DNA of 64,000 nucleotides from Phormidium tanganyikae FI6-MK23 (GTDB taxonomy: Bacteria; Cyanobacteriota; Cyanobacteriia; Leptolyngbyales; Leptolyngbyaceae), in assembly GCA_019359175.1 (NCBI GenBank), contig JAHHHU010000011.1, forward strand, positions 1 to 64,000. Reading direction: 5' to 3'. This document shows positions 1 to 64,000 of the stretch, in pieces (position 1 is the first letter of the stretch; the number at the start of each line of letters is the position of its first letter). Position numbers and translations under genes: made by a program. A model generated the notes under the pieces. That model saw nothing but the letters and a program-made list of their open reading frames with translations. It was not told the origin of the DNA and did not search any database.

Positions 1-245
1 CTTGCTGCTGATGTATCGTTAACTCGCCAATGCAGCTTTTGAGGCTCCGAATCCGACCCCGGACGGTGTGCGTGACCTGCTCGATAAAGAATGCCCGATT
101 TCCGGTGCAACTTCACTCAATACCTGCCGCCGCACCACACGCTCAATGTCTTCGAGCGTTTGCATCTCCTCTCGCTGCATACAGGAAGGAGGCTGGTTGC
201 TTCTCGGATGCAAGCTTTGAACCGTGCTTGTTGCTCTGGAGTCAT
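1..245 (-). pseudogene. ISKra4-family transposase, N-terminal fragment (frameshifted, runs off the window)
   Basis: The minus strand reads MTPEQQARFKAC from an ATG at 245, then LEDIERVVRRQVLSEVAPEIG in a second frame, then FFIEQVTHTVRGRIRSLKSC in a third frame up to base 1. These three stretches are in the order expected for the N-terminus of an ISKra4-type (cyanobacterial IS) transposase as I remember it. At least two frameshifts separate them, so no intact protein is made here. The rest of the element lies left of the window. The family call rests on remembered sequence similarity, not on a search. Confidence 0.5.
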
Positions 246-444
246 GCGCTTTCTGCCTCAATCAGAGTCACTTTACTCTAGGCGATCTCATTCAAACTTG
301 CACATTTGCGATGCTCCCCAACATAAGGCATCAAAGCATCTCCTAACGCGGCTTGACGAATAAACCCAATAAAAAATAACTAAGAGTAATTCAACGATCG
401 AAGCCAAATTTGCAGTTTTAGGATCAAAAGTGTTGGAAGAAGCT

Positions 445-748
445 TTAACGATCGCTTACTCCGAAGCTCGGTTTCTGATGTCTGCGCCAGTTTAAGCTAT
501 TTTGGTTAAGCTGCTGGAGATATGAATCCGGTTCGGTAATGATCTGATTTGCAAGCGCGATCGTGCTTTCTAGTTGTGCTTCGGTGAGTTGCTCATAAAC
601 AAGGACTCGTTTACGCTCTAAGACTTCGTACCAGCACCGACCGAATAGATTATCGAGAATAATCCGCTGAAAGCAATGATTGTAGCGAACGGGGAAATCG
701 CGAGAGCTTGTTAACGTTGGTAAAGGTAAGCTTGCAAGGAAGATCGAG
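445..748 (-). pseudogene. Unrecognised gene remnant, C-terminal part without a start codon
   Basis: An open frame of about 100 codons on the minus strand ends at the TAA at 445-447 and contains FPVRYNHCFQRIILDNLFG, CWYEVLER and LTEAQLESTIALANQII. The composition and long open frame look like real protein, but the frame has no ATG and its upstream end runs into the photolyase-related fragment in another frame. I do not recognise the family. The simplest reading is that a deletion joined the 3' part of one gene to the 5' part of another. Confidence 0.4.
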
Positions 749-751
749 CGA

Positions 752-1078
752 CTAAACCAGTTCCATAAATGGTCGATCGACCGGAGACATGATCCTCAGT
801 TCTATAATTTGATACTGATCAATCCACTCTAACAAGGGTGTTTTGAAATCTTCTGCTTGAACGTAGGTCACGCTCCAACCGTCCTGCCGTAGTTCTTCAG
901 CAAAGTGACGCATCGCTGACCAAACTAATACAAGCTTTTGTAAGTGATAGGGTAGTTGACCATGCTGTAACGACTCAACAAACAGGACAGGCATTTGATC
1001 GCGATCGAGGATGCAACTTTGCAAGGCGGATTGCCCTGCCCAAAGCTGGTCGCCTAGTACCCAAACTCCAGTTTTCAT
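752..1078 (-). pseudogene. Photolyase-related protein (cryptochrome/photolyase family), N-terminal fragment
   Basis: The frame encodes about 110 residues that match the start of the deoxyribodipyrimidine photolyase-related family: GVWVLGDQLW at the N-terminus, then PYHLQKLVLVWSAMRHFAEELR, a GWSVTY strand and a final MSPVDRPF. Family members are about 500 residues long, so roughly 80% is missing, including the FAD-binding and iron-sulfur regions. The start was taken at the ATG at 1078 (MKTGVW); an ATG at 1102 is also in frame. A TAG at 752-754 ends the frame. A few residues past it (SLDLPCKLTFT) may still be photolyase-like before homology disappears. It cannot be a working enzyme. Confidence 0.65.
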
Positions 1079-1154
1079 CTTGTTGTCACGATTACTCAAC
1101 AACTAGCGCAATTATTACAACAAGTAAACGGCAGCGGTTCCTCTGTCTTTGGGG

Positions 1155-1356
1155 CTACCGTGTACACACAAGTCAATTGATCCGTTATTGCCTAGACCTC
1201 TCGCCCCCTAAATCCCCCATTCTGGGGGACTTTGAGCAGAAGAAATTTTCAGAATGCCGATGATTTTCTCAGTTTCAAAGTCTCCCAAATTTGGGGAATT
1301 TAGGAGGCAGAAGCCGGTTGGAACGAAGCGATAAACGACTTCTGTGTACACAGTAG
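1155..1356. mobile_element. MITE-like element with 18-bp imperfect terminal inverted repeats
   Basis: The ends 1155-1172 (CTACCGTGTACACACAAG) and 1339-1356 (CTTCTGTGTACACAGTAG) are inverted copies matching at about 15 of 18 bases. Inside lies a GC-rich palindromic core (about 1184-1335) with CCCCCTAAATCCCCCATTC on one side and a similar inverted stretch on the other. Related cores occur at 24089-24196, 44779-44863 and 49564-49646. No protein is encoded. This also accounts for most of the gap between the photolyase remnant and the aminotransferase. Confidence 0.6.
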
Positions 1357-1499
1357 GTCTTTGGGGGCAGGGAAATTTAGAGTGGCGAAAATTTCACCGT
1401 CCACTTCATTAAATTCAAGGATCGCAAATTCCGCATTCTCAACCATCTGTGTAATCCTGGATCATGCACAAATTGTTCTAGCTTTCTAAGGAACCCATC

Positions 1500-2654
1500 A
1501 TGGACGACAAGCTGATGTTAATGATTCCAGGGCCGACTCCGGTTCCGGAACAGGTCTTATCGGCAATGGCAAAACATCCGATCGGACATCGCAGCGGTGA
1601 TTTTGGCAAGATTGTGTCAGAAGTGACGCAAAATCTCAAATGGCTGCATCAAACCCAAAACGACGTGCTGATCCTGGCTGCCAGCGGCACAGGCGCAATG
1701 GAAGCGGGCATTATTAATTTTCTCAGTCCGGGCGATCGCGTTTTGGTCGGCTCAAACGGTAAGTTTGGGGAACGTTGGGCAGAAGTGACCGATGCGTATG
1801 GCTTACAAACCGAACGAGTCACCGCCGAATGGGGTAAACCGCTTGATCCCGAAGTGTTTCGCGAAAAGCTGGAAAGCGATCGAGACAAACAAATCAAAGC
1901 CGTCATCATCACTCATAGCGAAACTTCGACGGGTGTGATCAATGATCTTGAAGCGATCAATCGTTATGTAAAAGCACATGGCGAAGCGTTGATTATCGTA
2001 GACACGGTGACTAGCTTAGGAGCGACCAGCGTTCCGATGGATGAATGGGGCTTAGATGTCGTGGCATCGGGATCGCAAAAAGGCTACATGATTCCGCCGG
2101 GATTGGGGTTTGTTGCGGTCAGTCCGAAAGCCTGGGAAGCTTACAAAACTGCGAAATTGCCTCGCTACTATTTGGATTTGGGCAAATATCGGAAGTCGAG
2201 CGCGAAAGATACAACTCCGTTTACCCCTGCGATCAACTTGTTCTATGCGATGCAAGCCGCATTGAGAATGATGCAGGCAGAAGGGAGAGAGAATATTTTC
2301 TCGCGGCACGAGCGGCTTCGGACTGCGGCACGGGCTGCGATGAAAGGATTAGGACTGCCGTTGTTTGCGGCGGATGAGTGCAGTAGTCCGGCGATTACTG
2401 CGGTGATGCCGAATGGAGTCGATGCGGAACAAATTCGATCGATCATGCGGAAGCGGTTTGATATTGCACTTGCAGGCGGACAGGATCACGTCAAGGGCAA
2501 GATCTTCCGGATCGGACATTTGGGATTTGTCAGCGATCGAGATATGCTCACCGCGATCGCGGCACTCGAAGCGACGCTGCAAGAACTCGGCTACGAAGGT
2601 TTTACGCCTGGAGCGGGAATCGCTGCTGCGGCTAGCGTTCTGGCGAACTCCTAG
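1500..2654 (+). CDS. Class V PLP-dependent aminotransferase (alanine/serine-glyoxylate type)
   Basis: The product (384 aa) has the full class V aminotransferase layout: N-terminal MIPGPTPVPE, the SGTGAMEAG cofactor-phosphate loop around residues 62-70, an aspartate for the pyridine nitrogen in VDTVTS (D168) and the Schiff-base lysine in GSQKGYMIPPG (K194). Cyanobacterial members were long labelled soluble hydrogenase 42 kDa subunit, but the fold and motifs are those of an aminotransferase using glyoxylate, or serving in phosphoserine-type serine synthesis. An AAGGA sequence lies about 10 bases before the ATG. The last 23 bases overlap the end of the convergent membrane gene. Confidence 0.9.
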   Translation: MDDKLMLMIPGPTPVPEQVLSAMAKHPIGHRSGDFGKIVSEVTQNLKWLHQTQNDVLILAASGTGAMEAGIINFLSPGDRVLVGSNGKFGERWAEVTDAYGLQTERVTAEWGKPLDPEVFREKLESDRDKQIKAVIITHSETSTGVINDLEAINRYVKAHGEALIIVDTVTSLGATSVPMDEWGLDVVASGSQKGYMIPPGLGFVAVSPKAWEAYKTAKLPRYYLDLGKYRKSSAKDTTPFTPAINLFYAMQAALRMMQAEGRENIFSRHERLRTAARAAMKGLGLPLFAADECSSPAITAVMPNGVDAEQIRSIMRKRFDIALAGGQDHVKGKIFRIGHLGFVSDRDMLTAIAALEATLQELGYEGFTPGAGIAAAASVLANS

Positions 2655-4080
2655 CTTGATCTAGAAAAGGTTCGATCGACATGGGGTTTGGGGTCTGTTG
2701 AGCTTCGTACACACGAGCCGCAGCCGCCAACCCCATAAATCCCCACAGGACAATCCCAAACGGAGTCAGCATCACCGTATTCAAACTAATCTGTGAGATC
2801 AGCGCAATGACGATCGCACGACACGCCCCCACAAATGGATCGTTCGATGCTTGCCGAACTTGCAGCGCACTAAACACCAATAGCGCCATTCCCGCGACAT
2901 AAGGAATCGTGCCAAACCATCCCAAATTCAGCAATAGCGTTAAAATTCCGCTGTCATTCCCCCCGATCGTAGCATCGCGAATCACGTAGCCTAGTCCACG
3001 TCCTTCGATCTCGCTGAGGGCATCGTTAAGTAAGCTCGAATAGCCAAGACTACGATCGATAAAGCTTCCATCCTGTTGCCCCGAAAATAGGGTCTGAACC
3101 CGCGAACTGATCACCGTTGAGAATGGTTCAATCATTGCTAGCGGAAATATCACTAATGACAGGATCATCAACGTTACGATCAATCGCATTTGCAGCTTTG
3201 GCTTCAATGATGGAATATATACAACCAATCCAATAAACCAACTCAACCAAGCTGCTCTCGCCAACGTTAAAAGCAATGCTAAATATCCGAATCCTGATGA
3301 CACAATCTTCAACGGACTTTTAATCGCAAAAAGCACCAGTACGCCTGCCACCATCGTACCTGCGAACGGTTGCGGAGAGTGCATTGTACTAAATACCCGA
3401 ATCGATAACGGGTTTGGTGTTCCAAAGGAATAAATTTGCAGCACGCTGATTAAGTTTTGCAGCCAGTACTGATCCCACAAGGGCGCAACCAAAAACTGAA
3501 TCACGCCATAAGCTCCCATCACCAACGTTCCCCAGAGAAAGACTTTTTCTGTAACGCGCTTAAGTTCTGGAAACTGTCGCCAATGGGAAAAAATATAATA
3601 GCCAAATGAAACTGGAGTCAGCCAAGTTAACAGCGCGAGAATCACGGTTTGAACCTGGTAGCTCATCAATCCGATGAACGCTCCGTATAATACTGCGACA
3701 GTTGATAAAACAAAGGGTAAGCCATTTCCCTTGATCGCTTTTGGCAATTGAATCAGTAATGTGAGGAGCGATAAAAATGAAACGAGAAACGGCGCGAGTA
3801 AGACTGGATTGGGATCAAGCCAACCGACTTCCCAATCGATCAATCGTCGGACAAGCGGTGTGAGAAACCAAAGCCACCAGGTGAAACCAATGTAGAACAT
3901 TGGGTATCGAAAAAAGAGGAGCGCTCCCACCGCCAAACTTCCAGCCGGAAACGCGAATCTGAGAATCGAAGCAACGTTAACGGCAAGACAAAGCGCCGTG
4001 AATACGACTAAGCAGCCAATGAGGAGCCAAGGTTCGGAAAGCTGTTGCGGCGGTTTGGGTTGTGGTTGGGTGCTGTACAT
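2632..4080 (-). CDS. O-antigen ligase-like polymerase/ligase membrane protein
   Basis: The product is 482 residues with about ten to twelve hydrophobic segments and a long loop between membrane segments in the second half (around 320-370), the pattern of Wzy/O-antigen ligase family proteins. Such enzymes polymerise or ligate lipid-linked sugar repeats in the membrane. It is the last gene of a minus-strand exopolysaccharide run (hepC-like, hepA-like, two GT4, then this gene), about 40 bases after the preceding glycosyltransferase. The family call comes from topology, position and sequence flavour; no short catalytic motif identifies it. Its 3' end overlaps the convergent aminotransferase by 23 bases. 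Confidence 0.7.
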   Translation of the reverse strand: MYSTQPQPKPPQQLSEPWLLIGCLVVFTALCLAVNVASILRFAFPAGSLAVGALLFFRYPMFYIGFTWWLWFLTPLVRRLIDWEVGWLDPNPVLLAPFLVSFLSLLTLLIQLPKAIKGNGLPFVLSTVAVLYGAFIGLMSYQVQTVILALLTWLTPVSFGYYIFSHWRQFPELKRVTEKVFLWGTLVMGAYGVIQFLVAPLWDQYWLQNLISVLQIYSFGTPNPLSIRVFSTMHSPQPFAGTMVAGVLVLFAIKSPLKIVSSGFGYLALLLTLARAAWLSWFIGLVVYIPSLKPKLQMRLIVTLMILSLVIFPLAMIEPFSTVISSRVQTLFSGQQDGSFIDRSLGYSSLLNDALSEIEGRGLGYVIRDATIGGNDSGILTLLLNLGWFGTIPYVAGMALLVFSALQVRQASNDPFVGACRAIVIALISQISLNTVMLTPFGIVLWGFMGLAAAARVYEAQQTPNPMSIEPFLDQARSSPER

Positions 4081-4119
4081 AGGTGATTTTGGAGTCGTAT
4101 GGAGAGACGTGATGCGCCT

Positions 4120-5268
4120 TTACGAATTAATTGGTTTCATCTGCCGAGCGGCATCATACAAATTGAGATTATCTTGAGCGATGTTTTTCCAACTGTAGCG
4201 CTGCGCCGATCGATAAGCATTTTGCCGCAGTCGATCGAGCAATGTGCGATCGAGAATGAGTGTTTCAACGGCTTGCTCGAATGCTTCGCGATCGCGACAA
4301 GGCACAATCAATCCAGTTTCACCATCACGCACGATTTCTAACGGGCCCGGCGCAGTTGTGGTGACGGGCGCTAACCCACACGCCATCGCTTCGACCAATG
4401 CCACCCCAAAGCCTTCGGAAATCGTCGGTAACACTTTGATGTGATGTCCTTTCAACAGTTCCGGGAGTCTGTGATTTTCATAATACGGAATCACGGTGAC
4501 ACGATCGCGCACTTCTGGATCAAAATCGAGATAAACCTGATCAGTCGGGCACTCGGTTCCAAACAAACTCACTTCAGCTTTTGGATAGCGCTTGAGAATC
4601 GCATTTAATGCGGGTGTTCCGTACTGAATGCCTTTGCGAACAATGTAGCTGCTGACTTGAGCAATTTTGATCGGTTCAGATTCGGAAGGAGTCGGTTCAA
4701 ACGGCAGATTTAGCATCGTTTCGGGAATGCCGTTTGCGATGACGTGAGCGCGATCGGGATGAACGCCTAATGTTTCGACGACGTAATCGCGATCGCGCTG
4801 ATTGAGCAACAGTACGAGATCAGACTGGCGCATCGAGGTTGCGGCTTCCCAGAGGCGAATACTGCCGCGATACAGCGGATATTTCCATTCCAGTTTGAGG
4901 TGTCCGCGCTGCGCTTCTTCGAGATACTCTAAGTGTTCGATGTGCTCTAGCCCATGACAGCGGGCAACTAAGAGCGGGCGGGGTTGACGAAGCTTTTGTA
5001 AAAATAATCCCCATACCCAGGCATCTGCGGTTGAAGCATCAATTACCTCAATCGAGGATTGATTGAGCGATCGCAGAATTTTCGCTGCGGTGAATTCTGG
5101 AAATAGTAGAAATTTTGCTAGGGGCGGTAACGATTTAGGTAAATCATCGATCGAGTAGAATTCGGTTTGATGTCCGAGTTTTTCGTATTCTTGTCCTAAG
5201 CGCCGAGTGACACCGAAAGCGCCAGCATTTGGATCGGCAGGATAGTGAATTGTAAATAGAGTTTTCAT
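4120..5268 (-). CDS. GT4-family glycosyltransferase
   Basis: The product (382 aa) has a GT-B layout. The N-terminal Rossmann half starts MKTLFTIHYPADPNAGAFGV with a glycine-rich loop. The C-terminal half carries the GT4 donor-site signature EGFGVALVEAMACG followed by PVTTTAPGPLEIV near residues 290-315. It should transfer a sugar from a nucleotide donor onto a growing lipid-linked oligosaccharide at the cytoplasmic face of the membrane. It lies between a second GT4 gene and the ligase-like gene on the same strand, with a palindromic repeat just upstream. Donor and acceptor cannot be told from sequence. Confidence 0.88.
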   Translation of the reverse strand: MKTLFTIHYPADPNAGAFGVTRRLGQEYEKLGHQTEFYSIDDLPKSLPPLAKFLLFPEFTAAKILRSLNQSSIEVIDASTADAWVWGLFLQKLRQPRPLLVARCHGLEHIEHLEYLEEAQRGHLKLEWKYPLYRGSIRLWEAATSMRQSDLVLLLNQRDRDYVVETLGVHPDRAHVIANGIPETMLNLPFEPTPSESEPIKIAQVSSYIVRKGIQYGTPALNAILKRYPKAEVSLFGTECPTDQVYLDFDPEVRDRVTVIPYYENHRLPELLKGHHIKVLPTISEGFGVALVEAMACGLAPVTTTAPGPLEIVRDGETGLIVPCRDREAFEQAVETLILDRTLLDRLRQNAYRSAQRYSWKNIAQDNLNLYDAARQMKPINS

Positions 5269-5325
5269 AGAATATTTAGAAGAATTAGTATTGTGAATTA
5301 AATAAAATTAGTTATTGCAAAGTTG

Positions 5326-5428
5326 CTTCGCCCTCACCCCCAACCCCTCTCCCAATTTGGGAGAGGGGAGCTAGAGTCCGGTTCTCCTTCTCCCAAATTG
5401 GGAGAAGGGGTTAGGGGATGAGGGCGAA
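5326..5428. repeat. Palindromic intergenic repeat (CCCTCACCCC...GGGGATGAGGG)
   Basis: The segment starts TTCGCCCTCACCCC and ends GGGATGAGGGCGAA. It contains two shorter hairpins centred on CTCCCAATTTGGGAG and CTCCCAAATTGGGAG. It looks like the dispersed palindromic repeats common in cyanobacterial intergenic DNA and belongs to a different family from the copies at 1155 and 24089. It sits between two co-oriented glycosyltransferase genes and could act as a processing or partial termination site. Confidence 0.7.
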
Positions 5429-5456
5429 TATCTCAGCGTTGATAAATCCATCTTTT

Positions 5457-6629
5457 TTAGTATCGCGAAATAGCAAGTCCAAGCAAGTTCTTTTCGATAC
5501 CGTCTATCATCTTCTCGTTCGTAAAATGATCCAGAATATACTGCCGACATCTTGTGCCCAAAACCGGATCTTTTTCTCGCCAATCAATCACGCGATCGAG
5601 GACTTTTGCTAAATCTTTCTCGTCGCCTGGCTCGAATAAATAATCAGCGAATTCTTCAGCTAAAATTTCGGGATTTCCCCCAATTCGACTCGCGATTTTT
5701 GGGACACCACATGCCAACGATTCAAACAGTCCTAAACTACAAGGCTCATTCCAAATGCTCGGTAAAACATTCAAGTCGCTAGCTTGATAAAGAGAAACCG
5801 GATTGGCTAGATATCCTACGAATTGAACCTGCTCAGAAATGCCTTCTATTTCGGCGAGTTGAATCAGCGATCGTAAATAGTCCATCCCTTCGTCCTCGCA
5901 TTCGCGCCCCTTGGAAAAACTGTAGTGCGTGACGGGCTTTCCAGCAATCAAAGTTTTGATTCTTATTCCTTTTTTTATTAAAATTGCTGTGGCTTTGATC
6001 AGGGTTTCAAGTCCTTTTTCTCGGTCAATTCTACCGATGTATGAAACAATTCTTGTATCATCAAAGACACCCCATTGCTGTCGAATTTGAGTGAAATTTT
6101 CAGCGGGTTTAAATTTCTCTAAATCAACGCCGTTATACACAACGCGAATACGATCGCTTTCTATTCCAAACTTGATCCAATCCTGCTGAGTTTGTTTTGA
6201 AACAGAGATAAATCGATCGACTCTACGCAGTCCAAATTCACGTTGATGATTTAAATTAATCGGCGGAAGTTGCAAATAACACACATATGGTAATCGATGA
6301 AAAAACGACAGCAAATATGCAAATAAAGAGAAATGATAGTCGTTACAAAAAATTAGTGAATCGGGCGCGATCGAGAGCTGCCATGCCTGTATCAAACTGG
6401 GCAAAAATTGCATCGTACTCTTGAAGCTTCGCCAATCGAATCCATAAGCGCTGATTTGAATGGTGCGATCGCAAAATGATTGATATTGCGCGAGTAAATC
6501 TCCGGGTTTGAGATAGAGCAGCGTGATTTGATGACCGCGCTGAGACAATCCGCGACAGATTTCAAGCAAGTTTAATTCTTGCCCACCGCGTTGACTAGTC
6601 ACATGATTTTCAAGAACAATTAAATTCAT
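5457..6629 (-). CDS. GT4-family glycosyltransferase
   Basis: The product (390 aa) starts MNLIVLENHVTSQRGGQELN, where the RGGQE acceptor-side loop is typical of GT4 enzymes. The middle has VSYIGRIDREKGLETLI, the usual start of the donor-binding domain. The donor signature follows as EPCSLGLFESLACGVPKIAS. It should add a sugar to a lipid-linked intermediate in the cytoplasm. It follows the hepA-like exporter after only 14 bases, so the two are almost certainly co-transcribed. Sugar specificity is not readable from sequence. Confidence 0.88.
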   Translation of the reverse strand: MNLIVLENHVTSQRGGQELNLLEICRGLSQRGHQITLLYLKPGDLLAQYQSFCDRTIQISAYGFDWRSFKSTMQFLPSLIQAWQLSIAPDSLIFCNDYHFSLFAYLLSFFHRLPYVCYLQLPPINLNHQREFGLRRVDRFISVSKQTQQDWIKFGIESDRIRVVYNGVDLEKFKPAENFTQIRQQWGVFDDTRIVSYIGRIDREKGLETLIKATAILIKKGIRIKTLIAGKPVTHYSFSKGRECEDEGMDYLRSLIQLAEIEGISEQVQFVGYLANPVSLYQASDLNVLPSIWNEPCSLGLFESLACGVPKIASRIGGNPEILAEEFADYLFEPGDEKDLAKVLDRVIDWREKDPVLGTRCRQYILDHFTNEKMIDGIEKNLLGLAISRY

Positions 6630-6643
6630 GAGTTGAGACGAAA

Positions 6644-8488
6644 TTAAACCGATCGCGCTTCATGCTGAATCCGGTGATAGTGCCAGAGTCGTCCCTGCTG
6701 CTCTAACAACGCCTCATAGCTTCCCTGCTCTACAATGCGCCCCTGCTCCATCACGACGACCTGATCCGCTCGCACGATCGTAGAGAGTCGATGCGCGATC
6801 GTAATCACCGTTCGACCCTGCGACAAGCGCTCCAAAGACTGCTGAATCAAGCGCTCTGACTCAGAATCTAAAGCGCTAGTCGCTTCATCTAAAATCAGAA
6901 TCTCTGGATCACGCAGCAACGCCCGCGCGATCGCTAATCTTTGCCGCTGTCCGCCAGATAAACGCACCCCTCGATCACCCAAAACCGTTTCAAATTGCTC
7001 CGGCAAATCCAGAATGAACGTTAGCGCATTCGCTTGTTCTGCGGCTTGCCAAATTTGCTGATCGGTAACGTGATCCACTCCGTAGGCAATGTTCTCGCGC
7101 ACTGAAGTATTAAAAATAAAAGTGTCTTGACTGACGATCGCCATTTTTTTCCGCAGCGATTCGATCACGAACGATCGTGCATCTTGCCCATCAAGCAAGA
7201 GCCTGCCGAAAGTCGGATCGTAAAATCGCGGAATCAAATCGACCAGCGTTGTTTTTCCTGCCCCTGAGCCACCGACGATCGCAGTCGTTTTGCCTTTGGG
7301 AATATACAGCGAAATCTCTTTCAACACAGGCTGATTTGGATCGTAGCCAAAATCTACCGCGCAAAATTCGATCGCGTGTTTCAATTTCTCAAAATTGCGA
7401 TCGCCATCTTGCAAATACGGCTTGTTATCTTGCCGCAACAGCTCGCCCAAATTCCGAATTGATCCGGTCGCGGCAATCAGTTGAACCCGACTTCCATTTA
7501 CCTCGTGAATTGCAGGAACGAGCCGAAATAAAATAAACAGAAAAGTCAGTAGAGATGCCGTTTGCAGCATTCCGTTTTGCACAAAAACGGTAATCGCAAG
7601 AATGATCATCAAAATCAGTACAGTGGTCGCTAATCCTTCCGCTAAAGGACGCACGATCGCAGATTCGCGAGTTGCTCTCATTCCCGTTTGAACCACTTCA
7701 GAACTGGCGTGATAAAACCGCTTGCGCTCATACTTCTGAGTTGCAAACGCTTGCACCGTCCGAATTCCAGAGATAAACTCTAAGGCTCTGCTGGTAAATC
7801 GTCCATTTGCTTCGGAGACAGCAACGCTCTTCGCTCTCACCCGATCGTTGAGTCGAGAAAGCACGATCGCAATTAAACCAAATAATGCCAAAGAGATAAT
7901 TGTTAATTGCCACGAGATCGTAAACAGCAATACCGAATACAAGATGAGCGCTAATAACTTCGTGATAATAAAAGCAGCTATCGCGAATGCAAGATTGAGC
8001 TTACTAATTTCACTAGTAAGCGTATTGACGAGTTCACCAGAAGAAATCTGAGCGAAGTAACTTAAATTAACGGACTGTAACTGCTCAAAAACTTGCTTTC
8101 GTAATCGATCGACTAACGTTTGCTGAGTGAGTTCGGTATAGACCAGAGTTAAATAATTAAATGCAGCCCGAACCCAAGCTGACAATAGAATCAAACCCGA
8201 TACGCGCAATAGTCGCTCAGTTGCGCCGCGATCGATTCCAAGAATCCAAAAATCAAACCAGTTGATCCCCGTTTTGAACGGTTCAAGCTCTGGACTCACC
8301 AAGCTTTGAAGAAACGCTAACAGAAATCCAAACCCAAACCCTTCAAACGCCGCTGAACCGATCGCAAATAGAATCGCTGCGATCGCAATTTTGGGAAAAG
8401 CTTTGAATTCCCGCAAAATAAAGGCGTTTTCTTGCCAAAACTGAGTTGCTTTAAAAGTTCGTCTCACACGCTGCGGTATCCAGGGCAT
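6644..8488 (-). CDS. hepA: HepA-like polysaccharide/lipid ABC exporter (fused TMD-NBD)
   Basis: The product (614 aa) is an ABC half-transporter: about six membrane helices in the first 330 residues, then one ATPase domain with Walker A GGSGAGKTT, the signature LSGGQRQRLAIARALL and Walker B ILILDEATSALDS, plus the AHRLST switch histidine. The N-terminus (FWQENAFILREFKAF, FEGFGFGFLLAFLQSL) resembles Anabaena HepA, needed to lay down heterocyst envelope polysaccharide. A HepC-like sugar transferase lies 19 bases upstream, the same pairing as in Anabaena. In a non-heterocystous host it would export a general exopolysaccharide intermediate. The exact substrate is inference. Confidence 0.8.
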   Translation of the reverse strand: MPWIPQRVRRTFKATQFWQENAFILREFKAFPKIAIAAILFAIGSAAFEGFGFGFLLAFLQSLVSPELEPFKTGINWFDFWILGIDRGATERLLRVSGLILLSAWVRAAFNYLTLVYTELTQQTLVDRLRKQVFEQLQSVNLSYFAQISSGELVNTLTSEISKLNLAFAIAAFIITKLLALILYSVLLFTISWQLTIISLALFGLIAIVLSRLNDRVRAKSVAVSEANGRFTSRALEFISGIRTVQAFATQKYERKRFYHASSEVVQTGMRATRESAIVRPLAEGLATTVLILMIILAITVFVQNGMLQTASLLTFLFILFRLVPAIHEVNGSRVQLIAATGSIRNLGELLRQDNKPYLQDGDRNFEKLKHAIEFCAVDFGYDPNQPVLKEISLYIPKGKTTAIVGGSGAGKTTLVDLIPRFYDPTFGRLLLDGQDARSFVIESLRKKMAIVSQDTFIFNTSVRENIAYGVDHVTDQQIWQAAEQANALTFILDLPEQFETVLGDRGVRLSGGQRQRLAIARALLRDPEILILDEATSALDSESERLIQQSLERLSQGRTVITIAHRLSTIVRADQVVVMEQGRIVEQGSYEALLEQQGRLWHYHRIQHEARSV

Positions 8489-8507
8489 TGTTTTCCTCTA
8501 GAGAAGC

Positions 8508-9458
8508 TTAGAACGCTCCAGAGCCAGACAAGACTCTTGGAACCGTCTGCAATAAAATCTTGAAGTCGCTCCTTAACGACCAATTTTTTAGGTATTCTAA
8601 ATCTCGATCGCTGACTGCATCGATATCTAACAACGTCGATCGAGCTTCGACTTGCCATGCTCCTGTAATTCCTGGTAGTGCGTTTAGCCGCATCTGCATT
8701 TCTGGACGAACTCGCACCGCATCATACAGCGCCCAAGGTCTTGGCCCGACCAAGCTCATTTCACCACGCAGTACGTTAATCAACTGCGGCAACTCATCCA
8801 AACTATACCGTCGCAGCCATTTACCCAGCGGCGTAATTCTCGGATCGTCCTCGCGCTTATGCAAACAATCCGCCGCTTGATTCGCCATGATGCCGTGATG
8901 CGCTTGCTCGGCATCTATCACCATCGTTCGGAACTTCAGCACCCGAAATAATTTTCCACGCTGACCGACTCGCCACTGGCTGAACAACACCGATCCCGGA
9001 GAAGTCAGCCCGATCGCCAATGCAATCCCGACAAACAACGGACTTAAGACCGTCAATAATAACAATGCCGCACTCCAATCAAGCAACCGCTTCCAACTCC
9101 ACAGAACACCTCTGCGCTTATTTGGAAGCTGCGCGGCAGAGGGCAACCTGAGATAAAGCGCTTTCCCGGTTTGGTTGCAAGCCTCTGCCCATTCTCTCAG
9201 CGTCGATTCTCCCAAGTCCGCATCAATGCGAACGAGTTGAATCGGCGATCGCTTTAAGCATTCTAGGAGCCAAGTCGGGTTCGCAAGAGGGGGGAGCGGA
9301 GGTTGCTGCTGAGTGCGATCGGTGCTTCTGGATGCAAGCTGCAACACCAGAAGCTGAGACTGTCGCCAGTATAGAAAACAGGGTCGAGTATCTTGCCCCG
9401 GTCTTTGTACGGTGGGGCTTGAGGTTGCTTGCAAAATTAGCGGATCAAAAGTTGTCAT
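8508..9458 (-). CDS. hepC: HepC-like sugar transferase (phosphoglycosyltransferase initiating EPS assembly)
   Basis: The product (316 aa) has a cytoplasmic N-terminal part of about 120 residues (LLECLKRSPIQLVRIDADLGES), one membrane segment around 130-155, then a bacterial sugar-transferase domain with FRVLKFRTM, the RRYSLDELPQLINVLRGEMS block and SLVGPRP. This family moves a sugar-1-phosphate onto undecaprenyl phosphate and so starts repeat-unit synthesis. The unusual N-terminal part is the one I associate with HepC of heterocyst-forming strains. It heads the hepC-hepA-GT4-GT4-ligase transcription unit, with a 0.6 kb leader region upstream. Confidence 0.82.
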   Translation of the reverse strand: MTTFDPLILQATSSPTVQRPGQDTRPCFLYWRQSQLLVLQLASRSTDRTQQQPPLPPLANPTWLLECLKRSPIQLVRIDADLGESTLREWAEACNQTGKALYLRLPSAAQLPNKRRGVLWSWKRLLDWSAALLLLTVLSPLFVGIALAIGLTSPGSVLFSQWRVGQRGKLFRVLKFRTMVIDAEQAHHGIMANQAADCLHKREDDPRITPLGKWLRRYSLDELPQLINVLRGEMSLVGPRPWALYDAVRVRPEMQMRLNALPGITGAWQVEARSTLLDIDAVSDRDLEYLKNWSLRSDFKILLQTVPRVLSGSGAF

Positions 9459-10080
9459 GAGCTATCCGGTAAAGTCGCGAAAATCGGATTCTTTGGAAAC
9501 CAATCAGAAGTCAATCTGGTATTTGTAGAACTCAATTGCTTCAAAAGTGCTGCAATCCTTGGTCTGAAATCTTGAGCAATCTACTCAGATTATTGATCAC
9601 TCATATCTTAGTGGATTTATCGAGAAAAATATCCATTTTGGAATACGAGCACCGCGATTTCTGACTTTTGGAGGAATTCAATCTGATTTTACTGAAATTG
9701 GTTCAATTTGTATGCTTACTCAAATTCAGATGATGAAACTGCTTTAATTTGCTCAAGTGTACTTTTATACTTTGAAGTAAGTGAAATCTAGTCTCATCCA
9801 TCTTTTCCGTCTCCTTATTTCTGCAATTTAACTGAGTTAGAGCTACTTTTATGTAATTTTATAGATTTGAGTAAGTGTTACATAAGCTATTATGTCAATC
9901 CGCAACATTACGGTTATAAATTTGCGGATTTAGGTCAAAGTAAAACCACGATCGTACTTCTTATCTCTTTGCCTCTTTGTACCAGTTTGCTATCTGCCCT
10001 AGCTCGATCGGACTGTGAGAAAAGACATCATCTCTCCTAGTAGAGAGATCTTGGAACTTGAAAATCAAATTATCAGCAAA
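9459..10080. other. AT-rich intergenic region upstream of the hepC-like gene
   Basis: About 620 bases without a convincing gene. It is AT-rich with several runs of T and A and must contain the promoter of the minus-strand hepC-hepA unit, but I see no promoter good enough to place. Short open frames here lack ribosome-binding sites and family resemblance. Confidence 0.5.
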
Positions 10081-10124
10081 GAAGGACAAATCAGATCACG
10101 ATTGTTGGATCTAATTTGTCCTTC
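10081..10124 (-). terminator. Hairpin terminator after the tyrosine autokinase gene
   Basis: Two 17-base arms (GAAGGACAAATCAGATC and GATCTAATTTGTCCTTC) pair with one mismatch around a 10-base loop, about 27 bases after the autokinase stop codon. On the minus strand it is followed by a short T-rich stretch. It separates the autokinase-GT4 unit from the hepC-hepA unit. Confidence 0.65.
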
Positions 10125-10150
10125 GATTTCAGAAAAAATGTCGATCGCTC

Positions 10151-12361
10151 TTAAGCTGTTGCAGTCGCAGATCGATAGTAATAGCTATTTCCACTCTCGG
10201 CACAGTTCGCCACCACACCCACTAAATTGAGCCGACTCAGCATCCCAACCGCTTGTGTCACCTCATTTTTATCCACATGACCCATCCGACCCACGAGCAG
10301 CGCTCCATCACAGAACGATGCCGCCAACAGCGCATCGACAATTCCCAACACCGGAGGCGCATCCAAGATCACCAAATCGTAATGCTGCTCAAACACGGTC
10401 ATCAGATCGCGCATCCGCTTAGAACTGAGCAACTTGACTGAATCTGTTGGAGTTGGCCCAGCCGTCAGCACAGAAATCGGTAAGTCGCTGTAGGTACTCG
10501 CAGGCTGAATTGCTGCTTGGGTCAAAGCTCGATCGCTAGTCAACAACGTCGAAAGCCCATGATCGTTCGGCAACTGCAATTGATGATGCAATCCCGGACG
10601 ACGCAGATCCGCATCAATCAGCAACACCCGCTGATGCAATCGCGCCGCACTGATCGCGAGTCCCAGCGCCACGGTTGACTTTCCTTCACCCGCTAACGCG
10701 GAGGTCACAACTAGCGATCGCATCGGACTCCCATCGGTCATCAGTTGCAGATTCTTGTAAATCAGATCGAGCGATTCGCGGAACGGTGCCCAGTGCAGCA
10801 CTTGAAGCATCGAAGTATCCCCAGCGGCAGTCGATCGACCAAACGCGAAATTCGTCGGCATCAACTCGGACATCGGTAACTCTGGAACCATGCCGATCAG
10901 CGGAATTGATGCTTGCTTGGTCAAATCCTCAGATGTGCGAATCGATTTGTCTGCCGACTCGCGCAGGAATGCCGCCACACTGCCTATCATCGCGCCCGCT
11001 GCACCCCCGATCAGCAGATTTCGCAACCAGTTCGGGCCGACTTGGCGACCGAGTTTCGGCTGCTCGACCGTCTGCCAGTCAAATCCACCCCGCGCAATCT
11101 CAAGCCCCAAATCTTGCCGCGCTTTTTGCAGTTCATCCAGCGTGTCTCGATTTAGCTTCACCGCAGGCTGGAGGCGATTGTATTCCGACAGTAGGCTAGG
11201 AAAGCGCTGGAGTTGTGCCTGAAGTCGCTGTGCATCTGACGCTAACGCTTGATCCCGCGCCCGCGCTGAAAAGAATTCAACTTGAGCGGTGGTTAAATCG
11301 CTGGCGAATTTCAAATCGTTTTCGCCCAGTTGTCCAGTTGAGAACAGTCCTTCACCGGATTGCGCGATCACACCCGCATCTGCGCCCAAAACCCGCTGCG
11401 CTTCTTGCTGCAAGAGTCCGATCTGTCGCTGTCTTTGCTCTAACAACTGCTGCACAAACGGCGTTTTATCGGTAAAGCGAGTTTGCTGTTGCGCCAGTGC
11501 CACTTCGGTTTTCTGAATCTCAGCTAGTAGAGCTTGATACTGCTTCGATTGGCTCAGTTTCGCCGCGATCGTCACTTGCTCCGGCGATCGAGCTAACTGC
11601 TGCTGTAAAGCGTAGAATTTCGCCTGAGCACTTGCCAATTCGCCGCGATTCGTCTGCTGATCTTTCTGCAATTCTCGCAGCGAATCCACTAACGCCTTCG
11701 ACTGCACTTCGGGATCAACCAAATTCGTAGACTTGCGGAACCGCTCTAGATCCGCTTCGGCTTTATCGACTTTGGCTTGCACCTGTGGAATTTGCCCATC
11801 GATAAACGACAAGCCTTTGTTAAGACGGTTGCGCTGTTGCTCTAAGTTGTAGTCCTGATAGACCTTTTGCAGCGATTTCAGCACTTCGCGCGTTTTGATT
11901 CGGTCTTTGTCGATAAAGCTCATTTCAACGATATTCGTCGTCACCCGCTCGTTGCCGCGCAGTTCTTGAATCTGAGCAATGTTCAACCATTTTCTTAAGT
12001 GATCGACATCGATATCGCTGTATCGCGGCTTCAGATCGTCCACCGCCCGTTGCAGCAGTTGAGTACTCCGCATCAGATTGACTTGCGTCGCGGAGTCGCT
12101 CTCGACGTTGGGATCAGCGAACGAAGGACGGGCATCGTTGGGGGTGCGGCGTTCGCGATAGTTCGATTCGACCAGCATCTGCATCGTGCTGCGATACGTG
12201 GCAGGTAAAATTGCTGTCACCGCTGCGGCAAGGGCGATCGTTCCGGCAAGTGCGCCCAAAAACCAAACTTTTCGCCGCATCAACACGCCCAGAAGCTGCC
12301 CGTACCCTGGATCGGGTTCTGGTGCTGGTGGATTGAAGAGGGTGAGATTACCTTGCGCCAC
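10151..12361 (-). CDS. Wzc/GumC-like polysaccharide co-polymerase with tyrosine autokinase domain
   Basis: The product (736 aa) has an N-terminal Wzz chain-length domain with a membrane helix near residues 35-55, a long periplasmic coiled-coil rich in Q/E/K (about 190-440), a second membrane helix near 450-470 and a C-terminal BY-kinase domain. The kinase shows Walker A SALAGEGKSTVALGLA near residue 553, Walker A' LLIDADLRRPGL and Walker B VILDAPPVLG. The tail has only a short YYY cluster. Such proteins control chain length and export of capsule or exopolysaccharide through cycles of autophosphorylation. Its upstream neighbour is a GT4 enzyme on the same strand. Confidence 0.9.
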   Translation of the reverse strand: MAQGNLTLFNPPAPEPDPGYGQLLGVLMRRKVWFLGALAGTIALAAAVTAILPATYRSTMQMLVESNYRERRTPNDARPSFADPNVESDSATQVNLMRSTQLLQRAVDDLKPRYSDIDVDHLRKWLNIAQIQELRGNERVTTNIVEMSFIDKDRIKTREVLKSLQKVYQDYNLEQQRNRLNKGLSFIDGQIPQVQAKVDKAEADLERFRKSTNLVDPEVQSKALVDSLRELQKDQQTNRGELASAQAKFYALQQQLARSPEQVTIAAKLSQSKQYQALLAEIQKTEVALAQQQTRFTDKTPFVQQLLEQRQRQIGLLQQEAQRVLGADAGVIAQSGEGLFSTGQLGENDLKFASDLTTAQVEFFSARARDQALASDAQRLQAQLQRFPSLLSEYNRLQPAVKLNRDTLDELQKARQDLGLEIARGGFDWQTVEQPKLGRQVGPNWLRNLLIGGAAGAMIGSVAAFLRESADKSIRTSEDLTKQASIPLIGMVPELPMSELMPTNFAFGRSTAAGDTSMLQVLHWAPFRESLDLIYKNLQLMTDGSPMRSLVVTSALAGEGKSTVALGLAISAARLHQRVLLIDADLRRPGLHHQLQLPNDHGLSTLLTSDRALTQAAIQPASTYSDLPISVLTAGPTPTDSVKLLSSKRMRDLMTVFEQHYDLVILDAPPVLGIVDALLAASFCDGALLVGRMGHVDKNEVTQAVGMLSRLNLVGVVANCAESGNSYYYRSATATA

Positions 12362-12418
12362 GATCGTTACTCCGTTGATTCTAAATTTCAGGAAACTACA
12401 AATACCTTATGTTCTCAA

Positions 12419-13507
12419 TTACCCAGTGCCGCAAACTTGGTCGATCACCCCTTCGATCGATTGAAAGAACGCCTCTTCAGAAAAGCGGTTGACCGCGTGT
12501 TCCCGAATTTTTTGATAGTTCCACTCGATCGCTTTGGCTTTGAGCAATGCTCCGTGTAATGCGTGTGGCGTTTGGGAATTGAAAAAAACGCCCGTGATCC
12601 CTGGAATTTGCGTGTCGAGAACGCCGCCTTCGCCATAAGCGATCACTGGAGTTCCGCTTGCATTCGCCTCGACCGGAACTAGCCCGTAGTCTTCCAGTGC
12701 CATGACGATCACCGATCGAGATTTCGACATCAGTTGTTTTCGTTCGGCATCGCTGACGTGCCCTAGGAACTTAACGTTCCGCATTGCCCGCGCTTCTAGC
12801 GTATCGCGCTCTGGTCCGTCTCCCGTGACGATCAGATTCCAGCCGAGCCAGTTAAACGCCTCGACCACGACATCTAACCGTTTGTAGCTGACCAATCGCG
12901 CCGAAGCGAGATAAAAATCCTCTTTCTGATTCGAGAATGCGAATTGCTCACTATCGATCGGGCAATTAATCACCTGTGCGGGTTTATTGTAAATCTGCTG
13001 AATCCGCCGCGCGACCGTATGAGAGTTCGCAATATAAACATCCGGCTCTTGTGCGTAGGCAAGATCAGCTTTTCGCATTGCCCGAAAGACTTGCTCCAGC
13101 AATGGTAGAAAGCGCCGATAAGCAGTGTACTCGCGCAGATAGGTCTTGGTATCCCACAAAAATCGCGTGATGTTGTGGCAAAAACAAATGTGTTTGGCAT
13201 CCGGGCGCTTCTTCACTGCTTTCGCGAAGCTGGTCGTGCTGCTGATAATCAAGTCATAGTCTCGCAAATCTAGCGCTCGAAAGGCGGAGTAGTACAGCGG
13301 CGCTAGAAGCTTAAAGTAGCGCGATGCTTGAGGAATCTGCTGCAAATAAGTCGTGAAAACTTCTCGATCGCCAAAATCGATCGAAGCTTCTGGCTCATAC
13401 AGCGAGGTGAAAATATCTGCGTCAGGGTAGCGCTTACAGAGCATTTCAAACACTCGCTCCGCACCGCCCTTTTGAGTCAGATAGTCATGGACAAGGGCTA
13501 CTTTCAT
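12419..13507 (-). CDS. GT4-family glycosyltransferase (WbaZ/mannosyltransferase-like)
   Basis: The protein from the ATG at 13507 starts MKVALVHDYLTQKGGAERVFEML, the standard beginning of this GT4 subgroup; the open frame extends 39 codons further upstream but that extension does not look like family sequence. The donor domain has YLASARLVSYKRLDVVVEAF and ALEDYGLVPVEANASGTPVIAYGEGG. It should add a hexose during repeat-unit synthesis. It lies about 58 bases upstream of the tyrosine autokinase on the same strand. The donor sugar is not known. Confidence 0.87.
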   Translation of the reverse strand: MKVALVHDYLTQKGGAERVFEMLCKRYPDADIFTSLYEPEASIDFGDREVFTTYLQQIPQASRYFKLLAPLYYSAFRALDLRDYDLIISSTTSFAKAVKKRPDAKHICFCHNITRFLWDTKTYLREYTAYRRFLPLLEQVFRAMRKADLAYAQEPDVYIANSHTVARRIQQIYNKPAQVINCPIDSEQFAFSNQKEDFYLASARLVSYKRLDVVVEAFNWLGWNLIVTGDGPERDTLEARAMRNVKFLGHVSDAERKQLMSKSRSVIVMALEDYGLVPVEANASGTPVIAYGEGGVLDTQIPGITGVFFNSQTPHALHGALLKAKAIEWNYQKIREHAVNRFSEEAFFQSIEGVIDQVCGTG

Positions 13508-13788
13508 GACAAGACCGTTAAACAACAACAATCCGAACCGATCGAATTGTGTGAGCAAAATTGATCTGCACCCTCGATCTGGGAAGTAAAAAGAACGATC
13601 GAGAAAGTCAATACAATCGCACAAGCAAAGAAGCCCGAAATCGAGAACTCCATCAAAGCAAGATCTACTCTAGGGTCCAGAATAGAACGTTAACGAGGCA
13701 ACTGTAAATTTATCATGAAGTAGTAATCATCTTTCTACTGATAGAGATATGAAGCAAGAACGGGCCATATCGAAAGACAGGGGCAAGC

Positions 13789-13992
13789 CTAATCTTCTTC
13801 AAATTCATCCGCTCTCAAATCTCCAGGCTCGTTCAGCATTTCAGGCGTAACGGCGGGATTTTCGACGAGTTCTCGCGGATCGACTTGAGTTCCGCCGCTG
13901 TAAACTAAATCGTTCGGATCAACGATTTTTTGTTTCTTAGGTGGAGAGTCGTCGGTGGGTTTCGGTAAGCGTTCTGTAGGCTCTGTCATCAA
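13789..13992 (-). CDS. Small acidic conserved cyanobacterial protein
   Basis: The product is 67 residues, polar and acidic, rich in proline near the start (TERLPKPTDDSPPKKQK) with DPNDLVYSGGTQVDPRELVENP in the middle and an acidic tail (ADEFEED). There is no membrane segment or cysteine. It looks like the small disordered proteins conserved among cyanobacteria, but I cannot assign a function. It stands alone on the minus strand between the GT4 gene and the YgjP-like protease. Confidence 0.6.
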   Translation of the reverse strand: MMTEPTERLPKPTDDSPPKKQKIVDPNDLVYSGGTQVDPRELVENPAVTPEMLNEPGDLRADEFEED

Positions 13993-14058
13993 TCAAACCA
14001 GAATTTTTTAGAATCCTACAGGGTCCGATCGCTCAACTTCCCCTACCGTAAGAGTGAG

Positions 14059-14820
14059 TTAGTCTTTCAAACCATTCATTTCAAGCCAGCCGGGAACGTA
14101 ATGGCTGGATTTGCGAAGTTCCTTGTCGATCGCTTTATAGTTTGGATCTTTTTCTCCGACTAATCCCCAGAACCGATCCGAGTGATTCAGATGAATGGTG
14201 TGACAGAGTTCATGCACAAAGACATACCGCACCAGTTCGGGAGGAAGAAACAGTAATTTGAAATTCAGGCTGATATTGCATTGTTGAGAGCAACTTGCCC
14301 AAAGAGTTTTCTGCCCCCGAATCGAAGCTTTATGAAACGGCAGATTCAGTTCTTGACTCACCGACCACAGCCACGGGACAAGACGCTGATAGGCTTTGTG
14401 GGTTAGCCATTGTTGCAGCAAGGCGCGACAAAGTTCCTCATTATTTGTATTACCGCGCAAAATTAACCGCGATTTGCCTTTCTCAGTTAAGGTGACGCGC
14501 GAAAATCCGGTCGGCTGATATTCGATCTCCCAAAGTTGGTCGATCGCTCTTAGCGCTAATTGTGCGGGCAGGGCGTGAGAAGATTCGATCGACAATTGCT
14601 GTCGCTGTTCTTCAAGTCGCCCGATCGTGCGTTCGATCCAACTTTGCTTGGTATGCAAAATTTCCGGGATTCGGCTTTGGTCAAATCCGCGTGGAATAAT
14701 GACTTCTAAGCCGCCCTGCACGGTCATTCTCAAACTCACGTGCTTCGCCTTAATGCTTTCTCGAACTCGATACTGAGGGAGTTCCACAAGCTGACCACTA
14801 ATCAGTCTTGACTCAACCAT
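14059..14820 (-). CDS. YgjP-like (DUF45) zinc metallopeptidase
   Basis: The protein ends with the DUF45/YgjP-type metalloprotease domain: VRYVFVHELCHTIHLNHSDRFW carries the HExxH-type zinc site (HELCH) with a third histidine further on (HLNHS). The ATG at 14820 (MVESRLISG) was preferred to the longer frame, which opens with TTG at 14844. The family is widespread, often near restriction-modification genes, but its substrates are poorly known. It is followed 58 bases upstream by dnaB on the same strand, which may be chance. Confidence 0.85.
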   Translation of the reverse strand: MVESRLISGQLVELPQYRVRESIKAKHVSLRMTVQGGLEVIIPRGFDQSRIPEILHTKQSWIERTIGRLEEQRQQLSIESSHALPAQLALRAIDQLWEIEYQPTGFSRVTLTEKGKSRLILRGNTNNEELCRALLQQWLTHKAYQRLVPWLWSVSQELNLPFHKASIRGQKTLWASCSQQCNISLNFKLLFLPPELVRYVFVHELCHTIHLNHSDRFWGLVGEKDPNYKAIDKELRKSSHYVPGWLEMNGLKD

Positions 14821-14902
14821 TGGTACGCATAATAGCAAATCCAAACCCGTTATCTATATTACTTGATTCTCAAGGGATTGCCTCAGTAATTTGGCAGGAT
14901 GC

Positions 14903-16264
14903 TTAGGAGTCAAACCGATTCGAGGCGGCTAAGTTGAGAAATCGTGTAAATTGTGGCTCAAAGAGAAGCTTAATCGTTCCTGTGGGCCCGTTTCGATGCT
15001 TGGTAATCAGGACTTCGGCGATTCCTCGATCGGGCGTGTCTTCGTTGTAATATTCGTCCCGATACAACATCATCACAAGGTCGGCATCCTGCTCAATCGA
15101 TCCACTTTCGCGAAGGTCTGACATCATCGGGCGTTTATCGGAGCGTGATTCGACGTTTCTACTGAGTTGGGAGAGCGCAATCACTGGCACATTCAACTCA
15201 CGGGCAAGCCCTTTCAAAGCGCGAGTAATTCGGGCAAGTTCTTGCACCCGATTTTCGCTGCCGCTTCCTTCCATTAGTTGCAAATAGTCGATCAGAATCA
15301 TTCCGAGTGCGCCGCCTTGTTCAGCTTGGAGTTTGCGGGCCCGCGATCGCATTTCCACTACGCTAATATTCGGCGTATCGTCAATGAAAATTCTCAGTTC
15401 TGACAATCGCCCGATCGCATTACTTAACGGCTCCCAATCTTGCGCGGCGATTCTTCCCGATCGTAGTCGTCCACTCTCAATCCGCGCCTCACTCGCCAAC
15501 AATCGCTGTACGATCTGCTCTTTGGACATTTCCAAACTAAACACAGCGACCGGAAGCTTGTATTGTGCAGCAATATTTCGCCCTAAACCGAGACAGAAGG
15601 CCGTTTTCCCCATTGACGGCCGCCCTGCCACTATGATCAAATCCGATCGCTGAAATCCCTGCGTTTTGCCATCGAGATCATAGAAGCCAGAAGCTAATCC
15701 TGGTAGAGCCATTCCTGCCGATCGCTCTTCAATTTCAGAGAATGTTTTGGTTAAAATATCTGCTGTCGGGATCAATCCTTGATTCGGTCGAACTTGCGTA
15801 ATACTAAAAACTTTTTGTTCTGCTTCATCAAGAACTTTCTCCAGGTCTTTCGCCGTTTCATGTCCAAGCTGTGAAATTTGATGTCCAGTGCTGATTAGCT
15901 TCCGTCGCAAAAACTTATCAACAACCAACGTTGCATATTGATCGATGTTGACTGCACTCACCGTTCGATCGACCAATTGCACAAGCTTCGATTGTCCGCC
16001 CAACTTATCGAGCATTCCTCGATCGTTCAACCAGGTCGAAACGCTCATCAAATCGGTTGGAGAACCTTGCTGATGCAGCGCAACACAGGCTTTGTAGAGA
16101 TCTTGGTGAGCGCTACTGTAAAACGCTTCGGGACGCAGAATGTCCAGCACCCGCGTAATCGCTTCCGGATCAAGCAAAATCCCGCCTAAAATTGCCTCTT
16201 CAGCATCAAGATTCTGGGGCGGAATGCGATCGTTGGCGGGTTGGAAATTGAACTCTTGAACCAT
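14903..16264 (-). CDS. dnaB: Replicative DNA helicase DnaB
   Basis: The product (453 aa) is a full-length DnaB. The N-terminal domain begins PPQNLDAEEAILGGILLDPEAI. The RecA-like domain has Walker A AGRPSMGKTAFCLGLG near residue 215, ILIDYLQLM as Walker B, and the DLRESGSIEQDADLVMMLYR helicase motif. It unwinds DNA at the replication fork as a hexamer loaded at oriC. DnaB of Synechocystis and several other cyanobacteria contains an intein in the ATPase domain; here the domain is uninterrupted. It lies downstream of rplI, an arrangement (rplI-dnaB) seen in many bacteria. Confidence 0.96.
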   Translation of the reverse strand: MVQEFNFQPANDRIPPQNLDAEEAILGGILLDPEAITRVLDILRPEAFYSSAHQDLYKACVALHQQGSPTDLMSVSTWLNDRGMLDKLGGQSKLVQLVDRTVSAVNIDQYATLVVDKFLRRKLISTGHQISQLGHETAKDLEKVLDEAEQKVFSITQVRPNQGLIPTADILTKTFSEIEERSAGMALPGLASGFYDLDGKTQGFQRSDLIIVAGRPSMGKTAFCLGLGRNIAAQYKLPVAVFSLEMSKEQIVQRLLASEARIESGRLRSGRIAAQDWEPLSNAIGRLSELRIFIDDTPNISVVEMRSRARKLQAEQGGALGMILIDYLQLMEGSGSENRVQELARITRALKGLARELNVPVIALSQLSRNVESRSDKRPMMSDLRESGSIEQDADLVMMLYRDEYYNEDTPDRGIAEVLITKHRNGPTGTIKLLFEPQFTRFLNLAASNRFDS

Positions 16265-16303
16265 GATGCAACGGTGATATTAGGGAAGCGAGAATATATT
16301 GAA

Positions 16304-16339
16304 GGGGCCGAATCCTATCAAAACCACGGACTCAGCCCC
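16304..16339 (-). terminator. Hairpin between rplI and dnaB
   Basis: In minus-strand RNA the arms GGGGCUGAGUCC and GGAUUCGGCCCC pair over 12 positions (two G-U pairs) around a 12-base loop, followed by a weak U-rich run. It lies 43 bases after the rplI stop and could partly terminate rplI transcription before dnaB. Confidence 0.5.
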
Positions 16340-16381
16340 ATACAGGCATTTCTAATCTTAGCAGGCTTTAGTATTTTAGTA

Positions 16382-16840
16382 CTAGCTCGCAACCACCCGA
16401 ATCACAACCGTCGAAGTGATTTCTGGATGCAGTTTGATTTGAGCGCTGTACTCGCCGATTTTGTGGATTTCGGGGAGTGTAATCGTGCGTCGATCGACAT
16501 CCTGACTCGTCTTCGCTTTGATTACCTCTGCGACATCTTGGTTTGTCACCGTTCCAAAGATCGCATCGTTTTCACCGACTTGCTTCTCAATATCAAATCC
16601 GCCCGCCGTTTCGATCGCCGCTGCAATCTGAACCGCTTGCTGTTTCAACTCGGCTAACCGCTGTTCTTCGAGTTGCCGACGACGTGCCACCTGTTTGAGA
16701 ATCCCAGGATTCACGTTAGTTGCTTTGCCTTGAGGCACAAGATAGTTTCTTGCGTAACCGGGTGCGACTTCCACTAAGTCCCCCATGCGTCCTAATTTGC
16801 TTACGTCCTGTGTCAGGACTAGCTGAATTCGCTTCGCCAT
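16382..16840 (-). CDS. rplI: 50S ribosomal protein L9 (bL9)
   Basis: The product (152 aa from the ATG at 16840) starts [20 protein letters not shown] and continues with [13 protein letters not shown], the rRNA-binding N-terminal domain. A charged connecting helix around 45-80 and the C-terminal domain ending in VVIRVVAS follow. L9 binds 23S rRNA and helps maintain reading-frame fidelity. The open frame extends 10 codons upstream to 16870, but family members begin at MAKR. dnaB follows on the same strand after a hairpin. Confidence 0.95.
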
Positions 16841-16978
16841 AATTCTGTATTCTCGATTGTTGCCGCACAAACAGTCTATTTTACCGGAGAGTGGGAAAAC
16901 TTAGGCAACGGATTTTTTAGAAAATGATTGTGTCGATCGCAATCGATCCTGTGCTATTGTAAAAAAGCGCAAAACAGC

Positions 16979-17049
16979 GCGGGCATAGTTTAGTGGTAAA
17001 ACACCTGCCTTCCAAGCAGGATATCCGGGTTCGATTCCCGGTGCCCGCT
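16979..17049 (+). tRNA. tRNA-Gly (anticodon TCC)
   Basis: The sequence folds as a cloverleaf: acceptor GCGGGCA/TGCCCGC, anticodon arm CCTGC-CTTCCAA-GCAGG with TCC at the centre, and T-arm CCGGG-TTCGATT-CCCGG. The length is 71 bases including the discriminator T, with no encoded CCA. It lies between rplI (minus) and the SH3-domain gene (plus). Confidence 0.96.
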
Positions 17050-17170
17050 TTCGATTCCTTAGAGTCAGTAGTTTAAGACCGCCGTAACAAAGGCAGATTT
17101 TCAGCTTATCCGTGGGATAATTGCGGCGAAGACTATTGGTAAAGGGTTCTACCCCTGTGAGGAGTTGGAT

Positions 17171-17743
17171 ATGAAACAAAATTTTTGGCAACAGTCGCTG
17201 TCAGCATTGACGATCGCAGCACTTTCCGCCCCTGTGATTATGCCTGCTGCAATGGCGCAATCTGGTTCTTTGACGGGACAAGCTCGATGTGCAAAACAAT
17301 CGACAGCAATCTTTGCTCAACGATCGGCTGCAAGTCCAGTGGTTCGTACCCTGACTGAAAATCAGTCGGTCACGCTGGCCGAAAACACTTCACAAAGCGG
17401 ATTTATCGCAGTGAGTGCCCCAGTGCGTGGCTTTATTCAAACCGTAACGCTGAGACTTTGCCCCACGACCGGAACCCCTCCCGGTGGAAATCCTTCCCCG
17501 ACTGCAACCTGTCGCCGAGTGACTCAACCGCAAGGTCTAATCGTGCGTCAAGGTGCGAATGTGTCTTCTGCGATCGTAGGTGGCGTTCAGGATAATACGC
17601 AAGTTTTCCTCACTACAAATCCTGCAACAGTGAGCGTTGATTCGAGCGGTCGAATTTGGGTGAGACTTGCAAGACCTGTCGCGGGTTGGGTATCGAACGG
17701 ACTGATGAATGTTCCTGGAACCAATTTGGTGAACTGCCAGTAG
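17171..17743 (+). CDS. Secreted bacterial SH3-domain protein
   Basis: From the ATG at 17171 the protein is 190 residues. An upstream TTG at 17165 is in frame, but GAGGAG ends 6 bases before the ATG, which decides the start. The N-terminus is a signal peptide (KQNFWQQ, then a hydrophobic run, ending AMAQ). Two SH3b-like halves follow: about 30-95 (ARCAKQSTAIFAQRSAASPVV ... GFIQTVTLRLC) and 115-190 (CRRVTQPQGLIVRQGANVSS ... VAGWVSNGLMN), joined by a Pro/Gly linker. Paired cysteines fit an oxidising compartment. The likely role is peptidoglycan or polysaccharide binding outside the membrane. Confidence 0.8.
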   Translation: MKQNFWQQSLSALTIAALSAPVIMPAAMAQSGSLTGQARCAKQSTAIFAQRSAASPVVRTLTENQSVTLAENTSQSGFIAVSAPVRGFIQTVTLRLCPTTGTPPGGNPSPTATCRRVTQPQGLIVRQGANVSSAIVGGVQDNTQVFLTTNPATVSVDSSGRIWVRLARPVAGWVSNGLMNVPGTNLVNCQ

Positions 17744-17751
17744 AGACAAAG

Positions 17752-17791
17752 AAGCTTGTAGCAGAGTCATGCTCAAATCTGCTACAAGCTT
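17752..17791. terminator. Bidirectional intrinsic terminator between convergent genes
   Basis: Perfect 14-base arms AAGCTTGTAGCAGA and TCTGCTACAAGCTT surround a 12-base loop. The hairpin lies 8 bases after the SH3-protein stop and 19 bases from the end of the fasciclin gene, with short T runs on both sides, so it can serve both genes. Confidence 0.85.
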
Positions 17792-17810
17792 TTGATCTTC
17801 CGATTCCTGA

Positions 17811-18398
17811 TTACTTAAGTGAGCCTAGCTGTTGGCGAATCTCACGCGGTAAGAGGATTCGATCGATCGCATGGATCACACCGTTAGAAGCGAGCAAATC
17901 GGCTTGCACCACTTTGGCATCGTTCACAATCACACGCCCCGGCGTGATATCTAATGAAATCCCGCCGCCCAAGGTTTTGAGGTTGCCATTCGGAAGCTGC
18001 TTCGAGGTCAATTCTCCCGGCACAACGTGGTATGCCAAAATTCGCGCCAGGAGTGCCCGATTTGCAGGTTTGACCAGTTTTTCAACTGTTCCCGCAGGCA
18101 GAGCGGCAAATGCAGCATCGGTCGGCGCAAAAATTGTCACTTTCTGACCTTTTTGCAGCGCATTCCCAACGCCTGCTGCCTTGATCGCGGCGGCGAGTGT
18201 AGTGAATTGACCCGCGCTCGATGCTTGTTGCAAGAGTTGGGTTACAGTCAAACTGCGCGTGTTCACCGGAGCGGGATTCGCTTTTGGTGTAGGGCTAGGC
18301 GATTGAGCGATCGCTGAATGCGAAACGAACGTTAAGCCCGCCGCGATTGCCATTAAGGGAACAAATTTACGAAGATGAAATCCGAATCGATCGAACAT
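17811..18398 (-). CDS. Secreted fasciclin (FAS1) domain protein
   Basis: The product (195 aa) has a signal peptide (basic start, hydrophobic run, cleavage after SAIAQ) and a proline-rich linker (PSPTPKANPAP). One FAS1 domain follows with the two conserved blocks VTIFAPTDAAFAALPAGTVE and LLARILAYHVVPGEL. The typical end GVIHAIDRILLP is present. FAS1 domains mediate adhesion outside the cell or at the cell surface. It is convergent with the SH3-domain gene and shares a terminator with it. Confidence 0.92.
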   Translation of the reverse strand: MFDRFGFHLRKFVPLMAIAAGLTFVSHSAIAQSPSPTPKANPAPVNTRSLTVTQLLQQASSAGQFTTLAAAIKAAGVGNALQKGQKVTIFAPTDAAFAALPAGTVEKLVKPANRALLARILAYHVVPGELTSKQLPNGNLKTLGGGISLDITPGRVIVNDAKVVQADLLASNGVIHAIDRILLPREIRQQLGSLK

Positions 18399-18538
18399 TA
18401 GAATCGTGTCCTTTCAGTACAAGATACCGATAAGCTAATACGTTCGCGAGATATTTTCAACATCTTTCTCACAGATAGAATAATCCGAACGCAAACGCGA
18501 AGAAAATCTAAAATTCAACGCGAAGAGCGACATTCTGA

Positions 18539-19579
18539 TCATTGCGAATGTGATTGCTCAGTTGTGCTGAGATCGCCCCAAATCCTGATTCCATCGGTTC
18601 CGGCTGCCACGATCGCTTGCCCCCCCAGCGCAAATCTCACAAATAAGCTACTAAAGGACGTTGCCGGAAGCGATCCAAGGGATTGTTCACTCAAGAGATG
18701 CCACAAATGAACTGCTCCCCCCGCAGAAGTGGCTAAGGTCTGCCCATCGGGACTCAGCGACAAATCAGAAGCTCCCGACTCAAATGCTTTTAGCAGCGCT
18801 CCATTTCTCAGATCCCAAAGCTTCAGCCTGCTGCTTCCGGTGAGCAATGTTTGCCCATCTTGGCAAAACGCTAATCCTGTCACTTCACCAGAATCGAGCG
18901 TTCTGATCCGATCGCCATCTTGAAGCTGCCACAGTTCTGTTTTAATCCGATCTCCCGTCGCCAATAATCCCCCATCCGTACTAAACTCGATCGCGCGAAT
19001 CGGCTGTTCTCCCAAACTATAAATTCGTTGGCGACTAGCAATATCCCAAACCTGTACCCCCACTGGACTAAATACCCCATCTGCCCAGCGTTTAACGCGA
19101 CTCGAACTCGCTAGAATACGGCTATCTGGACTAAAAACCAAATTAGAAGCCCTGCCAGAATTCAGCGTCGAAGCCAACCGACTATTGGGTAAATCCCAGA
19201 GCTTGATCGTGCCGTCTAGACTGCTGCTCGCCAAAATCTTCTCATCTTGGCTAATGGCGATCGCGCTAATCAATCCAGTGTGATCGAGCAAACCCGGAAG
19301 CGGTCGGCGCGTCTTAAGATCCCAAAGCTCGATCGCGTTCTCATGTCCAGCCGCGAGAATTGTGCCGCTCGAACTGACTGCGATCGCGGTGGGCTTGTCT
19401 GCGGTAAGTAACTCCGGTTGCCCGTAACACAAGACATCAGCCGCATAGATCGGGATGCAAACTTTTTTGGCGGTGCGCGACGATATTGCAGGCTGAAGCA
19501 GAAAAAATACCACCGTCAAAAGTGCGGCGATCGCAACGCCCGCAACACTCAATTTCTGAATTAAGCGAGTTTGAGCCAC
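18539..19579 (-). CDS. Membrane-anchored WD40-repeat protein
   Basis: The product (346 aa) has an N-terminal membrane helix (about 12-32) and then about six WD40 blades, recognisable by IAVSSSGTILAAGHENAIELWDL, ISQDEKILASSSLDGTIKLWD and further copies ending in LWDLR or LWHLL. It should form a beta-propeller on the outer side of the membrane and act as a protein-binding platform. Cyanobacteria have many such proteins and most have no known partner. No kinase or protease domain is attached. Confidence 0.85.
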   Translation of the reverse strand: MAQTRLIQKLSVAGVAIAALLTVVFFLLQPAISSRTAKKVCIPIYAADVLCYGQPELLTADKPTAIAVSSSGTILAAGHENAIELWDLKTRRPLPGLLDHTGLISAIAISQDEKILASSSLDGTIKLWDLPNSRLASTLNSGRASNLVFSPDSRILASSSRVKRWADGVFSPVGVQVWDIASRQRIYSLGEQPIRAIEFSTDGGLLATGDRIKTELWQLQDGDRIRTLDSGEVTGLAFCQDGQTLLTGSSRLKLWDLRNGALLKAFESGASDLSLSPDGQTLATSAGGAVHLWHLLSEQSLGSLPATSFSSLFVRFALGGQAIVAAGTDGIRIWGDLSTTEQSHSQ

Positions 19580-19698
19580 GTCTGTTTTTGCTCCAAGCTA
19601 TCGATTTGATTATTCTCTCTATGACGCGATCGCACCCGAAAAACCCAGTGTTATATTAAGAAGAATTTATTCAATCCTAAAATTAAGTGAACAAATAA

Positions 19699-21168
19699 GT
19701 GAACAGAAATCGGGCACTGATTGCGATCGCCCTAGCGCTAACAACGTTTTTGAGCGTTGTTCTACTTTATCTTGGAGTCGATAAATTCTATTACATTTTG
19801 GCAGGTGGGCGAAAGTTTGCAACCTTTCCCGATCTAAGAACCCAACTTGCGATCGGGGGAAGCTATCTGCTGTTGTCGATCGTTTATCTGATCTGGTTAG
19901 CAAATCTGCTCAGTTCCTCTTGGGTACATACAACCTGGAGCTTTCGCAGTACTCTTCTACGAACTTCGTTTTTCTGGATCGCAGCCTTCGTCGCCTATCC
20001 GCTTGGCAATGATACTTATCTGTATCTTCATGCTGGACTGATGAATCTCAGCGGCGTAAATCCGTATCTCACTCGTGCAGCATCTTACGTCACAGAACTA
20101 TCGCCTTTTGTAGATTGGGGACAAACTTCAACTTATGGCGTTGTCTCACAGGCTCTATTTACCTTTTCTGCTGTGTTTGTCACGATTAGCCCGATCGTGG
20201 CAATTCATGTATTTAAACTTATCTGCTTATTATTACATCTATTTAATAGCTATTTAATTTGGCGTTGGCTACCCGTTCCAGAGCGCGGCAGAATTACGAT
20301 CGCTTATCTATTACATCCGCTATTACTCATGGAGCAAGTCAGTTCTGCCCATGTTGATATCTTAGTCTCTACCAGTTTGATTCTCTTTGCGCTCTCGTTT
20401 GCAAAACAAAGATTCTGGATTGCATTTGCAGCCTTGTGGGGTGGCTTTCTCGGCAAAACTTTACCAATCATCTGGGGCCCCTGGATTGCAGTTACACTAC
20501 TCCGCCAAGGTCATTGGAGATGGTTGATTGCGATGATCGCTGCATCTGGTGCGATCATCACAGGTCTTTGGTTCACAATGATGCCAGAACTTGCTGCTTG
20601 GCAGAGCATTGTTAATCCTGGAGTTGCAGGGCAGTATCAATCCTCGCTGATGTCGATCGCAAAATTCTCTCTCGACCTCGTTAGGATCTTCACTCCAGGA
20701 AATCTAACGCTCACAGCTCAGCAATCGATTTTAAGCACATTAGCAAGCGCCACACTGCTCGGATTTCTTGGCTTCTACAGTTGGCAGCTTTGGCGGAGTG
20801 ATAAGCGCTGGAACAACACCCCCCAAATGTTACTAGAAGATATGGGATGGACAACGCTAGTTTTAATGCTGCTTGCAACATCCTGGTTGATGCCGTGGTA
20901 CTGCTCAATTTTGATTACCTTCGCCGCTTTGATTCCACAGTCTCGCGTCTTCGGCTTAACCACGCTGGCATTTGCTTTATCGAGTAGTGCCCAATATCTA
21001 TTAGGAATGAATAGCAGTTTAAAAAGCCTAGTCTCGATCGGGATTCCAGTCCTGACTCTGATCATCAGTGCTTTCATTTTTAGATCGAACCCCAAGCCGC
21101 CGGAATCGCCCAACACGCCTAATCTTAAGCGTTTAGCTGAACCAGATGCGACGGCTGAACTAAATTGA
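19699..21168 (+). CDS. Polytopic membrane protein, probable lipid-linked-sugar (GT-C type) glycosyltransferase
   Basis: The product (489 aa) begins at GTG 19699 (MNRNRALIAIALAL) and has about eleven to twelve membrane helices. An early loop after the second or third helix contains GNDTYLYLHAGLMNLSGVNPYL, which fits the DUF2029/GT-C pattern of an acidic residue in the first large outer loop followed by NPY. Family members use polyprenyl-phosphate sugars in envelope assembly. The call rests on topology and this loop. It is convergent with the next gene, with only one base between the stop codons. Confidence 0.6.
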   Translation: MNRNRALIAIALALTTFLSVVLLYLGVDKFYYILAGGRKFATFPDLRTQLAIGGSYLLLSIVYLIWLANLLSSSWVHTTWSFRSTLLRTSFFWIAAFVAYPLGNDTYLYLHAGLMNLSGVNPYLTRAASYVTELSPFVDWGQTSTYGVVSQALFTFSAVFVTISPIVAIHVFKLICLLLHLFNSYLIWRWLPVPERGRITIAYLLHPLLLMEQVSSAHVDILVSTSLILFALSFAKQRFWIAFAALWGGFLGKTLPIIWGPWIAVTLLRQGHWRWLIAMIAASGAIITGLWFTMMPELAAWQSIVNPGVAGQYQSSLMSIAKFSLDLVRIFTPGNLTLTAQQSILSTLASATLLGFLGFYSWQLWRSDKRWNNTPQMLLEDMGWTTLVLMLLATSWLMPWYCSILITFAALIPQSRVFGLTTLAFALSSSAQYLLGMNSSLKSLVSIGIPVLTLIISAFIFRSNPKPPESPNTPNLKRLAEPDATAELN

Positions 21169-21169
21169 T

Positions 21170-21904
21170 CTACTTACGTCGAACTGCGATCGTATAAGAA
21201 GGACGCTGTTTTTCTTCCCGCTGCGTTTTCACGATCCGAAGCGTCTCATCAACATAAAGATGTTCAAATTTCGGAATTGCCTGGTAAGTTTTCTCTAACT
21301 TCTTCAACGTCACTTTATCTACATGATCGAGCTTTAATTCTTGAGGAAGCCCTGTTTTTTGGTTAAACTCATCCAAACGCGACTCCAACACTTTCTGAAA
21401 CCATGCTTCGGATCTTTCGATCGTCAATGGCATCGCTCGCCATCTCAGCGCTTGCTCGATCGCCACGTTCTGAATAAACCACTCACCATCCCGAATCTCA
21501 AACTTCTGCATCACCATAAAATCGTAAGCTGCAAGAACCGAAGAGAATTTCTCGATTAGCTTCGATTTCGATCCAGGTGCATACCGCGCAATATTTGCGT
21601 AATATCCATTTTCCAGAAAGATTTGATAAGAGCAGTCATGTAACCGACCCGGTAGCACATCATGAAATGGAATAGTAGACCAAACGGGTGTCCATACGCC
21701 TAACACGATCGGGATTTGTGATTCAACTGCCGGATATGGATTGCGTCGCTGCAATTCCTCAAAATAAGGAGCTAACTCGGTCTTCGCAAAAGCGACCTTC
21801 TGATTTAGCGGATCAGTGTCGCGATCGCGAACCAGCGATAAAACTTCAGCTTTCAGTTCTTCAATTGTGAGATGGCTGAGGGATGGACTTTGAACGGCTA
21901 CCAT
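21170..21904 (-). CDS. Conserved cyanobacterial protein, possibly PAP/fibrillin-like
   Basis: The product (244 aa) is soluble and mixed alpha/beta with no signal peptide. It begins with an acidic helix (HLTIEELKAEVLSLVRDRD), then VLGVWTPVWSTIPFHDVLPGRLHDCSYQI, which resembles the core of PAP/fibrillin (plastid lipid-associated) proteins, and ends with a lysine-rich helix and a basic strand. I do not recognise the family with certainty. No neighbour suggests a pathway. Confidence 0.5.
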   Translation of the reverse strand: MVAVQSPSLSHLTIEELKAEVLSLVRDRDTDPLNQKVAFAKTELAPYFEELQRRNPYPAVESQIPIVLGVWTPVWSTIPFHDVLPGRLHDCSYQIFLENGYYANIARYAPGSKSKLIEKFSSVLAAYDFMVMQKFEIRDGEWFIQNVAIEQALRWRAMPLTIERSEAWFQKVLESRLDEFNQKTGLPQELKLDHVDKVTLKKLEKTYQAIPKFEHLYVDETLRIVKTQREEKQRPSYTIAVRRK

Positions 21905-22090
21905 GATTGCTGCTCCAACTCATATAATTGCTTGATCTTACTAAAAGTTTAAGAAATTTAATATAAGAAACTGCTCTATCAAGGGAGGCGTTCTTGTGCG
22001 ATCGTAGGTCTACTTTAAGATGGGTTTTTACAAACTTGAGAAGAAAGTAGCGCGATCGCGAAATCCTCTGCTACAATACACATCGCACAG

Positions 22091-22163
22091 GCTGGTGTAG
22101 CTCAGTTGGTAGAGCAGCGGTTTTGTAAACCGCCGGTCGCAAGTTCGAGTCTTGTCACCAGCT
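22091..22163 (+). tRNA. tRNA-Thr (anticodon TGT)
   Basis: Cloverleaf with acceptor GCTGGTG/CACCAGC, D-arm with AGCTCAGTTGGTAGAGC, anticodon arm GCGGT-TTTGTAA-ACCGC (TGT) and T-arm GCAAG-TTCGAGT-CTTGT (one G-U pair). It is 73 bases with no encoded CCA. A TACAAT box 13 bases upstream (22072-22077) is a likely -10 element. Confidence 0.96.
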
Positions 22164-22309
22164 TTCAGAAAAAGAAACTCAGAGCCTTGATACTGCTCGA
22201 ACTCGCAAAGCCGAAGGGCTTGGATTGGGATTGAGTTGAGCGCGAGAAATTGTTCGGGCGTATCACGGAGATCTCAAACCCGATTCAACCCGTGCAGGTC
22301 AAACTGCTT

Positions 22310-23314
22310 TTACCTTGATTTTGATTGCATCACGACAGTAGCTTCTTGTCGGTTGTGAAATAGATTTCTGATTCCGATGATTTGATAGTTATTTTCGAGA
22401 ATGTCGATCGCGTTATTAATCACTCCTTTTACGCCTTTACTCGGAAGCTTGAGCGTCATGATTGCAAGCCCTCCTTGTTTGAGAACTTTACTCGCTTCAA
22501 TCATGTTTTTAGCAGAATCACCTGCATTCATTCTCATATCATTCACGATTAGATCATAGCGATCGCGACAGTTTGGCAGATACTGTTGTACAAGCTGTCG
22601 ATAATGAGCAATTTTCGGATCAGATTGCAGCGAATTGACTAAATCACCTGGATCGACTGCAACAACTGATAAACCAAGTTTTCTGAGGATTCTTGTCCAA
22701 CCGCCCGGACTTGCACCAAGATCGAGCGCGAGTCCTTCGGTGGGTAGCTTGAGATTGAAAACGTCGATCGCTTCAAGCAGTTTGAATTCGGCTCTAGAAA
22801 TCTGCTCATCTTCATGCGCGAATCGGTGCATTCCACCCGCCCAATTGCTGAGATTTTCTAAAGCATTGGAGAAGCCAAGATAGAGAGTAGTGTGATTACA
22901 AAAAATTGAGATAATTTGTGCTGGATCTTTCGCCTCAACTTTCAATCCTGCATTGATTAGATCATCAGTCAGCGCGTTTCTAAGCTCAAAGCGATTAATT
23001 TCTTTAGTTGTAGAACGGATTTGAACAGAGAGCGTTGCAGCGCGATCGAACATTGGAATCTGATCTGCGACAGCACTTTGCAAGTTTGTCAGTTCAAAGG
23101 GCAACTCTTGCATCACTGGGCAAATATGCCGAATGAAAGCCGCTTTAGTAACTGAAATTTGAGGAGCTAAATCAGAGAAAGAAACATCGCCTAACTCAAT
23201 CAACCCGATGCCTTGATCGAGCCATTGAAGAAACTTGGATTGTCGATCGATCATCTGAAGTTCATTCAATGCAACTTGAGCAAATTCAGGCGATGTAGTG
23301 AAAATAACTTGCAT
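22310..23314 (-). CDS. FtsJ-like SAM-dependent methyltransferase (RlmM-type)
   Basis: The product (334 aa) has an N-terminal THUMP-like part (MQVIFTTSPEFAQVALNEL) and a C-terminal FtsJ/RrmJ methyltransferase domain: motif I LALDLGASPGGWTRILRKLG, the acidic loop VVAVDPGDL, IVNDMRMN and a KxPxKG-type block (LKLPSKGV). This set fits 2'-O-ribose rRNA methyltransferases related to RlmM. It is much like the cyanobacterial proteins annotated as SAM-dependent methyltransferases. The rRNA target is inference. Confidence 0.8.
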   Translation of the reverse strand: MQVIFTTSPEFAQVALNELQMIDRQSKFLQWLDQGIGLIELGDVSFSDLAPQISVTKAAFIRHICPVMQELPFELTNLQSAVADQIPMFDRAATLSVQIRSTTKEINRFELRNALTDDLINAGLKVEAKDPAQIISIFCNHTTLYLGFSNALENLSNWAGGMHRFAHEDEQISRAEFKLLEAIDVFNLKLPTEGLALDLGASPGGWTRILRKLGLSVVAVDPGDLVNSLQSDPKIAHYRQLVQQYLPNCRDRYDLIVNDMRMNAGDSAKNMIEASKVLKQGGLAIMTLKLPSKGVKGVINNAIDILENNYQIIGIRNLFHNRQEATVVMQSKSR

Positions 23315-23397
23315 TGAAGCAATCCCGCTGTTGAATTAAGTACAATCAATGATCCTAACTTACGGTATAACAGTATTAGCTAAAACCCTTTAATGAT

Positions 23398-23661
23398 ATG
23401 CAACTCTCTCTTACTCCAAATGCAGATAGGTTGATTGCTCAAATGATGGCATTGGGATTTGCTGATCCAGCCACACTGGTCGAGATAGCGTTAGAGCGAA
23501 TGGCACAGCAGGAATTTGCCGCACAAAAAGATCCAAAATCAATCGATTGGATGAAAAAAGAAGTCGCGATCGGGGCAGAGCAAGCAGAACGCGGAGAATT
23601 TAGCACTCTTTCTTTAGACGAGATTAAAGCAGAAATTCTTGAGAATCATCAGCCTCGTTGA
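23398..23661 (+). CDS. ParD-like antitoxin
   Basis: The product is 87 residues: an N-terminal strand-helix-helix part (MQLSLTPNADRLIAQMMALGF) of the kind used for DNA binding and dimerisation, then an acidic C-terminal tail (IDWMKKEVAIGAEQAERGEFSTLSLDEIKAEI) that in ParD proteins wraps the toxin. It is followed 8 bases later by the first codons of a ParE-type toxin, which is truncated. The antitoxin looks intact but has no working partner here. Confidence 0.7.
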   Translation: MQLSLTPNADRLIAQMMALGFADPATLVEIALERMAQQEFAAQKDPKSIDWMKKEVAIGAEQAERGEFSTLSLDEIKAEILENHQPR

Positions 23662-23669
23662 GCAAGTGA

Positions 23670-23801
23670 ATGCCACGGTATAGACTAACTATTCAAGCAC
23701 AGCAGGATTACCGAGCAATTTTGGCTCAAACACTTACCAATCGCATTGGGAACCGCGACTTCTCCGCCTGCACTGTGGTGGAATCTAAGTTGTTGTTTTA
23801 G
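23670..23801 (+). pseudogene. ParE-like toxin, N-terminal fragment fused to kdpA remnant DNA
   Basis: The frame starts MPRYRLTIQAQQDYRAILAQ, the first strand and helix of a RelE/ParE toxin, eight bases after the antitoxin. After about 22 residues it runs out of frame into kdpA-derived DNA and stops at 23799-23801. ParE proteins are about 95-105 residues and need their C-terminal strands and basic residues, so this cannot be a working toxin. The junction is a deletion or recombination scar. Confidence 0.65.
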
Positions 23802-24023
23802 CTTGCTGATGGGGCGATATGTTTCGATCGCAGCATTGTTACTGCTTGCGATAGTCTGTCGCGTAAACAGCAAGTTCCTGAAACGACTGGAACGCTCCGC
23901 ACGGATACCGGACTCTTCACAGGTGTCACCGCAGGCGTGATTTTGATTTTGGGCGCGTTGACCTTCTTCCCCGTGTTGGCCTTAGGCTCGGTTGCCGAAG
24001 CCTTCCAAATTGGTCGAGGCTAG
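23734..24023 (+). pseudogene. kdpA: kdpA 3' fragment (K+-transporting ATPase subunit A)
   Basis: Two frames together give the last hundred residues of Kdp[27 protein letters not shown] in the first, then after a one-base deletion near 23851 [20 protein letters not shown] and [20 protein letters not shown] in the second, ending EAFQIGRG at the TAG 24021-24023. KdpA is normally about 560 residues and forms the potassium channel of the Kdp pump. Most of it, including every selectivity-filter repeat upstream, is missing. Confidence 0.88.
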
Positions 24024-24088
24024 TCAATTTAGGGTGAGTTCGCCAGAAGCAGTTGAGAAGTGGTTGGCTCCGATTGCAAATCCGGGTA

Positions 24089-24196
24089 GCCCCCTAAATT
24101 CCCCATTCTGGGGGACTTTGAACCAGAGATCTTGTCTTGAAGTCCCCCAGAATGGGGGATTTAGGGGGCAGAAGTCGCTTGCAACGAAGCGAAAAA
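24089..24196. mobile_element. MITE-like palindromic element, copy between kdpA and kdpB
   Basis: The element shows CCCCCTAAATTCCCCATTCT on the left and CAGAATGGGGGATTTAGGG on the right as inverted arms. The right end CAGAAGTCGCTTGCAACGAAG matches the right end of the copy at 1155-1356 (CAGAAGCCGGTTGGAACGAAG). It lies in the 210-base gap between the kdpA and kdpB remnants, where an active operon would normally have a short spacer. Confidence 0.65.
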
Positions 24197-24233
24197 GCTG
24201 ATCGAACTGACATCAATTTAAGGTATTGAAATA

Positions 24234-25279
24234 ATGGAAAGTAAAGTGAATTCAGCCTTGCCAGTTCCAAGCGGTTCGCGCGAAACCCGGAGACATACGC
24301 CAAAAGCCGATCACTCTGGAATGTATCAACGCGCCATCCGCGAAGCCTTTGCTAAACTTGATCCCCGCATTGCCGTTCGTAATCCTGTCATGTTCGTCGT
24401 GTGGTTAGGCACGATCGTGACTTTCCTTGTGACACTTGACCCGAATCTATTTGGAACAGTTCAAGATGATGTGGCTCAATAGCGCATTCTCAATGGCACT
24501 ATCACGTTTATCCTGTTTTTCACAGTTGTATTTGCGAACTTTGCGGAAGCGATCGCAGAAGGGCGCGGGAAAGCCCAAGCGGATGCTTTGAGATCAACGA
24601 GATCTGATACGATCGCGAGAAAAGTTGCCCTTGATGGTTCAATTCAAGAAGTTAGCTCAACGGCTTTGAGAAAAGGTGATCAAGTCAAAGTGATTGCAGG
24701 CGATATGATTCCGGCGGATGGCGAAGTGATTCAAGGAATTGGATCAGTCGATGAATCGGCAATTACTGGGGAATCTGCGCCTGTATTAAAACAGCCTGGA
24801 ACCGATATTGCAAGCTTGGTGACAGGCGGTACAAGACTGTTATCGGATGAATTGATGATTCGGATTACTTCTGATCTGGGCAGGGATTTATCGATCGTAT
24901 GATTGCTCTCGTTGAAGGTGCAGAGAGATCGAAGACTCCAAACGAAATTGCATTAACTGTATTACTCGCAGTATTGACGCTCGTATTTCTGATCGTAATT
25001 GCTACGATGTCGCCGCTAGTCGATTATGTTGCTAATTTTGTGAGCAGTATTTCGGGTGATGCGGTTGGAAATAATTTGCGATCGGGAGCCAGCATCGCAA
25101 TTCTAATTTCGCTGCTTGTGGCATTGATTCCGACAACGATCGGTGGATTATTAAGCGCGATCCGGATTGCCGGAATGGATCGCGTTGCTCAGTTCAACGT
25201 CATCGCGACATCGGGACGAGCGGTGGAAGCTTGCGGCGATATCAATACATTAGTGTTGGATAAAACCGGAACGATTACA
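24234..25279 (+). pseudogene. kdpB: kdpB remnant: nonsense codon, frameshift and C-terminal deletion
   Basis: The first frame (24234-24482) gives the N-terminus with LDPRIAVRNPVMFVVWLGTI and ends at an in-frame TAG exactly where the family has glutamine (DVAQ then RILNGTITF). The same frame continues through [14 protein letters not shown] and [11 protein letters not shown]. Near 24885 one base is lost and reading moves to [20 protein letters not shown] and [19 protein letters not shown]. It ends right after the phosphorylation motif DKTGTIT. About half of the normal 680-700 residues, the nucleotide-binding part, is deleted. It cannot form an active P-type ATPase. Confidence 0.92.
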
Positions 25280-25315
25280 TTGTTTGTTGTGATGTTTGCA
25301 CCGGAGCGATTCTAA
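25280..25315 (+). pseudogene. KdpF-like C-terminal tail fused in frame to kdpB
   Basis: The 11 codons after DKTGTIT read [11 protein letters not shown] and stop. This is not KdpB sequence, but it matches the usual end of KdpF, the small one-helix Kdp subunit (typically ending in RPERF). In cyanobacterial operons a small subunit lies between kdpB and kdpC, so an internal deletion from mid-kdpB to late kdpF explains the join. kdpC starts two bases after the stop. Confidence 0.6.
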
Positions 25316-25317
25316 CT

Positions 25318-25917
25318 ATGAGTTTTGCACGTGAAGCGAGTCGAGCTATTCGATCAACATTCGTTCTCTGGATTCTCACCGCGATCATTTATCCATTCGT
25401 GACGATCGCGATCGGACAAATTGCTTTCCCGTTTCAAGCCAATGGCAGCATGATCAAAGTCGGCGATCGAGAAGTTGGATCAGCCTTAATCGGTCAGCCG
25501 TTTACCAGCGATCGCTATTTCAACAGTCGCCCCAGTTCTACAAGTTACAGTACCGCTGATCCGAAAAAAGATGATGCAGGCGTTCTGAAGACAGGCGTTT
25601 CGGGTGCGAGTAACTTAGCACCGAGCAATGCTGGATTGCTCGATCGAGTAAAAACTGATTTATCCAAATTAAAGAAAGCAGGCGTTCAACCGACTGCGGA
25701 TCTGCTCTACACATCGGGATCGAGCCTTGATCCGCACATCACCCCCGAAGCGGCAGCGGCACAAGTTGATCGAGTAACAAAAGCGCGAGGATTGCAGCGA
25801 AATCAGGTTGAGATCTTGATTTCTCAAAACACTGACGATCGCTTTCTCGGAATCTTTGGGGAACCAGATGTTAATGTCTTGAAGCTGAATCTTGCTTTGG
25901 ACAAGCTAAAAGCGTAA
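25318..25917 (+). CDS. kdpC: Potassium-transporting ATPase subunit KdpC (apparently intact, orphaned)
   Basis: The product (199 aa) is full length: a membrane helix at about 12-34 (FVLWILTAIIYPFVTIAIGQ), then SALIGQPFTSDRYFNSRPSS and SGSSLDPHITPEAAAAQVDR, the conserved KdpC blocks, and an RFLGIFGEPDVNVLKLN end. KdpC helps ATP binding in the KdpABC complex, but KdpA and KdpB are broken here. No kdpD/E lies nearby. The gene is probably a relic that has not yet decayed, unless a second kdp locus exists elsewhere in the genome. Confidence 0.92.
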   Translation: MSFAREASRAIRSTFVLWILTAIIYPFVTIAIGQIAFPFQANGSMIKVGDREVGSALIGQPFTSDRYFNSRPSSTSYSTADPKKDDAGVLKTGVSGASNLAPSNAGLLDRVKTDLSKLKKAGVQPTADLLYTSGSSLDPHITPEAAAAQVDRVTKARGLQRNQVEILISQNTDDRFLGIFGEPDVNVLKLNLALDKLKA

Positions 25918-25947
25918 AAGATTGAGTATGTTTACGCTGATACCTGA

Positions 25948-27297
25948 CTATTCACGCGATCGCGAAACGATTTGAATTTTGACACCTCTGGACGGAGCCA
26001 GCGTAACGCCACGGCGACGAGGAACTTCAGCCTGCCCATCTGCTAAAGCAAGCTGGTAGCGAGATAAAATCGTTGCCAGCACTAGCTTCATCTCAAACAG
26101 CGCTAGCGCTTCGCCAATACACCGTCGAGACCCACCACCAAACGGCATAAACTCAAACGGGGAAAACTGACGCTCTAAAAAGCGCTCTGGCTTAAATTGG
26201 TGCGAGTCGGGATACAGATCTTCCCGGTGATGCAGTAAGTAAATGCAGCCGACCACGTTGGCTCCGGGCTGAAGCGAATGCCCCAATAGTTCCAGCGGTT
26301 CGTTAACAATTCGGGTAAAGGTTAGCATGGCGACCGGATACAGCCGCAGCGTCTCGTTACACACAGCATTGAGGTAGGGCAGGCGGACAATTGACATTGG
26401 GTCAGGATTGGAACCGAGAGAATCTATCTCTTGCAGCAATTTATTGCGCACTTTAGGCAGGTGATGAACCCAGTACAGCGCCCATGCCATCGCGGTCGCA
26501 GTTGTCTCATGTCCAGCAAACAGCAAGGTCATCAACTCATCTCGCAGTTCTGGGTCGCTCATCGATTCACCATTTTCGTAGCGCGCTGCCATTAATAACG
26601 AGAGAATGTCTACTCGATCACGATCGTCTTGCTGGCGGCGGTCGGCAATCTCGGCATACAGCAGTTTGTCAATTTCTGCACGATCGCGCACAAACTTCCC
26701 CCATGGCATCCATGCCCCCCAGTCTCGTTGCATCCAAGGAAAAAACAAAAAGCTGGCGCTCAAGGGAGAGTGAAAGAGTTCGCACATGGCAGTGATCGAA
26801 GATTTGAGGTGTTCAAACCGCTCTCCCTCGCACACCCCAAACACAGCTTCTAAAATCACTTGTAGCGAAATCTCCTGCATCGCCGATCGCGCGCTTAACG
26901 GTTGTGCGATCGGGAGTTTATTCATGACTTTTTCAGTGAGCTGACCAATCAGGTCGCCGTAAGCCCGCATCCGTTCACCGTGAAACGAGGGCATTAAGAG
27001 TTGGCGACGACGCTTATGACGATCGCCATCGAGCATAATCACCGAATAGTCGCCAATCAGCGGCGATAGAATTCGGTTGGCTTCACCTGGAGCAATAAAG
27101 CGCTTGCGATCGCTGGTGAGAATGTCTTGAATCGCTTGAGGATGATTGACAAAGATCAAATGCTGACCGCCAAAGATGCCTGCTGAAAAGATATCAGGAT
27201 ATTGCTGAGCCGCCTTTTCCATGTAACTCACGGGATCAGCAATCCACTGCAATTCCTGGAGCAACAATGGAGGGCGTAGTATATTTGGTAGGGTCAT
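25948..27297 (-). CDS. Cytochrome P450 (CYP110-like)
   Basis: The product is 449 residues from the ATG at 27297 (MTLPNILRPPLLLQ), chosen because GAGG lies 8 bases upstream and CYP110 proteins begin this way; the open frame itself goes to 27354. Visible motifs are the I-helix oxygen-activation site AGHETTA, the K-helix ETLR, and the heme-binding loop FGGGSRRCIGEAL with the axial cysteine near residue 393. CYP110 enzymes of cyanobacteria hydroxylate fatty acids, alkanes or terpenes. No terpene synthase or ferredoxin lies next to it, so the substrate is unknown. Confidence 0.92.
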   Translation of the reverse strand: MTLPNILRPPLLLQELQWIADPVSYMEKAAQQYPDIFSAGIFGGQHLIFVNHPQAIQDILTSDRKRFIAPGEANRILSPLIGDYSVIMLDGDRHKRRRQLLMPSFHGERMRAYGDLIGQLTEKVMNKLPIAQPLSARSAMQEISLQVILEAVFGVCEGERFEHLKSSITAMCELFHSPLSASFLFFPWMQRDWGAWMPWGKFVRDRAEIDKLLYAEIADRRQQDDRDRVDILSLLMAARYENGESMSDPELRDELMTLLFAGHETTATAMAWALYWVHHLPKVRNKLLQEIDSLGSNPDPMSIVRLPYLNAVCNETLRLYPVAMLTFTRIVNEPLELLGHSLQPGANVVGCIYLLHHREDLYPDSHQFKPERFLERQFSPFEFMPFGGGSRRCIGEALALFEMKLVLATILSRYQLALADGQAEVPRRRGVTLAPSRGVKIQIVSRSRE

Positions 27298-27514
27298 AAG
27301 AACCTCAACTGTAGTGAGATCGTGAGCGAATCCCGCAAGAAAGCGTATTGCCACTTAGTGCTTGCTTCTGAAGAATTATCCAATCCTCGATCATCTTCTG
27401 GTTTGAGCGTAAGACCAGTCTATCTTCTGGAGAATGCGACTCTCGATGGGGAGTGACAAGATTTGCAACAAATGATTCACAGGTAAACGACTTCTGCCAA
27501 AATTCGCTCTCCAT

Positions 27515-27655
27515 CCGAGGCTTCAAACCAGACTTATGTACTAGATCGACTTTGACTCCTAAATTGTCACTTAGATAGTTTGCTAAATTGACAACATTCC
27601 TGCAACAACGCTTTATGTTGCACAAGCCTTGCCTAATTTCCTCCAGTGTTTTCAT
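27515..27655 (-). pseudogene. MNT nucleotidyltransferase (antitoxin-type) with catalytic core deleted
   Basis: A 116-codon frame (27305-27655) starts MKTLEEIRQ and soon reads NLANYLSDNLGVKVDLVHKS then GLKPRM. These are the first and the later part of a minimal nucleotidyltransferase of the MNT/HEPN toxin-antitoxin type. The segment between them, which should hold the GSxxRG and SDLD catalytic residues, is gone. After GLKPRM the sequence is unlike any family I know. No HEPN partner is visible. The recognised part is given as the feature. Confidence 0.55.
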
Positions 27656-27680
27656 AGTCCTAGCTCCTCTAATTGAGCTT

Positions 27681-28130
27681 TTATCGTCGTACTGTTCCTG
27701 TAAATCCTGCCGCTTTGAACTGTAATAGTTTTAAAGGTAAAGGCTGACTCTCAGGAACATTCACCTGAAACTCAAATTCACTCACACCGGGCGGAACTTC
27801 CTCGATCGCTCCTAATCGCGTCCGGTTCTCGATAATCGGATCATCATTCGCATCATAAATTCGCCCGAAAATATCGGCATTGACGATCATTTTATTCGTC
27901 TGATTCGTCGCCTTGCCAAACACGATAAAACAATTTGCCGATTGTGGGATGCCGCCCGCTGTCACTGCTCCTTTTGCCATATCAGCCGAACATTCTCGAT
28001 ACGACAGATCCGACAGCTTGATTTGCACCAGCGCCCACGCATCCGAGATCCCCGTAAACCAGATCAACGCTGACAATACGATGCATATGGCACTTGTACG
28101 CAAGACCGCGAATCCCCATCTCATTCTCAT
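27681..28130 (-). CDS. Conserved secreted or membrane-anchored protein of unknown function
   Basis: The product (149 aa) has a signal peptide or anchor at 8-32 (hydrophobic, ending AWA) and a compact beta-rich domain with FIVFGKATNQTNKMIVNADI and PPGVSEFEFQVNVPES, which looks like an immunoglobulin-like or FxLYD-like fold. Two cysteines (SYRECSAD and ANCF) could form a disulfide. It is 34 bases downstream of the AI-2E family gene on the same strand and may share its transcript. Confidence 0.6.
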   Translation of the reverse strand: MRMRWGFAVLRTSAICIVLSALIWFTGISDAWALVQIKLSDLSYRECSADMAKGAVTAGGIPQSANCFIVFGKATNQTNKMIVNADIFGRIYDANDDPIIENRTRLGAIEEVPPGVSEFEFQVNVPESQPLPLKLLQFKAAGFTGTVRR

Positions 28131-28164
28131 AGCTCACCATCCCAGGTGTGACACCGAACCCAGT

Positions 28165-30762
<2,598 letters not shown>

Positions 30763-30771
30763 GAAAATTGG

Positions 30772-30796
30772 GGAGCGATCGCACTTTGATCGCTCC
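30772..30796 (+). terminator. Intrinsic terminator after eno
   Basis: Arms GGAGCGATC and GATCGCTCC pair perfectly around a 7-base loop, followed by TTTA. It lies 9 bases after the eno stop codon. Confidence 0.7.
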
Positions 30797-30858
30797 TTTA
30801 CAGAACTGAGATCGTCTACTCTGTGCCAAAATAAGAGCATTCTGCAACATTTAAGCTT

Positions 30859-31127
30859 ATGCAGACTGTTCCTCGAATTACCGCACAACAAGCACAAGCG
30901 ATCTCAAATGAGTTTCTCAGCGATCACATCAGCGATCGTTTTACGGCTGATCAGCCGTATTTCGTTGAAAATTTTTGGGTTGTTCCCGTCATTCTGACTT
31001 ACCCGAACATTGGTTCACTTGGTCAGGTTGGAGAGTTCAGGTGAGTGCGACTTCTGAGACGATCGTTTCTTCAAGCTCAGTTGATGAAATGAACACCGTA
31101 GGAGTAAGACTTTATTGCGATCGCTAA
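30859..31127 (+). pseudogene. Small conserved gene with an apparent one-base frameshift
   Basis: The first frame starts MQTVPRITAQQAQAISNEFL and ends GSLGQVGEFR after 61 codons. Inserting one base near 31039 would continue it as VQVSATSETIVSSSSVDEMN and finish at the TAA 31125-31127, giving about 90 residues. The two halves read as one protein: a helix, strands with FWVVPVILTYP, then a GQVGEV-V turn. Either the gene has just been lost or one base is missing from the sequence. I do not recognise the family. Confidence 0.5.
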
Positions 31128-31171
31128 AGTTCCATCATTCCTCACAATGAATAGATACCTCTACCACCCGA

Positions 31172-32122
31172 TCACACGGACATCAATTGCTGAAGACGTT
31201 GAGGTTCATCTCCTAACCATTGTGGATGTTGTGCAGTGCCATCAAAGATCGAGGAGGTCTTAAACGGTTCAAATTCGCCGCGCATTCCAGCTTCTGCGGT
31301 TTTTGCTAGCAAGGCTTCCACCTGTTCACCTGTCATCGGTTGGAATGTGCTAACCGCTTCAAAGGCTTGATCAAGAATTTCAAGACTATCCATTCCTGTG
31401 ATCACTACCGATGTTGGTAAGTTCAGCGCATAGTGTAGACATTCGATCGCGGTTACAGTATTCGATCGCAGTAGAATCCCATTCGCCAAGCTTTTCATTC
31501 CTAAAATGCCAATATTGCGCTTCACCAACTCCGGCACAACAAGCTTTGCAAAGCTCCGATAGTGAGCATCCATCACATTCAGCGGCATCTGACAGGTATC
31601 AAACTGAAAGCCATTTTGCTCTGCAACTTCCAGCATATGAAGATGAATGTAGGGATCTTTGTGTCCCGTAAAGCCAATGTAGCGCACCTTTCCCGCTTGT
31701 TGAGCTTCCAAAATTGCAGCATGAGCGCCTTCTGGGTCAAAAATACGATGTGGGTCTTCAAACCGCAAAATTTCGTGATGCTGCAATAGATCAACGTGAT
31801 CCACTTGTAAGCGTCGCAACGATTCATCGATTTGTTTAGTCGCTTCTTGTTTCGATCGACCATCAATTTTCGTCATCAGAAATACTTTGTCTCGATAGCC
31901 ACCCTGAAGCGCTTTACCCATGCGGATCTCACTCACTCCATCGTTATAATCCCAACAGTTGTCCATGAAGTTAATTCCGCGATCGATAGCGGTATGAACA
32001 ATCCGAGTCGCGAGGGATTCATCGACCTTCGGTAAGCTAAGATGCCATCCGCCCAGCCCGATCGCTGAAACTCGTTCTCCCGTGTTGCCGAGTTCTCGAT
32101 AGAGCATTTCTGAAGTTGACAT
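31172..32122 (-). CDS. Aldo/keto reductase
   Basis: The product (316 aa) has the AKR barrel with the catalytic residues in order: aspartate and tyrosine in FMDNCWDYNDG, lysine in FLMTKIDGR and histidine in DLLQHHE. An AIGLGGWHL start and the C-terminal TGMDSLEILDQAFEAV cofactor region fit. It should reduce a carbonyl with NADPH in the cytoplasm; the substrate is unknown. It stands alone, 45 bases after the broken small gene on the opposite strand. Confidence 0.9.
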   Translation of the reverse strand: MSTSEMLYRELGNTGERVSAIGLGGWHLSLPKVDESLATRIVHTAIDRGINFMDNCWDYNDGVSEIRMGKALQGGYRDKVFLMTKIDGRSKQEATKQIDESLRRLQVDHVDLLQHHEILRFEDPHRIFDPEGAHAAILEAQQAGKVRYIGFTGHKDPYIHLHMLEVAEQNGFQFDTCQMPLNVMDAHYRSFAKLVVPELVKRNIGILGMKSLANGILLRSNTVTAIECLHYALNLPTSVVITGMDSLEILDQAFEAVSTFQPMTGEQVEALLAKTAEAGMRGEFEPFKTSSIFDGTAQHPQWLGDEPQRLQQLMSV

Positions 32123-32256
32123 GATTGATTCCTGATAAGTTTGAGATAATTGCTAGCGCTTCACACTAAAGCAATAAATCTGTTCAGCATAGAGCAGGCA
32201 TTTCTAGGCATCCTGTCTCTCCTGATAGATTTGTTTTCTCATTCGCTGCATTGAAT

Positions 32257-35013
32257 TTACGTTTCACGCTCAACCAGAATTACGTTCTCAGTTACTTTCT
32301 CGAAAGTATCATCGTGGCTGATAACAAAGAGTTGGCGGAAAGATTTGATATTCGCGATCGCTTCCGCTAAACTTTCTCGTCTCGGTCGATCCATGTTTGT
32401 TGTGGGTTCGTCAAAAAAAGCAATGTTGATATCTGCTAATACCTTTAACAATGCTAGCCGTACCGCTAGAGCAGCACACATTTGCTCGCCCCCCGATAAG
32501 TTAATAAATCTACGAGAATGTGCCCCTTCTTGCACCATAATTTCATAGTCGCGCGTCCATTCCAATGCGACATTGGGACGATTGAGCAGTTCTCGAAATA
32601 AGCGATCGGCTTCATAAGAAATGCTCTGAACATAGCGTTCTGTGATTCTAGGTGCGGCTTCTTTGTAAGATTTACGAGCAAATTTAATAAATCGCTCTGT
32701 TTTTTGTTTTTGTTTGAGTTGGGTTTGTGCTTCAGTTCGCTTTTGTTGAACGACTTGCAACCTAGAAAGTCTCGTTTCGCATTCCTCTAAGCGTTTTCGC
32801 TCGATCGGGAGTGTTGTAGTAAGCGATATTTTCTGACGATTGGCTTCTTCATACTCAGCATTCACTCGTTTAACTTGCTCTGGATCGTATGTTTCTTCGA
32901 GTTGTGCTTTTTGGTTGGTGAGGGTTGTCAGTTGTGCTTGGTGTTGATTGAATTGTTCGATCGCATCCTCAAGCTGAGTTTTTCGATCTTTGAAGCTATT
33001 GGCTGATTTTTGGTGTTCAAGATAGATCTGATAGGCTGATTTGTGGAGATCGCGTAAATTCTGCTGTTCTCGAATCTGATCGGCTAGGTTCTCAAAGGCT
33101 TTTAAGGTTTCGTCGATCGTGCGGATTGCATCTTGTCCGCTTTTTAGTTCTGCTTGAAGTTGGGTAAGTTCAGCATCGAGTCCGACTAAAGCTTTTAAGT
33201 CTCGTGTGAGATAGCGACTGCGATCGCGCGGATTGTCTAATGTTTCTAGCTGCGCTGCAATTTCAGTGAGTTTTGCTTTAAGGTCAGGTTCTGCGGTGAG
33301 TTGAGATTGGTGTTCAGTAATCAGCGATCGTAGTTCTACAACTTCAGCATCAAGTGTTTCTTCTTGATCAAATTTGGCTTCAAGTCTGCGATATTGCGCT
33401 TCTTGATCTCGAACGGTTTTGAGCTGAGTTTGGGTGTCTTTTAGAAGTTGCTTTAAGCGATCGGCAAGGAGCTGCTCAGACAGATCATCTAGAATGCCTT
33501 GGAGGTCTTGCATGAGATGACGGTTGAGCTTTGAACCATTTGAGATCGTCGCTAGCACTGCTTCGATTCGGGGTTGCCAGATCGGTGTTGCTTGTTGCAG
33601 TTCTTGCAGTGCTGTTGTTGCAGTTTGAACATGATGGGCTTGAATGTCTTCGCGCTTTTGAGCTTGCAACATGATTTGCCGCAGGTCTGCCTCGAATTGG
33701 GTGGCGGCTTCGATGCGGCTAAGTTGTTGTTGATAGCGTTGCTGTTGTTCTTCGAGATGGGGAATTTGTTTGACCGTTGCACCTAATCCTTCTAGGCGTT
33801 CAATCTCGTCGCTCAGTTGTTTTTGGCTTTGTTGGAGTTGTGCCAGACGCTTTTCGTCGCGCTGAAGGGTTTGTTTCCAGCTTTGGCAGGCTTGGAGGTG
33901 TTCATTGAGTTGCTTTTGTTGGTCTTCGAGTTCAGATTGTTGTTGAACTAGAGGTTCTAAGCGCTTTAGGTCGGCTTCGATTTGCGATCGACGTTCTCCT
34001 TTTTGAGCTAAGACCGCTAACTGTGTTTGTTGCACACTCAAAGAGTCCGTTAGCTTTTGGCGATCGCGTAATAGCTTCTCTTGCTGAGTCCGACTTTGAT
34101 CGAATTCGCGTAGTGCTTGATCGGCTTGCAGGTAAGCTTGATAACTATCGCGACGCTCTGTGCAAATTGCAACCGATTTTTCAGCGGTGTCTAGCTCGAT
34201 CTTGAGGCGCTGTACATTCAATTCTTCAGATCGAATCTGATTGGAAACCGTCTCTAGGCTTGTTGTGAGTTGTTGGACTTGAGACGCGATCGCGCTATAT
34301 TTCTCTTGGTCGGCTTTGAGTCGATCGTATTGTTGTTCCCAGTGGGTTAAATCGGCCTGGATTTGTCCGATCGTTTGACTGAGAGAGTTTTTTTGCTGAG
34401 ATAGTTCATCCCATTCTTGCAGCGACTCATTGTATTGTTCGATATCGCGTTCTAACTTCTCAGATTGAGCCTTCGCGAACTTCTCCAAATCTCCTAGCTC
34501 TTTGAAGACCTTCTTGTATTCCTCAACTTTTAGAATTGGATCAAAGACTTTCTTACGTTCCTCTGCGGTTCCAAGAAAATCGACGGTAAACGTGCCTTGT
34601 GGAACTCCGATCGTATTGCGAAACAACTGGGATAAGTTCGTCCCCGCTGGTACTCCTAAATGTTCTCTCAGCCAAGGTAATACATCTTCTTTTTTGGTGT
34701 AATCGAGCTTTTCACCAAGCTGTGGATCGTAGATGGTATAGCTTGATCGAGTGCAGCGACCCACATCATAGGTACGCTGATCTCGGCTCGAAATAAAGCT
34801 CACTCGCACTTGGGCACTATTGGAACCATTGCGAATCAAATCCTCTTTGGTGTATGCGCCAGTATAGTCAAACAACACCCACGCGATCGCTTCGAGAATG
34901 CTCGTCTTCCCGGCACCATTCTCGCCACAAATCGCATTCGTCCCAGGCTGAAACGAAAAAGCGCGATCGCTGTGAAATTTGAAGTTTTTGAGGCTAACCG
35001 AGAGAATTTCCAT
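32257..35013 (-). CDS. SbcC/Rad50-like SMC-type ATPase without a visible zinc hook
   Basis: The product (918 aa) has Walker A GENGAGKTS at about residues 30-38, a long pair of coiled coils (about 170-800, rich in Q, L, E, K) and a C-terminal ABC half with LSGGEQMCAALAVRLALLKV near 840 and Walker B IAFFDEPTTNMD near 867. SbcC works with the SbcD nuclease on hairpins and DNA ends. No CxxC hook is present in the centre of the coil, although single cysteines occur elsewhere, and no sbcD lies next to it. Either partner and hook are absent or the partner is encoded elsewhere. Confidence 0.88.
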   Translation of the reverse strand: MEILSVSLKNFKFHSDRAFSFQPGTNAICGENGAGKTSILEAIAWVLFDYTGAYTKEDLIRNGSNSAQVRVSFISSRDQRTYDVGRCTRSSYTIYDPQLGEKLDYTKKEDVLPWLREHLGVPAGTNLSQLFRNTIGVPQGTFTVDFLGTAEERKKVFDPILKVEEYKKVFKELGDLEKFAKAQSEKLERDIEQYNESLQEWDELSQQKNSLSQTIGQIQADLTHWEQQYDRLKADQEKYSAIASQVQQLTTSLETVSNQIRSEELNVQRLKIELDTAEKSVAICTERRDSYQAYLQADQALREFDQSRTQQEKLLRDRQKLTDSLSVQQTQLAVLAQKGERRSQIEADLKRLEPLVQQQSELEDQQKQLNEHLQACQSWKQTLQRDEKRLAQLQQSQKQLSDEIERLEGLGATVKQIPHLEEQQQRYQQQLSRIEAATQFEADLRQIMLQAQKREDIQAHHVQTATTALQELQQATPIWQPRIEAVLATISNGSKLNRHLMQDLQGILDDLSEQLLADRLKQLLKDTQTQLKTVRDQEAQYRRLEAKFDQEETLDAEVVELRSLITEHQSQLTAEPDLKAKLTEIAAQLETLDNPRDRSRYLTRDLKALVGLDAELTQLQAELKSGQDAIRTIDETLKAFENLADQIREQQNLRDLHKSAYQIYLEHQKSANSFKDRKTQLEDAIEQFNQHQAQLTTLTNQKAQLEETYDPEQVKRVNAEYEEANRQKISLTTTLPIERKRLEECETRLSRLQVVQQKRTEAQTQLKQKQKTERFIKFARKSYKEAAPRITERYVQSISYEADRLFRELLNRPNVALEWTRDYEIMVQEGAHSRRFINLSGGEQMCAALAVRLALLKVLADINIAFFDEPTTNMDRPRRESLAEAIANIKSFRQLFVISHDDTFEKVTENVILVERET

Positions 35014-35275
35014 ATGCTGATTCTACGGCAGATCAGATGTTCTGATCCTAAATCGGGAATGGAATTGATTTTAGCGTCGATCGTTCAATTCGCGCCTGCC
35101 ATTTGCTGACTCGGCTGGAAAGCTCACAGTGAACGATTTAGCGCCTTGAACTTCACGCCTTACACATGATTGTGATAAATCGTTGAAATTAATTCAGAAA
35201 AAGTGTCCTGAGACAACCGACAATTCTCGGAACATGGAAGAATAACCTTTAGGCGCTCTGAGTCAGTAAATTCCG

Positions 35276-36037
35276 ATGTATGACCTCGCAAATTTCACGA
35301 AAGACGATATGCGGCACTGTGCGATCAAACTTCGCAACCTGGAAGAACGATCGCACAGCATGGAAGAAACAGCAGATCGAATCGTTCGCTATCTCCATGA
35401 AAATTTAATCGATCGACAAACAGGCAAAAGCGCGTGTGCATTGGTTCGGTTCTTCAAAACGCATCCTTACGGCGATCTCAGTCCAGCTCTTCAAGAAGCG
35501 GCTCAAGCCATTCTCAAAGGTCGATCGATTATCCGAGCGACAAAGTGCCTAACTTTGTTAGCAACGGCGGGAGACGAACCTTACTGGAATGCTCGACAAG
35601 ACTCGACCGGACATCAAGCTATTCCACTCATCGATCGAGATTTTGTCTATCGCGCCCCGATGATTTTGCAACTGATCCAACAGTTCGGCTTGGAAGTGAG
35701 TGCGGTGATTGATACAGCCCCAACCCTGATCACCAAAGCTACACACAAATCGTTTAATGTTTTTCATGTTCCAGAAGCGATCGGGAGTCCTCACATTCCG
35801 GCTCAGGATCAATTTGTTTTGCCTTACAAAGTCCAATCGGTTTTAGGATTTGGGGGAATGTTGCCTTCTGGAAATCTGTTTGCTGTGATTTTGTTCAGCA
35901 AGGTTCCGATTTCTCTGGCTACGGCGGGTCACTTCAAATGGATTTCGGCTTATGTGCGGATTGCGGTCGAGTCGTTCGATCGCGGAAACGTCTTCGCTCC
36001 AGTTCCTCAACCGATCGGTCTTTCTACAGTTCGATAA
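35276..36037 (+). CDS. Stand-alone GAF-like sensory domain protein of cyanobacteria
   Basis: The product (253 aa) is soluble. It begins with a helical part (FTKDDMRHCAIKLRNLEERS, MEETADRIVRYLHE), then ACALVRFFKTHPYGDLSP, FNVFHVPEAIGSPHIPAQDQ and SVLGFGGMLPSGNLFAVILF. This block is familiar to me as the N-terminal sensory module of several cyanobacterial hybrid histidine kinases, where it precedes PAS and kinase domains. Here nothing follows it: the gene ends without a kinase. It may act as a ligand- or partner-binding protein. An Rpn-type nuclease gene starts 28 bases downstream on the same strand. Confidence 0.7.
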   Translation: MYDLANFTKDDMRHCAIKLRNLEERSHSMEETADRIVRYLHENLIDRQTGKSACALVRFFKTHPYGDLSPALQEAAQAILKGRSIIRATKCLTLLATAGDEPYWNARQDSTGHQAIPLIDRDFVYRAPMILQLIQQFGLEVSAVIDTAPTLITKATHKSFNVFHVPEAIGSPHIPAQDQFVLPYKVQSVLGFGGMLPSGNLFAVILFSKVPISLATAGHFKWISAYVRIAVESFDRGNVFAPVPQPIGLSTVR

Positions 36038-36065
36038 ATATAATCTGTGTTGAGCAAGGCGGATC

Positions 36066-36992
36066 ATGATTGATCACGATCAGAACTTCAAAGAGTTGCT
36101 CTCTACGTTCTTCTTAGAGTTCTTGCATTTATTTGTCCCCCAGATTGCGAGTACGATCGACTCAAATTCTGTAACTTTCCTTCAGCAAGAATACTTTGCG
36201 GACTTGGTAGAAGGCGAAGAAAAAATTGTAGATTTGCTGGTATCTGTGCAGCAGGAAGGTACAGATACAACATTTCTTGTGCATATCGAAACTCAAGCAA
36301 ACAGCCAAGCGAACTTCAATCAACGGATGTTTTTCTACTTCGCGCGTCTGCATCAGAAGCATTTACAGCGAATTTATCCCATTGTTGTGTTCTCCTTTGA
36401 TGAACCTAAAAGAGCCGAAAAAGATGCTTACAGCGTCGAGTTTCCTGAGCTAAAAGTATTAGATTTTCGCTTCAAATCGATTCAGGTAAACCGCTTAAAC
36501 TGGCGCGACTATTTGACTCAGCAGAATCCCGTCGCGATCGCACTAATGGCAAAAATGAGGATTGCTAAGGAAGATCGACCCAAGGTAAAAGCAGAATGCT
36601 TGAGACTACTCGTAACGCTACGTCTCGATCCTGCTAAAACTCGCTTGATCTCAAGGTTTGTAGATACTTACCTGCGGTTAGACTCTAGAGAAGAGAAGAT
36701 ATTTGAAAAGGAGATCGATAAAATGGAAGTCAGGCAAAAGGAGGAAATTATGGAAGCGATGACAAGTTGGGAAATTAAGGGAATGGAGAAGGGAATGGAG
36801 AAAGGGATCGGGGTAGGACAGCGATCGCTGCTTCAACGGCTGTTAACTCGCCAATTAGGAGCCTTGCCGGATTCAGCGATCGCTCAAATTGAATCGCTTT
36901 CTCTTGAGCAAATTGAGGCTTTGAGTGATGCACTCTTCGATTTTCGATCGCTAGAAGACCTGATGCAATGGTTAAACCAGCATCTCGCTTAA
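36066..36992 (+). CDS. Rpn-family nuclease / putative transposase with DUF4351 tail
   Basis: The product (308 aa) has an N-terminal Rpn (PD-(D/E)XK) domain: DQNFKELLSTFFLEFLHLFVP, then KIVDLLVSVQQEG and FLVHIETQAN with the acidic and glutamine residues of the active site. A middle helix follows, and from about 250 a DUF4351-like tail (LLQRLLTRQLGALPDSAIAQ, LEQIEALSDALFDF). A GMEKGMEKG repeat lies before the tail. Rpn proteins promote recombination in E. coli; cyanobacterial copies are numerous and variable. Confidence 0.85.
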   Translation: MIDHDQNFKELLSTFFLEFLHLFVPQIASTIDSNSVTFLQQEYFADLVEGEEKIVDLLVSVQQEGTDTTFLVHIETQANSQANFNQRMFFYFARLHQKHLQRIYPIVVFSFDEPKRAEKDAYSVEFPELKVLDFRFKSIQVNRLNWRDYLTQQNPVAIALMAKMRIAKEDRPKVKAECLRLLVTLRLDPAKTRLISRFVDTYLRLDSREEKIFEKEIDKMEVRQKEEIMEAMTSWEIKGMEKGMEKGIGVGQRSLLQRLLTRQLGALPDSAIAQIESLSLEQIEALSDALFDFRSLEDLMQWLNQHLA

Positions 36993-37018
36993 GTTTGCGA
37001 TCGCTTGATTTCAATTCT

Positions 37019-38521
37019 TTACAGCCCTAAATCGGTTGCAACTCGATGAGCGCAGGCAAACCCTGAAAAAGCAACCGCATTTAAGCCCTGCCCTGGAAAA
37101 GTACTATCACCCACACAGTAGAGATTCGCGATCGCAGTTCGGTTGAAAGGCATTCCCAACAGTCCGAGCAGTTTACGTGAGGGAACCGGTCCATAAGTGC
37201 CATTCTCGCGCCCTAAGAAGCGGCGATGAGTTCTCGGTGTGCCGACTTCCTGGAAATCTAAACCTCGATCGAGATCCGGAATAATCTGCGTTAAGCGATC
37301 GATTAAGCGATCTGCGGCTTTCTCTTTTTTCGCGGCGTATTCGCTCGGAGAAAGGTTTTCCCATTCCTGAATCCAGCTTGGTGTGAAGGTATGGATAATG
37401 TGAAATCCATCCGGCGCTAAACTACGATCGAGTAAAGTTGGAATCGAAACAAAGATCGTTCCTTGTTCTGCTTCCATATCGTCCCAATTTTCTAATAAAA
37501 CGTGATGGCATTCGATTCCGTCAGGTAATGCTTCGGCTTTTACTCCAAGATGCAAGCTCAGGAAGCTAGGAGATTGCTGATAGCGTTGCTGCCATTTTTT
37601 CTCAGATGTTGGCTTTTTGGTTGCGGGGAGTAGCTTCTCGAATGTGTCCCATCGCGTTGCATTTGACACAACTCGTTTTGCTCGGAGCGTTTCACCCGAT
37701 GCTAACTTAACGCCTACTGCGCGATTGTTTTCGATAATAATTTCTGTAACTCTTGCTTTGTATTTAATGTGGCTTCCAGCGTTCTCTAATCCTTCAACTA
37801 ATTTTTGGGCAATTTGACCCACTCCGCCTTTTGGATAGTTAATTCCGCCGTAATGTCGATCGCTAAACACCATTCCCGCATTAATCATTGGAGTGCGATC
37901 GGCAGGCACAACCGACCAGATGTAACACTCGGCATCGATAAATTTCAGCAGTTGCGGATCGCGGATGTATCGACGGGCAATATCTCCTGCATTTTGGGGT
38001 AAATATTTCACCAAACCTAGACAAGCAAAGGGATGCTGGAAGAACACGCGCGTCAGATATCGCGGCTCTTCTAGCGAAAGTAATTCCATTGCATTCAGGC
38101 AATTAAACACTTTCCAGCATTCATCATAAAATTGCCGGATGCCTTTCTCTTCGTGGGGGAAGTAGCTGATCAGCTCGTGCAAAAACTTCTCGTAATCGCG
38201 ATGAACCTTGAGATCTAAGCCATCGGGTAAGTGATAGTGAACCTGAACCGGATCGGGAATCGTCTCGATCGACATCTTCACCCCATCAAGCGCCCGCGTT
38301 AAAAGATTGGTTGTGCCCTTATCGCCAAAGCCGAAAATCATCGATGCGCCGACATCAAAGCGGTAGCCGTCTTCGCGATCGAAATATCCTGCACTGCCGC
38401 CAGGAATCAAATACCGCTCTAAAACTAAGACACTGGCTCCCTTTGCAGCGAGTTGGGTGGCTGTCACCAGTCCGCCAATGCCTGACCCAATCACAATTAC
38501 ATCGTAGTCGGTAGAATTCAT
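37019..38521 (-). CDS. crtH: Prolycopene (carotenoid) isomerase CrtH
   Basis: The product (500 aa) starts with an FAD-binding Rossmann fold ([21 protein letters not shown]) and ends with the FAD-closing block [22 protein letters not shown]. Length, the [18 protein letters not shown] segment and the overall sequence fit CrtH rather than phytoene desaturase. CrtH converts poly-cis lycopene to all-trans lycopene in carotenoid synthesis. It is monocistronic here; crtW lies 8 kb away. Confidence 0.93.
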
Positions 38522-38671
38522 GAAACGTACGATCGCTCAACTTCGTACATTCCAGTGTATCGAGATTCGGTCGCATTTCGGCACTCATTGAGCGATCGCG
38601 GATTAAATCACAAGTTCCATTTCTTTTAGTAGATGTAATTACTTAAAAGACTCCGTATATTTTGAATCGGA

Positions 38672-40765
38672 ATGCAGCGCGATCGAGTCATGAGCTACTC
38701 TTTAGACACCATTACAGATGCCATCCTGACTTACAATTTGCAGTTGTGCTTATTGTCGATCAATCCAGCGGGGGCAGCCTTTTTCGGCAGTGTAGCAGAG
38801 CCGATAGATTCGACGTTTTTTGACGATAGTTTCTACGCTCAGTGCAGACAATCGATCGAACAATCTCAATCGCTGTGTTTTCAACAGTACAGCGATCGAG
38901 CAAAAAAGTGGTTTGAGATCCGAACTTATCCTTCTTCAGATACACTCGTTGTCTTGATTCACGATGTCTCAGAGCAACAGCAAACCACAGTAGCCCTTCA
39001 GCAGCTTTGTGAATCGCTCGAAGCGTCTTGCCATAAACTTGAAGATCACGTGCTAGATCAAGTTGTGCGGCTGATTGATACGAACGTGAAGCTAGCCTCC
39101 GAAATGTCTGGGCGAATTCAGGCGGAAGAAGCACTGAGCCAAACGAATGCCCAATTTGCGAAAGTTCTAGAACGGATCACCGATGGAATTTGTGCGATCG
39201 CGGCTGACGGAGAAATCAATTTCGTTAATCCCAAAGCAGAAACGTTGTTCAAAAAGCCAGCTTCCGAGTTGTTAGGGCGGAATGTTTGGCAGTTGTATCC
39301 GCGTTCAACTGAAACTGAATTTTATCGAGACTGTCAAACCGCGATCGCGTCTCACGAAACGGTGTATGGTGAAGCCTTTGCGCCTCAAATTGATCGCTGG
39401 CTCTCTTATAGTCTTTACCCAAACGATGGACTCTCGATCTACTTTCAAGACGTGACGCATCGCAAGCAAGCAGAGATTGAACAAGCGCGATCGCTGCGGA
39501 ACGAACAGACAGCACGACTCGAAGCACAAGCTTCTGAAAAACGATTTGAATTCTTGTCAGAAATGAGCCAAATCCTGGCAAATTCTCTAGACTATCAAAC
39601 CACTTGGGCGCAAGTTCTAAGATTGATTGTGCCGGAATTAGCAGATTATTGTTTGATGCAGCGGCTTGAAACAGAGCAGAAATTTTGTCACGTTGCAGCC
39701 CTTCATCGCGATCCGCAAAAACAATCGATCGTAGATTCGCTATGCCACTACTATTCGCACATCGCCACACGCCCGAACAGTTTAACGGCTCAAGTCGTGC
39801 GATCAAAGCAACCGCTTTTGATTCCAGAATGCTCAGAAATGTGGGCAGAACAACTGACTCAAGATGCAGAAGGAGTTGATTTCTATCAGAGATTACAATC
39901 TCGATCGATGATCCTATTGCCTTTGATCGCGAAAGGTAAGCTATTAGGAACACTCTTGCTTGTGAGATCTGATTCTGAACAGTTTTATACCGAATCTGAC
40001 ATGAGTTTCGCGCTTGAAGTTGCAAACCGAGCCGCGATCACTTTAGAAAATGCTCAACTTTATGAAAAAGCGCAAGAATCAATTCGCTTAAAAGATGAAT
40101 TTCTTGCAACCGTCTCACATGAATTGAAAACACCGCTTCATGCCATTTGGGGATGGGCACAGATGTTACAGCGTCGCCCTTCTCAAGATCCAGTGATGCA
40201 GCAAGGCATTGATACGATCGAACGCAAAGCTAAGGAGTTTATCGCAACTGTGTATGACCTCCTCGATATGTCGCGAGTGGTGCGCGGAAAATTGCAGCTT
40301 GTGACCAACCGAGTTGACATTGCTCAAGTATTGCAGAGCGTAATTTTGTCTCATCGTCGTGCCACGATCGCGAGATCGATCACCTTAGATTTCCATACCG
40401 ATGAACCCCAAAAATGGATCAACTGCGATGCCGAACGAATGCGCCAAGTGTTTTGGCATATTTTGTCGAACGCGATCAAATTCACACCAGAGCAAGGACA
40501 AATTGCAGTTAGCTTAAGAACCGAGAACCAAACTTGTGTCGTGGAAATTTCAGACACCGGACAAGGAATCTCGCCTGATTTCTTGCCGCATATCTTTGAA
40601 TCTTTTCGACAAGAAGACGGCTCGACAACGCGGGCTGTGGGCGGACTCGGACTCGGTTTATCGATCGTGCGCTACCTCGTCGAACTCCATGGAGGCACAA
40701 TCAAAATCGAAAGTGCGGGCGAAGCTCAAGGAACATCGGTGACGATCGTATTACCGCGATCGTAA
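38672..40765 (+). CDS. PAS-PAS-GAF sensor histidine kinase
   Basis: The product (697 aa) has no membrane helix. Two PAS-like domains come first (about 10-100 and 165-270), then a GAF domain at about 300-465 (a C-terminal part with VANRAAITLENAQLYEKA), then HisKA with FLATVSHELKTPLHAIWGW (phosphorylated histidine near 485) and HATPase with SNAIKFTPEQGQ, ISDTGQGIS and GGLGLGLSIVRYLVE. It should sense a cytoplasmic signal and pass phosphate to a response regulator. No regulator is adjacent; a CheY-like protein lies at 44354. An ATG at 38690 is an alternative start. Confidence 0.9.
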   Translation: MQRDRVMSYSLDTITDAILTYNLQLCLLSINPAGAAFFGSVAEPIDSTFFDDSFYAQCRQSIEQSQSLCFQQYSDRAKKWFEIRTYPSSDTLVVLIHDVSEQQQTTVALQQLCESLEASCHKLEDHVLDQVVRLIDTNVKLASEMSGRIQAEEALSQTNAQFAKVLERITDGICAIAADGEINFVNPKAETLFKKPASELLGRNVWQLYPRSTETEFYRDCQTAIASHETVYGEAFAPQIDRWLSYSLYPNDGLSIYFQDVTHRKQAEIEQARSLRNEQTARLEAQASEKRFEFLSEMSQILANSLDYQTTWAQVLRLIVPELADYCLMQRLETEQKFCHVAALHRDPQKQSIVDSLCHYYSHIATRPNSLTAQVVRSKQPLLIPECSEMWAEQLTQDAEGVDFYQRLQSRSMILLPLIAKGKLLGTLLLVRSDSEQFYTESDMSFALEVANRAAITLENAQLYEKAQESIRLKDEFLATVSHELKTPLHAIWGWAQMLQRRPSQDPVMQQGIDTIERKAKEFIATVYDLLDMSRVVRGKLQLVTNRVDIAQVLQSVILSHRRATIARSITLDFHTDEPQKWINCDAERMRQVFWHILSNAIKFTPEQGQIAVSLRTENQTCVVEISDTGQGISPDFLPHIFESFRQEDGSTTRAVGGLGLGLSIVRYLVELHGGTIKIESAGEAQGTSVTIVLPRS

Positions 40766-40863
40766 ATACAAACGAGAAACTGAGTTCACATTATTTATGA
40801 CAAATTTACACCTGACCAAATGCGGTAAAGCTACTATATTCAACAGTTCAATCTAAATTGGTT

Positions 40864-41286
40864 ATGACTGTTGAAGAACTCTTAGAACGATATGCGATCG
40901 GTGAGCGAAATTTTCAGGGCGTGAACTTAGCCAATGCTTCACTTCCAAAAGTAGAACTAATCGGAATTAATCTCAGTCAAGCTAACCTAGCACAAGCAAA
41001 CTTAAGCTATGCCAATCTCAGCGGCGCAAACCTGAGAGAAGCAAACTTAGCGCGAGTCAATCTCACAGGCGCAAACTTATCTCATGCGATGTTGCTAAAA
41101 GCGAATCTAACCGAAGCACAACTCAGCGCTGCGAACCTCTGTCATGCAGTATTAGTCGAAGCAAACGCCAGCAACATCTTTCTATTTGAAGCTAATCTAA
41201 CCGATACCAATCTAACGGATGCGTTTCTTAAAGGTGCAGTCATGCCAGATGGATCAGACTATAAATCAGACTATCGCTCGATCTAA
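40864..41286 (+). CDS. Pentapeptide-repeat protein
   Basis: From the ATG at 40864 the protein is 140 residues; a TTG two codons upstream is in frame but unlikely. After a short helix ([15 protein letters not shown]) it is built from A(N/D)LxX units in tandem, such as [18 protein letters not shown], forming a right-handed quadrilateral beta-helix. Such proteins are abundant in cyanobacteria; a few mimic DNA, most have no known role. The last 4 bases overlap the convergent pyrB end. Confidence 0.92.
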
Positions 41287-42278
41287 CTCACCTTTCCGCC
41301 ACCCATCAGATACAGAAGCGCCATCCGCACCGCCACCCCGCTCGTAACCTGTTGAGAAATCAAACTCAGCACCGGATCATCCATCAAATCTGAGCTAATC
41401 TCAACTCCCCGATTCACTGGGCCCGGATGTAGCACTCTCACCTCTGGCTTACACAACTTCAAGCGATCGCGCGTAATCCCAAACTGCTGATGATACTCCC
41501 GCAAACTCGGTAGCAAATAGCTCGTCATCCGTTCCTTCTGCAACCGCAACGTCATGACAAAATCCGCATCAATCAGCGCGGGTTCTAATGTCCAATGCAC
41601 AAATAATTTGCGAGAAATCGCTGGATCGCTCTCGTTCACAAACTCGGCAAACTCTTTTGGCAACAATGTTGGGGGTGCTGCTAGATGCACTTCTGCCCCA
41701 CTCGCGGTCAAACTCCAAATATTCGATCGAGCCACCCGCGAATGCAAAATATCTCCAACGATCGCAATTTTTTTATCTTTTAATAACGTCGATCGTGGCT
41801 TCTCCACATCAATCAACGAACAAATTGTAAACAGATCTAGTAATGCTTGTGAAGGATGCTCATGCTGTCCATCTCCTGCGTTGAGAACGCCCACTTTCAC
41901 ATTCAAGCGATCCATCTCATCTGCGATCGCTTGTGGCACTCCCGCTTCTTTGTGCCGAATCACCATCATATCCGTTCCCATTGCCAAATACGTTTTCGCC
42001 GTATCCAGAATGGTTTCCCCTTTTGTAATCGAAGAAGTACTCGCCGCAAAATTCAGCGTATCAGCAGACAACCGTTTCGCTGCCAGTTCAAAACTACTGC
42101 GCGTGCGCGTCGATGGCTCAAAAAACAGATTTGCAACCACCTGCCCTTGCAGCGTGGGAACCTTCTTGGTTCGGCGCGTTAAGACTTCACGGAAACTACT
42201 CGCCGTTTGCAGAACGGTATCATATTCCGCTGGCGAAAAATCAGCAAGCGATAGAACGTGACGACGATTCCAACTCAT
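41283..42278 (-). CDS. pyrB: Aspartate carbamoyltransferase catalytic chain PyrB
   Basis: The product (331 aa from the ATG at 42278, [20 protein letters not shown]; an ATG at 42299 is also in frame) has the carbamoyl-phosphate loop [30 protein letters not shown] and [13 protein letters not shown]. It joins carbamoyl phosphate and aspartate in pyrimidine synthesis. No regulatory pyrI is next to it. It is convergent with the pentapeptide-repeat gene, overlapping by 4 bases. Confidence 0.95.
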
Positions 42279-42381
42279 AAGCACACCAAACGAGCGCATA
42301 ACTCACTATTCATACCGCAAAATGACAACGCTGAACGGCTCAGATATTTGTCAAATCAAAAATTCAAGATGCACTATGTTC

Positions 42382-42390
42382 TGGTATGAT
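42382..42390 (+). promoter_or_regulatory. Extended -10 promoter of tRNA-Ser
   Basis: TGGTATGAT has the TGn extension followed by TATGAT, 32 bases before the tRNA start. No good -35 box is seen, which fits an extended -10 promoter. Confidence 0.4.
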
Positions 42391-42422
42391 ATAAATCCTG
42401 TGGCTTGAAAAGCTGCATATTT

Positions 42423-42509
42423 GGAGAGATGGCCGAGCGGTTTAAGGCGCAGCACTGGAAATGCTGTGATGGGGTGACTTATCCGGGGGTTCGAATCCCC
42501 CTCTCTCCG
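42423..42509 (+). tRNA. tRNA-Ser (anticodon GGA)
   Basis: Acceptor GGAGAGA/TCTCTCC, anticodon arm CAGCA-CTGGAAA-TGCTG with GGA, a long variable arm as expected for tRNA-Ser, and T-arm GGGGG-TTCGAAT-CCCCC. The length is 87 bases, discriminator G, no encoded CCA. Confidence 0.96.
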
Positions 42510-42716
42510 TTCCAAAATTCAAGTCTAGTAACCTGCCATTCAGATGAATGGGCTGCAAGATTCTTCCTTTCAGAAATGGCAGCGACCGCGTTTGTATGTC
42601 CTTTAGACAACTGATCCGCTCGACGAGTCGTTTCAGGCAGACTATACTTCGGCGCACATTCCAGCGCACTGTCGATCGCAGACTCTAAACAAAATAGAAA
42701 CACTTTTTTGTGGGAA

Positions 42717-43949
42717 TCAATCTAGCACCGAACTGTCTATCTCTATAGTCATTCCAGTACACCGTAACCGTTCTGCCAAAATCCCGCCCAATCCGGTCGC
42801 TGGAGTCAGAATGCCTCCCCTCGTCTGCCCACCTGGTAGCTCACTCGATTGAAGCGCCAAGCTCAAGGCTGATTCACACACAAATTTGACCGTCGCTCGA
42901 TTGCCAGGGTCGCCCTGATCTCGAATGATGCCGCGCACTTTACGTCCGTCGATCGTAGTTCCTATCAGTTCACAGGAAAACCAGCCCTCATTCATCGTCT
43001 GCTCAGAGGGCCCGGCTCCTGGCTGGGGCAAGATCGGTTGCAATAAAGATCGCACTTGAGGCTGTTGCAACACTCCCATCAATAGCGCCAGTCCTGCGGT
43101 AGTACTCGTTGCCTTCAGCCCTGCCAGTGGCTCATCAAACTTGAGATACTCTTGGTAGGTAAAATCGGTTCCATAAGGTTCCTGCCAGTCTTCATACAAT
43201 GCAGCACTACGGCGCACAATTCGAGTGTTGACGGCTCCCATAAAGAAAGGAGCAATCCAGGTGTTGAGATCTGGATCGAAAGATGGTGTTTGGGGATCAC
43301 GATTACGATCGATCTCAGATTGAGCGCGATTTTTAGCTGGGTTCAGCAAAAAGGGTTGATTCATTTGTGCTAACCCTTGTGAATCGTAGAGATTGAAAGC
43401 TGATGCCAAAGTTCCACCATTGAAACCGCCAGCCGCCTGAAAATAAGCCTTCACTTGCTTGCAAGGTACGTTTAATTCTCGTTGTATGTGGCGAATCATC
43501 AAGTAAGTACCGAGGTCAGACGGGACAGAATCAAACCCACAACACGGAATGATGCGCGTACCGTCGATCGCAGCTTGATCATGATAGCGATCGATTAACG
43601 TTCTGACCCAGGGCGTTTCTCCGGTGATATCAACGTAATGCGTTTTGAATCGAACACAGGCATCGACCAGCGCATTGCCATAGAGCGCAAAAGGCCCAGC
43701 GGTAGTGAGTAATACGCGTGTTTGTGACACGATCGCATCAATTGCTTGCTGATCCTGACTATCGGCAGTTAGCACATCTACACTTGCGCCAACTTCATCC
43801 CGAACCGCCTCTAACTTCTGGCGATTTCGTCCCGCGATCGCCCAACGCACTTGCTCAGAAGAGACATGATTGGCAAAGTACCGTACCGTCTGTTTACCAA
43901 CAAACCCACTGGCACCGTAGAGGATAACATCATAGGGACGATCAGACAT
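42717..43949 (-). CDS. Saccharopine dehydrogenase-like / trans-acting enoyl reductase family protein
   Basis: The product (410 aa) starts with an NAD(P)-binding Rossmann fold (VILYGASGFVGKQTVRYFANH), has AIAGRNRQKLEAVRDEVG, and YVDITGETPWVRTLIDRYHD with IPCCGFDSVPSDLGTYLM, the blocks of the saccharopine-dehydrogenase-like family also described as trans-acting enoyl reductases (Rv2449c-like). In mycobacteria such proteins reduce lipid intermediates made by polyketide synthases. No polyketide gene lies nearby, so the substrate is open. Confidence 0.88.
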   Translation of the reverse strand: MSDRPYDVILYGASGFVGKQTVRYFANHVSSEQVRWAIAGRNRQKLEAVRDEVGASVDVLTADSQDQQAIDAIVSQTRVLLTTAGPFALYGNALVDACVRFKTHYVDITGETPWVRTLIDRYHDQAAIDGTRIIPCCGFDSVPSDLGTYLMIRHIQRELNVPCKQVKAYFQAAGGFNGGTLASAFNLYDSQGLAQMNQPFLLNPAKNRAQSEIDRNRDPQTPSFDPDLNTWIAPFFMGAVNTRIVRRSAALYEDWQEPYGTDFTYQEYLKFDEPLAGLKATSTTAGLALLMGVLQQPQVRSLLQPILPQPGAGPSEQTMNEGWFSCELIGTTIDGRKVRGIIRDQGDPGNRATVKFVCESALSLALQSSELPGGQTRGGILTPATGLGGILAERLRCTGMTIEIDSSVLD

Positions 43950-44085
43950 AACAGAAGCACTCCTGACCTAAGCGATTTTGGCGTGTTGATTCAACATCAG
44001 TTTAAGGCTGCTGGATGAGCGCGATCGAGATCTTGAAGCGATCCTTTCGGAAGAGAACTGATATTGAAATAAATTCTCATTAGTA

Positions 44086-44115
44086 TTGACAAAGATTTTC
44101 AATAAGGTTTATAGT
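44086..44115 (+). promoter_or_regulatory. Strong consensus promoter upstream of a candidate small RNA
   Basis: A perfect -35 TTGACA (44086-44091) and a -10 TATAGT (44110-44115) are separated by 18 bases. A start near 44122 is expected. No coding frame follows; an intrinsic terminator comes about 65 bases later. Confidence 0.65.
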
Positions 44116-44121
44116 AACGTT

Positions 44122-44190
44122 CAGTGTTCTCCTCTCTAGAGGATCGATCGCGGTTCTAGTTAAACAAATATTGACTAGAACCGCTTTTTC
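44122..44190 (+). ncRNA. Candidate small RNA (about 68 nt) with its own promoter and terminator
   Basis: The predicted transcript begins near 44122 with a pyrimidine-rich part (TTCTCCTCTCTAGAGG, with CCTC and GAGG able to pair). It then forms a hairpin from arms GCGGTTCTAGT (44150-44160) and ACTAGAACCGC (44174-44184), perfect over 11 pairs, and ends in TTTTT. The unpaired CUCCUC is complementary to Shine-Dalgarno sequences, so pairing with mRNA starts is possible. It does not match Yfr1 as I know it. It lies in the 404-base gap between the divergent reductase and regulator genes. Confidence 0.55.
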
Positions 44191-44353
44191 CTTTGTTATG
44201 CACGTTCTAGGACGACATCGACTCGTAACACGCATTGAAGTAAGCACTTCCGCTTATCTTTCGCAAGTTTGAGAAAATATTAGATTTCTTAAGATTCTCT
44301 TTATCTTCCGCTCAGAATCAAGTATCAATAATGTAGATGCGTAGTGAGACACT

Positions 44354-44773
44354 ATGAGCGATCGACTTTCCAGCTACCAACCGCTGCGTGCCCTCGTCGT
44401 CGATGACGACCTAGATTCTGTCGTCTTACTGACGACGCTGCTCGAAATTTACGGCATTGATGTCACTTCTGCCTCGTGTGCGGCTCAGGCAATGCAAAAA
44501 CTACGATCGAGTCCCCACATTCTGATTTCGGATCTCGCGATGCCTTTTGTGGATGGCTTTGAGTTAATTCGCCAGGTTCGCAGTTTGCCCTCTGATCAAG
44601 GCGGTAGCATTCCCGCGATCGCGGTTTCGGCTTGGACAGCAACTGAGGCTCAGAGTCAAGCGATCAAGTCAGGGTTCCAACTGTTTCTCCCCAAACCTTA
44701 CCAACCGACCGAATTGATTGAAATGGTTTCTCAGTTAACCGGATGGCAAGCGGCATTAGAAGTTGCGGCTTAG
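44354..44773 (+). CDS. CheY-like single-domain response regulator
   Basis: The product (139 aa) is one receiver domain: acidic pair in LVVDDDLDS (about D17/D18), phosphoacceptor D60 in ILISDLAMPFVDG, a switch threonine/serine region near AVSAWTATE and the lysine in LFLPKPYQP. No output domain is attached. Such regulators act by protein contact. The nearest kinase is the hybrid-free sensor at 38672-40765, but pairing is not shown. Confidence 0.92.
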   Translation: MSDRLSSYQPLRALVVDDDLDSVVLLTTLLEIYGIDVTSASCAAQAMQKLRSSPHILISDLAMPFVDGFELIRQVRSLPSDQGGSIPAIAVSAWTATEAQSQAIKSGFQLFLPKPYQPTELIEMVSQLTGWQAALEVAA

Positions 44774-44778
44774 AGAAT

Positions 44779-44863
44779 GTTTTCTCGCTCCGTTTCGATT
44801 GGCTTCTGCCCCCTAAATCCCCCATTCTGGGGGATTTAGGGGGCGAGAGGTCTAGGCAATAAC
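44779..44863. mobile_element. MITE-like palindromic element, short copy
   Basis: A perfect inverted pair CCCCCTAAATCCCCC / GGGGGATTTAGGGGG forms a strong hairpin. The outer ends match the copy at 1155-1356: TCTAGGCAATAAC equals its left core end in reverse (GTTATTGCCTAGA), and GCTTCTGCCCCC equals its right end in reverse. It is 85 bases, shorter than the other copies, and directly follows the response regulator gene. Confidence 0.65.
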
Positions 44864-44879
44864 AGATTTAGAGCGCATC

Positions 44880-45701
44880 TTAGTAATCCTTATCGCTGTT
44901 CTTAAAAGTTCGCCGCATCACCCACTGTAAGAGATCCGGGAAAAGCCGACTTGACGCAAGAGAGGCTCCAGCAGAACCCACAATGACTTCCGTTTTCTTG
45001 TGTTTGACCGCATCCAGAATCGCTTTTGCCACATCATCCGGCTTCTCCACAACAGGGACGCTCAGAACTTGCTCTAACTGTTTCCGACGCGCGATCGCAT
45101 CCTCCTCATCCTTGCCGCGAAAGATCGCCCGCTCCATAAAGTCGCTTTTAATCAAGTTCGGATAGATACCGCAGACCGTGATTCCTTTCGGTGAAAGCTC
45201 AGACTGTAAGCTTTGAGTCAATCCTGATACGCCAAACTTACTGGTCGAATAAGGAACAAGGTAAGGGATTGGCACTTTACCGCCCGATGATATGACATTC
45301 ACAATCATGCCGCGACCTTGCGAAATCAGATGCGGCAATATTGCATGGATCGTGTGAATATAGCCCCACAAATTAGTATCAATCGCAGTATGCCAATCTT
45401 CGAGCGAGAAAGCATCCACTGGGCCCGAAATATAAACCCCTGCATTGTTGACCAAAACATCGATCGAGCCGTACTCAGAAATTGCTCGATCGATCAACGT
45501 TTTCACTTGGTCGGAATCACGGGTATCGGTCGGAATTGTGGTGACTCGTGGCGCGATCGACTTAAGTTCTTCAGCGGCGGCGTTTAAGCGATCGACATTG
45601 CGCGAGGCGAGAACCAGGTTGTAGCCGTTTTGGGCAAACTGTAGAGCAGTTGCTTTTCCAATTCCTTGAGACGCGCCTGTGATAATAACTGTAGAAGCCA
45701 T
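44880..45701 (-). CDS. Short-chain dehydrogenase/reductase
   Basis: The product (273 aa) is a classical SDR: cofactor loop TGASQGIGKATALQFA at 8-23, VLVNNAGVYISGP (NNAG), the catalytic serine in VISSGG and the YxxxK pair in YSTSKFGVSG, with NTNLWG (about N115). It should oxidise or reduce a small molecule with NAD(P)H. The substrate is unknown. A C-terminal extension (SRLFPDLLQWVMRRTF) may be an amphipathic membrane helix. Confidence 0.92.
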   Translation of the reverse strand: MASTVIITGASQGIGKATALQFAQNGYNLVLASRNVDRLNAAAEELKSIAPRVTTIPTDTRDSDQVKTLIDRAISEYGSIDVLVNNAGVYISGPVDAFSLEDWHTAIDTNLWGYIHTIHAILPHLISQGRGMIVNVISSGGKVPIPYLVPYSTSKFGVSGLTQSLQSELSPKGITVCGIYPNLIKSDFMERAIFRGKDEEDAIARRKQLEQVLSVPVVEKPDDVAKAILDAVKHKKTEVIVGSAGASLASSRLFPDLLQWVMRRTFKNSDKDY

Positions 45702-46111
45702 GATAATGAATAGAGTTAAAGCATTCTTTTAGTGTGGTTGGAATCATATTAAATTCGTCTAACTTTCGTTAGATTCCGATTGTTTATCAGCGAAATAAGC
45801 AGATTTTTTTAATGTTAAAAAATTAAGCAAAAAGGTTTGACTTTTGGGTAGATCAGAGATTAGCCCCTCAGAGAGATAGCATTCAGTGATTTAATTTCTA
45901 AGCTGTCGTGTAAAGCAATTTCACCGCTGTGTCTTCATTGTTCAAACAAAAACTTGTTTAAAAGTTTCTTGTGAAAGGGCTGATTGCGCGAATCTGCTGC
46001 GATCAAGTTCTACAACATCGCCTAAAAATGTTAACCTTTGTAAAGCATTTGTATTGAAGCAGTATCTGTCGAAATTTGCCGATCGTTCTCGAATGTTTGT
46101 GGAGTTATCCC
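45702..46111. other. Intergenic region between the SDR gene and crtW
   Basis: About 410 bases, AT-rich, with no convincing gene. It must hold the divergent promoters. I see no box pair good enough to place. Confidence 0.5.
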
Positions 46112-46876
46112 GTGGTTTCTTTCCGTTCTGCCCCGATTCAGCCTGCTCACTCCTCTGGAATTTACATCGATCGTGGTGTATTCGTCGCGCTCTCGGTGAT
46201 TGGTGTATGGGCTGCGAGTTTGATAATTCTGCTAACCGCAGATGTCGATTCGATGCCGATGGTCGTAAAAATTATCGCGATCGCATTACAGACCTTTCTA
46301 TATACAGGATTATTTATTACGGCTCACGATGCAATGCACGGTGCTGTTTCTCCTAGCAATCGCAAACTAAATGATTTTATTGGAGCGCTTGCGCTTCGCG
46401 TTTATGCTTTATTTACGCTGAAGGAAATGATTCGGACACACTGGCAACACCACGAACATCCAGCTTCCGAGAGCGATCCCGATTTCCATAACGGTAAAAA
46501 CAAGAATTTCTTTTCCTGGTATTCCTACTTTATGGTGCGGTATTGGAGTTGGACGCGCATCATTTGTCTAGTCGCAATGTTTCATGTGATGCACCGTTTG
46601 TTCCATGTTTCTGAAGTAAATTTGACGTTGTTCTGGATGATTCCGTCGATCGCAAGTTCGGTTCAGCTATTCTTCTTTGGAACGTTCTTACCGCATCGTG
46701 AGCCTGCTGGCGGTTATCAGAACGAGAGCCGCGCTCAAAGTAGCAATTGGTCGCCGCTTTGGTCGTTTCTGACTTGCTATCACTTTGGTTATCATTCGGA
46801 ACATCATGAGCGTCCAGATCTCGCTTGGTGGCAGCTTCCCGAACTTCATCAACGCCGATTACAGCAAGAGCGTTAA
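46112..46876 (+). CDS. crtW: Beta-carotene ketolase CrtW
   Basis: The protein is 254 residues if started at GTG 46112 (VVSFRSAPIQPAHSS). GGAG at 46101-46104 lies 7 bases before it, which favours this start over the TTG at 46076. It has four membrane helices and the three histidine clusters of the ketolase/hydroxylase fold: FITAHDAMHG, THWQHHEHP and YHFGYHSEHHERP. CrtW adds 4-keto groups to beta-carotene to give echinenone and canthaxanthin. A methyltransferase follows after 30 bases, probably on the same transcript. Confidence 0.92.
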   Translation: MVSFRSAPIQPAHSSGIYIDRGVFVALSVIGVWAASLIILLTADVDSMPMVVKIIAIALQTFLYTGLFITAHDAMHGAVSPSNRKLNDFIGALALRVYALFTLKEMIRTHWQHHEHPASESDPDFHNGKNKNFFSWYSYFMVRYWSWTRIICLVAMFHVMHRLFHVSEVNLTLFWMIPSIASSVQLFFFGTFLPHREPAGGYQNESRAQSSNWSPLWSFLTCYHFGYHSEHHERPDLAWWQLPELHQRRLQQER

Positions 46877-46906
46877 GCTTAGGGTTGTCGAGCGTAGAGT
46901 TACACT

Positions 46907-47734
46907 ATGTCAAACTGGGTAGAAGTTCTCAACGAGTACTCAAAAAAGGATCTGGAGCAGCGGAAGGTTTGGTATTCTCCGGTAGTGGAGGCTTACGATC
47001 GAGCTAGACCCCGCTATCCAAAGGCGCTGATTCAACGAGTAGTTGAGGTTGCTCAGTTGTCACCAGGATCAAAGATTCTCGAAGTAGGATGTGGATCGGG
47101 TGTTGCGACCGTGGATTTTGCTCGATTGGGTTATGCGATCGACGCGGTTGAGCCTAATTTAGAATTCTGTCGGTTAGCAGAGCAGCATTGTGAACCCTAT
47201 CCGCAAGTGAAGGTGATTCCTCAAACGTTTGAAGAGTGGCAGGTTCAGTCTGGAAAGTTTCAGATTGTCTTAGCGGCAAATGCTTGGCACTGGATTTCAT
47301 CAGATATCAAGTATGTTAAAGCCTCTGAAGCATTGCAGAACAATGGGGCTTTGGTGCTGTTATGGAATATGTCGCTTGAGCCAAGTCATGAGGTGTATCA
47401 AGTGCTGAATGAGGTGTATCAACAAGTTGCACCGTCGATCGCGCCGAAGTACGAAGGCAAAGAGACTCAAGAAGAGATTTTGCAGGGTTTAGGAAAGTTA
47501 GTGGGTGATTCGGGATTGTTCGCGAGTCCAACTACGGAATCAATTTCCTGTGAGCGGGTTTATGAGGTCGATCGATATTTGGAGCTTCTCAGCAGTTATT
47601 CTCAGTACATTGCTTTAGATGCACCGACGCGAGAAGCTTTGTTTTCGGGATTGAAAACTACGATCGACCAACAATTTGAGGGGAAAATTCAGCTTTTTAA
47701 CCTTGCTGCATATCAGATCGCGAAGAAACTGTAG
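46907..47734 (+). CDS. Class I SAM-dependent methyltransferase
   Basis: The product (275 aa) has motif I ILEVGCGSGVATVDFA, the acidic residue in IDAVEPNLEF (motif II) and ANAWHWISS (a WHW feature of the Methyltransf_11/25 group near motif IV). It should methylate a small molecule. It begins 30 bases after crtW with the same orientation. A carotenoid-related role is possible but not shown. Confidence 0.85.
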   Translation: MSNWVEVLNEYSKKDLEQRKVWYSPVVEAYDRARPRYPKALIQRVVEVAQLSPGSKILEVGCGSGVATVDFARLGYAIDAVEPNLEFCRLAEQHCEPYPQVKVIPQTFEEWQVQSGKFQIVLAANAWHWISSDIKYVKASEALQNNGALVLLWNMSLEPSHEVYQVLNEVYQQVAPSIAPKYEGKETQEEILQGLGKLVGDSGLFASPTTESISCERVYEVDRYLELLSSYSQYIALDAPTREALFSGLKTTIDQQFEGKIQLFNLAAYQIAKKL

Positions 47735-47737
47735 AAG

Positions 47738-48076
47738 CTATCGACTAAGCTGATTCATCACAAACAGAAAGCAACCGAAATTTACTAATGCAACAATTAC
47801 TGCACCGATAATCACACCCTTCATCAATGCGAATCTTCGCTGTCGCCAAAAGACAATAATCAGCGGAATGATATAGAGCAGTTGAGTAACACCAATAAAG
47901 TAACTAACCGCAGATAACAAAGTGATCGCGCTGTAAGCCCAATTGTTTGTAGGAACGATGACCAGCGATTGAATGATTGAAGCGAGAAATAATACGATCG
48001 TGAATACTGCGATCGCTAACGAAATCGATAAAATGATTCCACGAATAATTCTTTGCCATTCATTAGATTGAGACAT
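47738..48076 (-). CDS. Small membrane protein, three or four helices, unknown function
   Basis: The product (112 aa) is almost entirely hydrophobic: helices at about 10-35, 40-60, 65-80 and 85-108, with basic residues at turns (WRQRRFALMKG). I recognise no family. It starts 13 bases after the radical SAM gene on the same strand, so it is co-transcribed with it. Its 3' end lies 3 bases from the end of the convergent methyltransferase. Confidence 0.65.
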   Translation of the reverse strand: MSQSNEWQRIIRGIILSISLAIAVFTIVLFLASIIQSLVIVPTNNWAYSAITLLSAVSYFIGVTQLLYIIPLIIVFWRQRRFALMKGVIIGAVIVALVNFGCFLFVMNQLSR

Positions 48077-48089
48077 ACGATCGGTGCTC

Positions 48090-49514
48090 CTAACTCACAA
48101 TTGCAGGTGGTTTAGACACTAAATGATGTCCTTCGCTGCCTTCGCGGTAGAACATATTGTAAGTATCAAAAGGAATGATTCGACCATCGGGATCAGCAAT
48201 GTGAATACAAGAGCGTTTTACCGATCGCACATCAAAGTTAAACGGATCAAGAAATTGCATAATGATCACTCGAAATACATTCTCGTAGGTAATTCCAGCC
48301 GGAACCGGAAGCATCGGTAAACAACAAAGAAGTTGCTTCAACGTTGCAGCCGAGGACACTGGAGAATGATTAGTCGAAAACAACTTAAAGATCTTTTGTT
48401 TTAGATCTTCGTTCTGTTCATAAAGGACTGAGTTTGGCATCACATCTAGAAATGCAGTCGGATCAAGTAAACCCGTTAGTGGAATCACTTGACCGTTTAC
48501 TTTCAGCGCGTATGCCATTGCTAAACAGTCAGGATGACACGGAACAGGAAGCAGATCTTTCGGTTGAAAGTGTGGACTCTGTTCGAGAATGGCGCGGCGA
48601 ACTTCGGTTAACGTATAGCGATCGCGTTTCGGCTCAAAGTTCTCTAATCGTCCTGCAACTTGGATCGGTTGAAATGTGACTCCACGAACGCATTTCTGCT
48701 GCAATCCGTATTCAATAATTCGACCAATTTCGTGATCGTTTAAGCCTTTTTTGATTGTTGCGACTAATGTTGTCGAAATTCCAAACTCATTGAGATTCGC
48801 GATCGCTTTTTCCCGCACGTTTCGCAAATCTACCCCGCGCAATTCTCGCAATGCTTTCTCTTCAAAGCTATCAAACTGCAAATACACCTCAATCCCAGGC
48901 ATATAGTCACTTAGCCGTTTGCAGAATTCCCGATCTTGAGCAATCTTGATCCCATTCGTATTGATCATTAAGTGCTTGATCGGTTTGCTTTTCGCAATGT
49001 TGAGAATCTCGAAAAACTCAGGATGAATCGTCGGTTCACCGCCGCTAATCTGCACAACATCTGGTTCGCCTTCATTTGCAACAACGTTATCTAACATTTG
49101 CTCGATCACAGCTAAACTGCGATCGCGTCTCGGTTGATTTGCGTGTGATAGTTCCTCAACTCCCGAATCGGCATAGCAAATCGGACAAGATAAATTACAG
49201 CGATCGCTAACTTCGATCAACGTCAAACAACTATGCTGCTCATGATCCGGGCACAGTCCGCAATCATAGGGACATCCTCGATCGATGGGAGTATTGAACC
49301 GACGCGGCATATCTCCAGGCTTGATAAACTCCTGACACTGTTTGTAATACTCAATGTCATCCGCGATCAGAACTTCTTCGCGCCCGTGAATCGTGCAGTG
49401 TTTGACGAGATAAACGCAATCGTTTTGAAAAATAATCTTCGCTTCAACCTTGTTAAGACACTTCGAGCAAACACTATTGGTTAAACCATAGAACAAATAA
49501 GGACGAGTCGGCAT
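48090..49514 (-). CDS. Radical SAM enzyme of the MJ0619 / tetraether-synthase (Tes) family
   Basis: The product (474 aa) carries the radical SAM motif C106xxxC110xxC113 (RCNLSCPICYADSG) and the rest of the barrel (QISGGEPTIHPEFFEIL). Before it lies a cysteine-rich N-terminal part: CSKC (16-19), C33, C40, C60, and the diagnostic GCPYDCGLCPDHEQHSC block (80-96). This block and order match the family of MJ0619, first called pterin methyltransferase and later shown to be the archaeal tetraether lipid synthase that joins lipid tails. A C-terminal RSCIHIADPDG may hold another cluster. The bacterial substrate is unknown; an Lgt-like gene lies upstream. Confidence 0.8.
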   Translation of the reverse strand: MPTRPYLFYGLTNSVCSKCLNKVEAKIIFQNDCVYLVKHCTIHGREEVLIADDIEYYKQCQEFIKPGDMPRRFNTPIDRGCPYDCGLCPDHEQHSCLTLIEVSDRCNLSCPICYADSGVEELSHANQPRRDRSLAVIEQMLDNVVANEGEPDVVQISGGEPTIHPEFFEILNIAKSKPIKHLMINTNGIKIAQDREFCKRLSDYMPGIEVYLQFDSFEEKALRELRGVDLRNVREKAIANLNEFGISTTLVATIKKGLNDHEIGRIIEYGLQQKCVRGVTFQPIQVAGRLENFEPKRDRYTLTEVRRAILEQSPHFQPKDLLPVPCHPDCLAMAYALKVNGQVIPLTGLLDPTAFLDVMPNSVLYEQNEDLKQKIFKLFSTNHSPVSSAATLKQLLCCLPMLPVPAGITYENVFRVIIMQFLDPFNFDVRSVKRSCIHIADPDGRIIPFDTYNMFYREGSEGHHLVSKPPAIVS

Positions 49515-49563
49515 TGATCAAACCTCTTGTTTAGTTTTGTTTGCTACGTTGCGATCAGATAGC

Positions 49564-49646
49564 TGCCCCTAAATTCCCCATTCTGGGGGACTTCAAGTCA
49601 AGACTTCAGTTCAAATTCCCCCAGAATGGGGAATTTGGGGGCTTCC
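49564..49646. mobile_element. MITE-like palindromic element between the Lgt-like and radical SAM genes
   Basis: Inverted arms GCCCCTAAATTCCCCATTCT and CAGAATGGGGAATTTGGGGG flank a short spacer with GACTTCAAGTCAAGACTTC. The core matches the copies at 24089 and 1184. It sits in the 156-base gap between two co-oriented genes and may reduce read-through. Confidence 0.65.
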
Positions 49647-49670
49647 GAGCCTTCAATCGAAGTAGAAAAG

Positions 49671-50423
49671 TCATACATTACTCACTTCTCGAAATCTAAA
49701 CAATTTTGAAATGCTGCGGGAATAGTAAATCAATGCTAAAACACACGCAAATTGAATCGCGCTTAAACCTAAAAACGGATGAAATTCTGGTTTAATCGAA
49801 TCAATCAACAACCGAAAGCTTAAATAGCTAATCATATAGAACTTAAACAAATCACCAGGCTGCATTGAATAGCGCGATCGCACTTTCAAAAACACAATCA
49901 GCAACAGTAAAAACCCAATCTCATAAAGCTGTGTTGGATGTCGCAGAATTCCATCACCAAAATCAACGCCCCAAGGCAAATTCGTTGCGACCCCATAAGT
50001 TCGATCTCTTAATCCCGTCAAAAAACAGCCGATTCTCCCGATCGCCATTCCCAAAATCAGCGGATACACAAACGCATCCCCGGTCGATTGTTTCACACCG
50101 ATGATTTTCTTGACCAGTTCAACCCCGATCAACGCCCCCAAAAGCGCCCCAACCACCGTTTTGCCTTGCAGCAACATCAGCAAAAATAGCTCTCGCTGCT
50201 GCCACCAAAGATCAATGTGTTGCACCATCACCAGCACTTTCGCACCGATCAACGCCCCAACCATTCCCCCCACCACGATCGAGCTTCTTTGAGTCGGCTT
50301 AATCACATCGCGTCGAAAATTCCGCAACGATAACCGCAACGCCACACCATACGCGATCGCTTCAAAAAAGATGTGAGGATGAATTTTGAACGCACCCACA
50401 CCCAGATAAACGGGAAAATTCAC
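49671..50423 (-). CDS. Lgt-like membrane protein (prolipoprotein diacylglyceryl transferase paralog)
   Basis: The product (250 aa) has seven hydrophobic segments and the Lgt-family blocks HPHIFFEAIAYG, IGRIGCFLTGLRDRTYG and GILRHPTQLYEIGFL. In true Lgt the second block reads GRxGNFxNxE(L/R)xG; here asparagine is cysteine and the glutamate is arginine/aspartate, so key residues of phosphatidylglycerol-to-lipoprotein transfer are absent. The HPTQLYE loop is kept. It may bind a similar lipid but do another job. It lies upstream of the Tes-like radical SAM gene on the same strand. Confidence 0.75.
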   Translation of the reverse strand: MNFPVYLGVGAFKIHPHIFFEAIAYGVALRLSLRNFRRDVIKPTQRSSIVVGGMVGALIGAKVLVMVQHIDLWWQQRELFLLMLLQGKTVVGALLGALIGVELVKKIIGVKQSTGDAFVYPLILGMAIGRIGCFLTGLRDRTYGVATNLPWGVDFGDGILRHPTQLYEIGFLLLLIVFLKVRSRYSMQPGDLFKFYMISYLSFRLLIDSIKPEFHPFLGLSAIQFACVLALIYYSRSISKLFRFREVSNV

Positions 50424-50668
50424 GCAGTATTTCCAGAATAGAGACTGCCACTATACGCGATGTCTAAAACTCGATCGTCGCTCATTACGGGCTTGTTAGA
50501 ACTCGTCACAGTCCTTCATCACGGCTGCAATCCTGCTTCAATTGAATCGATCGCAAGTTCAGGTGAGGATATCTACTAATAAGGGATTACGCCCTGTTAA
50601 TCAGGGAACACTCAGTGATAAATTGATACACGGATTATCTAGGTGCGATCGCACAACCCGTTAGACGT

Positions 50669-50953
50669 ATGACGAGATCGTTTGCAGCGTTGGTGAGTTT
50701 GGTTTGTTTATTTCTCGGCTCTTGTGGATTTTTGGTCACAACTTCAGACTGCTACGGCTCAATCCGAGCAGGAATTACCAGCATTCTCATGTCAGCAATG
50801 GCTTGGGCATATTTAAAGCTGGTGAATGAGAAACCCGTTGGATTTTGGCTAATGTTGTATCGCAGTGGAATCGCGATCGCAGGCACGATCGTTCTGTTCG
50901 CAGTCGGACGCATCATCGGAGCCGTACAAATCACAGGCTGTCAACTCGGCTAA
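50669..50953 (+). CDS. Small membrane protein with a possible lipobox
   Basis: The product (94 aa) begins with a short hydrophobic signal ending LFLGSC (lipobox-like), then two more hydrophobic segments (about 35-50 and 62-85). Three or four cysteines (SC, DC, GC) lie at the ends. I recognise no family. It ends 4 bases inside the end of the convergent murQ. Confidence 0.5.
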   Translation: MTRSFAALVSLVCLFLGSCGFLVTTSDCYGSIRAGITSILMSAMAWAYLKLVNEKPVGFWLMLYRSGIAIAGTIVLFAVGRIIGAVQITGCQLG

Positions 50954-51852
50954 CGTTTGAGCGCAGCCCGCAAGTTACCCTGATGTTCACGCAATAAGCG
51001 ATCGCTCTCTGTTTTTGATAATCCCGTCCAGTGCATCATCAAAGCAGTCTTTACAGAGCGATCGCTTTTTTCTAACAAATCTGCGGCTTGTTCTCGATCT
51101 AACTCTGTCAAATCACACAGAATTCGCAAAGCTCGATCGTGCAATTTAGTATTCGTGACCGCTACATCGATCATGCGATTGCCGTAAACTTTGCCGAGTC
51201 GAACCATTGTTCCAGTCGAAAGAATATTGAGTGCGAGTTTTGTCACGGTTCCTGCTTTGAGCCGAGTCGAACCCGCCAGCACTTCCGCCCCAACTAACAA
51301 TCGAATATCAACATCAACTTCGATTTGAACCTGCTCTTGAGGCACACAAGCGATAAAAATCGTCGTTGCTCCGCGTTTTCGTCCTTCCGCTAATGCCCCG
51401 TGAACATAAGGAGTCGTTCCACCTGCGGCAATGCCCACCACAACATCGATCTCGCTAATGTGTCGATCTCCGATCGCCGCTGCTCCTTGATCCGCCAAAT
51501 CTTCCAATCCTTCCGAACTTCGTAACAGCGCCTCTGCACCCCCGGCAATGATTCCCTGCACCAATTCCGGTGGTGTACAAAACGTGGGAGGACATTCTGC
51601 CGCATCTAACACGCCTAACCGTCCGCTAGTTCCTGCACCGACATAGAACAATCGCCCACCCTGGCGCAACTTCTCTGCGGTTAAATCGATCGCAGTTGCT
51701 AAGAGTTCTCGCGCTTGTGCGATCGCGGTAATGGTTTTCGCGTCTTCTTGGTTGAACACATCAACCAGTTCGATCGATGAAAGCTGATCGAGATTGGCAC
51801 TGGCTGGATTAACTTGCTCTGTGAGTAAGTGTCCTCGCTGTTGAAGTTGCAT
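50950..51852 (-). CDS. murQ: N-acetylmuramic acid 6-phosphate etherase MurQ
   Basis: The product (300 aa from the ATG at 51852, MQLQQRGHLLTEQ; an ATG at 51873 is also in frame) has a SIS sugar-phosphate domain with LFYVGAGTSGRLGVLDAAECPPTF, VVGIAAGGTTPYV and the glutamate-containing GLEDLADQGAAAI. MurQ cleaves the lactyl ether of MurNAc-6-P to give GlcNAc-6-P for cell-wall recycling. No murP or anmK is adjacent. Confidence 0.95.
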   Translation of the reverse strand: MQLQQRGHLLTEQVNPASANLDQLSSIELVDVFNQEDAKTITAIAQARELLATAIDLTAEKLRQGGRLFYVGAGTSGRLGVLDAAECPPTFCTPPELVQGIIAGGAEALLRSSEGLEDLADQGAAAIGDRHISEIDVVVGIAAGGTTPYVHGALAEGRKRGATTIFIACVPQEQVQIEVDVDIRLLVGAEVLAGSTRLKAGTVTKLALNILSTGTMVRLGKVYGNRMIDVAVTNTKLHDRALRILCDLTELDREQAADLLEKSDRSVKTALMMHWTGLSKTESDRLLREHQGNLRAALKR

Positions 51853-52146
51853 AACATTCCAAGAAAAACGCAACCTGTATTCTACCGCTTGGCGGTCAAC
51901 GCTCTGACTAAGAGAATATTTGAGATAGATTGTTCACATTTCAAAGAAAAAGCTTGATAGACACAAATCTATTAGAAGCCATAAAATCTGTGATTGTTAT
52001 AACAAAGCATTTGTTAGCGCAGACTGATACAGTTCAGAACATCTAGCTTACCCATCGCGATCGTGGAAATCATTGCTGCAACTTTTATGTTGAAGCGTCC
52101 GAGCATTGCTTCTGTCCTAGAGCAAGATCGCCCGATCGCGTAATGG

Positions 52147-52174
52147 GTAGAGACGCGATCGATCGCGTCTCTAC
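52147..52174. repeat. Perfect 28-base palindrome (GTAGAGACGCGATC...)
   Basis: GTAGAGACGCGATC is followed directly by its reverse complement. It contains a HIP1-like CGATCG centre and ends 13 bases before the DAHP synthase stop codon, so it can form a hairpin at the 3' end of that transcript. Very similar GTAGAGACGCG palindromes are scattered in cyanobacterial genomes. The remaining 290 bases up to murQ show no gene. Confidence 0.75.
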
Positions 52175-52187
52175 ATCCTTCATCAGG

Positions 52188-53042
52188 TTAAACGATCGCA
52201 AATTGCGGACACTCCACGCCGTACATTTTTCGACCGACTGCTTCCGCAACAGGCTTGATGCTGCGAACTAATTTGATCATTGCTTCGATCGACAACGCTT
52301 GTTGAGCATCAGACACTGAGTGATCCGGTTCGGGATGACTTTCAATGATTAATCCATCTGCACCACAAGCGATCGCGGCTCTCGACAAATCCGCAACTAA
52401 CTCACGTCGCCCCGCTGCATGGCTTGGGTCAACAATCACAGGCAGGTGTGTAAGCTGCTTCAATGCGACCACTGCACCTAGATCAAGAACATTGCGCGTG
52501 TAGCTATCAAAGCTACGAATGCCACGTTCACACAGCACTACGTTTGGATTACCGTGGCTCATCACGTATTCTGCTGCCATGATGAATTCCTCGATCGTCG
52601 CTGCCAGTCCGCGCTTGAGCAAAATCGGCTTACCCGCCTGTCCCAACGCCTTGAGCAAATCGAAATTCTGCATATTGCGGCTTCCCACTTGCAGCATATC
52701 CGCATAAGCTGAGATTTCTTCAATCTGCGAGATCGCCATCACTTCAGTCACAACGGGCAAATCATAACGCTGGCTCACCGTTGCCAAAATCTCCAGTCCT
52801 GCCAAGCCTGACCCCTGAAACGCATAAGGGGAAGTGCGCGGTTTGTACACACCTCCCCTCAAGGCTTGAATCGGAGCTGATTTTAGCTCACGAGCAACGG
52901 TTTCCATCTGCGTCATACTTTCAACCGCGCAAGGGCCACCGATAATTAAAATCTCTTGACCCCCGATCGCAACTTCTTTGGACAAAGACACGATCGATTG
53001 ATGATCAGAAGCAGCTTTGCGGACTAATTTGGCATCTTTCAT
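52188..53042 (-). CDS. aroF: 3-deoxy-7-phosphoheptulonate (DAHP) synthase, type I-beta
   Basis: The product is 284 residues from the ATG at 53042 (MKDAKLVRKAASD), chosen because AGGAG lies 8-12 bases upstream; the frame runs on to 53087. Blocks IIGGPCAVESMTQMETVA, RGGVYKPRTSPYAFQG, LQVGSRNMQNFDLLK, ILLKRGLAAT and PVIVDPSHAAGRRE identify the KDO8PS-like DAHP synthase group without a regulatory domain. It joins PEP and erythrose-4-phosphate at the entry to aromatic synthesis. As there is no allosteric domain, control probably lies in the leader RNA upstream. Confidence 0.95.
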   Translation of the reverse strand: MKDAKLVRKAASDHQSIVSLSKEVAIGGQEILIIGGPCAVESMTQMETVARELKSAPIQALRGGVYKPRTSPYAFQGSGLAGLEILATVSQRYDLPVVTEVMAISQIEEISAYADMLQVGSRNMQNFDLLKALGQAGKPILLKRGLAATIEEFIMAAEYVMSHGNPNVVLCERGIRSFDSYTRNVLDLGAVVALKQLTHLPVIVDPSHAAGRRELVADLSRAAIACGADGLIIESHPEPDHSVSDAQQALSIEAMIKLVRSIKPVAEAVGRKMYGVECPQFAIV

Positions 53043-53078
53043 GGAACGAAACTCCTGTGGAATGGATGGGGTGGACTC

Positions 53079-53115
53079 AAAAAACAAAAAACCCGGAGCC
53101 GTTTGGGTTCCGGGT
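53079..53115 (-). terminator. Intrinsic terminator in the aroF leader (attenuator terminator)
   Basis: In minus-strand RNA ACCCGGAACC pairs with GGCUCCGGGU (one mismatch) around the loop CAAAC, followed by UUUUUUGUUUUUU. It lies between the leader-peptide stop codon and the aroF ribosome-binding site, so when it forms, aroF is not transcribed. Confidence 0.85.
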
Positions 53116-53138
53116 TGGCAATTGCAAATGCAACAAAC

Positions 53139-53201
53139 TCACCCAGAACGCCTTGGGGTAAAAAAGTAAAAACCGTAGAGCCAGGAAGTGAGGTGAGTCA
53201 T
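53139..53201 (-). CDS. Aromatic-rich leader peptide of aroF (20 aa)
   Basis: The frame ATG 53201 to TGA 53139-53141 encodes MTHLTSWLYGFYFFTPRRSG. Trp, Tyr and Phe make up six of the eight residues W7-L-Y-G-F-Y-F-F14, which is far beyond chance and matches the amino acids made by the pathway. The stop codon region (GGGTGAGT) can pair with ACTCACC just after the start codon, and with parts of the downstream terminator (UGGGU with ACCCA, GUUG with CAAC). This is the layout of a ribosome-mediated attenuator. No strong Shine-Dalgarno sequence is seen before the ATG. Confidence 0.85.
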   Translation of the reverse strand: MTHLTSWLYGFYFFTPRRSG

Positions 53202-53223
53202 TGCAATCAAAATTTAGGACATT

Positions 53224-53293
53224 AAAAAACCGCAGATGTTACTCTGCGGCTCACCGGGCGGACACATGAGGATTTACCTCGCCGGGTGAGCCG
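53224..53293 (-). promoter_or_regulatory. Structured RNA with second terminator upstream of the leader peptide
   Basis: On the minus strand CGGCTCACC (53285-53293) pairs with GGTGAGCCG (53247-53255), extended after one C-C mismatch by GGCG/CGCC. Directly after comes a second hairpin CCGCAGA/TCTGCGG (53230-53249) followed by TTTTTT, an intrinsic terminator. The two hairpins share three bases, so they may compete. This lies 22 bases before the leader-peptide start. It could be a separate small RNA end or a first control step. Confidence 0.6.
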
Positions 53294-53366
53294 CCGATCG
53301 CCAAAAAAAGTAAAAGTAGGAAACGCTGTAACGCATTTGCTGATTTGGCACAAGTTCAATACTTTG

Positions 53367-53396
53367 AACCTACCAGAGCAATTAAGGAAAAGTCAA
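53367..53396 (-). promoter_or_regulatory. Possible promoter of the aroF leader
   Basis: TTGACT (53391-53396 in reverse) and TAGGTT (53367-53372 in reverse) are 18 bases apart. The -10 match is weak. A start near 53360 would give a leader of about 320 bases. Confidence 0.3.
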
Positions 53397-53505
53397 GCCT
53401 TCGATCGAGGGCTTCAACCCTACGATAATCAAGATTCAATGCACTGCACCACTTTTCAGAATTTCAAATAAAATAACAACCCTGTAGTTATGTGAAGCAC
53501 GATCT

Positions 53506-53691
53506 ATGACCAAGCGAACTTCTCCAAACGATTTACAGAGTTGGGATGATGCTCAAGACATCGATCATCTTGTGAAAGACAACCGCTCTCACAAACGCGC
53601 GACACCCGCAAAAGGTCGTCGTCGCAATCGCCGCTATGAAAACCGACTGCTGAAATCACAGCTAGAAAATGCGAAATCCGATGAGCCGTGA
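53506..53691 (+). CDS. Small basic conserved cyanobacterial protein
   Basis: The product is 61 residues: an acidic helix (SWDDAQDIDHLVKDNR) followed by a very basic stretch (KRATPAKGRRRNRRYENRLL). It looks like a nucleic-acid- or ribosome-binding protein of the kind conserved in cyanobacteria, but I cannot name it. It is divergent from the aroF leader. Confidence 0.6.
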   Translation: MTKRTSPNDLQSWDDAQDIDHLVKDNRSHKRATPAKGRRRNRRYENRLLKSQLENAKSDEP

Positions 53692-53743
53692 AATCATATA
53701 CCTTCACTTCTCCGAACTCCGAACTTCCTGAACCTGTCCCACC

Positions 53744-54700
53744 TCAAAGACCAGCGTAAAAGGTCGCCGCATTTCCCGGCTGATAAACTGTTCCAAAAGC
53801 TTTACTTGTTTGAGGAGTCACAAGCTCTCTCGATCGCACATTCAAACGCACCGTAGGCGGATCAGAGAGCCAGTTCACTTTAGTTCTTAACAGTTCCATC
53901 CGTTGAAAGGCCACAGTCCGATTCAATAAGGCTTGCTCTAAGCTAGTTTGAAGTTGTGCTTGCTGAATCAAACGGGCAAAACTTACGCCCAATGGAGCTA
54001 GTAACAAAACAGTCAACACCGTCGCCCAACCGAGTGCCCTACGTGCATGACGAAATTGGGCATATCCTGCAATCAAAAAAGCAACCATACAAGATAGTGT
54101 GATGCCAAGCAAATTTGTCAGATAAAGCAGACTCGCACCGAGGCTGAGTGACCAATCTGTTGCAGCAAGCCCCAACCCAACCACACAAACCGGAGGCATC
54201 AATGCAACCGCGATCGCAGTTCCCGCCAAACTCCCGGCAAGTCTCGGCGCAACCTTGGCATACCCACTGATTCCCCCCGCTGCCACTGCAATTCCTAAAT
54301 CTAGTAAGGTCGGTTCCGATCGCGCTAACACTTCACTGCCATAGTTCGGTAACGCCACAAACGTCCCTATCAGCCAGGAAATCAGAACCGCTAACAGTGT
54401 GCCGACAACCACCGAGACTGCACCTTGACGAAACAAAGCGGGGTTTCCTACTAATGCCCCAAGCGCAAGTCCACGAATCGGCAACATGAGCGGCGCAACC
54501 AGCATCGCACCAATAATCACGGCTGCACTGTTCGAGAGCAATCCAAACGTTGCGATCGCACAAGATCCAACAATCAACAATAAGTAAATTTCATCGAGCT
54601 TTGATTCTATTTGCAAATCTGCGACGAGTTGCTGAACTTGAGTGGGTTCAGCCCGATCGCGACGGGATTGCTTGAAGCGATCGCGAAGGTTTTCTATCAC
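53744..54700 (-). CDS. DUF389 (TIGR00341-like) membrane protein
   Basis: The product (318 aa) has a short soluble start, then six to seven membrane helices with SNSAAVIIGAMLVAPLMLPI and GGISGYAKVAPRLAGSLAGTAIAVALMPPVCVVGLGLA, the conserved blocks of DUF389. The C-terminal part (about 250-318) is soluble. No function is established for the family. Confidence 0.9.
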   Translation of the reverse strand: MIENLRDRFKQSRRDRAEPTQVQQLVADLQIESKLDEIYLLLIVGSCAIATFGLLSNSAAVIIGAMLVAPLMLPIRGLALGALVGNPALFRQGAVSVVVGTLLAVLISWLIGTFVALPNYGSEVLARSEPTLLDLGIAVAAGGISGYAKVAPRLAGSLAGTAIAVALMPPVCVVGLGLAATDWSLSLGASLLYLTNLLGITLSCMVAFLIAGYAQFRHARRALGWATVLTVLLLAPLGVSFARLIQQAQLQTSLEQALLNRTVAFQRMELLRTKVNWLSDPPTVRLNVRSRELVTPQTSKAFGTVYQPGNAATFYAGL

Positions 54701-54838
54701 AGAAGTAGATGTCTAAAAATAGCGCATTCGGTACACTACGCTGCTTTATTCTGATTTTCATCTATCTAGAGCTAGAAAAACGCTGCTCTTCATCAACCGC
54801 AATCTTGCACTGGAGCTTTAACACTCAAAGTCTTTTAA

Positions 54839-55021
54839 CTAAAGCTTTCCAAGAAGTTCTGCTTTAGAAATCGAGCGATCGAGCTTTCCTGATGCCAGAT
54901 CTGCTTCAATTTGCTGATCCCACATTTTATCTAGATAATCCTGAAGCCACTTTGCAAGATTGCGGACTTCGCTTTCTGGCAGTTGCCGAATTGCTGATTT
55001 AACTTCTAAACGGGTCGTCAT
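54839..55021 (-). CDS. Orphan antitoxin-like protein, possibly shortened
   Basis: From the ATG at 55021 (MTTRLEVKSAIRQLPESEVR) the protein is 60 residues: NLAKWLQDYLDKMWDQQIEAD and LASGKLDRSISKAE. I know this start from cyanobacterial antitoxins that precede a RelE-type toxin; those usually go on about 10-15 residues. No toxin gene follows. The end at KAELLGKL may be a truncation. Confidence 0.6.
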   Translation of the reverse strand: MTTRLEVKSAIRQLPESEVRNLAKWLQDYLDKMWDQQIEADLASGKLDRSISKAELLGKL

Positions 55022-55150
55022 TTTGGATACTCCGTTTTCCCAAAGCATATTTATATTAGCGTCAAGAATAGTTTGGGGTCAGTGCAATCTGTTGGATGAA
55101 ATTTCACTAGAGGTTTTTGAGCTAAAGAATCGCAGCGAAATAACATTCCA

Positions 55151-57106
55151 CTACCCTGACTTCTCCTCATCCTGATGTGAAATACTTGCACTCACCGCAT
55201 CTACAAAATCTGTTACCGCTTGTACCAACGGTTTCGGTAAATGATTGCGGAACCAGTGATACACATACAGCAACGTCAACCCATTTACTTTCTTCTGAGT
55301 AAACAACTCTTCCTGCAAATCATTCAAATGCTCTAAAGCACGATGTCTCACCTCTTTTGGAGCTTCCGCACTCACCTGAGCGCGTAACTGATTAAAGTTC
55401 TGCTGCAACGAACTCAAATCCGATTGATTCGCAGACATCTCCGCGATCGACGAAATGTAAGTGCCTTTCTCATCCACACTCGTAATCGGAAGCACTTTCA
55501 AATGTTCAGCATATTGTTTCTCACGCCGGATCTGATCGAGTAAACGCTTGACCTGCATGTGATCTGGCTCGATCGCATACGCTTCCTCTAACTGTGCGAG
55601 TGCATCATCATTCTCACCTAAGTTGTGTAGTTCCTCAGCATAGTCATACAGCACTTCAACATAGTTATCTCGCACTCGCACCGCATCGACTAGATACGCA
55701 CGCTTGTAGTACTTCAATGCTTGAGGAAACTGCCGCAGCTCAGCTAAGCTATCTGCTAGCTCAAACAATGCCTCAAAATGATTTGGATTGAGCCTAAGCG
55801 CTTCGTTTAGCAAGTTGACAATCTTCGGTGTTGTTCCTCGAAGACGAGCAAACTTTACCGTTTCGTACAATGTTTGTGCTTTCGCATCGAGGTCTTCTAG
55901 TTCGCGGAGTTCGCGGCGGATCGGATGACGCTGCACGAGCCAGCGACGCACTAGCTCGATCGAGACTCGATAGGTCGAAATCGAAGGCGGCATCGAAACG
56001 CGACGTTCTCCCGATCGAATCCCAGAACGGTTTCCAGTCGATCTGAGAAATCGCCAATCGACTAAGTGAATTAAACCATTGCGAATGGATTCGGTCAGTT
56101 CGACTCCGCATTCGCGCAACAGTTCTAAAGGTTCAACCTCGCTAAAGTCTAAGCTTGCAATCTCAGGATATTCGAGGTGACGAGCACGAGGCACTTCAGC
56201 CGCCGCAGAAAACACGACTCGTTCCGGTAGCGGAATCCCTTCCCAAAACCAGCCTAAGCCTCCTTCACCGAGTTCGATTGCGCGTTCCACATTCGCTCTC
56301 ACATCCGATCTCGTCACTCGCCAGCGGTTTTCTGCTCGCGCACTCGTAAACAACGCAAAACAAATGACTTGAGTGAAATAAGGATGTCCCGCAGAGAGAT
56401 CTAAAATCGCATCGATCGCGTCTAAGTCATACTCCAGCACTCCCTTTGCGGGAACGGTGATCAGTTGTTCGGCGCTTCGACGATCGAGCAATCCCACTTC
56501 TTGATTCGGGGCTTCTCGAAACAAACTCAGCATTGCGGGCAAATCGTCTAACTGTCGCCCGACCACCGGAATCAGGTAAAGATTCGGAAATTCATACACA
56601 CCCGCTTGCAAAAAGTGAAACAGATGCCCCGCTGCGTTATCAACTTCCAGATTGTAAAGCGAGTCAAACTCATCGAGCAGCAGCACAATGTTCTCAACTG
56701 CCAACTCGCGCCGCAAATCTGGGATAAACTGCCGCACAAACAATCGGGGGTCGCGCTGAAACTCTGCGATCGAGGGCGGCACGAGCCGATTTCCGAGCCA
56801 ATCGAATTGCTGCACTGCATCCCGCGCCAACTCGTACAGCACTTCACCAACGGGTTTGCGGCTATCTCCCTCTAAAGATAAGGGCACAAATGCGAACCCT
56901 TTAAGGTCTATCGATCGAGGAATTTGCGCCAAAACCGATGATTTTCCAATGCGTCGCTGTCCGTGCAGCAAAATCACCTGCGATCCTTGCAACAGATTGT
57001 CCGCGATGAACTCAAATAAGCGATCGCGTCCGAAAAAGCGGTCAGGCTCAGTAATCGGACGACCAATAATATATGGATTTCTTCGTTGCTCGATCGAGTA
57101 AGTCAT
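55151..57106 (-). CDS. AAA-like ATPase with C-terminal TPR repeats
   Basis: The product (651 aa) starts NPYIIGRPITEPDRFFGRD and has the archaeal-type P-loop LLHGQRRIGKSSVLAQIP (residues about 43-60) and Walker B IVLLLDEFDSLYN near 165. A winged-helix-like segment follows (about 300-390), then TPR-like helices around 420-540 (NEALRLNPNHFEALFELAD, LEEAYAIEPDHMQVKRLLD). It resembles STAND NTPases that switch on ligand or partner binding. The preceding gene is another P-loop ATPase 33 bases upstream. Confidence 0.82.
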   Translation of the reverse strand: MTYSIEQRRNPYIIGRPITEPDRFFGRDRLFEFIADNLLQGSQVILLHGQRRIGKSSVLAQIPRSIDLKGFAFVPLSLEGDSRKPVGEVLYELARDAVQQFDWLGNRLVPPSIAEFQRDPRLFVRQFIPDLRRELAVENIVLLLDEFDSLYNLEVDNAAGHLFHFLQAGVYEFPNLYLIPVVGRQLDDLPAMLSLFREAPNQEVGLLDRRSAEQLITVPAKGVLEYDLDAIDAILDLSAGHPYFTQVICFALFTSARAENRWRVTRSDVRANVERAIELGEGGLGWFWEGIPLPERVVFSAAAEVPRARHLEYPEIASLDFSEVEPLELLRECGVELTESIRNGLIHLVDWRFLRSTGNRSGIRSGERRVSMPPSISTYRVSIELVRRWLVQRHPIRRELRELEDLDAKAQTLYETVKFARLRGTTPKIVNLLNEALRLNPNHFEALFELADSLAELRQFPQALKYYKRAYLVDAVRVRDNYVEVLYDYAEELHNLGENDDALAQLEEAYAIEPDHMQVKRLLDQIRREKQYAEHLKVLPITSVDEKGTYISSIAEMSANQSDLSSLQQNFNQLRAQVSAEAPKEVRHRALEHLNDLQEELFTQKKVNGLTLLYVYHWFRNHLPKPLVQAVTDFVDAVSASISHQDEEKSG

Positions 57107-57139
57107 ATAAGCAAGTAGCTTAACCCGCTCTGATTATCC

Positions 57140-58435
57140 CTACATGAATCCGATAGACAGGGCAGAAGTTATTTTGCCCAGCCAAGCTAGAATTGGTGGC
57201 ACTTCTTCTTTGTTTTGCCACAGCCAGCGAATGGCGCTCGTCACCGTTTCCGCTTGCCGACGGCTCATGAGATTTAGAAATGTACGTTGACGGGCTTGCA
57301 GTGCTTCCTCATCACTATTTTCGATTTCTTTAATCACCCACCATTCCATCAGTGAGGACGCAAAGCGATATTGCTTCTTACCCTCTTTCACCTGGTAGAT
57401 TACGACCCCACGTTCTTCGAGATCCCTCAATTCTCGCTCTTTTTGACTGAAAATAACATCCGTATCCCCTAAGTCATAACGTTTCTTCAGTAACCGTCCT
57501 TTCAGGTGGGTCAGTGCGAGCAGCATCAGCAGGGTTTGTTCGGTTTCGCTAGAAAAGTTCCAATTGTCCTCGAAGTAGTGTTCGGTGGCACGCTGAAATT
57601 CGGCAGCGAAGGCATCGGGATCAGGGAGCCGATTGGCGCGAAATTCTCGAAACAGTAGGTATCCTGCCACTTGCAGCAGTGCCGGACTGCCATCCGCGAT
57701 ATCGCGAATTCCGTCTTTGAGTGCAGGGGTCAGGGGCAATCCACCCAAAAGCGCAGCGGCATCGGTTTCATTAAAGGGTTTGAGCGGCTGAAATAGGTAG
57801 TGATTGTACCAGGGGGATTCGCCGGGTTTGAGCTTGATTCCGGCTTCGTTGAGACGACGGAGTGAAGTGACGATGCTGGCAAGGTACTGGCTTTCTTTGG
57901 CATGAGAGGCAAGATTGCGGCAATCGCTTAGAAAGTTGGCGGCATCTTGTTCGGTGTAGCTTGGATTCGGCTGAAGAGCGACATCGTAATCGTCAATGAG
58001 TAACAGGAGAAATTTCTCTCTTTTACCTAACAGTCGAAGAATCGATCGCAGATTGTCTTTACTTGCAGTTTGTCGATCGAGATAGTCTTCGACTTCTTTC
58101 TGGATTTCCGGTTCATCAGTCAGTGCCTCTTTGAGCAACAGAAAAACTTCGCGCCAAAAGTTTGCAGCGTTAAAAGGACTGACACCGAGACAACTCAACA
58201 GCACGATCACCGCTTTGGTCGGGTCTTGTGCCCGAAATGTCCAGGTCTGCGGAGCCGCGATCATTTCGAGAAACGAGGTCTTTCCAATCCCAGAACCGCC
58301 CCAAATTGCGAGATGCCCTCGACTGAGAATCTGATCGAATGCCGTTTCGATCTCGTTGCCGTGCCCGATAAAGAGCAGTGGCGAAACGGGTTTTCCAGGA
58401 ACGTAGGGATTTCGCAAAAATGGGGATTCAGTCAT
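57140..58435 (-). CDS. P-loop ATPase, STAND/archaeal-ATPase type
   Basis: The product (431 aa) starts NPYVPGKPVSPLLFIGHGNE and has P-loop LAIWGGSGIGKTSFLEMI (about 42-59), Walker B FLLLLIDDYDVAL near 148 and a C-terminal winged-helix-like part with DLEERGVVIYQVKEGKKQYRFAS. It begins like the downstream ATPase (NPYxxGxP, then a GR/GH element and P-loop), so the two are probably related in function. They form a two-gene unit. Confidence 0.82.
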   Translation of the reverse strand: MTESPFLRNPYVPGKPVSPLLFIGHGNEIETAFDQILSRGHLAIWGGSGIGKTSFLEMIAAPQTWTFRAQDPTKAVIVLLSCLGVSPFNAANFWREVFLLLKEALTDEPEIQKEVEDYLDRQTASKDNLRSILRLLGKREKFLLLLIDDYDVALQPNPSYTEQDAANFLSDCRNLASHAKESQYLASIVTSLRRLNEAGIKLKPGESPWYNHYLFQPLKPFNETDAAALLGGLPLTPALKDGIRDIADGSPALLQVAGYLLFREFRANRLPDPDAFAAEFQRATEHYFEDNWNFSSETEQTLLMLLALTHLKGRLLKKRYDLGDTDVIFSQKERELRDLEERGVVIYQVKEGKKQYRFASSLMEWWVIKEIENSDEEALQARQRTFLNLMSRRQAETVTSAIRWLWQNKEEVPPILAWLGKITSALSIGFM

Positions 58436-58488
58436 GGCAAAAGTAGCGATCGTACTGTTCGATCCTAGCGGCGATCGCTCAAACTGTG

Positions 58489-59451
58489 CTACGCCTTTCC
58501 GTTCCCAACTTCAACTAAAGCTTTGTCGATCGCTTTAATTCCCGCTAAATCCAGAATTTCGGGAATCAAATCTTCGCGCTTCACCGCCATCAAGTGAACG
58601 CCTTGACATAAATCTTTCGCGAATTTTACTTGTTCCGCCGCGATCAGCATTCCTTCTTGGAGTGGGTCAGCCGCTTTTTCTAATCGATCGATAATATGCT
58701 CCGGAATATTCACGCCCGGAACCGCACGATTGATAAATCTGGCATTCTTCGCAGATTTGAGTAAGAAGATCCCCGCAAGTACAGGCTTATCGCAACCCGC
58801 AGCGATCTGACTCATGAATTGATCTAAGCGATCGAAGTCTGTAATCAACTGACTTTGGAAAAACTGTGCGCCAGCGGTTACTTTTCGCTCGAATCTTTTT
58901 TGCAATCCTGACCAACTGCCACACTGCGGATCGACTGCTGCTCCTACGAACAAATCGGTTTCGCCATCGGTCAGCGTCTTATCATTCCAATCATTCCCGT
59001 CGTTCAGCTTGCCAATCATCTGCAAGAGTCGGACTGATTCGAGTTCAAACACTGCCTTCGCTTCAGGATGATCGCCCGCTTTCACCGGATCGCCTGTGAG
59101 TGCGAGAACGTTCCGAATCCCCAACGCATGAGCGCCAAGTAAATCCGCCTGCAATCCGATCGCATTACGATCGCGACAAGCGACTTGATAAATCGGCTCA
59201 ATCCCTTGTTGTAACAACAGTGCTGCTGAGACGAGCGCCGACATCCGCATCACTGCACGACTGCCATCGGTAATATTCACGCCATGAACGCGACCCTTGA
59301 GCAACTGCGCCATTGCCACCATATGAGTTGCATCTGTGCCCTTGGGGGGTGCGACTTCAGCGGTGATGAGAAATTCACCTTTGCGGGCGGCGGTGCGGAG
59401 GGCGGATAAAGGGGCGTGACCGAGGGGGGACGAGAATTGCGGGTAGGTCAT
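58489..59451 (-). CDS. metF: Methylenetetrahydrofolate reductase
   Basis: The product (320 aa) starts with a barrel strand FLITAEVAPPKGTD (active-site glutamate), then GVNITDGSRAVMRMS, NVLALTGDPVKAG and FVGAAVDPQCG, as in MetF-type flavoenzymes. FFQSQLITDFDRLDQF and PVLAGIFLLKSAKNARF follow. It makes 5-methyl-THF for methionine synthesis. Confidence 0.9.
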   Translation of the reverse strand: MTYPQFSSPLGHAPLSALRTAARKGEFLITAEVAPPKGTDATHMVAMAQLLKGRVHGVNITDGSRAVMRMSALVSAALLLQQGIEPIYQVACRDRNAIGLQADLLGAHALGIRNVLALTGDPVKAGDHPEAKAVFELESVRLLQMIGKLNDGNDWNDKTLTDGETDLFVGAAVDPQCGSWSGLQKRFERKVTAGAQFFQSQLITDFDRLDQFMSQIAAGCDKPVLAGIFLLKSAKNARFINRAVPGVNIPEHIIDRLEKAADPLQEGMLIAAEQVKFAKDLCQGVHLMAVKREDLIPEILDLAGIKAIDKALVEVGNGKA

Positions 59452-59581
59452 GAGCGATCGTGGTTTGCGACTTCTTGGTTTAGCGTATCGGGGATCGTTG
59501 AGGTTTTTGAAGTCACTTGCCGAAACCTTTACACAAGGGATAACGAATCAAGAAGAAATTCGTAAAGTTACGGTCGGTTTT

Positions 59582-60619
59582 CTAGCTCGGCAAGGTGTAG
59601 CCCATTGCTTTTTTTGCTTTGCTCAAGGTCTGATTGGCGACTTCAGAGGCTTTTTCTCGCCCCGATCGTAGAACGGATTCGAGATAGCTTTGGTCGGCTC
59701 GAATCGCGTGATATTTTTCTTGAATCGGTTTGAGGGCGGCGATTGTCGTTTCGGTGAACAAGGGTTTGAATTGCCCCCAGCCCATCTCTTGACATTCGGC
59801 AGTGACTTCATCTTTTGTTTTACCCGACAAAAGCATATAAAGCGTCAGTAGGTTGGTACATTCTGGACGCGTGGGATCGCCAAAGGTCAAGCCCCGAACC
59901 GGATCAGTCTTACATCGCTTGATTTTGTTTTGAATCACGTCGGGCGGGTCGAGCAGATTGATTCGGCTCAGTTCGGACGGGTCAGATTTCGACATTTTTT
60001 TCGTGCCGTCGGTCAAGCTCATCACTCGTGCGCCATCAGCTCGAATTAGGGCATCTGGGCGTTTGAGAACTGGAGCTTCGGGCGTGGTGAATTTGAAATT
60101 AAAGCGATCGACTAAATCGCGGGTCAGTTCCAAATGCTGCTTTTGATCTTCGCCTACTGGAACTTTATCCGGTTCATACAGCAAAATGTCCGATGCCATC
60201 AAAACTGGGTAAGTGAGCAACCCTGTGCCGACATCCTGACCTTGTTTCACCCGTTTTTCTTTGAACTGAATCATATCTTCGAGCCAGTTTAGCGGCGTGA
60301 TGCAACTCAGCAACCAAGCAAATTCTGCATGGGCGGGGACGTGAGATTGCACAAAGATCGTGGTGTGTTCTAGATTGAGTCCGCAAGCAAGGTAGAGCGC
60401 AGCAACTTCGTAAGTATTTTCGGCTAAAGTTGCGCGATCGTGCGGTACGGTGATCGCGTGAAGATCAGCAAGGAAAAAATAGTTCTCATACTGGTCTTGC
60501 CCTTCAACCCAGTTACGAATGGCTCCCAAATAGTTACCGAGATGAAGATTTCCGGTGGTTTGAACGCCAGAAAGAACCCGCTGCTTAGTCATACCGTTTT
60601 GAGTTAGAGAAATCGCCAT
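59582..60619 (-). CDS. trpS: Tryptophanyl-tRNA synthetase
   Basis: The product is 345 residues from the ATG at 60619; an ATG at 60592 (MTKQRVLSGVQ) is also possible. Class I motifs are visible: TGNLHLGNYLGAIRNW (HIGH-like) and KKMSKSDPSE (KMSKS), with the tryptophan pocket MASDILLYEPDKVPVGEDQ. It charges tRNA-Trp in the cytoplasm. Confidence 0.96.
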   Translation of the reverse strand: MAISLTQNGMTKQRVLSGVQTTGNLHLGNYLGAIRNWVEGQDQYENYFFLADLHAITVPHDRATLAENTYEVAALYLACGLNLEHTTIFVQSHVPAHAEFAWLLSCITPLNWLEDMIQFKEKRVKQGQDVGTGLLTYPVLMASDILLYEPDKVPVGEDQKQHLELTRDLVDRFNFKFTTPEAPVLKRPDALIRADGARVMSLTDGTKKMSKSDPSELSRINLLDPPDVIQNKIKRCKTDPVRGLTFGDPTRPECTNLLTLYMLLSGKTKDEVTAECQEMGWGQFKPLFTETTIAALKPIQEKYHAIRADQSYLESVLRSGREKASEVANQTLSKAKKAMGYTLPS

Positions 60620-60733
60620 CGTTACAGTTTAAGGCGTTATTTGCGAAAAAGCGGTACGAATAGGTCAATTGCTGCTCAGAAATAACCCCCTGAAACTAAT
60701 CGTTTATGAGCCAAATCAAGAGGTGATCGAACA

Positions 60734-61048
60734 ATGGATACCAGAACCCAAGAGCATGAGCGAGACATTATCGAGAAAGTTTTAACTGATTATGCAGCAG
60801 TTCCGTATGCGAATAGTCCGGTTCAAACGGTTCCGGTGTTTGATCGACAACGCGATCGATATCTCTTGATGAACATTGGATGGGAACCCAATCGATATAA
60901 TCATGGTTGCCTGATTCACATTGATCTCATCGGGAATAAACTTTGGGTTCAACGCGACGGAACCGAGGAAGGCATTGCAATGGATTTAGAAGCCGCAGGA
61001 ATTCCGAAAGAGCGAATCGTACTCGGCTTCAAACCTCCAGAAGTTTGA
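60734..61048 (+). CDS. xisI: XisI-like protein, without xisH
   Basis: The product (104 aa) has DIIEKVLTDYAAVPYANSPV, RDRYLLMNIGWEPNRYNHGC and HIDLIGNKLWVQRDGTEEGI, the conserved body of XisI, named for fdxN-element excision in Anabaena. XisI usually follows xisH (a PD-(D/E)XK-like partner); here the upstream gene is the divergent trpS. It may be an orphan antitoxin-like half of a pair. A possible hairpin (CCTTTAC/GTAAAGG) lies just after the stop. Confidence 0.85.
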   Translation: MDTRTQEHERDIIEKVLTDYAAVPYANSPVQTVPVFDRQRDRYLLMNIGWEPNRYNHGCLIHIDLIGNKLWVQRDGTEEGIAMDLEAAGIPKERIVLGFKPPEV

Positions 61049-61248
61049 CCCTTTACCGGATACGCCGTTACGTAAAGGCTACTCATGTGATCGGAGAATT
61101 TCATCGAATGTTCTGCGATCGCACTTCTCAACTAAGAACGATCGATTGATACCGCGTCAACACACTGATCGATAAGCCAGCTCCTGGCATCGGGCTAAGA
61201 AAGTTGTACGGCTTTATTAAGGTAGGTAGCATCGCTATCTCATCCCGT

Positions 61249-61620
61249 TTGACCAAAAGCTTTACTTAGTTAGAGACAAGTTCAACTTACTTGACCAAAA
61301 GCCTTTCTCAATTAGAGATAAGTTCAACTCGTTTGACCGAAAGCCTTATTCGCTTAAACATAACTTCAACTCAGTTGACCGAATCCTTTGCTCGGTTAGA
61401 CACAAGTTCAACTTAGTTGACCGAAAGCCTTGGTCGGTCAGATACAAACCTAACTCGGTTGATTGAAAGCTTTACTCAGTTGAACTCAAGCTCAAGTCGA
61501 TCGAATAAATTCTCTCCGTATAATGCCCAAGCTAAATCTAAGTTTATTCAAACTTCACGCAATCCTCCTTACTTTCTCCCAGGGTTATCAATGCCGCAGA
61601 TCGTTAGAGTGCGACTGTAA
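61249..61620 (+). pseudogene. Decaying tandem 42-bp (14-codon) repeat, old coding repeat protein
   Basis: Six copies start with TTGACC/TTGATT at 61249, 61291, 61333, 61375, 61417 and 61459. In one frame each reads like LTESFTQLDTSST(Q/R): LTKSLSQLEISSTR, LTESLIRLNITSTQ, LTESLGRSDTNLTR, LIESFTQLNSSSSR. Two copies have TAG where others have a CAG or CGG codon, so the frame is broken. After the last copy the frame runs on to 61620. The repeat length and hydrophobic spacing suggest a helical or coiled-coil protein. Confidence 0.7.
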
Positions 61621-61643
61621 AACAGTTCAGGAGTGCATTCACC

Positions 61644-62030
61644 ATGCCACGCCAAAAGCTCAACGCTGACCTTCTTAACAAAGCGAACCAACGCGCCGTT
61701 AACTTACAAGCGATCGATGCACAGCTCGATCTCGGTCGCGGCTTAACTCTCGAAGCCTATCTTTCCGCGATCGCAAAACACAAAACCAATCTCGACGACT
61801 ACAACCGCACCCTTTCCGCGATCGAACAACTTTCACGCGCTGTCGAAGACTCCGAGAAGACTTTGAAAGATCTCACCGAACGGATGCTGCTCGGCGTAGC
61901 GGCTCACTACGGCAAGGAAAGCGAAGAATATGTGATGGCAGGAGGCGCACGTAAGAGCGATGTCGCGTACACGCTATCAAAAGCCAGAATGGGAGCCTCG
62001 ACCAAGAAGAAAGCATCAGAAGCCGCCTAA
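61644..62030 (+). CDS. Conserved cyanobacterial protein of unknown function
   Basis: The product (128 aa) is mostly helical: DLLNKANQRAVNLQAIDAQL, LTLEAYLSAIAKHKTNLDD, a coiled segment (TLSAIEQLSRAVEDSEKTLKD) and LGVAAHYGKESEEYVMAGGA, with a basic end (KKKASEAA). AGGAG lies about 11 bases before the ATG. I do not know its function. A very strong terminator follows. Confidence 0.65.
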   Translation: MPRQKLNADLLNKANQRAVNLQAIDAQLDLGRGLTLEAYLSAIAKHKTNLDDYNRTLSAIEQLSRAVEDSEKTLKDLTERMLLGVAAHYGKESEEYVMAGGARKSDVAYTLSKARMGASTKKKASEAA

Positions 62031-62055
62031 TCGACTTGAAATCTGGTAACGCATG

Positions 62056-62091
62056 ACCACATTGCTCGATCGAGCAATGTGGTTTTATTTT
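62056..62091 (+). terminator. Intrinsic terminator after the helical protein
   Basis: ACCACATTGCTCGA is followed directly by its reverse complement TCGAGCAATGTGGT (28 bases, perfect), then TTTATTTT. It lies 25 bases after the stop codon. Confidence 0.9.
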
Positions 62092-62132
62092 GCAATTGTT
62101 CCGTAGGTAGTGTGGTGATTGCAATAGAACAA

Positions 62133-62222
62133 TCAAAGAAGTTCAACGAATTCATCTACACTCACACCAATTTGGCGAATAATAGCTCGTAAAGATGAAG
62201 CATCCAGCGTAGAATTGAATCT
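62133..62222 (-). pseudogene. HicA-like toxin, C-terminal remnant on the opposite strand to hicB
   Basis: The minus strand reads TLDASSLRAIIRQIGVSVDE then FVELL and stops at 62133-62135. This is the end of a HicA toxin, whose last helix usually reads LRxILRxAGISVEEFxxLL. A TAG precedes the fragment and the catalytic histidine part is missing. It lies 130 bases before hicB but faces the other way. Confidence 0.6.
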
Positions 62223-62348
62223 CTACTTCCAGCAGAAACCACACCCAAATGAGCCAGATTCAAACGCTACACCAAGAAGCAACGGATTTAGCCGAAGCAG
62301 CCGCGATCGCTCGTTTAAGAGGTGCTTCTGGTGAAGATGGAGGTCAAT

Positions 62349-62561
62349 ATGCAGATTAAATATGAACTGATTATTTATTGGAGCGAAGTGGATCAGGCTT
62401 TTATCGTTGAAGTACCAGAACTGCCTGGATGTGCGGCAGATGGTGAAACTTACCAAGAAGCGGTGCAGAACGTTGAAGTGGTGATTCGAGAGTGGATTGA
62501 AACGGCACAGGTATTAGGTCGATCGATTCCAGAACCGAAAGGTCGTCTGATGTTTGCTTGA
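62349..62561 (+). CDS. hicB: HicB-family antitoxin
   Basis: From the ATG at 62349 (MQIKYELIIYW) the protein is 70 residues; GGAGG 6 bases upstream decides this start over 62322. It has IVEVPELPGCAADGETYQEA, the standard HicB fold, and ends with a short tail (RSIPEPKGRLMFA) without an added ribbon-helix-helix. It normally neutralises HicA. No intact hicA is seen in the neighbouring DNA. Confidence 0.88.
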   Translation: MQIKYELIIYWSEVDQAFIVEVPELPGCAADGETYQEAVQNVEVVIREWIETAQVLGRSIPEPKGRLMFA

Positions 62562-62579
62562 GTGATTTATGCGATCGCA

Positions 62580-63077
62580 ATGATTGAGATTAGACCAATT
62601 CAGCAACAGCAGATTGACCAGGCTAAGCAAGTTGTCACCACAGTTTGTTTAGAAATCTGGCACGATTTTATAACTAAAGAGGATTTGAACCACTATGATT
62701 CAATGTCCGATATTAATTATGTACGATCGCACTATTTCGATAATCACGGTACGTTTTTAGTTCTAGTCGATCAAGGTCAAGTTGTAGGGACTGGAGCAAT
62801 CCGAAAACTTGATCGTGGAATCTGCGAACTCAAAAGGATGTGGTTTCTCAAGGAGTATCGAGGACAAGGCTGGGGCTGGAAAATGGCTCAAATGCTCTTC
62901 GATTTTGCTAAGCAGGCGGGCTACCGGAAAGTAAGACTTGACCTTGCAAATGAAGCGCGACAGTTACAAGCGGTCAAATTTTATCAAAAGCTTGGCTTCT
63001 ACCCGATTGAGAGATACAACGATAGTCTCTGCACTGTATTTATGGAAAAATCGCTGGAGACAATTCAAGAACAGTAG
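62580..63077 (+). CDS. GNAT-family N-acetyltransferase
   Basis: The product (165 aa from the ATG at 62580, MIEIRPIQQQQID; the frame opens 6 codons earlier) has LKRMWFLKEYRGQGWGWKMA, the R/QxxGxG/A acetyl-CoA loop, and KFYQKLGFYPIERY near the end, as in GNAT enzymes. It should acetylate an unknown small molecule or protein. It follows hicB by 18 bases. Confidence 0.88.
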   Translation: MIEIRPIQQQQIDQAKQVVTTVCLEIWHDFITKEDLNHYDSMSDINYVRSHYFDNHGTFLVLVDQGQVVGTGAIRKLDRGICELKRMWFLKEYRGQGWGWKMAQMLFDFAKQAGYRKVRLDLANEARQLQAVKFYQKLGFYPIERYNDSLCTVFMEKSLETIQEQ

Positions 63078-63141
63078 CCAAACTTCTGAATATTCATTTA
63101 GAGAACCTAGCGATCGCCCAAATTCAGACGATCGCTAATTT

Positions 63142-64000
63142 CTACGGAACCGCGATCGCTATCACTCCATCTTCCGGCAAGACTTGCCGATAGCGTCCGC
63201 CTTCCGAAAACACCACAATCAATTGCAGCAAATAATCTGGCTGAATCTGAAGATCCACCCAAGGCACAGCAATCTCAACACATCGATCAACTCCCACTTG
63301 AGCACGAGTTGCCCGCGATTGCCAGCGCGAATACTCGCCCGCTTCTTGCAGCCAAACCGTCTGAGTGAGCAGATTCACTCCTAATTGATGGTGAAACGCA
63401 TGGTTCAGTGGTGCTTGATTCGGCAGATCGACCAGGGGAATCGGACTATTGTGCATCGGCTGATTTGCGTAGTACCAAAGCAAGTTCAACTCTGGCGGAA
63501 TCTCTTTACCGATTTGTACTCCAGTTTGGAAATCTAACCGCACATAGAGATTTAAGTGATCGACACCGTACCAAAGTCGTTGAATCGGACTACTTTGGTG
63601 CATGGTTCCACGTGCGCCACCGACTTCGATGCGTCCGGCTTTGTCCCAATCTTGCTCATCACCCCGACCGTCGATCGCTGGATGAATAAATCCTTGCGGT
63701 ACGTGATCGCCCTGTGCTTCGTGGACTTCTACAGGCTGGCGAACATTTTCGGGAACGGGTTCGTTTAGCGATCGATACAATGCCGCCAAATGCTCCCGAA
63801 ACAGTTGATCAAACATTGCATCCTGATTCGAGGAATGTCCTTCCCCAAACCACCAGAACCAATCTGATCCTTCTGCTGCGTAGAGTGCTTCCCAAGCTTC
63901 AGGATTGTTCTCCTCGGTTGCTTCGGGGTGATTTGCTAGGGTTTGTCGTGCTGCGGTGAGTAAATCCCAAGCTCGATTCTTTACCGGATCTCCGATCCAA
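63142..64000 (-). CDS. Glycoside hydrolase family 57 protein, C-terminal part (partial)
   Basis: The minus-strand frame is open from the window end to the stop at 63142-63144, at least 286 residues. It includes GSDWFWWFGEGHSSNQDAMF, the conserved GH57 block with the FWWFGEGH core, followed by DQLFREHLAALYRSLNEPVP and a beta-rich C-terminal domain (YGVDHLNLYVRLDF, VCRQVLPEDG-like end). GH57 enzymes act on alpha-glucans such as glycogen. The catalytic N-terminal domain lies right of the window. Confidence 0.85.
   Translation of the reverse strand, partial: WIGDPVKNRAWDLLTAARQTLANHPEATEENNPEAWEALYAAEGSDWFWWFGEGHSSNQDAMFDQLFREHLAALYRSLNEPVPENVRQPVEVHEAQGDHVPQGFIHPAIDGRGDEQDWDKAGRIEVGGARGTMHQSSPIQRLWYGVDHLNLYVRLDFQTGVQIGKEIPPELNLLWYYANQPMHNSPIPLVDLPNQAPLNHAFHHQLGVNLLTQTVWLQEAGEYSRWQSRATRAQVGVDRCVEIAVPWVDLQIQPDYLLQLIVVFSEGGRYRQVLPEDGVIAIAVP

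Follow-up and report, generated by a model that had tools for sequence, protein, structure and literature searches.

A conserved cassette of a tetraether synthase-related radical SAM protein, an Lgt-like protein and a small membrane protein in unrelated bacteria

Many unrelated bacteria, including the cyanobacterium Phormidium tanganyikae FI6-MK23, carry the same small set of three genes, which encode a relative of the enzyme that welds archaeal membrane lipids together (tetraether synthase, Tes), a relative of the enzyme that fastens lipids onto proteins (Lgt), and a tiny membrane protein with a conserved cysteine near its end. The genes form a conserved cassette of patchy distribution, which we consider most likely to be a lipid-modifying set, although its chemistry is only inferred.

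Composition of the cassette in P. tanganyikae FI6-MK23

We analysed a window of 64,000 nt (assembly GCA_019359175.1, contig JAHHHU010000011.1, positions 1 to 64,000). The original prediction described a Tes-like radical SAM (rSAM) enzyme beside an altered Lgt paralog and a small membrane protein, and this observation was correct, with the three ORFs lying at 47738-50423 on the minus strand (Table 1). The gap between the rSAM and small protein genes is 13 bases, and that between the Lgt-like and rSAM genes is 156 bases. The rSAM protein contains the N-terminal C16/C19/C40/H43, GCPYDCGLCPDHEQHSC and CNLSCPIC, whereas the Lgt-like protein contains RHPTQLYE, and GRIGCFLTGL in place of GRxGNFxNxE.

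Table 1. Positions of the cassette genes and of selected motifs in the window
Positions	Strand	Feature	Observations
49671..50423	-	Lgt-like integral membrane protein, paralog of prolipoprotein diacylglyceryl transferase	250 aa, GTG start
50025..50027	-	Codon of C133 of the Lgt-like protein, at the position of E. coli Lgt N146	Cys in 38 of 38 aligned relatives; position mapped by HMMER alignment to 5azb
48090..49514	-	Radical SAM protein of the predicted tetraether synthase fold	474 aa
49386..49469	-	Rubredoxin-type metal motif C16-X2-C19-X20-C40-X2-H43	Same spacing as GDGT-MAS C9X2C12X20C33X2H36 (PMC9433317); the three Cys are C in 33 of 33 rows, H43 nearly invariant
49242..49274	-	N-terminal auxiliary cluster motif C81, C85, C88, H91	The three Cys in 33 of 33 rows; H91 invariant in the 53 rows of alignment A3
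49176..49199	-	Radical SAM CX3CX2C (C106, C110, C113)	
48207..48539	-	Region holding the clade-specific C-terminal cysteines C326, C397, C398 and C436	C in 33 of 33 window-clade rows
47738..48076	-	Small membrane protein with the motifs IGxxQxxYxxP and LxNxxC	112 aa; Q65, Y68, P71, L97, N99 and C102 invariant in 12 cyanobacterial and Bacillota rows
47771..47773	-	Codon of C102, at the outer end of the last helix (proposed lipid acceptor)	Such a cysteine in 65 of 67 directly downstream small ORFs

In profile searches, the rSAM protein matched Pfam Zn_ribbon_HMPTM (57.7 bits, cut-off 27) and Radical_SAM (85.3 bits, cut-off 29.5), and the Lgt-like protein matched Pfam LGT (PF01790; 89.2 bits, cut-off 24.9), whereas the small protein had no Pfam match at E 0.1 and no NCBIfam match at E 0.01. 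The genome contains a second, high-scoring Lgt (278 bits) on another contig, and a further Lgt-family gene was present in 15 of 15 genomes checked.

Recurrence of the three genes

To examine whether the rSAM and Lgt-like genes recur together, a condition on which the original prediction had staked its reading, we searched 386 genomes of the phylum. The rSAM clade of the window was found in 10 and the Lgt-like protein in 9, all 9 among those 10 (hypergeometric 2e-17, a value that ignores kinship); the remaining genome (G004) had the rSAM gene without an Lgt-like match. We then compared the 80 closest named loci, which belong to 8 phyla as judged from their record names, indicating that the set is not confined to cyanobacteria. 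These are the closest of at least 556 loci, so more distant members may be less regular. By tblastn, 77 of the 80 had an Lgt-like gene on the same strand, in 67 of them directly upstream within 300 nt; an ORF-based count gave 60 of 76, having missed genes hidden by longer spurious ORFs. Three loci had no Lgt-like gene on the same strand in the stretch examined, and one Lgt-like gene (locus L066) is interrupted by a stop. The GRxGC motif was read in 76 of the 77, including L066, L069 and L085, but not in L046.

The trees of the two genes agreed (10 of 30 splits shared, null mean 0.17, maximum 3; Mantel r 0.80). In the roughly 1.5-kb flanks of 59 comparison loci the Lgt-like profile gave matches at only three, namely two window-clade loci and the neighbouring row L175. 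Rows on the same side of the rSAM tree lie in an operon with two SDRs, an acyl carrier protein and a hydrolase.

A small membrane protein whose last hydrophobic helix ends in a cysteine was found next to the pair in 72 of the 80 loci, against 35 of 945 control windows to which the same size rule was applied. One of these (L080) is doubtful, which would make the count 71, and the upstream small ORFs of L071 and L084 look spurious, although both loci also have a downstream one; the other eight loci had no such gene next to the pair. The small gene lies upstream of the Lgt-like gene in 7 Paenibacillus/Saccharibacillus loci and in tandem copies elsewhere. In 65 tails, position -2 relative to the cysteine is A/G/S/T in 61, and basic residues lie before the helix (mean 2.4 K/R in positions -24 to -13, against 0.26 in the tail); in this analysis the control ORFs were of 80-170 aa and the tested ones of 55-170 aa.

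We also considered as partners a methyltransferase-like and a carotenoid ketolase gene located downstream (46076-47734, plus strand), but they lie on the other strand and neither was among the recurrent neighbour families listed in a clustering of the 80 loci. The other recurrent families listed were strand-mixed or shared by one lineage only. Likewise, searches for large relatives of the small protein elsewhere in the genome found none of weight: 8 of 9 genomes matched, at the cassette, apart from one extra, apparently broken copy in genome G129 and three weak matches (E 8e-4 to 0.09), whereas a second search of 5 Bacteroidota genomes gave the cassette copies of 2 genomes plus two weak matches, and nothing in 3.

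Relationships of the proteins to known families

The best PDB relative of the rSAM protein is GDGT-MAS (MJ0619; 7tol, E 8e-67). The predicted model (pLDDT 81.5, with residues 350-407 below 50) matches this archaeal enzyme over its length (7tol, TM 0.80/0.77; 7tom, Z 47.5 over 421 residues, rmsd 2.2), with the next family at about Z 20, and shares with it the rubredoxin, N-terminal cluster and CX3CX2C motifs. However, the protein scored below the NCBIfam cut-offs for both Tes (NF045702; 291.5 bits, cut-off 450) and the radical SAM (seleno)protein TrsS (NF045646; 326.8 bits over its full length, the best NCBIfam score, cut-off 490), with which it shares C96 and the N-terminal metal motifs. In a tree from a quick search with a midpoint root, the 33 window-clade rows formed one clade (SH-aLRT 99), the 13 bacterial Tes rows, M. 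jannaschii Tes and 4 Acidobacteria rows another (99), and the TrsS rows a separate one (100); 13 of 26 Tes loci, 3 of 17 TrsS loci and 19 of 51 window-clade rows of A3 were left out for size. Of the three C-terminal cysteine columns conserved in all Tes (14 of 14 rows) and TrsS rows compared, whose role as cluster ligands is inferred, the protein lacks two: C338 is C in 19 of 33 window-clade rows, whereas C455 is mainly S (25/33) and C470 mainly D (28/33). Additionally, Tes Y459 is I in 32 of 33, although changes of Y459 left GDGT-MAS active, and the labile Met ligand of GDGT-MAS is Met in only 22 of 33. By score, grouping and C-terminal cysteines the protein is not a Tes, and by score and grouping it does not belong to TrsS; the Lgt-like gene was not seen in the flanks examined of either the Tes or the TrsS loci. 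The bacterial membrane-spanning lipid synthase Mss (PMC13274423, PMC11868695) is described in PMC13274423 as conserving the catalytic architecture of Tes.

The model of the Lgt-like protein (pLDDT 92) had E. coli Lgt (5azb; see also 5azc) as its only Foldseek match at E <= 0.001 (E 4e-7, TM 0.57/0.51; Z 13.8, rmsd 5.3 over 237 residues, next Z 6.9), supporting membership in the Pfam family and fold. Nevertheless, it fell below every NCBIfam Lgt cut-off listed, including those of TIGR00544 (41.7 of 118.9 bits) and NF000778 (67 of 334 bits). In E. coli numbering, G142, R143, G145, E202, Y235 and R239 are kept in 38 of 38 relatives, and PMC4728403 places R143, E202, Y235 and R239 in the phosphatidylglycerol (PG) pocket; of the residues needed in E. 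coli Lgt, however, R143, Y235 and R239 are kept but Y26 is replaced by H, H103 by V/M and N146 by C, and E151 is lost, and Y30 is also replaced, by E. Diacylglyceryl transfer is thus not assured. The lost Asn, which the original prediction pointed out, is by itself weak evidence for a changed function, because a Cys there also occurs in other Lgt-family proteins of Mucilaginibacter and Acidobacteria genomes, among them all 3 LGT matches in one complete Mucilaginibacter genome. Likewise, H103 is not universal, since the high-scoring Lgt of a Paenibacillus (locus L103) has Tyr there.

The small protein resembles MYXO-CTERM/myxosortase and related C-terminal sorting tags in having a C-terminal hydrophobic helix with an invariant Cys, which the authors of PMC11980579 predict to be lipidated by an Lgt-like enzyme. 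However, in MYXO-CTERM the Cys precedes the helix and the basic tail is cytosolic, whereas here the order is basic residues, helix, Cys and short tail, and the proteins are mostly under 150 residues and made of a few helices.

Possible roles of the cassette

We favour, with a probability of roughly 0.4, a three-part lipid-modifying cassette. Our data show that the Lgt-like gene, the Tes-fold rSAM gene and one or more tiny membrane genes travel together, which we regard as practically certain; the biochemical steps that follow are inferences. The Lgt-like protein would bind PG in the outer half of the membrane, as Lgt does, and transfer its diacylglyceryl (or an acyl) group to the cysteine ending the last helix of the small protein, a helix that looks like a lipoprotein signal (basic start, hydrophobic run, small residues, Cys) placed at the C-terminus; this lipidation is somewhat less likely than not. 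The cytosolic rSAM protein would draw an acyl tail into a Tes-like pocket, abstract a hydrogen from it with a 5'-deoxyadenosyl radical and make a bond or other change there, either before loading or on the small protein's lipid; action on an acyl or other hydrophobic chain is somewhat more likely than not, but tail-to-tail coupling as in Tes is unlikely, and may not occur given the lost cysteines. The product would be a small protein anchored by a modified, perhaps coupled, lipid, and in this view the variable position and tandem copies of the small gene are as expected for a substrate or tag. However, a cytosolic rSAM protein and an outward-facing acceptor Cys would be on opposite sides of the membrane, leaving the order of steps ambiguous, and the conserved Q65, Y68, P71 and N99 inside the helices of the small protein suit a working subunit as well as a substrate. 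In its boldest form, which is improbable but not excluded, this would be a bacterial lipidation pathway that none of the papers found describes, in which a Tes-fold enzyme with a re-wired C-terminal cluster joins or alters the acyl tails of a glycerolipid carried on a C-terminal membrane-end cysteine, giving a protein anchored by a radical-modified, possibly membrane-spanning, lipid.

Tes homologues are reported in bacteria not known to make biphytanyl chains (PMC9433317), and the proposed activity of the bacterial homologues is stated not to have been confirmed (PMC11868695). The cassette ties one large bacterial clade to two definite partners and a single conserved cysteine, turning an rSAM lipid enzyme of unknown role into a three-gene experiment with a predicted product site. 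It also warns that finding a Tes-like gene is not evidence for membrane-spanning lipids, which matters for tracing the makers of geological lipid markers.

The original prediction, a cyanobacterial lipid-modifying set perhaps joining or altering membrane lipid tails, was partly supported: the recurrence of the pair, the inclusion of the small protein and the end-to-end Tes architecture of the rSAM model held, whereas restriction to cyanobacteria and identity as Tes did not, and the conserved cysteine of the small protein, its most telling feature, had gone unremarked. Joining lipid tails is therefore one possibility among several. In that alternative, the rSAM enzyme would couple two fatty-acyl tails into membrane-spanning or macrocyclic phospholipids, the Lgt-like protein would make or remodel the glycerolipid and the small protein would be an accessory subunit. 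The whole-length Tes architecture and the kept PG pocket favour it, Tes binds ordinary bacterial phospholipids (PMC9433317), and bacterial Tes homologues are suspected of making membrane-spanning lipids (PMC8941075, PMC11868695). We nevertheless consider it unlikely, because of the separate clade and the C-terminal and Y459 changes, and because it does not explain the cysteine at the end of nearly all the small proteins or their tandem copies. Furthermore, the named carriers are largely Paenibacillus, Bacteroidota and cyanobacteria; these are ordinary mesophiles not known for membrane-spanning lipids.

Less likely still, the rSAM enzyme could be a membrane-peptide maturase, with the C-terminal helix of the small protein entering the Tes-like tunnel, the radical making a thioether or C-C crosslink near its cysteine, and the Lgt-like protein releasing, lipidating or trafficking the product. 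Tandem divergent copies of a small gene beside an enzyme are typical of modified substrates, the cysteine is nearly universal, and the peptide maturases SuiB and SkfB are among the next structural matches. However, these match only in part (Z about 19 over 250 residues), Pfam shows no peptide-maturase C-terminal domain, and by charge bias the cysteine lies on the outer face, away from a cytosolic enzyme.

Least likely, the Cys of the small protein could form a thiol relay or acyl-enzyme site with C133 and the H17/E21 pair of the Lgt-like protein, the two acting as an acyl or glycerolipid transferase on something else with lipid prepared by the rSAM enzyme, as the new invariant set H17, E21 and C133 beside the kept R130, Y200 and R204, and the conserved intramembrane Q, Y, N and C of the small protein, might suggest, but tandem, divergent copies fit a subunit less well and a Cys at the C133 position is also found in Lgt-family proteins encoded elsewhere in these genomes.

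Organization and distribution of the three genes

Three genes follow one another on the minus strand, encoding an Lgt-like membrane protein, a radical SAM (rSAM) protein and a small membrane protein. The original prediction had located these genes, describing a tetraether-synthase-like rSAM enzyme beside an altered Lgt paralog, and its observation held, since both its coordinates and its motifs were correct. The rSAM protein scores below the curated cut-offs of both named relatives (TrsS, 326.8 of 490 bits; Tes, 291.5 of 450 bits), and its best solved relative is GDGT-MAS from M. jannaschii (E 8e-67). The genome has a high-scoring Lgt elsewhere. Between the Lgt-like and rSAM genes we found an inverted repeat, a 23-nt core of which occurs only once in the genome as an exact match. 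In a near relative (locus L017) the two genes are only 3 nt apart, so the repeat looks like a lineage-specific insertion or a hairpin. We found no link between the cassette and the carotenoid ketolase gene crtW, located two genes downstream.

Locations of the cassette genes and of other features
Feature	Location	Strand	Details
Small membrane protein	47738-48076	minus	112 residues
Radical SAM protein	48090-49514	minus	
Lgt-like membrane protein	49671-50423	minus	
Inverted repeat	49565-49642		29 nt; arms 49565-49593 and 49614-49642, 93% complementary
Carotenoid ketolase CrtW	46076-46876	plus	370.7 bits, cut-off 350
Operon with two tandem Tes-like rSAM genes	L201 (G734:C39:274000-284000)		genome drawn from the phylum of Shimazuella (G389)
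Run of small membrane proteins	L062, about 11958-14236		Holophagae locus
Further copy of the small membrane protein	L200, 4355-4725 (G129:C7)		seemingly broken in two frames

To examine whether the association exceeds chance, we searched 386 genomes of the phylum. The rSAM query gave matches in 11 of them at E 1e-20, but one (G050) holds only distant proteins, about 30% identical, that fall outside the clade of the rSAM protein from this window (the window clade), leaving 10 genomes with 64% identity or more. The Lgt-like profile matched in 9 of the 386 genomes, and all 9 are among these 10 (hypergeometric 2e-17); related genomes are not independent, although the 9 span 8 genera. The exception is genome G004. 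In genome G030 the two genes are on different contigs, although the end of the Lgt-like gene lies beside the rSAM gene at a contig edge.

At least 556 relatives exist in the named genome collection, of which the best 80 were kept, so that the following counts describe the closest 80 loci. By record title, these span Cyanobacteriota with Melainabacteria, Bacillota, Bacteroidota, Planctomycetota, Verrucomicrobiota, Acidobacteriota, Pseudomonadota and Omnitrophota. An Lgt-like gene lies on the same strand in 77 of the 80 loci, and directly upstream within 300 nt in 67, whereas an earlier ORF-based count gave 60 of 76. The GRxGC motif is read in 76 of the 77 Lgt-like genes, being absent only from that of locus L046, and the gene of locus L066 is interrupted by a stop. 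All 15 genomes checked have a further Lgt-family gene.

A small membrane protein with a C-terminal cysteine

In 67 of 88 loci (the 80 plus 8 of the phylum), a small hydrophobic ORF starts right after the rSAM gene, and 65 of these 67 have a cysteine within the last 26 residues, as compared with 29 of 70 other small hydrophobic ORFs (Fisher 1e-13). Under a stricter rule, requiring a hydrophobic 14-mer ending at a Cys in the last 22 residues, 72 of the 80 loci have such a gene next to the pair, although one of them (L080) is doubtful, against 35 of 945 control windows. The Cys is preceded by basic residues, a hydrophobic helix and then small residues at −2 (A/G/S/T in 61 of 65) and mostly at −1 (48 of 65), and is followed by a short and nearly uncharged tail. 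By the positive-inside rule, this puts the Cys at the outer face, where a lipobox Cys would be.

The position and number of the small genes vary. In seven Paenibacillus/Saccharibacillus loci the small gene sits before the Lgt-like gene instead, and several loci have two or three copies. The Holophagae locus L062 has five or more, with a run of about five different small membrane proteins downstream of the rSAM gene, each with a hydrophobic helix followed by Cys near the end. A further copy, in genome G129, lies away from the cassette. In cyanobacteria and Bacillota the small proteins are plain homologues with invariant Q65, Y68, P71, L97, N99 and C102 (12 rows), whereas those of Bacteroidota align among themselves with an invariant TC (11 rows). 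No Pfam family matched more than one of the 12 rows of one such alignment (A5), and none better than E 0.0086.

Relationships of the rSAM and Lgt-like proteins

We built a tree of 74 rows, including 32 of the 51 window-clade rows of our alignment (A3), 13 of 26 bacterial Tes loci, 14 of 17 TrsS loci, M. jannaschii Tes and others. A quick search gave the window clade with a support of 99 (SH-aLRT), TrsS with 100, and archaeal together with bacterial Tes with 99; one row first labelled as 'other' (L178) belongs to the window clade. The predicted structure matches GDGT-MAS along its length (TM 0.80/0.77; Z 47.5 over 421 residues, 2.2 Å), with the next family near Z 20, although residues 350-407 are modelled poorly. 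All N-terminal and radical SAM metal motifs are kept. Conversely, three Cys columns of the C-terminal domain, present in 14 of 14 Tes and 14 of 14 TrsS rows, are C in 19, S in 25 and D in 28 of 33 window-clade rows, respectively, whereas C326, C397, C398 and C436 are invariant there. The chemistry may thus differ, and 'tetraether synthase' would be an over-call. Acidobacteria genomes often carry a longer Tes-like protein scoring about 310-350 bits, below the Tes cut-off. In the four rows examined (L153-L156) it is nested among bacterial Tes, but the cysteine columns of the N-terminal cluster are not kept (H 4/4, S 4/4, the first mixed).

The Lgt-like protein is Lgt by fold and family, the former from its predicted structure. 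We compared it with the residues mapped in E. coli Lgt (PMC4728403, PMC8689077). R143, G142, G145, E202, Y235 and R239 are kept in 38 of 38 sequences, whereas Y26 is H and Y30 is E in 37 of 37 with a residue there, H103 is V or M, N146 is C in 38, and E151 is lost; additionally, E102, K105, D116 and D157 are new invariants. The PG pocket looks kept and the surrounding chemistry changed. However, a Cys at 146 also occurs in other Lgt-family proteins of Mucilaginibacter and Acidobacteria, including all 3 LGT matches in the complete Mucilaginibacter genome, and a high-scoring Lgt of a Paenibacillus has Tyr at 103, so these changes do not by themselves show a lost Lgt activity.

Coherence of the set and inferred mechanism

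Trees of the two genes over 33 shared loci share 10 of 30 splits (null mean 0.17, maximum 3), and their distances are correlated (Mantel r 0.80, 0 of 999 permutations as high). In 59 comparison loci, with flanks of about 1.5 kb or less, the Lgt-like profile matched at only three: two window-clade rows (L177 and L178) and L175, which the tree puts next to the window clade at 93. L175 also has a small membrane protein ending in LTVVLCF just upstream.

The association of the genes is shown by these comparisons, whereas the most likely mechanism, in which the Lgt-like protein would load lipid onto the cysteine of the small protein and the rSAM protein would act on acyl tails, is inferred. The strongest argument for the small protein as acceptor is that the established job of Lgt is to put diacylglyceryl on a cysteine at the outer end of a helix, and that the small proteins, otherwise very variable, keep just such a cysteine, sometimes in several tandem copies. 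The strongest argument against is the loss of residues essential in E. coli Lgt, together with the extra conserved residues inside the small protein. The interpretation in the original prediction, a lipid-modifying set perhaps joining or altering membrane lipid tails, was partly supported. Our literature searches found no description of the pair, although they missed most subscription journals and preprints, so this is no proof of absence: nothing combined radical SAM and prolipoprotein diacylglyceryl transferase with tetraether, and papers on the first two alone were unrelated by title and opening of the abstract. Work on MYXO-CTERM predicts an Lgt-like lipidation of a C-terminal Cys in the opposite orientation (PMC11980579).

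Further out on the same side of the rSAM tree, at locus L201, two tandem Tes-like rSAM genes lie in one operon with two SDRs, an acyl carrier protein, a nitroreductase and an alpha/beta hydrolase, which favours acyl substrates for this half of the superfamily. The operon also holds an aminotransferase class V/rhodanese fusion and an ICMT-like protein. Relatives of both rSAM genes occur in G050, of the cyanobacterial phylum.
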